A DNA stretch of 36,368 nt from Promethearchaeota archaeon (GCA_008080765.1 SHMU01000014.1:1-36368), one strand, 5' to 3'; numbered from the stretch's first letter, positions 1 to 36,368 are shown. A program made the numbers and translations. Notes: generated from the letters alone by a model not told the origin.

Positions 1-106
1 TTTCTCCGATGATCTGTATCTGTGCCGTCTTACAAAACTTCATTAGAACTCAACCTTATAATGATAATGATAACGCAAGTATTTAAATCTTGTCACTTAA
101 TACTAT

Positions 107-157
107 CTAACGGCACTTCCTCCCCGCCCTAAAGGACGGGGCTTCCGTGCCGATCCT
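107..157 (-). pseudogene. Relic of a TnpB (IS200/IS605) C-terminus with overlapping terminal hairpin
   Basis: Minus-strand translation RIGTEAPSFRAGRKCR* (stop at 107-109) matches the typical TnpB tail 'TEAPS.RAG'. DNA forms nested stems: CGGCAC 111-116 / GTGCCG 147-152 and CCCCGCCCT 122-130 / AGGACGGGG 133-141 (one mismatch). No TnpB body upstream. Confidence 0.65.
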
Positions 158-641
158 ATGTGATAAAATTTTTTTCAATATTTAAGAATTTCAAGTTTTC
201 TAAATAATCTAATCCTTCAATCACTTTAATACGATTGCTTCCTAGGTATAGTCGATTTAAATTAATAAAATGTGATATATTTTCAATTTTTGTAATTTGA
301 TTATCAAAGAGGTTTAATTCCACTAAATTAACCAAAGAATCAACTCCGCTAATCTTGGTTATTTTGTTATTATATAAGAAGAGATAAGTTAAATTCGTTA
401 GTGAGTGAAAATCTTTTATTTCTTCAATTCTATTAAAACTAAGATTCAAGGTTGTTAACTGAGATAATGGTTCAAGGTCCTTAATTTTGGTGATCTCATT
501 ATTGGAAAGATCTAATTCTTTTATATCTTTCAATCGATCCAAATGTTTGATATTTCTAATATTCTGAATACCTAAATTACTTAGGTCTAGGCTTCCATTT
601 CTTGATATATATTTTTCTCCCTTAAATTGTACGTATTCCAT
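156..641 (-). CDS. Leucine-rich repeat protein (SDS22/internalin-like LRRs)
   Basis: Repeated ~22-aa units LxxLxxLxLxxNxIxxIxx (e.g. LKDIKELDLSNNEITKIKDLEPLSQLTTLNLSFNRIEEI). Confidence 0.85.
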   Translation of the reverse strand: MEYVQFKGEKYISRNGSLDLSNLGIQNIRNIKHLDRLKDIKELDLSNNEITKIKDLEPLSQLTTLNLSFNRIEEIKDFHSLTNLTYLFLYNNKITKISGVDSLVNLVELNLFDNQITKIENISHFINLNRLYLGSNRIKVIEGLDYLENLKFLNIEKNFIT

Positions 642-673
642 ATCAATATTACATAGAATTAATAATGAACATT

Positions 674-1822
674 CTAATTTTGGATCTCAAAAATTACTTT
701 CTGGTGCATAAATTTTGAATTAATCAAATCTAAAACTTTTTGCGCAAATAATTTTAAGTTTTGAGCGAGTTCGGGTCTTTCCTTGAGTTGGTCCAGTAAA
801 AATTCATGAAGCATTTCTCTTGTTTCTTCTATTCCATGTTCCTTATAGAATTGTTCCCAATGGATGGAGACATTTCGACACAGCTCCTTAATTTTGCTTT
901 CAGGATATTCAGAACTATCACAGACTAACTCATGGTGCTCTTTTATTGCTTCACTGACTTTTTCTAAATGATCAGCAATAGCATACGCATAGCGACACAA
1001 GCTTATCATATTTGATATAGTTCGTTTATTCCTCGTATTTGCTGCCTCTTCAAAAGCTCTCCAGGCATCAGCCCAATCTTTTTGAATTTCTGAATCCTCA
1101 TGATTTTGAAGCATGGCAACATTGATAAGATCGCTTAGATCAACATCATGACCGCGATTCAATTTTTTATGCACTATATCTTCCAATCCTGATCCTTTCA
1201 GATAGCTCCCCGATCCAAAATCTAATATTTGATTGATATTGTTTGCAGCATACAGAATATCATGGCGTGTTTCACAAGTCTTAGGATTATACCAGCTGAT
1301 ACGTTTTTCCCATTCCTTTGTTTCCTTATTTTTCACAAATCCGCATTTTGTTAAGGCAGCATCCAACAAATCAAAATTAAAAATCCAAAAATCTATGTCG
1401 TCGGTGAAGCGTTTTCTACGCCAATCTCTAGTTGTATATTTTCCCAGATATAACTTCAGTGTGCCTCGAACTAAGGACTTTTTACCCTTCTCCAAGGCTT
1501 TACATGCATCTTCATAATATCTGCAATCGGGATCTTTGGAATATTCGATAATCTTATCGAGCACCTGCCTAGCTTCTTTTGCTATGATATCACAAGGTAT
1601 ATTCCCATCGGACGGATATGCCCGAGAGCCCCCTTCTAAAAAATTTTTAAACAATTGTAATTTCTCATCGGGAATATTATACCACGGATTATTAAAGATT
1701 TCTTTATCAAATATATAATGAGTAATTCCCTCCGGATCTACTCGTATCTCAATGGGAGTAATTTCTCGTAGTCCATCCCCTTTGGTAATTCGGTCTGCTT
1801 TCGTATCCCATAAATAGTTCAT
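674..1822 (-). CDS. Uncharacterised protein, possible nucleotidyltransferase-fold (AbiEii/MNT-like)
   Basis: 382-aa ORF; segment LVRGTLKLYLGKYTTRDWRRKRFTDDIDFWIFNFDLLDAALTKCGF resembles the 'R-T-x-DID' region of NTase-fold proteins. Family call is weak. Confidence 0.45.
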   Translation of the reverse strand: MNYLWDTKADRITKGDGLREITPIEIRVDPEGITHYIFDKEIFNNPWYNIPDEKLQLFKNFLEGGSRAYPSDGNIPCDIIAKEARQVLDKIIEYSKDPDCRYYEDACKALEKGKKSLVRGTLKLYLGKYTTRDWRRKRFTDDIDFWIFNFDLLDAALTKCGFVKNKETKEWEKRISWYNPKTCETRHDILYAANNINQILDFGSGSYLKGSGLEDIVHKKLNRGHDVDLSDLINVAMLQNHEDSEIQKDWADAWRAFEEAANTRNKRTISNMISLCRYAYAIADHLEKVSEAIKEHHELVCDSSEYPESKIKELCRNVSIHWEQFYKEHGIEETREMLHEFLLDQLKERPELAQNLKLFAQKVLDLINSKFMHQKVIFEIQN

Positions 1823-1947
1823 AGTAAAGTTCTAGATATAAAATTTAAGTTTGAAATTAAATGTTCTTTTTATCTTATATAAAGCAATAATTCAATCGAT
1901 CCCGAATCTTTTTGTGATATAGTATATTATTATTATATAGTGAGAAA

Positions 1948-2646
1948 ATGACGCATCAAATGTTATATTGGGAGGTATATACCTATACACCCTGGGATCG
2001 ACTAAATTCACAAACACTCTCTAAGGTTCGTTTAATGTCTATTTTAAATGTATTTGATAAATATCCCCTCATCGGTTTAAGATTTTTCAACGATCTCAAG
2101 GCAAATATTCAACAGTATCCCCATTATACCTTTTATAATACGATTAAAAGAATCGTAGATCCCAAAAATAAAGATTACACAATCCAAAATTGGAATTTTG
2201 TATGGGCAATGGATAAAGAAAAGAGGTTGTATCAATTTCTCTTTCAAAAAATGAAGCGAAACAATGAGATGATGGCAGCATTAGTTGCATTAGCGCCTTT
2301 AGAACTCGTGAAATTGTTTTCAACCCATAAAAAAGAAGCAATTCTCAAAACGCTTTCATTGCTTAATAATCATAAAACCCTCTCATTTGCAACGTTATTA
2401 GAAGCCCAAGGGAAGTCTCTTGCGGAAGAAAGTCAAGAATTTACAATTGATAATAAATCTCTGCAGAGAATTCAATTTTCAAACTATTTAAAGCAACAAC
2501 CTAATATACAAGGTCAGTGGTTTCCCCATTTCTCGCCTAAATGTCCGATTTGTGGTACATTCATGAAAGAGTTGGAAGCTTATCGTATAGGCTTCGGAAA
2601 ACTTATATGTCCTCAATGCGGTTATGAAAAATACAAAAACAAATGA
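1948..2646 (+). CDS. Hypothetical protein with C-terminal zinc ribbon
   Basis: 232-aa ORF with CPICG...CPQCG C-terminal ribbon. Confidence 0.7.
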   Translation: MTHQMLYWEVYTYTPWDRLNSQTLSKVRLMSILNVFDKYPLIGLRFFNDLKANIQQYPHYTFYNTIKRIVDPKNKDYTIQNWNFVWAMDKEKRLYQFLFQKMKRNNEMMAALVALAPLELVKLFSTHKKEAILKTLSLLNNHKTLSFATLLEAQGKSLAEESQEFTIDNKSLQRIQFSNYLKQQPNIQGQWFPHFSPKCPICGTFMKELEAYRIGFGKLICPQCGYEKYKNK

Positions 2647-2783
2647 ACTCAAAAGCAAAAGTTTAATTTATCCTTATGTTATTTTTTAGTAGTAGGCTTT
2701 TTTCATTGAAAAAAGAACTTAACATTTTCTTAAAATAAATCATACAAAATTTTATTGAATAATAAGGAGTTGTCTAAGAACCA

Positions 2784-4583
2784 ATGTCAGAGATCGATCT
2801 CACCGATATAAAACGGATGATGGAAAGAGGAGAATATCAGAAGGCGTTAGATGAATTAATTTCCTCAGTACATGATGATAATTACGATCAATTACCTCAA
2901 ATCCTTGAAGGTATCGTGGAATTGCAAACAAGAGGGGCTTTAGTACGGGATGAGCAACTGGATAAGATCAAACCGTATATTGTTGATTTTGATGAGAATA
3001 TTCAAGATTACGCGGTACAAATCTATACCCATAAAATGGAAAGTGAAATGGAATCACTTTATAATAATATGACCTTGCTTACTTCTAAAATTAGTGAATT
3101 TGAGTTGGGTATTCGCGAAAAGGTAGTAAGTTTTTTAGTAAAATCCTATAATACTATCACCAATAAAGAAAAAAGCATAATTGAGGGTTTGATTAATTGC
3201 TTAACAGACGAAGCTTGGAACGTAAGAATGGAAGTTATTCGCTTTTTGGATGAATTGCTCGTAAATAAACCTCATTTTATCAAGCAATTTGAAAATAATT
3301 TAAAAGTTTTATATGAGGAAAAAGATGTCGATGTCAAGAAAGAGGGGTTAGATCTATTATTACGATTATTTATAAAGACCTATGATATTGAAGATCTTGA
3401 AAATTTGATTCGAGAAATCCCTAATAATGAATGGCCGATTCAAGAAAAGTTAATTTTCTTGATTGGAAAATTAGGAATCCATCGAAAAGATCTCGTCGAA
3501 CCCAATGCTATGAACTTACTTTATTTATTAGATGATGATGATTTTCTAGTGAGGGAGGCAATTAAAGAGATCATTGAAGAGATTTTAGAAGTTCACGAGC
3601 ATCTCTTTGATGATGCATTTCTCAATGCTATAGAAAATGATGATGTTGAAAATTTAGATATTATTGAAGAAATACTCAAAACTTCCGTACTAAAAAAAGG
3701 ATTTGAACGGTTTTATTATTTTTTTACCTTAAATAATCCCAATTCAAATAAAGTAATCCGGGCATTAAGTGATGTAATTAAAAAGATTAATCTCTCCCAT
3801 CCAAGCTTTATCGAATCCTTAATCTCTCAATTGACCAATAGGGTGTTGAAAAACCTCACAGAAGACAATTATATTAAACTGATGCTGATAATACGATTAA
3901 ATCCGCAAGAAAATATCTATTTACAGTGTTATCAAATATTAAATGAAATTGATTTTATCAATAATCCTGAAGCAGAACGGCGCAGAAGATTAGTAATTGA
4001 GTATCTTTTAGAACAAAAACCAGAATTAAATTTCTCAAGAGTAAAAAAATGGATTGAAGCCAAAATTCTCGATGGTCCTATTAATATTAAAGATATTTCT
4101 AATAAATTTAATATCAGAGAAGATCAAATCCAATCCTATATAAAAAAATTAATCGAAAATGGAGAGTTAAATGCGATATTTTCCAATAATATTATTGCTG
4201 CGAACACGGGATCAACCTTTGAAGGTGAAGATCTCCTCTTCCTTAAAAAATGGGATATTTCAAAAAATGATGAAGATCCAAGTATGAATGATATCAAGCT
4301 GTTTATTCATATTAGAAACATCTCACAACCAAAAGCTATAATTACTAATTTGGATATAGAAATTGAGTATCCCTCAGATAGTTTTAATGTTTCTCTTGAA
4401 GAACAATCAGAGCGCACTCGTACGCTAACCCCTGACCAAAACCTCCTTCTCACCTATAAATTCCAGAAAAAAGGAGAGAAAAATTTAAGTCCGGAGATAA
4501 GTAATATCAAAATCGTGTTTAATTACCAAAAAGAAGGGAAAAACCGAACAATCGAGAAATATTTAGATGTTTTACTAGTTTAA
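2784..4583 (+). CDS. HEAT-like alpha-solenoid protein with winged-helix-like segment and C-terminal beta-rich domain
   Basis: 599 aa; repeated paired helices in the N-terminal two thirds, then GPINIKDISNKFNIREDQIQSYIKKLIENGELNAIF (winged-helix-like), then a beta-rich ~110-aa tail. Confidence 0.65.
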   Translation: MSEIDLTDIKRMMERGEYQKALDELISSVHDDNYDQLPQILEGIVELQTRGALVRDEQLDKIKPYIVDFDENIQDYAVQIYTHKMESEMESLYNNMTLLTSKISEFELGIREKVVSFLVKSYNTITNKEKSIIEGLINCLTDEAWNVRMEVIRFLDELLVNKPHFIKQFENNLKVLYEEKDVDVKKEGLDLLLRLFIKTYDIEDLENLIREIPNNEWPIQEKLIFLIGKLGIHRKDLVEPNAMNLLYLLDDDDFLVREAIKEIIEEILEVHEHLFDDAFLNAIENDDVENLDIIEEILKTSVLKKGFERFYYFFTLNNPNSNKVIRALSDVIKKINLSHPSFIESLISQLTNRVLKNLTEDNYIKLMLIIRLNPQENIYLQCYQILNEIDFINNPEAERRRRLVIEYLLEQKPELNFSRVKKWIEAKILDGPINIKDISNKFNIREDQIQSYIKKLIENGELNAIFSNNIIAANTGSTFEGEDLLFLKKWDISKNDEDPSMNDIKLFIHIRNISQPKAIITNLDIEIEYPSDSFNVSLEEQSERTRTLTPDQNLLLTYKFQKKGEKNLSPEISNIKIVFNYQKEGKNRTIEKYLDVLLV

Positions 4584-4862
4584 TCTCTCCTTTCATCTCT
4601 TTTTAGGCACATAAAAACAACCTCATAATGATTTTTTAAAATTTCGAGATGTAGTGGTTTACTGATAAAAATAAATGCAAGAGTTTTGGGAATACCTTCT
4701 TAGCAACTCATTTTAACATTCCTATCCTATTGAGATCTATAGTATTTATAATCATATCTTTTTTAAAATAGGTAAAAGAATTATTAACAAGGAAGGATAG
4801 TGGATATCAATAGTAATTAGTATATTATGGGGATGTAGAAAAATCCCCAGAGAGCGAGAAAA

Positions 4863-5156
4863 ATGGCTAGTAATCAGAATATAATGCTAAATTTATTAAA
4901 TGATGTTCCGGAGGACATTAAATCCTCAGAACTTTATGAAGAAGCGATGAAAAAGCATTCTCAATGCTCTATTTGCAATAAAACTCTATCCCTAATCGAC
5001 TATATCAATTCTAATCTACTGAATGGTTTATTCTGTGATCTAGGGCTTCCAAATAGAATAAAGTATTCACTTAAGCTTTGGAATAGCGAGAATCTTAAGC
5101 TATATTGCTGTGATTGCTATTTCGTTCATGAAGTAGAGGATTTTTATTCCCATTAA
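4863..5156 (+). CDS. Small putative zinc-binding protein
   Basis: 97 aa with CSICNK and CCDC motifs. Confidence 0.55.
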   Translation: MASNQNIMLNLLNDVPEDIKSSELYEEAMKKHSQCSICNKTLSLIDYINSNLLNGLFCDLGLPNRIKYSLKLWNSENLKLYCCDCYFVHEVEDFYSH

Positions 5157-5232
5157 CTACTATTAGTAAATGGGATAAATATAAAAGAAGTTGAGGGTAA
5201 AACGCATTTTTCCTTACTTAATTTGCTTGGGA

Positions 5233-6936
5233 CTATCTCTCAGGGTATGTCCTTCCTTTAAAGAGAGGACTCTGAATTTTGGACTTACTGTTAAGCTCTT
5301 CTTGTGGAAAACAGATGTAGCACCACCTAATCATATCTTGGAGTACGTATTTCCCATCCCAAGGCAGGCCGAAGTCGTTACTGTTATGTTCCCCTGCGCG
5401 CGGGAATCTAAACGCACCTAGGAGCGAAAGCTCTTCAGCAACTTCCTTAACAAAGCTATCCTCACCATATATGGCAGCAGTTTGAAGATATTGCTGCATC
5501 TCTTCTCTTCTGATATTATAAATTAGGTCCTGCACCGAAGATAACCTACAACAAATCAAAAACCGGTCTTGACACATATCGATTTCGTTCATTGTGGGTA
5601 AGCTGCGCATATACACTACAGTCCAGTCTAACTTATTTTTCGGAGGATATAATATTGTTGCTTTATTTTGTGTAACATAGTTTATGAAGAAGTATTCCCG
5701 CTTCCGTTGCATCTCTAAACTATCAGTCTGGCTTAGGTTTGCCCTTGGAAGTATCTCATCAGCGTTTCGTAATCCATTCGCGAGCATTTTGGCAAAGCCT
5801 AAGGGTGATAATTCAGAGATTTTATTTCTAAGGGTTTTTACAGAACGTTTCATAAGGGCTCCCATATTATATCCATTGATTTCGTTCGTATGAGAGAATT
5901 TATCAATAGAATCAGCAAATAGATTATTAAGTGAGGAGGATTCTATGGTTTCATCTTCTTCTGTTGAAGAATTATTATTTGTATCTCCCATAATCGCAGA
6001 TTCAAGGGGTTTATCAATAATGTAAATAACCCGAGGACTTAGACATGCTCTTTGATTCCAGAATACAACATCAATTGCAATCTTTTGAGCGATTTCTTGC
6101 ATAGTCTGTTCATTGTTAAATATATCCTCTGAAACCACAGAAAAAGACATTTTGGGACCGTTATCAATTATTTTAATCCCATAGCGATTGGCTCTCCTTC
6201 GTATATCTTCAATGGAGAAAATTGCCCCCCATGCAATTACACAATCAATATTTCCAGAATTGAATAACTCATCATAGATATCACCTCGGCTTCCCTTCCA
6301 ATAGATAGCTGCAATTTCTTTTGCTAGTTTTTTATCAACTTCAGCAATAGACTCGCAGAGTCGAACAGTTACGAAAGGTTCTTGATGAGAAAGCTTTAAA
6401 AGATTCACATTTTTCGTAATAAGTCCGTAGGATAAACTCGTGGGACCTAGTCCGAAGCTGTTTCCTGCTAAATTGTGACACACTACTCCTCTCGGTTGTG
6501 CATGAAGTCGAGCACTTCCTTTTTGAATCCAATCCTCTAAGTATTCTTTACCTCCAATTTCACCCAGTAATTGAAGCTCAGAATTTTTTTTATTCCATAG
6601 ACGTATTGTACCAAGAAATTCAATCTCGCAGAGTTCTCGGGATTGCCCTGTCATCATAGGGATTACTTCTAATACTTCTTTTCGTAGATCATAATTTGGG
6701 TCCATCCATAAATCCCCTACTTGATCCATTATCTCAAACAATTCATCCAAATCTCTGTCGTGAGCCCTTCTTTTCTTCGCAGCTAACTTTTCTGCTGTAT
6801 CTAATACCATGTCTTTATCAAAAACCGGAAATTCAAATTCCAAAACATCATCTTGGCGTTTTACTACTTCCTTTGTGGTATTATGGGAATATAAGGGTTT
6901 AAAGATAAAGCCCGGAATTTTTAATTTTTTATTCAA
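5233..6936 (-). CDS. luxC: LuxC-like long-chain acyl-CoA reductase
   Basis: GVVCHNLAGNSFGLGPTSLSYGLITKNVNLLKLS, catalytic-Cys region FWNQRACLSPRVIYI, and C-terminal FRFPRAGEHNSNDFGLPWDGKYVLQDMIRWCYI are characteristic of the LuxC family. Confidence 0.85.
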   Translation of the reverse strand: MNKKLKIPGFIFKPLYSHNTTKEVVKRQDDVLEFEFPVFDKDMVLDTAEKLAAKKRRAHDRDLDELFEIMDQVGDLWMDPNYDLRKEVLEVIPMMTGQSRELCEIEFLGTIRLWNKKNSELQLLGEIGGKEYLEDWIQKGSARLHAQPRGVVCHNLAGNSFGLGPTSLSYGLITKNVNLLKLSHQEPFVTVRLCESIAEVDKKLAKEIAAIYWKGSRGDIYDELFNSGNIDCVIAWGAIFSIEDIRRRANRYGIKIIDNGPKMSFSVVSEDIFNNEQTMQEIAQKIAIDVVFWNQRACLSPRVIYIIDKPLESAIMGDTNNNSSTEEDETIESSSLNNLFADSIDKFSHTNEINGYNMGALMKRSVKTLRNKISELSPLGFAKMLANGLRNADEILPRANLSQTDSLEMQRKREYFFINYVTQNKATILYPPKNKLDWTVVYMRSLPTMNEIDMCQDRFLICCRLSSVQDLIYNIRREEMQQYLQTAAIYGEDSFVKEVAEELSLLGAFRFPRAGEHNSNDFGLPWDGKYVLQDMIRWCYICFPQEELNSKSKIQSPLFKGRTYPER

Positions 6937-7055
6937 TTTTACTACTCATACTCATATATTAATTAATTCTATATACCTTATTATGTATAAAAAAGTTTAG
7001 AAAAAAAAAGGTAAGTATTCATAAAAATTTGTTTTTCAGCATGGAAAAATTAGGA

Positions 7056-8231
7056 TCATGAAATAGTTTCATCAGCTAACTGTACTCCGCATCCTTTGGC
7101 TTCTGCGCCTTCGGCCCGGCCAATACAATCGACCATCTTTCCTTTTCTTCCACAAGGACAATCATCTATCCCTGTAATGCGAACAATATCATCTTGAAGG
7201 ATAGATACTCCCGCATAACTATGTGCAAGAGGATTTATCAAATTTGCCAATCCCTTTTCTCCAACTTCTACAGGTTCTAAGGTTTCCACGTCTCGCACGA
7301 TGATGTCTCCCCATGGATAGCAGTGTTTGTTATGCTCCTCACATTCTACAAACAGTATATCAGACTCCGAAAAGGAGTAAATATCTCTGACATTTTTAGA
7401 TGAGATACCAAGTATTTTTGCCATATCCTCTCTAAATTGAACAGGAGAAATTGCATCTCCTTGGAATGATTTCCAGCCACCGCCTCCCAAGATAACAGAA
7501 TCTTTTCCAACGTCAAATGTTTGTCCTGTCTTTTGATGATATCCGTTTAAAGTCATATACATAAGCGGAACGCTTCCTGAAATCCATCCCTTTCCTTTAC
7601 TTCCTGGATTTGTTGCCAAGAACCCGAAGGTTGTTTGGGCATCGAATTCAAACCTTTTTCCTTTCTTTATTTCTTCGGGACTAGGAATTTTTAAGCAAAA
7701 GACTTTTTCGTCAGCAGTATTGACAAAATTCATCATTAGAGAGAACATAACGGTTGGAATTTCAATCTTCTCGTCAATTTCATATTCCTTTTGAGGTTCT
7801 GGGAGAAATAAAAGGCTCCATTTATAATTGCTTAATCCAACATCCTCTACTACATTATTGAACATTTTAACATAACGTAATACATTCGTGTGATCTCGTC
7901 CAACTATAGAAGGATCTCCACTTGTTCCAGTGGAACGGCTCCAAACTTGTATTTCGCTTTCGGGTACAGTCAGTAATTTTTTGGGTGATCCTTTTTGCTG
8001 TTTAAAGTTAGCAGTTGTGATGTAAGGTATATTAGCAAAATCATCAACACTCTGGAGGTCTTTTCGTGGATTGAAATTCTTCTGTTTACAAATCTGTCGA
8101 TATAAGTTGCATCCTTCAAATTGTCTTAGTAAGGATTCTTTAACCGCTTTATAAAGATCTTGTTTTACTTCGCTTTGATCGTCCTTTTTAATATTTTTTA
8201 ACCCTTTATCTAAAATTTCATCGATTATCAT
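7056..8231 (-). CDS. luxE: LuxE-like acyl-protein synthetase
   Basis: QVWSRSTGTSGDPSIVGRD adenylate-forming/acyl-transfer motif and adjacency to LuxC. Confidence 0.83.
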   Translation of the reverse strand: MIIDEILDKGLKNIKKDDQSEVKQDLYKAVKESLLRQFEGCNLYRQICKQKNFNPRKDLQSVDDFANIPYITTANFKQQKGSPKKLLTVPESEIQVWSRSTGTSGDPSIVGRDHTNVLRYVKMFNNVVEDVGLSNYKWSLLFLPEPQKEYEIDEKIEIPTVMFSLMMNFVNTADEKVFCLKIPSPEEIKKGKRFEFDAQTTFGFLATNPGSKGKGWISGSVPLMYMTLNGYHQKTGQTFDVGKDSVILGGGGWKSFQGDAISPVQFREDMAKILGISSKNVRDIYSFSESDILFVECEEHNKHCYPWGDIIVRDVETLEPVEVGEKGLANLINPLAHSYAGVSILQDDIVRITGIDDCPCGRKGKMVDCIGRAEGAEAKGCGVQLADETIS

Positions 8232-8354
8232 ATGTTTTATACTCTTACGTGTTAACCAAAATAAGATGGTTAGAATATTTAAATACTATGCATTATAAAG
8301 AAATAGATTAAGAAAAAAAGATAAGAAAAATTATTTGCAAGGGAAGAAGAGGAT

Positions 8355-9674
8355 TTAGTTTCCTCCCGCGAGTGTGACGAAAGTCATATTGTTGTTGTAA
8401 TAGCCTAGTCCTTTTTTTCCGAAAATTTCGCCTCCTGCACCGATGATCATTCGGGGGACATCCTTTCCGATGGTATCCTCGATTTTTTTAATAATTTCAG
8501 GTATCATATCACCGTAGCTCATGGCTCGATTAAAGCAATCAAATCCCAGCAAGAATTTAGGATTAGAAATATTTTCGATAGCCTCTTTAATTGCTTTTTC
8601 CGTAGTTTTCTTCAATACATTAATGTTACTTCTAAAAATTTCAATCTCTTCGGGTATCTCATAATTGAAGGGAAAGGACGTAGTGACGAGATTTGATAAA
8701 TTAGGATTAGTAAGAAGCCCAGAGAGGTGTACTAGCTCTCCTTCCTCAGTTTCTTCTCTAAATCCTAATGAAACATAAGGATTTTGATATCCAAAGGGTC
8801 TTAATTGTTCAAGAGATTCCATCTTTATTCCCGCTGCGTCACAAAAACCTTCCAATGCGGGGTCTCCATTGACTTTAAGGAAAAAACCTCCGATTTTTTT
8901 AGTGGGTGTTAGTGTTTTTCCAGTAGATTCTGCTCCAGCGCCAAATCCAAATCCAAACTTCGATTCTCCTTCTGCAGAGAGAATGGCACCTACTACATTA
9001 TTGTCACCTACCTCATCATTGTAAAATTCAACAGAATCGTAATTTCGAACGTTTGTAACAACGTTTCCTGCGATTGGTAGATCAAAACTTTTGCTATACA
9101 AGCTCTCTAATAATTCTTGAGCACTTGTAAGACCTAATCCTTCTTCTTTAAAATCATCGAGTTGTTTTTTGAAAAATCTGGAAACTAAGCCGGACATTAA
9201 TGAAACAATTCGCATATTAAGCATTTCTTGCTTCTTAAAAACTTCAGGGGGGAATTTGTATCCATCTTGAAACATTATCATGATCCTGCTGTCTTTTGGA
9301 GGGAGGGACTGGCTTTTTTGGTAAATATCTTCTGCAATATTCTCGTAATCGAGCTTAGAATCGGGATAATTATAGGAAAAATCAATATTTATATCACCTC
9401 CTAGCAACATTAATCCTGCGCTTCGAAATGCATATCGATTATTTATTAATACACCATTGGCAGTACTCCCAATTATAGTAATGGCAGGACCTAATTCCTC
9501 TCGTACTCCTTTTAAGACTTGCCCATATTTATAGTTTACTCGCGCAAGCGAATCAACGGCCAGTATTGCCAATTTGGGTTTGGCATTCATTCCTCCTAAA
9601 GCTTCTTTTGCGATATGTCTTCCTGCATTATAACTCTCATCTTCTGTTGTTATTGAAACTGCTGCATCAATCAT
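8355..9674 (-). CDS. FIST-domain (FIST_N/FIST_C) sensory protein
   Basis: IIGSTANGVLINNRYAFRSAGLMLLGG, IMIMFQDG, and C-terminal GFDCFNRAMSYGDMIPEIIKKIEDTIG...GAGGEIFGKKGLGYYNNNMTFVTL fit the FIST_N/FIST_C arrangement. Confidence 0.8.
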   Translation of the reverse strand: MIDAAVSITTEDESYNAGRHIAKEALGGMNAKPKLAILAVDSLARVNYKYGQVLKGVREELGPAITIIGSTANGVLINNRYAFRSAGLMLLGGDINIDFSYNYPDSKLDYENIAEDIYQKSQSLPPKDSRIMIMFQDGYKFPPEVFKKQEMLNMRIVSLMSGLVSRFFKKQLDDFKEEGLGLTSAQELLESLYSKSFDLPIAGNVVTNVRNYDSVEFYNDEVGDNNVVGAILSAEGESKFGFGFGAGAESTGKTLTPTKKIGGFFLKVNGDPALEGFCDAAGIKMESLEQLRPFGYQNPYVSLGFREETEEGELVHLSGLLTNPNLSNLVTTSFPFNYEIPEEIEIFRSNINVLKKTTEKAIKEAIENISNPKFLLGFDCFNRAMSYGDMIPEIIKKIEDTIGKDVPRMIIGAGGEIFGKKGLGYYNNNMTFVTLAGGN

Positions 9675-9734
9675 TTTTAATTTTTTAGTTCTAATTTATT
9701 CTCTTTTTAATTAGAAATATATAGAAAGTAATTC

Positions 9735-10280
9735 TTAGAAATTTTTAATAAAATCATCTATTTTATCTTTCAATTCACTTAGATGCATAGAAATGTCTAA
9801 TAAGAACGATTTAAATTGTTCTTTAAGCTCATTATCCTCTTGAACCATTATTTCGGGAGTCATTGCGGGTTCTTGAGAAGGTAGTCCCGGTTCTAAACCA
9901 GATTTAGTTTCAGTTTCAGCTTCAACAACATGTTCTGGTATAAATTTAGGTGCCTCCTCTTCAAATGTCTCTTCAGTAGCTTCAAGCAATTGCGCTTCAG
10001 ATAAATTTGGAAATTGTTCCGGTTCCGCTCCACTTTCGACCACTTCTATAGATGCTCCATAGAGTTTTTTTCGCGATTTAATTTTAGTAGCACTTACACC
10101 CGCATGATAACGGTCGATCATACTTGAATTAGAGCCGCTCCATATCCAAATTTTCGGTCGCTTGGCATGAGTGTCCAGTATAATATATATTTTTTCTTCA
10201 TTTAGATCGGTATTATCTACTGGTATAATATCTTTCCCACTCACCGTATAGATCATTAAACTCATTTCTTCTCTTTTCAC
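9735..10280 (-). CDS. Single gelsolin-like domain protein with acidic linker and C-terminal helix
   Basis: KIYIILDTHAKRPKIWIWSGSNSSMIDRYHAGVSATKIKSRKKLYGASIEVVESGAEPEQF matches the gelsolin repeat pattern (YiiD...I.vWiG..a....r..A...A......I.vVe.G.Ep..F). Confidence 0.72.
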   Translation of the reverse strand: MKREEMSLMIYTVSGKDIIPVDNTDLNEEKIYIILDTHAKRPKIWIWSGSNSSMIDRYHAGVSATKIKSRKKLYGASIEVVESGAEPEQFPNLSEAQLLEATEETFEEEAPKFIPEHVVEAETETKSGLEPGLPSQEPAMTPEIMVQEDNELKEQFKSFLLDISMHLSELKDKIDDFIKNF

Positions 10281-10284
10281 CTTT

Positions 10285-11268
10285 TTATAATTTTATTATT
10301 CGACTTGCCCAATTATTAATTCTATTTTTAAATTCTTTTATTTCTGCAATTCCAAGTTCTCGATTAATTTTACTTAGTTCTTGTTCGGCTTTAGAGATAT
10401 CAAAGAGAGCTAAAGAGGTTCCTATATTTAATAAGATACCATCTTTTAGCTGTTCTAATAAGCCTCCTAATTCATTTCCGGTCAATTGTTCGAGGAGAGA
10501 TTTTAATTCATTAAAAATGGTTTTTAGTGTATGATATCTTTGTTCTATATCTTTAGTTTCTAATGATTTTATCCTATCCTCTATTGATTCTTCAGAAACT
10601 TCTGGCGTGACAGCCTCTACTTCGGTGGATGGTTCTATAGACGCCTCTACTGGGCTTATTTCTGTAGCTTTTGGCATAGTCTCGATATCTTCAGCTTGTT
10701 CCACTTGTACGGGTTCAAGCTCGACAGAAGGTAATGGCTCCTCCTCTATAGGCTCCACTGTCACTATTTCTTTAGCCACAAGAGGTTCTGATACTGCTGG
10801 TTGTTCTGCTCCTACAACCGTAGGTGCAATACCCTCTTTTTCTCCCAGAAATCCAAAATCTTTCCCGGGTAACTTTAGAATATCATCTCCAATTTCGGCA
10901 ATTTTTTCTCGAGCTCTTTTTAAGATGTCAATCATTGCCAGTCTTACATATGAAAGATTCATCTCATCCGATCCGAGTGCGAGTAATAATAGATGAGGAG
11001 GAATATCGTAGAGTAATACATATCCTTTATCTCCCTCTATCATCAATTCATTAAGATCTCCATGATTTATTCCGTTTGAAAATTGCCTAAAAGTATCGCG
11101 TAAAACGCCGATTTCCCACAGAATCTCGTCAGGAACTCGAAAAGGAATAGTGCTTTCAATAATGATATCATCTTTAGCATTGATGAAAAAACAACCATTA
11201 AGGTCTGTTACCTTCTCTATCTCTTGAAGAAACTCGATGAGATTATAGTCATGAATCATTTCCGTCAT
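10285..11268 (-). CDS. Roadblock/LC7-domain protein with Glu/Pro-rich linker and C-terminal helical domain
   Basis: N-terminal ~120 aa (LIEFLQEIEKVTDLNGCFFINAKDDIIIESTIP...GDKGYVLLYDIPPHLLLLALGSDEMNLSYVRLAMIDILKRAREKI) fits Roadblock/LC7; then an acidic low-complexity linker and helical C-terminus. Confidence 0.75.
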   Translation of the reverse strand: MTEMIHDYNLIEFLQEIEKVTDLNGCFFINAKDDIIIESTIPFRVPDEILWEIGVLRDTFRQFSNGINHGDLNELMIEGDKGYVLLYDIPPHLLLLALGSDEMNLSYVRLAMIDILKRAREKIAEIGDDILKLPGKDFGFLGEKEGIAPTVVGAEQPAVSEPLVAKEIVTVEPIEEEPLPSVELEPVQVEQAEDIETMPKATEISPVEASIEPSTEVEAVTPEVSEESIEDRIKSLETKDIEQRYHTLKTIFNELKSLLEQLTGNELGGLLEQLKDGILLNIGTSLALFDISKAEQELSKINRELGIAEIKEFKNRINNWASRIIKL

Positions 11269-11269
11269 C

Positions 11270-11680
11270 TTATATATCTGACACCCCCAATGTAAATCCT
11301 TCCAGTAGTTTTTCTAATTCTATGGCGAGATTTGCCATTCCAAAAGCTATCCTGAAGAGGTCTGCTTCCTTGTCGATGATTGTACTTAAAATGGCGGTTG
11401 GTCCCGCATCTTGGATTACGACACGTCCATGGACGCTATTTATGTATAATCGTTGTAAATTACCTTTTCTCAATTGTTCACAGAGATATCTGAAAGTAAG
11501 TTTCACTGCTGCAGAGATTGCCCCAACCAAGATGGGATCAATTTCCCCACCTTCCCACGTGTTGACAATCGGTACCCCTCCGGGGTATTCAATAAGAATC
11601 TGCCCTTGTACATCATCTTGGGAATCTGTAAATTCCCGCATTAAAGATTTTATGTTTTCTAATTGTTCTTCATTTGACAT
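11270..11680 (-). CDS. Roadblock/LC7-domain protein
   Basis: 136 aa; VQGQILIEYPGGVPIVNTW...GNLQRLYINSVHGRVVIQDAGPTAILSTIIDKEADLFRIAFGMANLAIELEKLL. Stop TAA is 1 nt before the next ATG. Confidence 0.75.
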   Translation of the reverse strand: MSNEEQLENIKSLMREFTDSQDDVQGQILIEYPGGVPIVNTWEGGEIDPILVGAISAAVKLTFRYLCEQLRKGNLQRLYINSVHGRVVIQDAGPTAILSTIIDKEADLFRIAFGMANLAIELEKLLEGFTLGVSDI

Positions 11681-11919
11681 ATAATCAGTCTTCTAATGTT
11701 ACTAATTTTTTATAATTAAATTATATTCTAAACCTTTATAATTATTTATAATTTTGATGGTTATTATTTAATGGGAATGGAATACTAAATGTATAAAACC
11801 GAGAATAGCCGCAAATTGGTTTATCAATCAAATTCATTAATAATGAATTTTTTTAGTATTTATTACATAGATCGAATTATTTTAATTAGAGAGAAGTAAA
11901 TTAGAGAGTGTGGTAATGG

Positions 11920-13446
11920 ATGTTTGTAGCGGCACTAGACTTAGGAACGACGGGTTGTAGAACATTTATTTTTGATATTGCGGGGACAATATTGGCATGG
12001 GATTATGAGGAATGGAAGAGTTATTATCCAAAACCTTCTTATGTGGAGCAAAATGCAGAGGTATGGTGGGATGCTATAAAACGAACCATTGATTCTGCTA
12101 TCAAAAAGAGTGGAGTGGATATTGCCGAAATTGTAAGTCTTTCAATTACGAATCAGCGTGAAACTATTGTTCCTGTGGACAAGGAGGGAACTCCCTTGCA
12201 TAATGCGTTGGTATGGCAAGATAGACGCACTACAGAGCAAGTAGACTTTATTAAAGAAAGGGTAGGAGTGGATAAAATATATAAAACAACGGGACTTACC
12301 ATTGATCCCTATTTTTCTGCCACCAAAATACTCTGGTTTAAAGATAATAAACCCGAAATCTACGATAAAACGCATAAATTTCTGTTAGTATCTGATTATA
12401 TCATAAATAAACTTACGGGAAAGTTTTATACTGATTTTAGCAATGTAAGCAGAACAATGCTCTTTGACATTAATAATTTAAGATATTCCGAAGATATCGC
12501 CTCTGAATTAGAAATCGACCTAGATAAGATGCCCGAACCCGTAGAAAGCGGTGTTGATATTGGAGAAATAGTAACAGATGAAACATCATTTGATAGAAAG
12601 ACATTGGTAATTACGGGAGCTGGAGATCAACAGTCCGCAGCGTTAGGAGTAGGCATTAATAAGCCCGGGGATATCAAATGCACCACAGGCACGGGCAGTT
12701 TTATATTGGCATATTTAAAAGAACCTAAATTAGATCCCCAAAAGCGAGTATTGTGTAGTTGTCATGCAATTCCTGGGGCATGGGTTCAAGAGGCCAGTGT
12801 ATTTACAACTGGAGCCGTACTGCGCTGGTTCCGAGATCAAGTAGGGTATATAGAGTGTAAACAAGCAGAGCAAGAAGGTGTCGATCCTTATGATTTCATG
12901 ACGGAATTAGCCAAAGAGTCTCCACCCGGCGCAAATGGTATATTGATGATCCCTCATCTTGTAGGTGCGGGAGCTCCTCATTGGAACCCTTATTCTAAAG
13001 GTCTTATATTTGGTCTCTCTTTAGGTCACGAACGGAAAGACTTGTACAGAGCAATCCTTGAAGGTGTAGTGTTCGAAATAAAGAAGAATATTGAAGTGTT
13101 CAAAATGATTGGAATAGAGCCTCAGCAATTACGGTTGACGGGGGGTGGTTCTCGCTCTGATTTATGGAACCAAATTATGGCAGATATCCTCAATATTGTC
13201 TGTGTAAGAAATGTTGTCGAAGAGGCAACCTCATTAGGAGCTGCAATACTCGCTGCCTCTGGTGCGGGAATCTTTCCCGATATTTCCGAAGCTGCGGATA
13301 ATCTATGCAAAGTTGAGAAAAAATTCATTCCCGATGAGAACAGAAATACCTTTTATAATAAACTGTATACCTTTTCATATGATCTCTATAATATAATTAA
13401 TAATGCTAAATATTATAGGAGATTTGATAATATTTTCAATACCTAA
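11920..13446 (+). CDS. FGGY-family carbohydrate kinase, glycerol kinase-like
   Basis: LDLGTTGCRTFIFD, ALVWQDRRT, GLTIDPYFSATKILWFKDN, DFSNVSRTMLFDI, GAGDQQSAALG, LTGGGSRSDLWNQIMADIL. Confidence 0.88.
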   Translation: MFVAALDLGTTGCRTFIFDIAGTILAWDYEEWKSYYPKPSYVEQNAEVWWDAIKRTIDSAIKKSGVDIAEIVSLSITNQRETIVPVDKEGTPLHNALVWQDRRTTEQVDFIKERVGVDKIYKTTGLTIDPYFSATKILWFKDNKPEIYDKTHKFLLVSDYIINKLTGKFYTDFSNVSRTMLFDINNLRYSEDIASELEIDLDKMPEPVESGVDIGEIVTDETSFDRKTLVITGAGDQQSAALGVGINKPGDIKCTTGTGSFILAYLKEPKLDPQKRVLCSCHAIPGAWVQEASVFTTGAVLRWFRDQVGYIECKQAEQEGVDPYDFMTELAKESPPGANGILMIPHLVGAGAPHWNPYSKGLIFGLSLGHERKDLYRAILEGVVFEIKKNIEVFKMIGIEPQQLRLTGGGSRSDLWNQIMADILNIVCVRNVVEEATSLGAAILAASGAGIFPDISEAADNLCKVEKKFIPDENRNTFYNKLYTFSYDLYNIINNAKYYRRFDNIFNT

Positions 13447-13498
13447 TTTCGACACATACAAAGAATTAGAAGATTGCTTAAAAAGAGAAGGAAAAGCT

Positions 13499-14005
13499 AT
13501 GAAAATTTTAATAACCTATTTTTCACAAACAGGAAACACTGAAAGAGTAGCGAAAAGCTTTAAGGAAGCATTAGCAGAACACGAGGTTGATATCAATCCC
13601 ATCGCCCAACAAAAACCGGATGAATTATCCGATTATGATTTTTTAATACTGGGCTCCGGGATTTATGCGGGGAAAATTCATAAATCAGTAGAAAATTTAA
13701 TTAAAAAAGCGGAAAGACTACCTCCGAAAGTTGCGCTATTTAACACACATTCCAGTATAAGTGCCTATCAACACGGATTTAAAAGAGTCAAGCAAAGATT
13801 AGAAGTGTTAGGAGCAGAACTTATTGGAGAATGGGATTGCCGTGGGGAAAACATTGGAGTTCCCGAGCAAATTATTGAACAACGATTAGCTAATTTACCT
13901 CCTGATGAACGAAAAAAAGCGGAAGAGGATATAGAGGAACTTAAAGGTCGTCCCAATGCAGAAGATTTAGAAAATGCTAAAACATTTGCCAAATCATTGC
14001 TTTAA
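13499..14005 (+). CDS. Flavodoxin-family protein
   Basis: MKILITYFSQTGNTERVAK FMN-binding loop at the N-terminus; internal ATG at 13499 is preferred over the ORF start at 13403, which overlaps the upstream kinase. Confidence 0.85.
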   Translation: MKILITYFSQTGNTERVAKSFKEALAEHEVDINPIAQQKPDELSDYDFLILGSGIYAGKIHKSVENLIKKAERLPPKVALFNTHSSISAYQHGFKRVKQRLEVLGAELIGEWDCRGENIGVPEQIIEQRLANLPPDERKKAEEDIEELKGRPNAEDLENAKTFAKSLL

Positions 14006-14153
14006 TAAAAATCGTTGTATTTATTCAATACCTTCTTTTAACTATGTTTCAATTTTTTTAGAATAATCAATTTTTAGCCCCATACGAAAGTATTAAAACT
14101 TAAATCTACATTATTAAAATAAGTAGATTTAATTAATATGTTGTGAAACACTC

Positions 14154-14744
14154 ATGGAAGAAGAATTTTTAACTCAGTATAATAAAAAACAAGAAAAACT
14201 TGGCACATTAATATATCTTGCATTAGTTGCAGGATGGTTTGTAACGATATTAGGCAGCGTATGGACTCTTGTAAATATCTTTAATCCTGGACAAGGTGTA
14301 CAAAATTTCTTTTCTAAGAATATCGGTTACCTACTCGCGGGGATTTTTGGATTCTTATTTTTTGTGTTCTTCCTATTAGTATTTTTTGTTGGCTTTTACC
14401 GACGCGGTAGGAAAAGAATCTTAAAGATTTTATATACAAAAAAAGAGCTTTCTGCGCAATACAGAGATCGCTTGGGCATTAAAATTGTTGCAGGGGGGTT
14501 TATTATCAGTATATTAGGACTTGTCATTACGATTATTATCGCGATGATTTTAAGTGCTTCCTCAGGTTCCGAAGACAGCGTTCTTATGGCATTAATTTCT
14601 ATCATTACATTATCAACGGGAACCTTGATTCTCACAATCGGGATTTCAATTTTTTTGGTAATCGGTCTCATCCTCTTTCTGACATATACAATCAGGAATG
14701 GATTTTATTTTATCGCAAAGATAATTTACAAAATGAGCGAGTAA
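14154..14744 (+). CDS. Multi-pass (about 4 TM) membrane protein of unknown function
   Basis: 196 aa with four long hydrophobic segments. Confidence 0.65.
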   Translation: MEEEFLTQYNKKQEKLGTLIYLALVAGWFVTILGSVWTLVNIFNPGQGVQNFFSKNIGYLLAGIFGFLFFVFFLLVFFVGFYRRGRKRILKILYTKKELSAQYRDRLGIKIVAGGFIISILGLVITIIIAMILSASSGSEDSVLMALISIITLSTGTLILTIGISIFLVIGLILFLTYTIRNGFYFIAKIIYKMSE

Positions 14745-14871
14745 TCTCACTTTTTCTCTTTTTCTTCTCTTCTCTTGAAGCTTAATTTAGAAAATCGGAA
14801 GGGTATGTCTATTTATATTGAGTGTTACATATCAATATCTAACATTATAATTCATCAAAGAGAATGTAGCG

Positions 14872-16395
14872 ATGTCAATCAAAGTTGGAACAGTGTTTAG
14901 TTATCAAGATCTTCCTGATGTGTCGAATTATCCGTTTATTATTAATAAACAACAAAATAAGCAAATTTTTGTACGTAAAGGGTTATTTGTATTTACAGAA
15001 TCTAAGGAAGGCTTTCTCATTGGAATAGTAGAACGCATCTTACTTCTTAATGAATATTTTTCAGATGGGCTTACAATCAAAGCATATGATGAGAATACCA
15101 ATCTCAATATAATAAAGGGACTATTTCCAAGTGATGATTTTGAATTCGCGATTGCCATCGTAAAATGTCTGGGAATTATTAAGTTCAATGAGGATAATAC
15201 AGAACAAGTGGAAGCTATAAGCAGAATGACCTATCCTGCCAATCCAGGAAGCTCGGTTTATCTTGTAGATGAATCTATCTTAAACCAATTCATAGGATTT
15301 GATACTGAACAAGGATTACTATTAGGAAATGTAAAAGTAACCGAGTTTAAAGCTCTTGTTAATATGGATCGATTGCTCAACAAACATCTTGCAATCTTAT
15401 CTATATCAGGTGGAGGTAAAAGCTATCTCACTTCCGTATTAATTGAAGAGCTTCTTGCGCGGGAAACGGGTACTCCGGTTGTCGTCTTAATTGATGTCCA
15501 TGGTGAATATTTATATCTACAAAACATTTCACAGCTCAAAGAGAAAATCCAAGTATATGATACCACTTATTTTCAAATTTCCACCTCAAAACTCTCCCCT
15601 TGGTCTTTTAAGAAATATGAGCAGCAAATATCTCCTGTACAGATAAGAGAATTATCAAAATATGTACAAGAATTAAAAAATAAAGAAGAAACAAATGGCA
15701 AATATAGTATTTCAGACTTAATTTCACATATTGAAGAAGATCCCGATACTAATAAAAGCACTAAACAAGCGCTAGTTGGTTGGCTCACGGAATTAGATCG
15801 GCTTCATCTCTTCGGAGCTACTGAAAATCCCAATATCAAGAATGCCATCAACGAGGGTAGAATGCTAATATTCTCTTTGGAGAAAGAAATTAATATTAAA
15901 AAAAAACAAATCATCGTCGATTATCTTTGTAATCGATTGTTTTATTTGCGAAGGATGGATAGTATCCCTCCGTTTTTTTTGATTGTCGAAGAGGCTCATC
16001 AATTCTGTCCCGAGGCAGCGCAATCGAAAGCTATTTCAAAATCAATTATTGAGACCATTTCGAGAGAAGGCAGAAAATTTATGGCATGCCTCTGTTTAAT
16101 CAGCCAACGACCTAAAAAATTAAGCACGACTGCGTTGTCTCAAATGAACTCTAAGATGATCTTAAATATAAAAAATCCTTATGATCTCAAACACCTTATG
16201 GACAGTTCAGAATCAATTACCAAAAGATATGCCGATATGATTTCCACTCTAGGTGTTGGAGAAATGTTATTAATGGGTAATGCTATTAACTACCCTGTGT
16301 TTATCGATGTACGAAAGAGAAAGTTCCAATCGAAATCTGAAGATGTAAGCCTTACCGATGTGTGCCTAAGTTGGCAAAAAAAGGAATCAGAGTGA
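14872..16395 (+). CDS. HerA-like (DUF87) ATPase
   Basis: Walker A-like SISGGGKSYL, VLIDVHGEY, PFFLIVEEAHQFCPE (Walker B), ISREGRKFMACLCLISQRPKKLS. Confidence 0.88.
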   Translation: MSIKVGTVFSYQDLPDVSNYPFIINKQQNKQIFVRKGLFVFTESKEGFLIGIVERILLLNEYFSDGLTIKAYDENTNLNIIKGLFPSDDFEFAIAIVKCLGIIKFNEDNTEQVEAISRMTYPANPGSSVYLVDESILNQFIGFDTEQGLLLGNVKVTEFKALVNMDRLLNKHLAILSISGGGKSYLTSVLIEELLARETGTPVVVLIDVHGEYLYLQNISQLKEKIQVYDTTYFQISTSKLSPWSFKKYEQQISPVQIRELSKYVQELKNKEETNGKYSISDLISHIEEDPDTNKSTKQALVGWLTELDRLHLFGATENPNIKNAINEGRMLIFSLEKEINIKKKQIIVDYLCNRLFYLRRMDSIPPFFLIVEEAHQFCPEAAQSKAISKSIIETISREGRKFMACLCLISQRPKKLSTTALSQMNSKMILNIKNPYDLKHLMDSSESITKRYADMISTLGVGEMLLMGNAINYPVFIDVRKRKFQSKSEDVSLTDVCLSWQKKESE

Positions 16396-16659
16396 TTCTT
16401 CCACAATTTTTTTTTTTATAGTCTTCGTATCCTTGTTTAGAATTATTCTTTTTTTATTTTTACTGATTCGAAAGACTTTAATGATGTTAGCAGATTCCAT
16501 CTTCATAAAGATTTCCTGCAAATAAAATTGATTAATATACTTATAGTCTTTCTTTAAGAGTTCCTCAATCCTTCTATCGAGAGCCTCTCCCTTCGAATCG
16601 ATTAATATATCAATTATAGCGTTGATAATGGGGTTTATGTTCCAGTATTTTGTTTTCAT
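16387..16659 (-). CDS. Small basic protein, possibly winged-helix
   Basis: 90-aa ORF, helical with a basic C-terminus; 3' end overlaps the HerA-like gene by 9 nt tail-to-tail. Confidence 0.45.
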   Translation of the reverse strand: MKTKYWNINPIINAIIDILIDSKGEALDRRIEELLKKDYKYINQFYLQEIFMKMESANIIKVFRISKNKKRIILNKDTKTIKKKIVEESL

Positions 16660-16779
16660 TTACCTCACTTGAATAAATTCAGTTAAATTTGATATTCTAA
16701 TTAACTTATAGTTTATAGTAAAATTAATTTTATGGTTTTAAAATAAATTCTAATAGGATGAATAAAATCGAAGGAAAAT

Positions 16780-19023
16780 TTACACGAATAATTTTTCTCC
16801 TTCTTGTCTTTCAATTTTCTTGCGTTTCAGTTTATGACCAAATTCTTCATACCATTGGGTAATTTCAGGAGTAATAGAAGCGGGTACTGATTCTTTTGCT
16901 TTTTTAAAATGCTCCAAAAATACTTTCCGCGCCCGTATATTTTCTCGTAGTGCCTCCATTGCTGCTTCACGGCACCATGATTCAATATCTGCTCCTGAGA
17001 AATCATCGGTCATCTTTACTAAACCTTTTAAATCTTCAAGATTATTAGCCAATGGCATGCTTTTAGTAAAGATTTTTAGGATTGCTAAGCGTTCATTCGC
17101 ATCAGGAGGAGGGATATATAGAATTCTATCGATTCTTCCCGGACGTATTAATGCAGGGTCCAAAATATCGGGTCTATTAGTGGCGGCAATCACGATAATG
17201 TCTTTGGTGACCTCTAAACCGTCAAGTTCGGTTAAGAATTGGGAAAGTACTTTTTCTGTTACTCCAGAATCTGTGGTATAGCGCCCTCTACTGGGTGCAA
17301 TTGAATCAAATTCATCAAAAAATATGATACAAGGAGCTGCCATTTTAGCTTTTCGAAACACTTCTCGTATGGCTTTTTCACTTTCTCCTACCCATTTTGA
17401 GAGAAGTTCAGGTCCTTTTATCGAAATAAAATTGGCTTTACTTTCTGAGGCTACAGCTCGTGCTAAGAGTGTTTTACCACATCCAGGTGGTCCGTATAAT
17501 AAAATACCTCTGGGGGGTTTGATGCCCATTCTTTCGAATATTTTAGGATCGGAAATCGGCCAATCAACAGCTTCAATAAGTTTTTGTTTTTGTTCGTTTA
17601 AGCCACCTACTTCTTCCCAGCTTACATTGGGTATTTCAACAAACACCTCCCGAATGCCTGACGGCATTACTTCCTTTAAAGCTTGAGTAAAATCGTCTCG
17701 AGTGACTTGAATCTGTTCTAATAATTCTGGGTTTATCATCTCTGATTCTAAATTTATCTGTGGGAGATATCTTCGCAGAGCAGACATTGCAGCTTCTCTA
17801 CAGACCGCTGAAATATCAGCGCCAACAAATCCATGTGTTATTGTAGCAAATTCTTTAATTAATTTTTTTTTATTCTCAAGAGGCATGGTTCGGGTATGAA
17901 TTTGAAAGATCTCTCGCCGTCCCTTTTCATTGGGTACTTTTATTTCTATTTCACGGTCAAATCGTCCCGGTCGCCGCAAGGCAGAATCAAGACTATTCGG
18001 ACGATTAGTCGCTCCGATTACTATCACTCTACCTCTACTATGAAGTCCATCCATCAACGCAAGCAATTGAGCAACCACTCGACGTTCTACTTCTCCCGTT
18101 ACTGTCTCTCGCTTGGGGGCTATAGCGTCTATTTCATCTATAAAAATTATTGAGGGGCTCTCTTCTTCGGCTTCTATGAATATTTTTCTTAGTTTTTTCT
18201 CTGACTCCCCATAAAATTTACTCATAATTTCGGGACCATTAATTGAGATAAAATGAGCTTCACTTTCATTGGCTACGGCGCGGGCAAGAAGTGTTTTACC
18301 GCATCCCGGTGGTCCACGCAACAACACACCCTTTGGAGGATCAATACCCAATCGTTTAAATAAGGAGGGATGTCGAAGTGGTAATTCTACCATCTCTCGA
18401 ACTCTTTGGATTTCTTTGTCTAAGCCACCTACATCCTCATAGGTAACATAGGTAGCACCTTTCTCTTCTTCTTCAGTAATACGCTCACTGATGGTTAAAT
18501 TGGTGTCTTGTTTAATAATGCATACTCCTTTGGGTCGTAAATTGATTACTTTGAAAGTAATCTCTCTGCTAATTCCAATGGAAATTAGAATAATATCGTC
18601 TATGGTCACAGGATAATTATTAAGCTTCCTGCGGACGAATGTTTCAAACCGAGGGTTGCTCCGAATCTTTACATTAGCGGGTGCTAACACAACATTTCGT
18701 GCCGGTTCTGCATCCACTTTTCTTATCTCGATTGTATCATCAATACTGGAATTAGTATTCTTTCTGAGTCGTGAGTCGATCCTCACAATTCCCAATCCAT
18801 TATCTTGCGGATAGCTAGGCCACGCAATTCCTGCCGATTCTTTTTTACCCTTTATGGCAATTACATCGCCAGTTTGGATTGATAATCGCTCCATCGTTTC
18901 GGGATCAATTCGAATTATATTTCGTCCGATATCTCGTTTTTTCGCCTTTTGAATTCGGAGCGTAACGCTTTCTGAGGAATTACCCTCATTTTTATCATCA
19001 CCATTACCATTAGACGCATTCAT
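16780..19023 (-). CDS. cdc48: Cdc48/p97/VAT-type AAA+ ATPase (N domain, D1, D2)
   Basis: Two AAA modules: [39 protein letters not shown] and [39 protein letters not shown], with [12 protein letters not shown] / [12 protein letters not shown]. Confidence 0.95.
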
Positions 19024-19177
19024 GTTTGGTTTTAAGTAATAATCAGATGTTATTATAAATTATGTTTTAAGTTATATTTGAGCAAATATTTCCTTGAGTA
19101 AAAATTTTTGCTTTTAATTTTAAAATAATAAATTTAAAATAATGGAAAATATGTTGTTTTAGTTTACTTCTCCTCGA

Positions 19178-20224
19178 TTAAAAAAATTTATCCAAGGAGA
19201 CTTGGGCTGCCTTACTTGATATCTTTTTGAGTCTTTCTAGAGCATTATTTATCCTATTTTTTGAAAAATTATGTTCTTCCACCAGTAATTCTTTGATTTT
19301 TTCATATTGAGCATTTTTCCACTTCAAAGGAGGGAAATCATCCCTAACATTAGGATGTAAAAAGATTTGTTTTACTTGTTTTATTATTTCCATATCAATA
19401 TCAATTTTTTTTCCCGCAGCTTGTACGTTTTTGGATATAATAGTTTCAAGGCTTCCGTGTGTTGTAATTAAATCTAAAGCAGTTTTCTGACCAATTCCTT
19501 TAATGCCAGGATAGAAATCGGTTCCAATTAAAATACCCATATCAACAAGTTGTTCGCGTGTGATTTCAAATTTTTCTAAGAATTTCCAAAGAGAAATATA
19601 TTCAATATCGAGAGTAATGGAGGTGTTTTTTACCTTTTTACTTCTTTTAACAGCGAAATTTCGAAGGAGTCGATTTCCTCCAAACAGCAGCGTGTCGTAA
19701 TCTTGACTTGCGACTGCCCACGCATCGCCTTTCTGAACCATATAAGCAGATTGTGCCTCTCCTTCAGAAGGAGCTTGAATAATAGGAATACCAAAATATT
19801 CAATTAATTTTTTACTTTCTTCAATCATCTCAGAAGTGAGTTTAGAGGTCATTTGAGCGTATTTTTTAGCTTCTACAATATCACCTTTTTCTCGTGCCTC
19901 AATCATTTTTTCTTTTGCCTCTCTTTTCACCTCTCTGCGCTTTTCGATGGTTTCTAATTTAAGTGTAGAGGGTTCTCCATCAAAAACAAAAACTGGTTTT
20001 ATATTTTGTTCAAGAAAGTTAATAGTTCTATAGAAAAGTCCCGAAAGGTGGGAAGTCACATTTCCTTGATAATCCTTTAATGGTGTCCCGTCTCTTTGTC
20101 GAATAATGGCAAGAAACTGATATAATGTATTGAAGGCATCTATTGAAATCACTCGGTTATATAAATTTTCAAAGGTGACGTTACGTTTTACCTCTTTAAC
20201 CAAGCCATTTATTTTTATTCCCAT
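19178..20224 (-). CDS. fen: Flap endonuclease 1 (FEN1/XPG family)
   Basis: ISIDAFNTLYQFLAIIRQ, PVFVFDGEPSTLK, APSEGEAQSAYM, ASQDYDTLLFG, and C-terminal PIP box QVSLDKFF. Confidence 0.94.
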   Translation of the reverse strand: MGIKINGLVKEVKRNVTFENLYNRVISIDAFNTLYQFLAIIRQRDGTPLKDYQGNVTSHLSGLFYRTINFLEQNIKPVFVFDGEPSTLKLETIEKRREVKREAKEKMIEAREKGDIVEAKKYAQMTSKLTSEMIEESKKLIEYFGIPIIQAPSEGEAQSAYMVQKGDAWAVASQDYDTLLFGGNRLLRNFAVKRSKKVKNTSITLDIEYISLWKFLEKFEITREQLVDMGILIGTDFYPGIKGIGQKTALDLITTHGSLETIISKNVQAAGKKIDIDMEIIKQVKQIFLHPNVRDDFPPLKWKNAQYEKIKELLVEEHNFSKNRINNALERLKKISSKAAQVSLDKFF

Positions 20225-20291
20225 TATTGATTTCTCCTTAATTCATTTAAAAAATTTCTATTTCTCAATATATGATTATCCATCGTCTTAT

Positions 20292-20846
20292 TTATGTACT
20301 CCTATTATTTTTCAGACTTTTGGGTCTTCTTTTAATTTTTGTGCCACATCGTTCGCATATATCCTCAGTTACCTCCTTTCTTTCATTACAAAAAGGGCAA
20401 AAGAATTCAAAGAAAATTTTCTTTTGAATGCCCTTCCTCTTCAAAGGAGAATATGCAATTAGTAACTCAGAACACACATTTTCCATAGAATAATCGTTTG
20501 TATAGAGAATTACTGGTTTCTTAGAAGTATCTTGCAACTCTAAAGTTAGGGCAATAAGCTTTATATCTACTCCAGATAATACTTTTAAATCATTCGTGAT
20601 TGTTGCTTTTTCTTTTACTTCATTGATATATTCTTCGCGAGGCTCCTTTAAGATCAGCTTTTTTATATCTTTGGCATAATGAATTCGAGTTAAGATGGTT
20701 CGATTTTTATTTTCATATCTTTCCACCATGATTTCATCAAGCACGCCGGGAACAGTATAAATCTTACCGGGAATAACATTAAAATCAAATCCTAATAGAA
20801 ATATATTTGTATCAAATACCAATACTCTGTTATGCTGAATTTTCAC
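20292..20846 (-). CDS. nob1: NOB1-like endoribonuclease (PIN domain + zinc ribbon)
   Basis: VLVFDTNIFLLGFD PIN start, LSGVDIKLIALTLEL, TNDYSMENV, and C-terminal CPFCNERKEVTEDICERCGTKIKRRP. Confidence 0.88.
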   Translation of the reverse strand: MKIQHNRVLVFDTNIFLLGFDFNVIPGKIYTVPGVLDEIMVERYENKNRTILTRIHYAKDIKKLILKEPREEYINEVKEKATITNDLKVLSGVDIKLIALTLELQDTSKKPVILYTNDYSMENVCSELLIAYSPLKRKGIQKKIFFEFFCPFCNERKEVTEDICERCGTKIKRRPKSLKNNRST

Positions 20847-20948
20847 TTCTATTTACTTCCTTCTAATTGAGTAAGTTATCTTTTTGTTTGTGAAATAAGA
20901 TATCATAGATGTCTTCCTTTTTTTATATAACATAGGATCCAAATTCTA

Positions 20949-21860
20949 TTATTCCTCGGGGCTATCTTCCAAGGGTACTTTCAAATAACCGATGATCTTT
21001 TTCTTAAGGCGTGTAAAATAATTATGATTTAAATCATCGGAAAGTCGTATAAATTTGAATTTAGTATCCGCTTTTCGAATTTTGATGACACTACTGGGTT
21101 GGATTTCTTTAAATTCTTTTTGTCCATCAATGATAATCTTAGCATTTAATCGTGGTCGAAGTAATTCTATTTCTATCTCGGAATCAATAGGGACGATTAT
21201 AGGTTTCAAACCTGATCGTGCGAAAGGATTAAGGGTCGTTAATTGCATTATATCAATCGTAGGAAATACAATAGCTCCTCCTGCACTAAGATTATACGCG
21301 GTTGAACCAGTAGAAGTGGAAATTATTACTCCATCAGAATAACTCCGGCTTAAAAATACTCCGTTTATTTTCACCGCAATTTGCAAAACTTTTGAGCTTT
21401 TGGAGGAGATAATAAGAATTTCATTTAGAGCATTTCCTAATTTTATTTCCTCAGAATTTTTTTTTACAAGATAAGCAGTGATTTTTGAGACTTCTTCTAT
21501 GATAAATTCTCCCTTGATAACTTTCTCTAAATCTTTAAAAACTCGTTTTTGATTTGTTTCATCCAAAAAGCCAATTGATCCAATATTAACTCCCAAAACA
21601 GGTGGAGGATTTTCTTGATTGAGACTATTTGATACTCGCATAATACTTCCATCGCCGCCAACAACAATAACGCAATCTATTTCATCTGCTACTACCGTGC
21701 TCAAATCCTTTGCGTATAGTCCATCAAACTTTGGGGAAAGTCTGGTTTCCACAGATACCTCAATTCCTTTATCTCGTAAAAAATTAAAAATATTCCGGCT
21801 AAGATCCATGGCATTCTTTTTATCCATTCTGGAGGCGAGCAAGACCGTTGAGATTGTCAT
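20949..21860 (-). CDS. nadK: NAD(+) kinase
   Basis: VVGGDGSIMRVSN (GGDGT-type motif), GVNIGSIGFL, SDGVIISTSTGSTAYNLSAGGAIV. Confidence 0.93.
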   Translation of the reverse strand: MTISTVLLASRMDKKNAMDLSRNIFNFLRDKGIEVSVETRLSPKFDGLYAKDLSTVVADEIDCVIVVGGDGSIMRVSNSLNQENPPPVLGVNIGSIGFLDETNQKRVFKDLEKVIKGEFIIEEVSKITAYLVKKNSEEIKLGNALNEILIISSKSSKVLQIAVKINGVFLSRSYSDGVIISTSTGSTAYNLSAGGAIVFPTIDIMQLTTLNPFARSGLKPIIVPIDSEIEIELLRPRLNAKIIIDGQKEFKEIQPSSVIKIRKADTKFKFIRLSDDLNHNYFTRLKKKIIGYLKVPLEDSPEE

Positions 21861-22019
21861 AATCCTTAAAATCTCTAAAAAATGTCACTTCAATTGTTTT
21901 ATTTAGTAAAATCAATACTCTAAGATAAATGGTAGATAAATTAGAAAAAACTAAAATACAATAATCATTTAATTACTAAAAAGAATTAGAAATAAGCATT
22001 TTTTAAGTATAGGTGATTA

Positions 22020-22454
22020 ATTATTTCCATAGAACGAAAAGAAATCCAGAAGCTTAAAGAAGGTAATTATATGATGGTGGAGGGTGAGCCTTGCATAATC
22101 AAAAGTACAGAGCGTTCAAAATCAGGTAAACACGGTCATGCTAAAGTGAGAATAGTATGTATCGGACTCTTTGATGATAAAAAGCGTTCTCTTACGTTTC
22201 CGAGTGGTGACCTCGTAGAAGTCCCAACCGTTGAGAAGGGGAATGCCCAAATAAGCTATATTGAAGATAGTGTTCTAAATATCATGGATCTCGAAACTTA
22301 TGAAAGTTTTGACGTGAAATGGCCGGAAGATGAAGAGATGAGAAAAAAGATCCAAGAATTACGAGAACATCCGGAAAAAATGGCTCAAAGTCAAGTAGAA
22401 TTCTGGAGATTTCCAGAAAATCGAGTCTTATTAAATAGAATCTATTCCAAATAA
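22020..22454 (+). CDS. eif5A: Translation initiation factor aIF5A (5' end uncertain; first ATG at 22071)
   Basis: IKSTERSKSGKHGHAKVRIVCIGLFDDKKRS hypusine-loop motif. Frame is open upstream of ATG 22071 to a TGA at 22014-22016 and encodes ERKEIQKLKEGNY, matching the conserved N-terminus. Confidence 0.9.
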   Translation: MISIERKEIQKLKEGNYMMVEGEPCIIKSTERSKSGKHGHAKVRIVCIGLFDDKKRSLTFPSGDLVEVPTVEKGNAQISYIEDSVLNIMDLETYESFDVKWPEDEEMRKKIQELREHPEKMAQSQVEFWRFPENRVLLNRIYSK

Positions 22455-22649
22455 TCTTTTTTTAGAAACATATCAATATAAGAAATACCTTATCTATCTT
22501 ATAGAGTTTACACAAATCTCTTATGTTTTCTTTATTATTATTTTAGATCGTTCTAAATTAATGCCGAACAATACTTATAAGTGTGAATTAATTTATTCTA
22601 CAAAAGAAACATATCATTTATTTGGAATCAAATCTAGATAAGAAAAAAA

Positions 22650-24026
22650 ATGGTTTTAGAAACTCTTGGAAGGAAGCTAGATCAAGCCATCCGTCGGATT
22701 CGCAGATTACCCAAAATCGATAAGGATGCCATAAATGCGCTCATTCAAGACCTTCAGCGAGCACTGATCAGTTCTGATGTCAAAGTAGAATTAGTTCTCG
22801 AAATGACGGAGAATATTAGGAAAAAAGGTATGAATACCGAGTTGCAGCGAGCAAAAAGAAAAGATTTCATTATAAAGTTGGTCCATGACGAGCTTATTGC
22901 TACCCTAGGGGGGCAGCCCGCCCCGATTCGAATAAAATCGGGTAAAAAAAATGTCATTCTCTTAGTAGGAATTCAAGGTTCCGGAAAAACAACAACCGTT
23001 GGAAAGCTAGCGAAATATTATAAGGGTAAGGGTTTGAAAGTGGCGGCAATTACCACAGATACCTGGAGACCTGGCGCCTACGAGCAGCTTCAGCAGCTCA
23101 CGCAACAGATAGATGTGGAATGTTTTGGAGATCCCGCTGAAAAAAATGCTGTAAAAATTGCTGTAAAGCAGGCAAAGAAAGCCCTTAATGAGGGATTTGA
23201 TTTATTAATTGTAGATACCGCAGGAAGACATAAAGAAGAGAAGGAATTAATGGAAGAGATGCAAAAAATAGAAAGAGCTTTAAAGCCCAACGAGGTCATG
23301 TTGGTAATTGATGGAACCTTGGGGCAACAAGCCTATTCTCAAGCAGAGGTCTTCTCAAACACGACAAAACTGGGAAGTATTATTGTCACAAAGCTTGATG
23401 GTACCGCAAAAGGTGGTGGTGCGCTTTCTGCGTGCGCAGCAACTAACGCCCCGATACGATTCATTGGAACCGGTGAGAAGATTGAGGATTTAGAACCCTT
23501 TGATCCCACTGATTTTGTTGGTACGCTCTTGGGAATCCCAAATATTCAAGGGTTAATTGAGAAAGTCCAGGAAGCTGAAGCCACTCCCGACCCCGAAATG
23601 ATCAAGCGGATGATGCATGGAAAATTTACCCTAGAAGATCTTTACGAGCAACTAAAAACTTTTAGGAAAGTGGGAAAGTTTAGAAATATTTTATCTATGA
23701 TGGGGGGTGGAAATATTCCCGAAGCGCTAAAGGAGGATGCAGAGAAAAATATTGAGAGATGGCGTGTGGTTTTAGATTCAATGACTTCTTTAGAGAAAGA
23801 AAATCCAAAAATCATCAAGAAGTCAAGAAAGCGGCGAATAAGTATCGGTTCAGGTACTGATTATTCCACCATTAACCGCATGCTCGACCAATATAATCAA
23901 ATGAAAAAGATGATGAAAAATTTCTTACAGCTAAGAAAGAAAGGAAAGGGAATGGGTGCCATGCCCGGAATGAACAAACAAATGGCTCAATTAATGGGTC
24001 GACTTGGTAAAGATTTTAAGTTTTAA
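22650..24026 (+). CDS. srp54: Signal recognition particle 54 kDa subunit
   Basis: LLVGIQGSGKTTTVGKLAKYYK, TDTWRPGAYEQLQQL, VDTAGRHKEEKELMEEM, TKLDGTAKGGGALS, methionine-rich M domain. Confidence 0.97.
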   Translation: MVLETLGRKLDQAIRRIRRLPKIDKDAINALIQDLQRALISSDVKVELVLEMTENIRKKGMNTELQRAKRKDFIIKLVHDELIATLGGQPAPIRIKSGKKNVILLVGIQGSGKTTTVGKLAKYYKGKGLKVAAITTDTWRPGAYEQLQQLTQQIDVECFGDPAEKNAVKIAVKQAKKALNEGFDLLIVDTAGRHKEEKELMEEMQKIERALKPNEVMLVIDGTLGQQAYSQAEVFSNTTKLGSIIVTKLDGTAKGGGALSACAATNAPIRFIGTGEKIEDLEPFDPTDFVGTLLGIPNIQGLIEKVQEAEATPDPEMIKRMMHGKFTLEDLYEQLKTFRKVGKFRNILSMMGGGNIPEALKEDAEKNIERWRVVLDSMTSLEKENPKIIKKSRKRRISIGSGTDYSTINRMLDQYNQMKKMMKNFLQLRKKGKGMGAMPGMNKQMAQLMGRLGKDFKF

Positions 24027-24188
24027 TATAGATATGTCTGAGTTGCTCAATTCTTGGACCTAAATAATAATTCTCCTCAATTCATATTTTTAAGGAAATG
24101 AAAGAATTGGGAATGAACGCGTAGGATTGTTATATGCAGCATCAAGAATTAAAAATATATAGATGATCTACTTTATTATTACAGAATA

Positions 24189-24851
24189 ATGAGATTCTTA
24201 TTATTGAGCAAGGTGATTACAAATTATACTAAAAAAGATATCGATTGTGGTTTAGTTCCTCCTAAAATCTATGAAATATGTTGTTGTATAAGGGAAACAT
24301 TTTGTCTATCATATTCCATCAGAAAGAATAGTGATTTATTTCTCTATTTTGTTGAGGAGAAAATTGTAATTAAGTTTATTGGGACTCATTTGAGATATCT
24401 GGGACCCGATGAACGTTCCCAAGCGATTTTGTTACTTAAGGCTTTAAAAAAGCGAAATAAGGCAATCTCTACGAAGAAATGGATTAATTCCACACCAGGA
24501 ATCTATATAAAGCAATATGAAAATCATGATTCTTTTTTACTGGAATTTTTCGGGCAATATATGATGAATTTTTGTTATTATGTATCTTTTCGGAAGGGGA
24601 ATGTTGCTCAAAATGTTAATTTATTTCTTGATACTACACTTAATAATTTAGATCAAACGAGTGGGTTTATTTTTCCGTTATATCATCTATATGACAGTAA
24701 TCCAATCTTTTTTAATACCCTTCTTGATAATAAAACATTAAATCTAAAAGTAATTTATTTGACTAATATTCACTTAATTCAAGACAAGATCATATGTGTT
24801 AACCATTATTTGGACTGTCTAGAAGAGAATCTTAACAAAAATATTAAATAG
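24189..24851 (+). CDS. trmY: TrmY-like tRNA pseudouridine-54 N1-methyltransferase
   Basis: CIRETFCLSYSIRKNSDLFLYF...IKFIGTHLRYLGPDERSQAILLLKAL...STPGIYIKQ matches the TrmY/SPOUT pattern (LS..iR, G..lr.l.PDErs.a, PGi.v). C-terminal ~100 aa diverge. Confidence 0.72.
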   Translation: MRFLLLSKVITNYTKKDIDCGLVPPKIYEICCCIRETFCLSYSIRKNSDLFLYFVEEKIVIKFIGTHLRYLGPDERSQAILLLKALKKRNKAISTKKWINSTPGIYIKQYENHDSFLLEFFGQYMMNFCYYVSFRKGNVAQNVNLFLDTTLNNLDQTSGFIFPLYHLYDSNPIFFNTLLDNKTLNLKVIYLTNIHLIQDKIICVNHYLDCLEENLNKNIK

Positions 24852-24860
24852 AGTAAAGGT

Positions 24861-26246
24861 ATGATCCTAAAGAATGGAAAATTTTATCAAAATGGATTTT
24901 TAATCGATGGTGCATTATTGATTGAAGGAGGGGTTATAAAAGAAACTATATCGGACCCTTCAAAACAGGATTTTGCCGATTTAAAAGATAAAAACGAAGA
25001 TGGAAGAATAATTGAGTGTAAGAATAAGATCATTTTGCCTGGAATTATTGACTGCCATACTCATCTGAGGGACATGAGTCAAGAACATAAAGAAACTTTT
25101 CGAACCGCAACAAAAGCGGCGGCTTTTTCTGGTATTACAACGGTATTTAATATGCCAAATACCGATCCTCCCGCAATTACCTCCTCGATTGTACAAAAAT
25201 GGATGAATAAAGCAAAGAATAACATTTATGTAGATGTGGGATTTATCGCGGGCATTCCCAAGCAATTAAACCCAGAAGAAATAAAAAATATAATCGATTT
25301 AGGTGTGGTTGGGTTTAAAATGTACCCCCATGAGTCCCTTAATGGATTAGATTGGACAATTAAAGGAAATATTCAATTACTGCTCCAAATCTCCTCTCGA
25401 TACAAGATAAGGATTTTTATCCATCCACAATGGCCAAGGAGTGCTACAGACACGAGGGAGCTTTTCGAGAATTATTTTTTTAGAGATTCTAATCTTTTAA
25501 AACTTCATGATAAGCTTTTTCCTTGCACATCTGAAACTCAATTTGTACAATATGTTTTAGAAAATTATGAAAACTTTATTAAAACTGACCATCTCTCTCC
25601 AGAGGAATATCCAATAGTTCATTTCTGTCATATTAGTTGTAAAGATAGTTATTCTCTTATAAAAAACATCTTGGTCAAAAGTCCTCACTATAAGATTAGT
25701 TATGAAGTAACTCCTCATCATATTTTTCTTTCTAATGAGATAAGCCTCTCCAAGGCGGCGGTCGGAAAGGTAATGCCTCCGTTGAGAGATTTAGGGGTAA
25801 AAGAGTTCTTTTACAGGGAGTTAAGGATGGGAAATCTCCTGATGATTGCAACCGATCATGCCCCTCATACATTAAAAGAGAAGGCAGCAGAATTCTTAGA
25901 CGCTCCTTCGGGATTTCCCGGATTAGAAACCTATCCATTATTATTTTTGCATGAAGTGACCAAGTATAAACTTTCATTAGTAAATTTTGTAAAAATTGCA
26001 TCAGAAAATCCGGCAAAAGTTTTTCATCTTCAAACTAAAGGTTTTATAGAAGAGGGATATGACGCTGATTTACTTATAATTGACAAATGTTCCGAATATA
26101 AGATTAATCCTTCCAGATTTCATAGCAAATCAAAAATATCACCTTATGAAGGGATGAAAACAAATATTGAGATTTGGAAGGTCTTTCTTAGAGGAATTGA
26201 AATAAATATCAAAGATAGAACGCCCATTGGAAAGATAATTTCATAG
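24861..26246 (+). CDS. pyrC: Dihydroorotase-type amidohydrolase
   Basis: ILPGIIDCHTHLRDMSQEHKETFRTATKAAAFSGITTVFNMPNTDPP, TDHAPHTLKEK, SGFPGLETYPLL. Confidence 0.87.
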   Translation: MILKNGKFYQNGFLIDGALLIEGGVIKETISDPSKQDFADLKDKNEDGRIIECKNKIILPGIIDCHTHLRDMSQEHKETFRTATKAAAFSGITTVFNMPNTDPPAITSSIVQKWMNKAKNNIYVDVGFIAGIPKQLNPEEIKNIIDLGVVGFKMYPHESLNGLDWTIKGNIQLLLQISSRYKIRIFIHPQWPRSATDTRELFENYFFRDSNLLKLHDKLFPCTSETQFVQYVLENYENFIKTDHLSPEEYPIVHFCHISCKDSYSLIKNILVKSPHYKISYEVTPHHIFLSNEISLSKAAVGKVMPPLRDLGVKEFFYRELRMGNLLMIATDHAPHTLKEKAAEFLDAPSGFPGLETYPLLFLHEVTKYKLSLVNFVKIASENPAKVFHLQTKGFIEEGYDADLLIIDKCSEYKINPSRFHSKSKISPYEGMKTNIEIWKVFLRGIEINIKDRTPIGKIIS

Positions 26247-26329
26247 AGTAGTGTTTAAAGATGAGGTGAGGATTTATAAATTCTTTGAAAAACATTTATT
26301 AAATAAAAACTATACATTAAACTAGAACA

Positions 26330-26965
26330 ATGTCAGAGATAAATATTACATTAGATGATGCGAAAAATTTAATTGGATACATAAGAGAAAATATAGCATA
26401 TTTTCTTAAGACAGGTAAGAGATTACCAATTCCAGAACAATTAAAACAAAGATTTCGTAATAAATGTGGCGCTTTTGTCACACTTAATAAAACCAATGTC
26501 AGTGGGAACCCTCTGAGAGGATGTATTGGGTATATTGAGCCAAAATATGAATTATGTGAAGTTATTCATCGCGTATCGGTGAGTGCAGCATGTGAGGATC
26601 CACGATTCCCGTCGGTAAGACTTGAGGAATTGGACAACATTATAATCGAAATCTCCATTTTAACACCACCAAAATTAATTGAAGTAAACGAGCCGCAAGA
26701 ATATTTTCATCAGATAAAGATTGGAAGGGATGGACTTATTGTCGAGAGGGGAATGAGAAGGGGATTGCTCCTACCCCAAGTTCCCATCGAGCATGAGAGG
26801 AATTGGGATGCTAAAACGTTTTTAGAACAAACTTGTAGAAAAGCATGGCTCTCACAAGATGCGTGGAAAGAAGAGGATATAAAGGTATATAAGTTTTCTG
26901 CAATTCTTTTTGAAGAAACTTCACCAGGAGGGCAAGTAGAGAGAAAATATCTCACCGAACAGTGA
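26330..26965 (+). CDS. AMMECR1-domain protein
   Basis: CGAFVTLNK...NPLRGCIGYIEP...AACEDPRFPSVRLEELDNIIIEISILTPP. Confidence 0.93.
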   Translation: MSEINITLDDAKNLIGYIRENIAYFLKTGKRLPIPEQLKQRFRNKCGAFVTLNKTNVSGNPLRGCIGYIEPKYELCEVIHRVSVSAACEDPRFPSVRLEELDNIIIEISILTPPKLIEVNEPQEYFHQIKIGRDGLIVERGMRRGLLLPQVPIEHERNWDAKTFLEQTCRKAWLSQDAWKEEDIKVYKFSAILFEETSPGGQVERKYLTEQ

Positions 26966-27059
26966 TTATTCGCAAATATTGCGCCTAATTATCAACAATA
27001 TATTAATTATTTATATTAGGGTTCACTCATATTTAATAAAATTAATGTGTATTATTAGT

Positions 27060-27410
27060 ATGGCAAATTTCAATAATATAGAAGAATGTCTAAAAGAAAT
27101 TGAAAGACGATATAATGAAAACGAAAAAGCCCGAGATAAACTAAGTTCATTTCACGACCCCATTCAAATGACCTTTTCGGACACCGGAAGAAAGGTATTG
27201 CTGCTAATTAATGGAGATCAAGGGATTGAGGTAAAAGATAACACTGCAGATGAAAATGCAGCGGTAAAGATCGAATTTACAGAAGAACAGGTCCTTATGG
27301 ATATGTTTAATGGAGAGATTGGTGGAGTCAAAGCCTATAGTTCGGGGAAAATAAAGATTGTTGAGGGCAGCATTCGGAACCTAATGAAGTTGAGGAAGCT
27401 CATGTTCTAA
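27060..27410 (+). CDS. Soluble SCP2 (sterol carrier protein 2-like) domain protein
   Basis: IQMTFSDTGRKVLLLINGDQGIEV...AVKIEFTEEQVLMDMFNGEIGGVKAYSSGKIKIVEGSIRNLMKLRKLMF; internal ATG at 27060 preferred over ORF start 26979. Confidence 0.8.
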   Translation: MANFNNIEECLKEIERRYNENEKARDKLSSFHDPIQMTFSDTGRKVLLLINGDQGIEVKDNTADENAAVKIEFTEEQVLMDMFNGEIGGVKAYSSGKIKIVEGSIRNLMKLRKLMF

Positions 27411-27494
27411 GCATTAGAGAGGACTAGATACCTGGCTAAGGCATTAGGGGAGAGTAAATTAATATTTTAACTCATGAAATTTCACATATTTTTC

Positions 27495-29063
27495 TTATTC
27501 TTTATATTTTTTAAATAATCTTTGCCACTCGCTATACCGAACAGAAAGTTTTTGGTTCATTTCTGATCTTGGATAAATTTCCTTTATAGTATTAGTCTGT
27601 TGATTTTTCTCTTTAAGATCAGCAATCGACTGGATTTTTTCAGCAGCAATATCACATAATACCAGCATTCCTTGTATGGTGGTTTCAAAGCTCGTGGATG
27701 TTCTTATTGGCATTGAATAGAGGTCTGCAAATCGCTGCAGTAAGATGGGATTGCGGGTGATCCCTCCCATAATTGATAATGTGTATTTTTCCATTTTTAT
27801 CCTTTCTAATAAATAATCAATATTTCCGCTAATTGCAAATTGGATATTATCAAACACGGAAGCAATGAAGCAATCCTTATTCATTGTGAGTTCCTCAACT
27901 CCTCCTGGAGAATTAAAGTGGAAAATTCCCGGAGTAATACCCATCTGTGTACTTGCTAAAGGTGAAGGTCCTAGAAATGAAAATACAGATTTCATTCTAA
28001 TTTCTTCTGATGATGCTCCTCTCTCAAATTCATCAAAACGTTTGTAAGCAAGATCTAAGGCTTCAAATCGTTCTTTAAGCGAACCCAATTGATCTGAGAA
28101 AAATAATTTAGCCGCCCATATTAATAATTGTCCCGTGAGACCCGTATTAGCCTCAATATAATAATTATCTGATAAATTTTTTATAGTCATTAATCCTGAC
28201 CATGTGCTTTCTTCTGAACTAATATGTAGATCTTGAGTGACCATTTGCACGGGAGTGGTCGTGCCTAATACAGCTCCGATGGATCCTTCGGTAATAGAAT
28301 TACAACCCAATAAGGCAGCTTGGGTGTCGGGAATACCAGCCACTAAATTTGTTTCAGAACTTAATCCCAATTGTTGTTGATATTTTTCTGATACAGTGCC
28401 AATGATTTCTCCGGGAAGAACAGGCCAAGGAAAGAAATAATCCGGTAAATCTAGGATGTTTTTCCAAGCAGGATGCCATAGTTTTGTTTCCAAATCAAGA
28501 AAACCCGACTCTGCCGCACTTACAATACTTGCATGAGTTTCTCCCCCAAATTTTACGAGGATCCAACTATCTTGGGGCAAATATTGCGTAATTTGAGAAA
28601 TTCTATCATCAACATCCGTTTCTTCTTGAAAATATTTATATCGTGCAGGGGGCAATAAAAGAGAAGGAAAATGTCCGCAGCTTTGATACATTGATTTTCC
28701 CATCCAATCAGAACAGAGATCTTCCAATTCATCCGCGTAATCAATTCCACGAAGCTCAAAACTGGCTCCAATATAGATCGCATTACTCTCATCATCGGCA
28801 AATACGCAGCTAGGACGAATTGAAGAGGAGGTAATATACTTAATGTCTTTGGGATTAATCTTGGCGGAATCAATTGTTTTTTTCGTCAATTTTAGTAAGT
28901 CGTCCCAATAAGTATTATAATTCCATTCTCGTTGAAATCCATCTGGACTTTCAATTACTTCGGGTGTCCACGAATCAATTGCAATTATTGTTCCCATCTC
29001 ATCAGCAATCGCACATTTAACTATTTTACTGCCACAGTCAAATACCATTCTATATTCAGTCAT
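27495..29063 (-). CDS. FGGY-family kinase, divergent (possibly AI-2 kinase-like)
   Basis: MVFDCGSKIVKCAIADEMGTIIA, GIPDTQAALLGCNSITEGSIGAVLGTTTPVQ, LSIMGGITRNPILLQRFADLYSMPI. Confidence 0.8.
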   Translation of the reverse strand: MTEYRMVFDCGSKIVKCAIADEMGTIIAIDSWTPEVIESPDGFQREWNYNTYWDDLLKLTKKTIDSAKINPKDIKYITSSSIRPSCVFADDESNAIYIGASFELRGIDYADELEDLCSDWMGKSMYQSCGHFPSLLLPPARYKYFQEETDVDDRISQITQYLPQDSWILVKFGGETHASIVSAAESGFLDLETKLWHPAWKNILDLPDYFFPWPVLPGEIIGTVSEKYQQQLGLSSETNLVAGIPDTQAALLGCNSITEGSIGAVLGTTTPVQMVTQDLHISSEESTWSGLMTIKNLSDNYYIEANTGLTGQLLIWAAKLFFSDQLGSLKERFEALDLAYKRFDEFERGASSEEIRMKSVFSFLGPSPLASTQMGITPGIFHFNSPGGVEELTMNKDCFIASVFDNIQFAISGNIDYLLERIKMEKYTLSIMGGITRNPILLQRFADLYSMPIRTSTSFETTIQGMLVLCDIAAEKIQSIADLKEKNQQTNTIKEIYPRSEMNQKLSVRYSEWQRLFKKYKE

Positions 29064-29125
29064 GATAATAGCTTATATTAGTTAACATAGTTAATAATAA
29101 TAGTGTTAAAAGTATTTATTAAATT

Positions 29126-29974
29126 ATGAGTTCAACTATCAAATCATTAAATGCATATTTGGTTGTCGCGTTGATCTCCTTATTTATTACGGGGATAGCT
29201 TTAATTTTTTTAGGTTTTTCGTTTAATGTAATTATTATAGAAATCTCTCCTTACGCAGAGACTGATACTGGCTTCCTTAATGCATTTACGCTTATTATAC
29301 TATTTTTTGGATTGTTTTTGATCGTGGTAGGCGCTTTTCAATCCTTTGGGTTAATTAAAAAAATAAAACATGTAATTGATGATATTTTATCGGGAAAATT
29401 AGGTGAACTAGTTGGAGATTTTAAAGGTCAAGCGAGCATTCAAAGATCTTCTGGACTAGGTGGAGGTTTACATATTATTCGCCCTCCTATGACAGAGACC
29501 AGTAGCGCAGTAAGTCCAAAAGCTGTAAGCTCCCCAAAGAAACCTCAAGCTCAAAAACCTGTAACTGCAAAAACTCAGCAAGTCTCAACCGTCCCTTATA
29601 AACCTACAACCATGAAAAGTCAAGAATCAATCGGGGACACGCTTGATGTTTCTCTCGAAGAGGCACTCCAAAAAATCGTGGAGAGATATGAAGATCCTAA
29701 AGTGTCGAAATCGTTTAGTTCTTGGAAAGAGACATTAATGATGACATTTCCCGATATTGGAAAATCCTATTTATACATGATAAATAACGATCAAGGAATA
29801 GAATTAATAGAAGGATATGACGAAGAGGCTGCGGTTCAAGTGAAATTAAGCTCAGAAATATTCATTAAGATGATGACCAAACAAATAAATCCGATTAAAG
29901 CATATTCAAGTGGAGAACTTGAGGTATCAGGAAAAATGAAAAATCTATTAAAGCTGCGCAAGCTTATGTTTTAA
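29126..29974 (+). CDS. Membrane-anchored SCP2-domain protein (2 N-terminal TM helices)
   Basis: Two hydrophobic segments, Pro/Lys/Thr linker, then an SCP2-like domain with the same ending (LLKLRKLMF) as the 27060 gene. Confidence 0.8.
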   Translation: MSSTIKSLNAYLVVALISLFITGIALIFLGFSFNVIIIEISPYAETDTGFLNAFTLIILFFGLFLIVVGAFQSFGLIKKIKHVIDDILSGKLGELVGDFKGQASIQRSSGLGGGLHIIRPPMTETSSAVSPKAVSSPKKPQAQKPVTAKTQQVSTVPYKPTTMKSQESIGDTLDVSLEEALQKIVERYEDPKVSKSFSSWKETLMMTFPDIGKSYLYMINNDQGIELIEGYDEEAAVQVKLSSEIFIKMMTKQINPIKAYSSGELEVSGKMKNLLKLRKLMF

Positions 29975-30011
29975 GAAAGCTTTCTTATGGAATAAAATAG
30001 GTGATAAATGA

Positions 30012-31742
30012 ATGAAAACATATATTACAGCTCAATTGTCTCCGGCGTCTTTAGAAAACCTTAGAACTCTTATTGGAGATGAAATTATCTATGAAAGCTG
30101 GCGGGAAACTAAGCATGTCTATTTCAGCGCAGAAGATTTAGTGAAAAAAATAAATGAAATCGGCGCAGAGATATTCTTATGTGAAGCGGATAATGTTAAG
30201 AAGGATGTATTAGAAAATGTGAATCTAAAGATTATTGGTTCCACTCGAGGGGATCCTAATAACATAGATATAGAAACCGCCACGAAAAAGGGTATTCCGG
30301 TGCTTAATGCGGGGGGAAGAAATACCAATGCCGTTGCAGAGATGACCATTACGGCAATGCTTGCCTTGATGCGCAAACTTCATAATATTGAACGAGAACT
30401 TCATTCTGATACCTTTCATGTGGAGGATTTTTCCGATTATCTGAAGTATTTCAACAAGTTTCAAGGATATGAATTAAAGGGAAAAACAGTAGGAATTATT
30501 GGATTAGGAAGAATTGGATTTGAAGTCGCAAAACGATTAAAGGCATTTGAGGTCAATTTTCTGGTATATGATCCCTATGTAGTAAAGGAACGATTAAATT
30601 TTATTAATGGGAATCAAGTAGACATTAACACCCTAATGGCAAATTCAGATATTATTACACTTCATTGTCCTCCAACGGATGAAACAGATGGCTTGGTGGG
30701 AGAGGAACAAATCAAGCTGATGAAGAAAAACTGTTTTTTTATCAATTATGCCCGAGCATCAATAACGGATGAATTTGCATTATTTGATGCCTTAAAAGAA
30801 AAAAAAATTGCTGGAGCGGCACTTGATGTCTTTAATATTGAACCAATTGATGAGGATAATGAATTCTTAGAACTTGACAATGTAATCGTAACACCTCATA
30901 TTGGTGGAGATACTTTCGAAACCGATCACAACAATGGAATGATGATGCATGATGGAATTAAGAAATTATTCAATAATGAAATCCCTTCAAATATCGTCAA
31001 TCCAGAAGTACTTCCAGGACATACTCCCGATCAATTCCCTGCTCCGCAAAAAGGTTTAGAAATTCCAATAGAACTATCCAGCTATCGAGCTCAATGTAGA
31101 GAAATTATCACTATGTGCAATACAATGCTCGATAAAGGATTAATAGTAGGCACTGCAGGAAATATAGGGGTGAGAGTGAAATTACCGAATGGAGAAGATG
31201 GTTTTCTCCTCACACCAAGCACGGTTCGCTATGAAAATATGAAAGAGGAGGATTTAGTTCTAGTGGATGGCAATCTAAAGGTCATTGCAGGGAAGCGAAA
31301 TCCCACCTCCGAAAAGCATCTTCATGTCAATATCATGAAAGCCCGAGAAGATGTTAATGCCGTAATACATTCACATGCGGAATACTCCACCATTCTTTCT
31401 ATTGCCCGAATGCGCTTGGGGCCTATAGTAGATGAAATTATCCCCTTCATTGGAGGATGTGAAGTAGCAGAATATGGTATGGCGGGCACCGAAGATATTG
31501 CAATCAAAGCTCTCATTGCTTTGGGAAACAATTATTCAGTATTTCTTGCTAATCATGGAAATGTGAGTTGTGGAACTAATTTGAAGCATGCATATACCGT
31601 GTTACAGCAAGTAGAATTTGCAGCAAGGGTTCAATATCGGGCGTCTTTATTGGGCACAATTTATGCAATTCCAGAAGAAGCTGAAGAAGATGAAAAAGAA
31701 ATGTTTGAAATCATGAAAGATGCGGGAAGCTATGATCTCTAA
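30012..31742 (+). CDS. D-isomer-specific 2-hydroxyacid dehydrogenase fused to class II aldolase/adducin domain
   Basis: GKTVGIIGLGRIGFEVAKRLKAF Rossmann motif and NVIVTPHIGGDT; C-terminal GTAGNIGVRV...LLTPS...AVIHSHAEYSTILS...ANHGNVSCG class II aldolase motifs. Confidence 0.9.
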   Translation: MKTYITAQLSPASLENLRTLIGDEIIYESWRETKHVYFSAEDLVKKINEIGAEIFLCEADNVKKDVLENVNLKIIGSTRGDPNNIDIETATKKGIPVLNAGGRNTNAVAEMTITAMLALMRKLHNIERELHSDTFHVEDFSDYLKYFNKFQGYELKGKTVGIIGLGRIGFEVAKRLKAFEVNFLVYDPYVVKERLNFINGNQVDINTLMANSDIITLHCPPTDETDGLVGEEQIKLMKKNCFFINYARASITDEFALFDALKEKKIAGAALDVFNIEPIDEDNEFLELDNVIVTPHIGGDTFETDHNNGMMMHDGIKKLFNNEIPSNIVNPEVLPGHTPDQFPAPQKGLEIPIELSSYRAQCREIITMCNTMLDKGLIVGTAGNIGVRVKLPNGEDGFLLTPSTVRYENMKEEDLVLVDGNLKVIAGKRNPTSEKHLHVNIMKAREDVNAVIHSHAEYSTILSIARMRLGPIVDEIIPFIGGCEVAEYGMAGTEDIAIKALIALGNNYSVFLANHGNVSCGTNLKHAYTVLQQVEFAARVQYRASLLGTIYAIPEEAEEDEKEMFEIMKDAGSYDL

Positions 31743-32013
31743 TTTTTTTAACATACACACATATCTCATAATTTACTCATATATTTTTTATTTATTTTAT
31801 AATTTAGCTATTTTTAAAGATGATAACCGACAAGAATTTTTTCTTTATAATCGTTCCTCAAGAAGACTTCATACTTTAAAGTGGAGATGAATTGAACTCC
31901 TTTTTTTTTGGAACAAAAACAATTAAAAACCTTTCACACTCTAACCTCATATAAGTGATGGGTCCTTCTATGATACTACTACCTTAGGGACCACATGACT
32001 TCAAGCCTCCTGA

Positions 32014-32130
32014 GAGACCGTAAGACCCCTCAATATCCTTTCGGATTTACATAGGCACGTCTCAAGGAGCGAGGAAGCTCCAACACAAAGGAAGGATTTA
32101 CACGAATCTCATTCTTTTAGGAAGGAGTAG
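32014..32130 (+). pseudogene. Degraded TnpB (IS200/IS605) C-terminal remnant
   Basis: In-frame ETVRPLNILSDLHRHVSRSEEAPTQRKDLHESHSFRKE* resembles the TnpB tail 'VET.PL...SEEAP'; DNA gaagctccaac...ggagtagttcaac resembles the element's 3' end. No TnpB core upstream. Confidence 0.5.
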
Positions 32131-32259
32131 TTCAACATATTTCCAATAAGGTATTGAAAAGTGATTAAAAAAATGATAAGCAATTACTAAGAAAATGAGA
32201 GGAAATTAATTAATTAATTAAGAATAAAAACGTATTTCTGAATTAGTTAATAAAAGTTG

Positions 32260-32634
32260 CTATTCATATAAAACACAAACAATGAGACTGAAGTTCCATG
32301 GTGCTTGCTCTCCATCGTATATTAACGCTTTTACATCTTCAGAGGCTTCAATATTGGTATGGTTTTGAAAGACTTGCCAAGCTAGATCTCCTATCATATC
32401 AGAATTCTGAAGAACTTTTTCAAAATCTTTCTTAATTCCGCCCCAATATACTTTTTTTTCATCCAATATCTTTTTAAGCTCAACTAATTCCAAAAGTCCT
32501 TGTCTGACAAGAGTTTCAGTGACTCCCGAAAACTGCTCACTAAATCGTTTTGATACCTCTTCGGGTTTACCCTCATCCATATTGAATAAAAACACAATTC
32601 CTAAAGGCTCAAGGTCCATTTTTTTATCTTTCAA
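32260..32634 (-). CDS. Hypothetical protein
   Basis: 124-aa ORF with ATG and plausible composition; no family recognised. Confidence 0.5.
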   Translation of the reverse strand: MKDKKMDLEPLGIVFLFNMDEGKPEEVSKRFSEQFSGVTETLVRQGLLELVELKKILDEKKVYWGGIKKDFEKVLQNSDMIGDLAWQVFQNHTNIEASEDVKALIYDGEQAPWNFSLIVCVLYE

Positions 32635-32774
32635 CTCCTTTCATAAAAATTAAATCTTTCTTAATATATTTATATTCAAATTTGATTTTGATTCTTGGTT
32701 TAATAATTTATAAATATGTATTGGAATAGAAGTATAAATACTATAATAAGCTATAATGATTCAAAATAGTTTAG

Positions 32775-32836
32775 ATTATCAAGAATAAAAATTATCAAGA
32801 ATAAAGATTATCAAGAATAAAAATTATTAAGAAGAT
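32775..32836. repeat. Short tandem repeat, ~16-bp unit ATTATCAAGAATAAAR, about 3.9 copies
   Basis: Units at 32775-32790, 32791-32806, 32807-32822, and degenerate attattaagaagat from 32823. Confidence 0.9.
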
Positions 32837-32858
32837 ATATGAGAGTAGATACTTTTTA

Positions 32859-33662
32859 ATGGTGAAGACTCTATTGGAACATATCAAGGTAGAAATACCA
32901 ACTACTTGCGGTGGAACTCTTGGGGGAGAATATGCAATCATTTCCTTACACCGTCCAGATAAACTGAACGCAATAACTATACAGACTCTGGAAGAAATCG
33001 TTTTTGCACTAAATTCGATGGAATTAGATGAGCGGATTAAATGCGTAATGATACGAGGGACTAAAAATTATACCAAAAAACCTTCTTTTTCAACTGGTGC
33101 CGATTTGAGCAGTCCCTTTAGCCCAGAGATAAAACCTAACATCCCAATTCATATGAGTCATGCAATGTACCTATTTCATAAAAGATTTAACATTATTGAG
33201 CAGTTTCCAAAACCTTTAATTGCTGCAGTGGATGGTTATGCATTGGGAGGGGGATGTGAATTAACGCTTGTTTGTGATATTATTATGGCAAGCATACGTT
33301 CAACATTCGGCTTTTCCGAAATATTACGAGGAATCTTTCCCGCCGGAGGTGGTACCCAACGATTGGTACAGAATATAGGATTAGCACGATCCGTTCGAAT
33401 GTTATATTTTGGAGAACGATATACCGCTTCCGAGATGTTTAAGTGGGGTTACATTCATTTCCTTATTAAAAATCATCAATTCGAAGAAAAGATTCACGCA
33501 TTTATGGAACGAATAAGCGCTCTACCTATAAATACACTATTTATTATTAAAAAATGCCTCAAATTTGGAACTCAGATTCCCTTCCTAATAGGAACTCAAC
33601 TGGAACAGCTAGGGTTTGGACTAAATTCGACTTCTTCTCATGATAATAGAGAAAAAAAATGA
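32859..33662 (+). CDS. Enoyl-CoA hydratase/isomerase family protein
   Basis: AIISLHRPDKLNAITIQTLEEI, FSTGADLSS, AAVDGYALGGGCELTLVCDIIMAS, FGFSEILRGIFPAGGGTQRL. Confidence 0.92.
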   Translation: MVKTLLEHIKVEIPTTCGGTLGGEYAIISLHRPDKLNAITIQTLEEIVFALNSMELDERIKCVMIRGTKNYTKKPSFSTGADLSSPFSPEIKPNIPIHMSHAMYLFHKRFNIIEQFPKPLIAAVDGYALGGGCELTLVCDIIMASIRSTFGFSEILRGIFPAGGGTQRLVQNIGLARSVRMLYFGERYTASEMFKWGYIHFLIKNHQFEEKIHAFMERISALPINTLFIIKKCLKFGTQIPFLIGTQLEQLGFGLNSTSSHDNREKK

Positions 33663-33767
33663 ATTATTAAAAATATAAAATATGATACTTTAATAATAGT
33701 AAGAAGAATTATTGAGTACAAACAATATTTTAAAATTAACATACATTAGTGCGGGTCTATAGTTATT

Positions 33768-34235
33768 ATGGGAAATATTTTAGAGTACTTCCAAGGTAAA
33801 TTATATAGAAAAGAGACCATAGAAAAGTGGAATTTACCTATAAAAGTACAAGAAAAATTGAATATAGAGGAAAACAAGTATTATTTTTTAACTATTTCTC
33901 CGGAAGAGGAGCGCCATGGACATGAAAACCACATACATCTCTGCCTTTATCCCACGAAATCTGAACCAGTCTATCTAATTGAAGTTGAAACTCCGGTAAT
34001 ACTTCCAGAATTATTGCATAAATGTCTTGAACTCATAAAGGAAAATACTAAAAATATTATTACTACAACCGGTTTTTGTAAAAGTAAAGAACTTTGCTAT
34101 TTTGGCATCTTTTTTTCAATTTTGGATCCAAATGAGGTTAATTTGGACGAATTAATAGCCGATATTAAAAAAGTAGAAAAAGTGAATGATGCGAACATCT
34201 TCAAGTATACATGTGAAGGTTCGGGTGAAGCATAA
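33768..34235 (+). CDS. Hypothetical protein
   Basis: 155-aa ORF with ATG; predicted alpha/beta composition; no family recognised with confidence. Confidence 0.55.
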   Translation: MGNILEYFQGKLYRKETIEKWNLPIKVQEKLNIEENKYYFLTISPEEERHGHENHIHLCLYPTKSEPVYLIEVETPVILPELLHKCLELIKENTKNIITTTGFCKSKELCYFGIFFSILDPNEVNLDELIADIKKVEKVNDANIFKYTCEGSGEA

Positions 34236-34551
34236 GGCATATATTCTTAATTTTTCTCTTTCCAGATTTTCTAATATCGATTTGAACTACCAGCAGCTGA
34301 AGGAACTGAATTCTTGCTTCAAGAACCACTTCGTCACGTGGCTTCTTACGCGATTTCCACAAGTATGACTTCATATAGGGACTACGCTCGGGATAAATGT
34401 GGTTCTCGTTCATTAAAACACAAAAGGGAGTTTTTTATAATAAGGTCTGAGAGGGATTCGATGTACTGATTGATGTACCATTCAAAAGACCCCTAAATGA
34501 GCAGTTATTTTTTCGCTTTTATTGGTAAAGCAGATTTGGACTGCCAACTAT

Positions 34552-36114
34552 TTAACTAAAAAATTCTTCCACTAACTTTTTAGTCGGTGAAAAGGCGAGC
34601 GTATCACAGACTTCATGATCCAATAATTCTTCGAAAAATTCTTCAAATTTCTCCAAAAAAGCTTTAATTTTCGCTCTTATTGATTTCAAATCTTTTAAAG
34701 AGATAACTGCTACAAATACCTTGTTTCCTTCCTCAATAATAATACTGAAGCCCTCTTGTTTTATAAGTTTTAACGGGTCTTTATTTTCTGCTATTTCCTG
34801 CATTAAGCTTGATACTGCAGTTAATGCGCCACTTATGAGAGTTTCATCATTTTCACGCTTTTTACCTAAGGTCTGAACTAATGGTTCAGTGTAAATAGGA
34901 ACCCCCGATTTCTGGATCACATAGAGGTATTGAATTGCATTTTTCCACTCTTGTTCTTCTTTACTGGGTAATGTTTCTTCAATTTGAAAGATAATAGCGG
35001 TTGTTAAGATGAAAATAAATAGTAATACAACCGTAAGATATGCCGGTTGAGAGAGATAAAGAGGTTTTAAGACCTCTCCTAATAATAGTCCACTCAATAA
35101 ACCCAATGCCATAAAAAAGGAATTGATCTCATTTTGACTTCTTATGGACTTTTTATCAGGAAGTTCCACAAAAAATAGCGCCATCGTGTTTAAGGTAAAA
35201 GCGAGCCCTACTCCTAAGATAATCGAGAAAATAAGCAGCTCCCCTATCCCAACAGTTGGTGCAAAAGACAATATTAAGAATGCTAAGGCTTGAATTAAAC
35301 AGCCAATAACTAATGTAAATCTTCTTCCCACTGAATCCGCAATTACACCTACTAATGGAGAAGAAAGCGCAATAGATATGAATAAAAAGATGAGAAATAA
35401 ATTAAATTGGAATAAGATATCATTCTCTTCTAGAATAATAATTGTTATATAATATGCGTTTACAAAGAAAAAGCCAAAGATAAAAGCAACCGAAATAGAA
35501 GAAATATTTTTCTTATTTTTCAAATAGCCTGAAAGCCTTACTTGGTGCTGCGGTATTGATGGTATACGTGTTAGGTAATATCTTGTGGAACCAAGAAAAA
35601 CAATAAATAGCGTTATAAAGAAAATTAAAATAAGAATAAATCCATTTATGTAGTCTAAGAAGGCAAGAATAATTACTAAAATCGAAATAAGTAAAAAAGC
35701 GGGAGAAAAGGAGCGTCCGCCCACCTCCACCCTTTCAATTAATAAGGAATTCTTTTCAAACATAAATCCTAAATTGATGGCAAGAGCAATTCCAGTAATA
35801 AACAATCCAATCGGTATATACCATCTAATAGGGATGAAATATAAAGATAATAAGACTAATGTTAAAATGGAAGCATTAATGATAAATATGACATTTTTTC
35901 TGACTGCTGAAAAAAATGTATAATTTATTATTGCTCCTGGTATCAACCCCAGAAAATGAAATATTATCATAAAACTGGGCAAATTCCGCCTCCAAAGAAC
36001 AGAAAACTCTATTAAAAAATGCAAAGAATAATTAAGAAATCCTAAAATAATTCCCGAAATAGCCAATGCCCATTGTTCTTTACTGAAACTTAAAAGACTT
36101 TTAGAAGCAGACAT
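34552..36114 (-). CDS. MFS-type multi-TM transporter with C-terminal longin/roadblock-like cytosolic domain
   Basis: About 12 hydrophobic segments with MFS loop SPLVGVIADSVGRRFTL. C-terminal ~130 aa: LYVIQKSGVPIYTEPL...ETLISGALTAVSSLMQEI...EGFSIIIEEGNKVFVAVISLKDLKSIRAKIKAFLEKFEEFFEELL. Confidence 0.75.
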   Translation of the reverse strand: MSASKSLLSFSKEQWALAISGIILGFLNYSLHFLIEFSVLWRRNLPSFMIIFHFLGLIPGAIINYTFFSAVRKNVIFIINASILTLVLLSLYFIPIRWYIPIGLFITGIALAINLGFMFEKNSLLIERVEVGGRSFSPAFLLISILVIILAFLDYINGFILILIFFITLFIVFLGSTRYYLTRIPSIPQHQVRLSGYLKNKKNISSISVAFIFGFFFVNAYYITIIILEENDILFQFNLFLIFLFISIALSSPLVGVIADSVGRRFTLVIGCLIQALAFLILSFAPTVGIGELLIFSIILGVGLAFTLNTMALFFVELPDKKSIRSQNEINSFFMALGLLSGLLLGEVLKPLYLSQPAYLTVVLLFIFILTTAIIFQIEETLPSKEEQEWKNAIQYLYVIQKSGVPIYTEPLVQTLGKKRENDETLISGALTAVSSLMQEIAENKDPLKLIKQEGFSIIIEEGNKVFVAVISLKDLKSIRAKIKAFLEKFEEFFEELLDHEVCDTLAFSPTKKLVEEFFS

Positions 36115-36368
36115 TTTTCTTCTTAATATAGAAAAGGTTATATCCTACTTTCTTTATTAAATTGCTTTTCAATAAAAAATTTTCTTTATTCTTTAAATGA
36201 TATCGAAGAATCTGTCGTAATTTGGTTCCAAAAATATAATTAAGAGAGCTATAATTTTAAAAGAAACCTAAAGAAATGAATATCATTTTTAAAAAGGGTG
36301 TTGTTAAAATAATTAAGACATGTTGGATTTTAAATTCTTCTTTTCCCATTTAAATAATCGCTGTGAGT

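Follow-up and report, generated by a model that had tools for sequence, protein, structure and literature searches.

Among the closest described counterparts of the locus reported here are the conservons (cvn) of actinobacteria, which consist of a sensor kinase-like protein (CvnA), a Roadblock protein (CvnB), CvnC and a Ras-like GTPase (CvnD) (PMC13343842, PMC8510531). Roadblock proteins are also found in the MglA/MglB and Ragulator systems. Asgard archaea, which include the Lokiarchaea, are the archaeal group closest to eukaryotes, and they are rich in both small GTPases and Roadblocks. According to a recent structural study, GTPase genes of MK-D1 generally lie outside the operons of their regulators, so that it is difficult to tell which regulator goes with which GTPase (PMC10933270).

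The window analysed here is a stretch of 36,368 nucleotides on contig C14 of genome G000, a Lokiarchaeal MAG of 3.9 Mb. Positions 5233-11680 of its minus strand hold, in transcription order, RLC1, RLC2, GEL, FIST, LuxE and LuxC. A model working from the DNA alone had earlier described these as six consecutive genes. All six open reading frames are where this original prediction placed them, the same gaps of 1, 4, 60, 123 and 119 nt were recovered, and the TAA-G-ATG junction at 11272-11266 is present. The six genes are not the full extent of the block however. A seventh, convergent gene at 2784-4583, encoding HEAT repeats, had been overlooked. Comparison with empty sites puts the approximate limits of the whole discrete block at 2647..11919, between orf232 and an FGGY kinase.

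We read this locus as a signalling island of seven genes, with a patchy distribution among Lokiarchaeia, in which FIST would act via the Roadblocks on a Ras-like GTPase, and we give this reading about an even chance. By analogy, its logic resembles that of conservons and MglAB, but the sensor, the enzymes and the extra proteins differ. What is shared with conservons is the operon logic of sensor, Roadblock and Ras-like GTPase, and the RLC1 profile matches cvnB5 (3leq, E=6e-4). Of the conservon elements, the Lokiarchaeal cassette itself has the Roadblock only: there is no CvnC and no GTPase, the sensor is a FIST protein and not histidine-kinase-like, there are two Roadblocks, and LuxEC, gelsolin and HEAT proteins are added. 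Related operons of families f9 and f18 do add a Ras GTPase, yet they have FIST and KaiC instead of CvnA and CvnC. Similarly, the RLC2 model matches the Roadblocks of MglB and Ragulator, with a presumed role in small-GTPase control, but the cassette is without an MglA or Rag gene.

RLC1 (11270..11680, minus strand, 136 aa) is Roadblock/LC7-like, is the first gene of the cassette and is kept in 7 cassettes. RLC2 (10285..11268, minus strand) is a protein of 327 aa. The original prediction called both of them Roadblocks. By the Pfam standard that call fails, since RLC1 and RLC2 reach 13.9 and 14.8 bits against PF03259, where the cut-off is 23. They are Roadblocks despite this shortfall because of their sequence matches to Asgard crystal structures and because of the RLC2 model. 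RLC1 matches the solved Asgard Roadblock 9jue (phmmer E=3e-11; profile E=1.7e-19), and RLC2 matches the Asgard Roadblock structure 7f8m (phmmer E=5e-5). The AF2 model of RLC2 has 9jue (MK-D1 Roadblock3) and MglB as its best Foldseek matches, at prob 1.00. This model consists of a Roadblock domain (residues ~10-132), a disordered acidic linker (140-225) and a C-terminal five-helix domain (229-324). RLC1 and RLC2 probably form a heterodimer. Their putative tie to small GTPases comes only from related operons, where Ras GTPase genes accompany Roadblock genes.

The cassette is far beyond chance, because its order is kept across genera and families, and because genomes have either the whole block or none of it. 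The original prediction was staked on there being a conserved neighbourhood in other Asgard genomes, and there is one. LuxE and LuxC, which it treated as possible members, are clearly part of it. Among 61 relatives, FIST homologues at 35-81% identity sit in conserved cassettes, and RLC1-RLC2-(gelsolin)-FIST-LuxE-LuxC is found in Lokiarchaeota to as low as 51% FIST identity. The order is conserved in five further Lokiarchaeal genomes: it is whole in G004, G006 and G035, G008 has it up to a point within RLC2 where the contig stops, and G016 has it spread over two contigs, with LuxC at a contig end. Another family of the same taxonomic order (G048) has the cassette without the gelsolin gene. The Helarchaeon G056 has the arrangement FIST-LuxE-LuxC-RLC1-RLC2, and none of the gaps there is longer than 51 nt. 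Given that all five genes are there in a different order, the five-gene core survives rearrangement. Closely related FIST (E<1e-190) and LuxC (E<1e-250) proteins occur in the same 8 of the phylum's 231 genomes. A search for the linkage outside the phylum, done as a single scan of genome contigs, returned only Lokiarchaeota and one Helarchaeota record.

The seventh gene (2784..4583, plus strand, 599 aa) encodes a HEAT-repeat solenoid with winged-helix-like and beta-rich C-terminal parts, and is included on the basis of its co-occurrence with the cassette. It faces LuxC in every Lokiarchaeal cassette with a contig that is long enough. Within the taxonomic order it is present in 6 of 81 genomes, all six of which carry the cassette (hypergeometric ~2e-8, a figure that presupposes independent genomes, an assumption that does not hold). 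Three genomes, G001 and G002 of the same genus as well as G014, have orf382-orf232-FGGY-membrane protein-HerA contiguously, with neither HEAT gene nor cassette. In the window and in G004, orf232 and the FGGY kinase gene are the immediate neighbours of the entire block, one on each side. Because HEAT tracks the cassette exactly and the empty sites are clean, the ~9-kb block behaves as a single unit that is gained or lost. Next to the block in G006, G035 and G048, none of these flanking genes was found. A Helarchaeal HEAT/adaptin-like gene 5' of FIST was considered as an orthologue of the HEAT gene and rejected, as its score is too weak. Between HEAT and LuxC, the window also has a 97-aa cysteine-rich open reading frame (4863-5156, plus strand) without a family match; the HEAT-LuxC gap of G004, at 32 nt, is too short for a counterpart.

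FIST and Roadblock genes are also found together elsewhere in the phylum. Counted over the whole phylum, 46 genomes have a FIST match, and in 42 of these a Roadblock lies beside or near it. Families f9 and f20 (23 genomes) have the order KaiC-Roadblock-FIST-Ras GTPase-small protein. KaiC and an adjacent Roadblock are there in 23/23 and the Ras gene in 21/23, the other two being on cut contigs. In family f18 the order is Ras-KaiC-Roadblock-FIST-MFS transporter, with the Roadblock in 11/12 (the twelfth is at a contig end), KaiC in 10/12 and Ras in 9/12. The FIST-Roadblock operons of f9 and f18 are without LuxEC.

The f9 and f18 Roadblocks fall into a single subfamily, which is no nearer to RLC1 and RLC2 than unrelated Roadblocks are; orthology with RLC1 and RLC2 is not supported. 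Because of this difference the pairing is not one frozen operon, and to judge from these sequences it probably arose or was rebuilt more than once. A genome of such size has ~14 Roadblock genes, with RLC1 and RLC2 counted in, and with so few of them a chance adjacency of FIST and Roadblock in three lineages is very unlikely. No paper with both 'FIST domain' and 'Roadblock' was found in a literature search that has subscription journals and preprints largely outside its coverage. The KaiC-Roadblock-FIST-Ras operons are at loci L017, L051, L055, L057 and L019-L040. One operon group carries an MFS transporter plus a SAM hydroxide adenosyltransferase.

FIST itself (8355..9674, minus strand, 439 aa) is a predicted ligand sensor of the FIST/FIST_C type. 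It scores 41.1 bits against FIST (PF08495, cut-off 23.2, E=2.3e-10) and 30.3 bits against FIST_C (PF10442, cut-off 28.5, E=5.2e-7). A Pfam FIST search of the protein's own genome came back empty while a protein query recovered the gene, so the search missed a gene that is present. The AF2 model has a pTM of 0.84, and a fold search gave human FBXO22 as the best solved match (E=4.5e-8). FBXO22 was found by this fold search alone; a PDB sequence search with the FIST profile yielded nothing.

FBXO22 is a FIST-domain F-box protein that binds synthetic aldehydes at C326 as a hemithioacetal, with E362 close by (PMC13316043). In Asgard FIST, C380 and E416 are invariant and are separated by the same 36 residues. 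Unlike FBXO22, Asgard FIST is without an F-box, and sequence identity is 10-11%. E416 moreover falls in a low-confidence region of the model. The C380/E416 pair suggests aldehyde sensing, without establishing it. It is near-universal in the FIST_C proteins examined, including FISTs without LuxEC neighbours, and is therefore not specific to aldehydes.

The enzymes are more straightforward. LuxE (7056..8231, minus strand, 391 aa) belongs to a family of acyl-adenylating, acyl-protein-forming enzymes, and LuxC (5233..6936, minus strand, 567 aa) to the acyl-thioester reductases. Both are above the Pfam cut-off (LuxE E=3e-43, 148.6 bits; LuxC E=1.6e-72, 245.1 bits), as are FIST and GEL, so that these four domain calls of the original prediction hold. 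Profile matches to the bacterial LuxC-LuxE fatty-acid reductase 7xc6 (LuxE E=4e-38; LuxC E=3.6e-37) align the invariant Cys381 of LuxE and the invariant Cys298 of LuxC (WNQxACxSPR) with what we take to be the catalytic cysteines of that complex. Because of this alignment, LuxE and LuxC likely reduce an acid to an aldehyde. As in the bacterial reductase, the genes are adjacent, and both families are present with both catalytic cysteines. Unlike it, the pair has signalling neighbours and is far under the NCBIfam equivalog cut-offs (106.7 vs 550 bits for LuxE, 106.9 vs 750 for LuxC). No LuxAB luciferase and no LuxD thioesterase was seen among the tested cassette proteins, which sets the cassette apart from bacterial lux (bioluminescence) systems.

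Other Asgard LuxE-LuxC pairs, at L095-L099, are of a different type. At L098 the pair is found 3' of an AMP-binding ligase and an iron alcohol dehydrogenase, which suggests acid-to-alcohol metabolism. Another Asgard LuxE-LuxC setting has a dehydrogenase, a glycosyltransferase and a CDP-alcohol transferase.

GEL (9735..10280, minus strand) has one gelsolin-like domain (PF00626, cut-off 21 bits; score 25.0 bits, E=1.7e-5). Its closest solved match is the Asgard gelsolin-like protein 2DGel3 (7c2g/7c2h, E=1e-8), across the gelsolin domain; unlike 2DGel3, GEL is a single domain with a conserved C-terminal helix, and it has a paralogue in chemotaxis operons. The open reading frame as annotated begins with GTG. 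The true start is probably the ATG at 10265, giving 176 aa and a gap to RLC2 of ~19 nt, because the G004 relative starts at the equivalent ATG and an AAAGGTG motif lies 5' of that ATG.

The nearest Lokiarchaeal paralogues of GEL sit in chemotaxis operons containing Ras-like GTPases. The paralogue in G000 adjoins a CheW-CheC fusion and a Ras-like GTPase that is extended at its N-terminus; that of G147 is followed by CheR, CheB, CheD, CheC and a Ras-like GTPase. With the cassette on one side and these operons on the other, the GEL family is tied to signalling in two settings, and a chemosensory-GTPase link at the paralogue loci is possible. CheW-CheC fusions and Ras-like GTPases were seen at three such loci, L112 (G000:C5:12001-25000), L117 and L121. 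L117 also has CheR, CheB, CheD and CheC, and L112 a histidine kinase-receiver protein and a Rag-like GTPase. GEL is absent from the f2-family and Helarchaeal versions of the cassette. It would be a lineage-specific output or adaptor with putative actin activity. In the original prediction, the module was to connect the sensing of a ligand with control of a GTPase or of the cytoskeleton. The GTPase link has strong comparative support, but the cytoskeletal one is weaker, given these versions without GEL.

In the signalling reading, FIST would bind a small ligand and act on the RLC1-RLC2 pair, presumably by physical contact. The pair would in turn regulate, in trans, a Ras-like GTPase encoded elsewhere in Lokiarchaeota, the equivalent of which would be the GTPase gene that two other Asgard family groups have inside their operons. 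From a carboxylic acid, LuxE and LuxC would make an aldehyde by activation and reduction, a possible ligand to be read by the FIST cysteine, so LuxEC may either supply the ligand or respond to it. GEL and HEAT might serve as output or scaffold, on actin or on a membrane. What counts against this mechanism is that the Lokiarchaeal cassette has no GTPase gene. Aldehyde sensing combined with an actin output is much less probable than the FIST-Roadblock-GTPase axis. Its full form, in which an aldehyde from LuxEC reversibly modifies the FIST cysteine and the signal passes via the Roadblock heterodimer, a Ras-like GTPase and the gelsolin-like protein to actin, we consider distinctly improbable. If true, the lineage nearest to eukaryotes would have a GTPase system that is both gated by a ligand and transferable.

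The block could also be metabolic at heart. LuxE and LuxC would then serve the metabolism of lipids or alcohols by making an aldehyde from a fatty, aryl or isoprenoid acid, with FIST and the Roadblocks as a scaffold or feedback sensor and no small GTPase involved. The metabolic settings of the other Asgard LuxE-LuxC pairs point this way, and both genes are among the best conserved of the block. But the cassette is accompanied by no ligase, thioesterase, alcohol dehydrogenase or transporter, and FIST-Roadblock operons with Ras GTPases exist that have no LuxEC at all; we regard this explanation as rather unlikely, if still deserving of some weight. The same f9 and f18 operons would fit a FIST ligand other than an aldehyde (haem or NO as in NosP, an amino acid, a thioester), LuxEC then being a regulated output enzyme and not the source of the signal. 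NosP is a characterised FIST family, and there is a weak match to it (E=0.057), but at 12.5 bits this is far under the equivalog cut-off of 450, and such a ligand appears unlikely. The patchy distribution, clean insertion site and varied genomic locations could finally be those of mobile-element or anti-virus cargo, spread by defence or selfish transfer. Yet no integrase and no terminal repeats were found at the block, and gene order is conserved in distant lineages. The defence-island version found no support, as there is no meaningful PADLOC or PHROG family match. There is very little to recommend the cargo idea as a whole.

The FIST-Roadblock-Ras operons are defined, expressible sets of sensor, regulator and GTPase. 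They make it directly testable how small-GTPase signalling gained ligand inputs before eukaryotes. The island of Lokiarchaea contributes, in addition, two enzymes by which the signal may be produced.

Within the window, T-rich tracts are found 3' of FIST and of LuxE, and these allow for separate transcripts of parts of the cassette. Scans for sigma-70-type promoters and terminators did no better than on shuffles; such models do not fit archaea. A second LuxE-LuxC-HEAT fragment in G048 (L089, on C684) is 74-90% identical to the window. This makes it closer to the window than G004 is, which is of the same genus, and points to recent transfer or to bin contamination. At L052:6355-10302, a single protein of 1315 aa fuses FIST to multiple PAS domains, a GAF domain and a histidine kinase, with a Ras-like GTPase gene nearby on the opposite strand.
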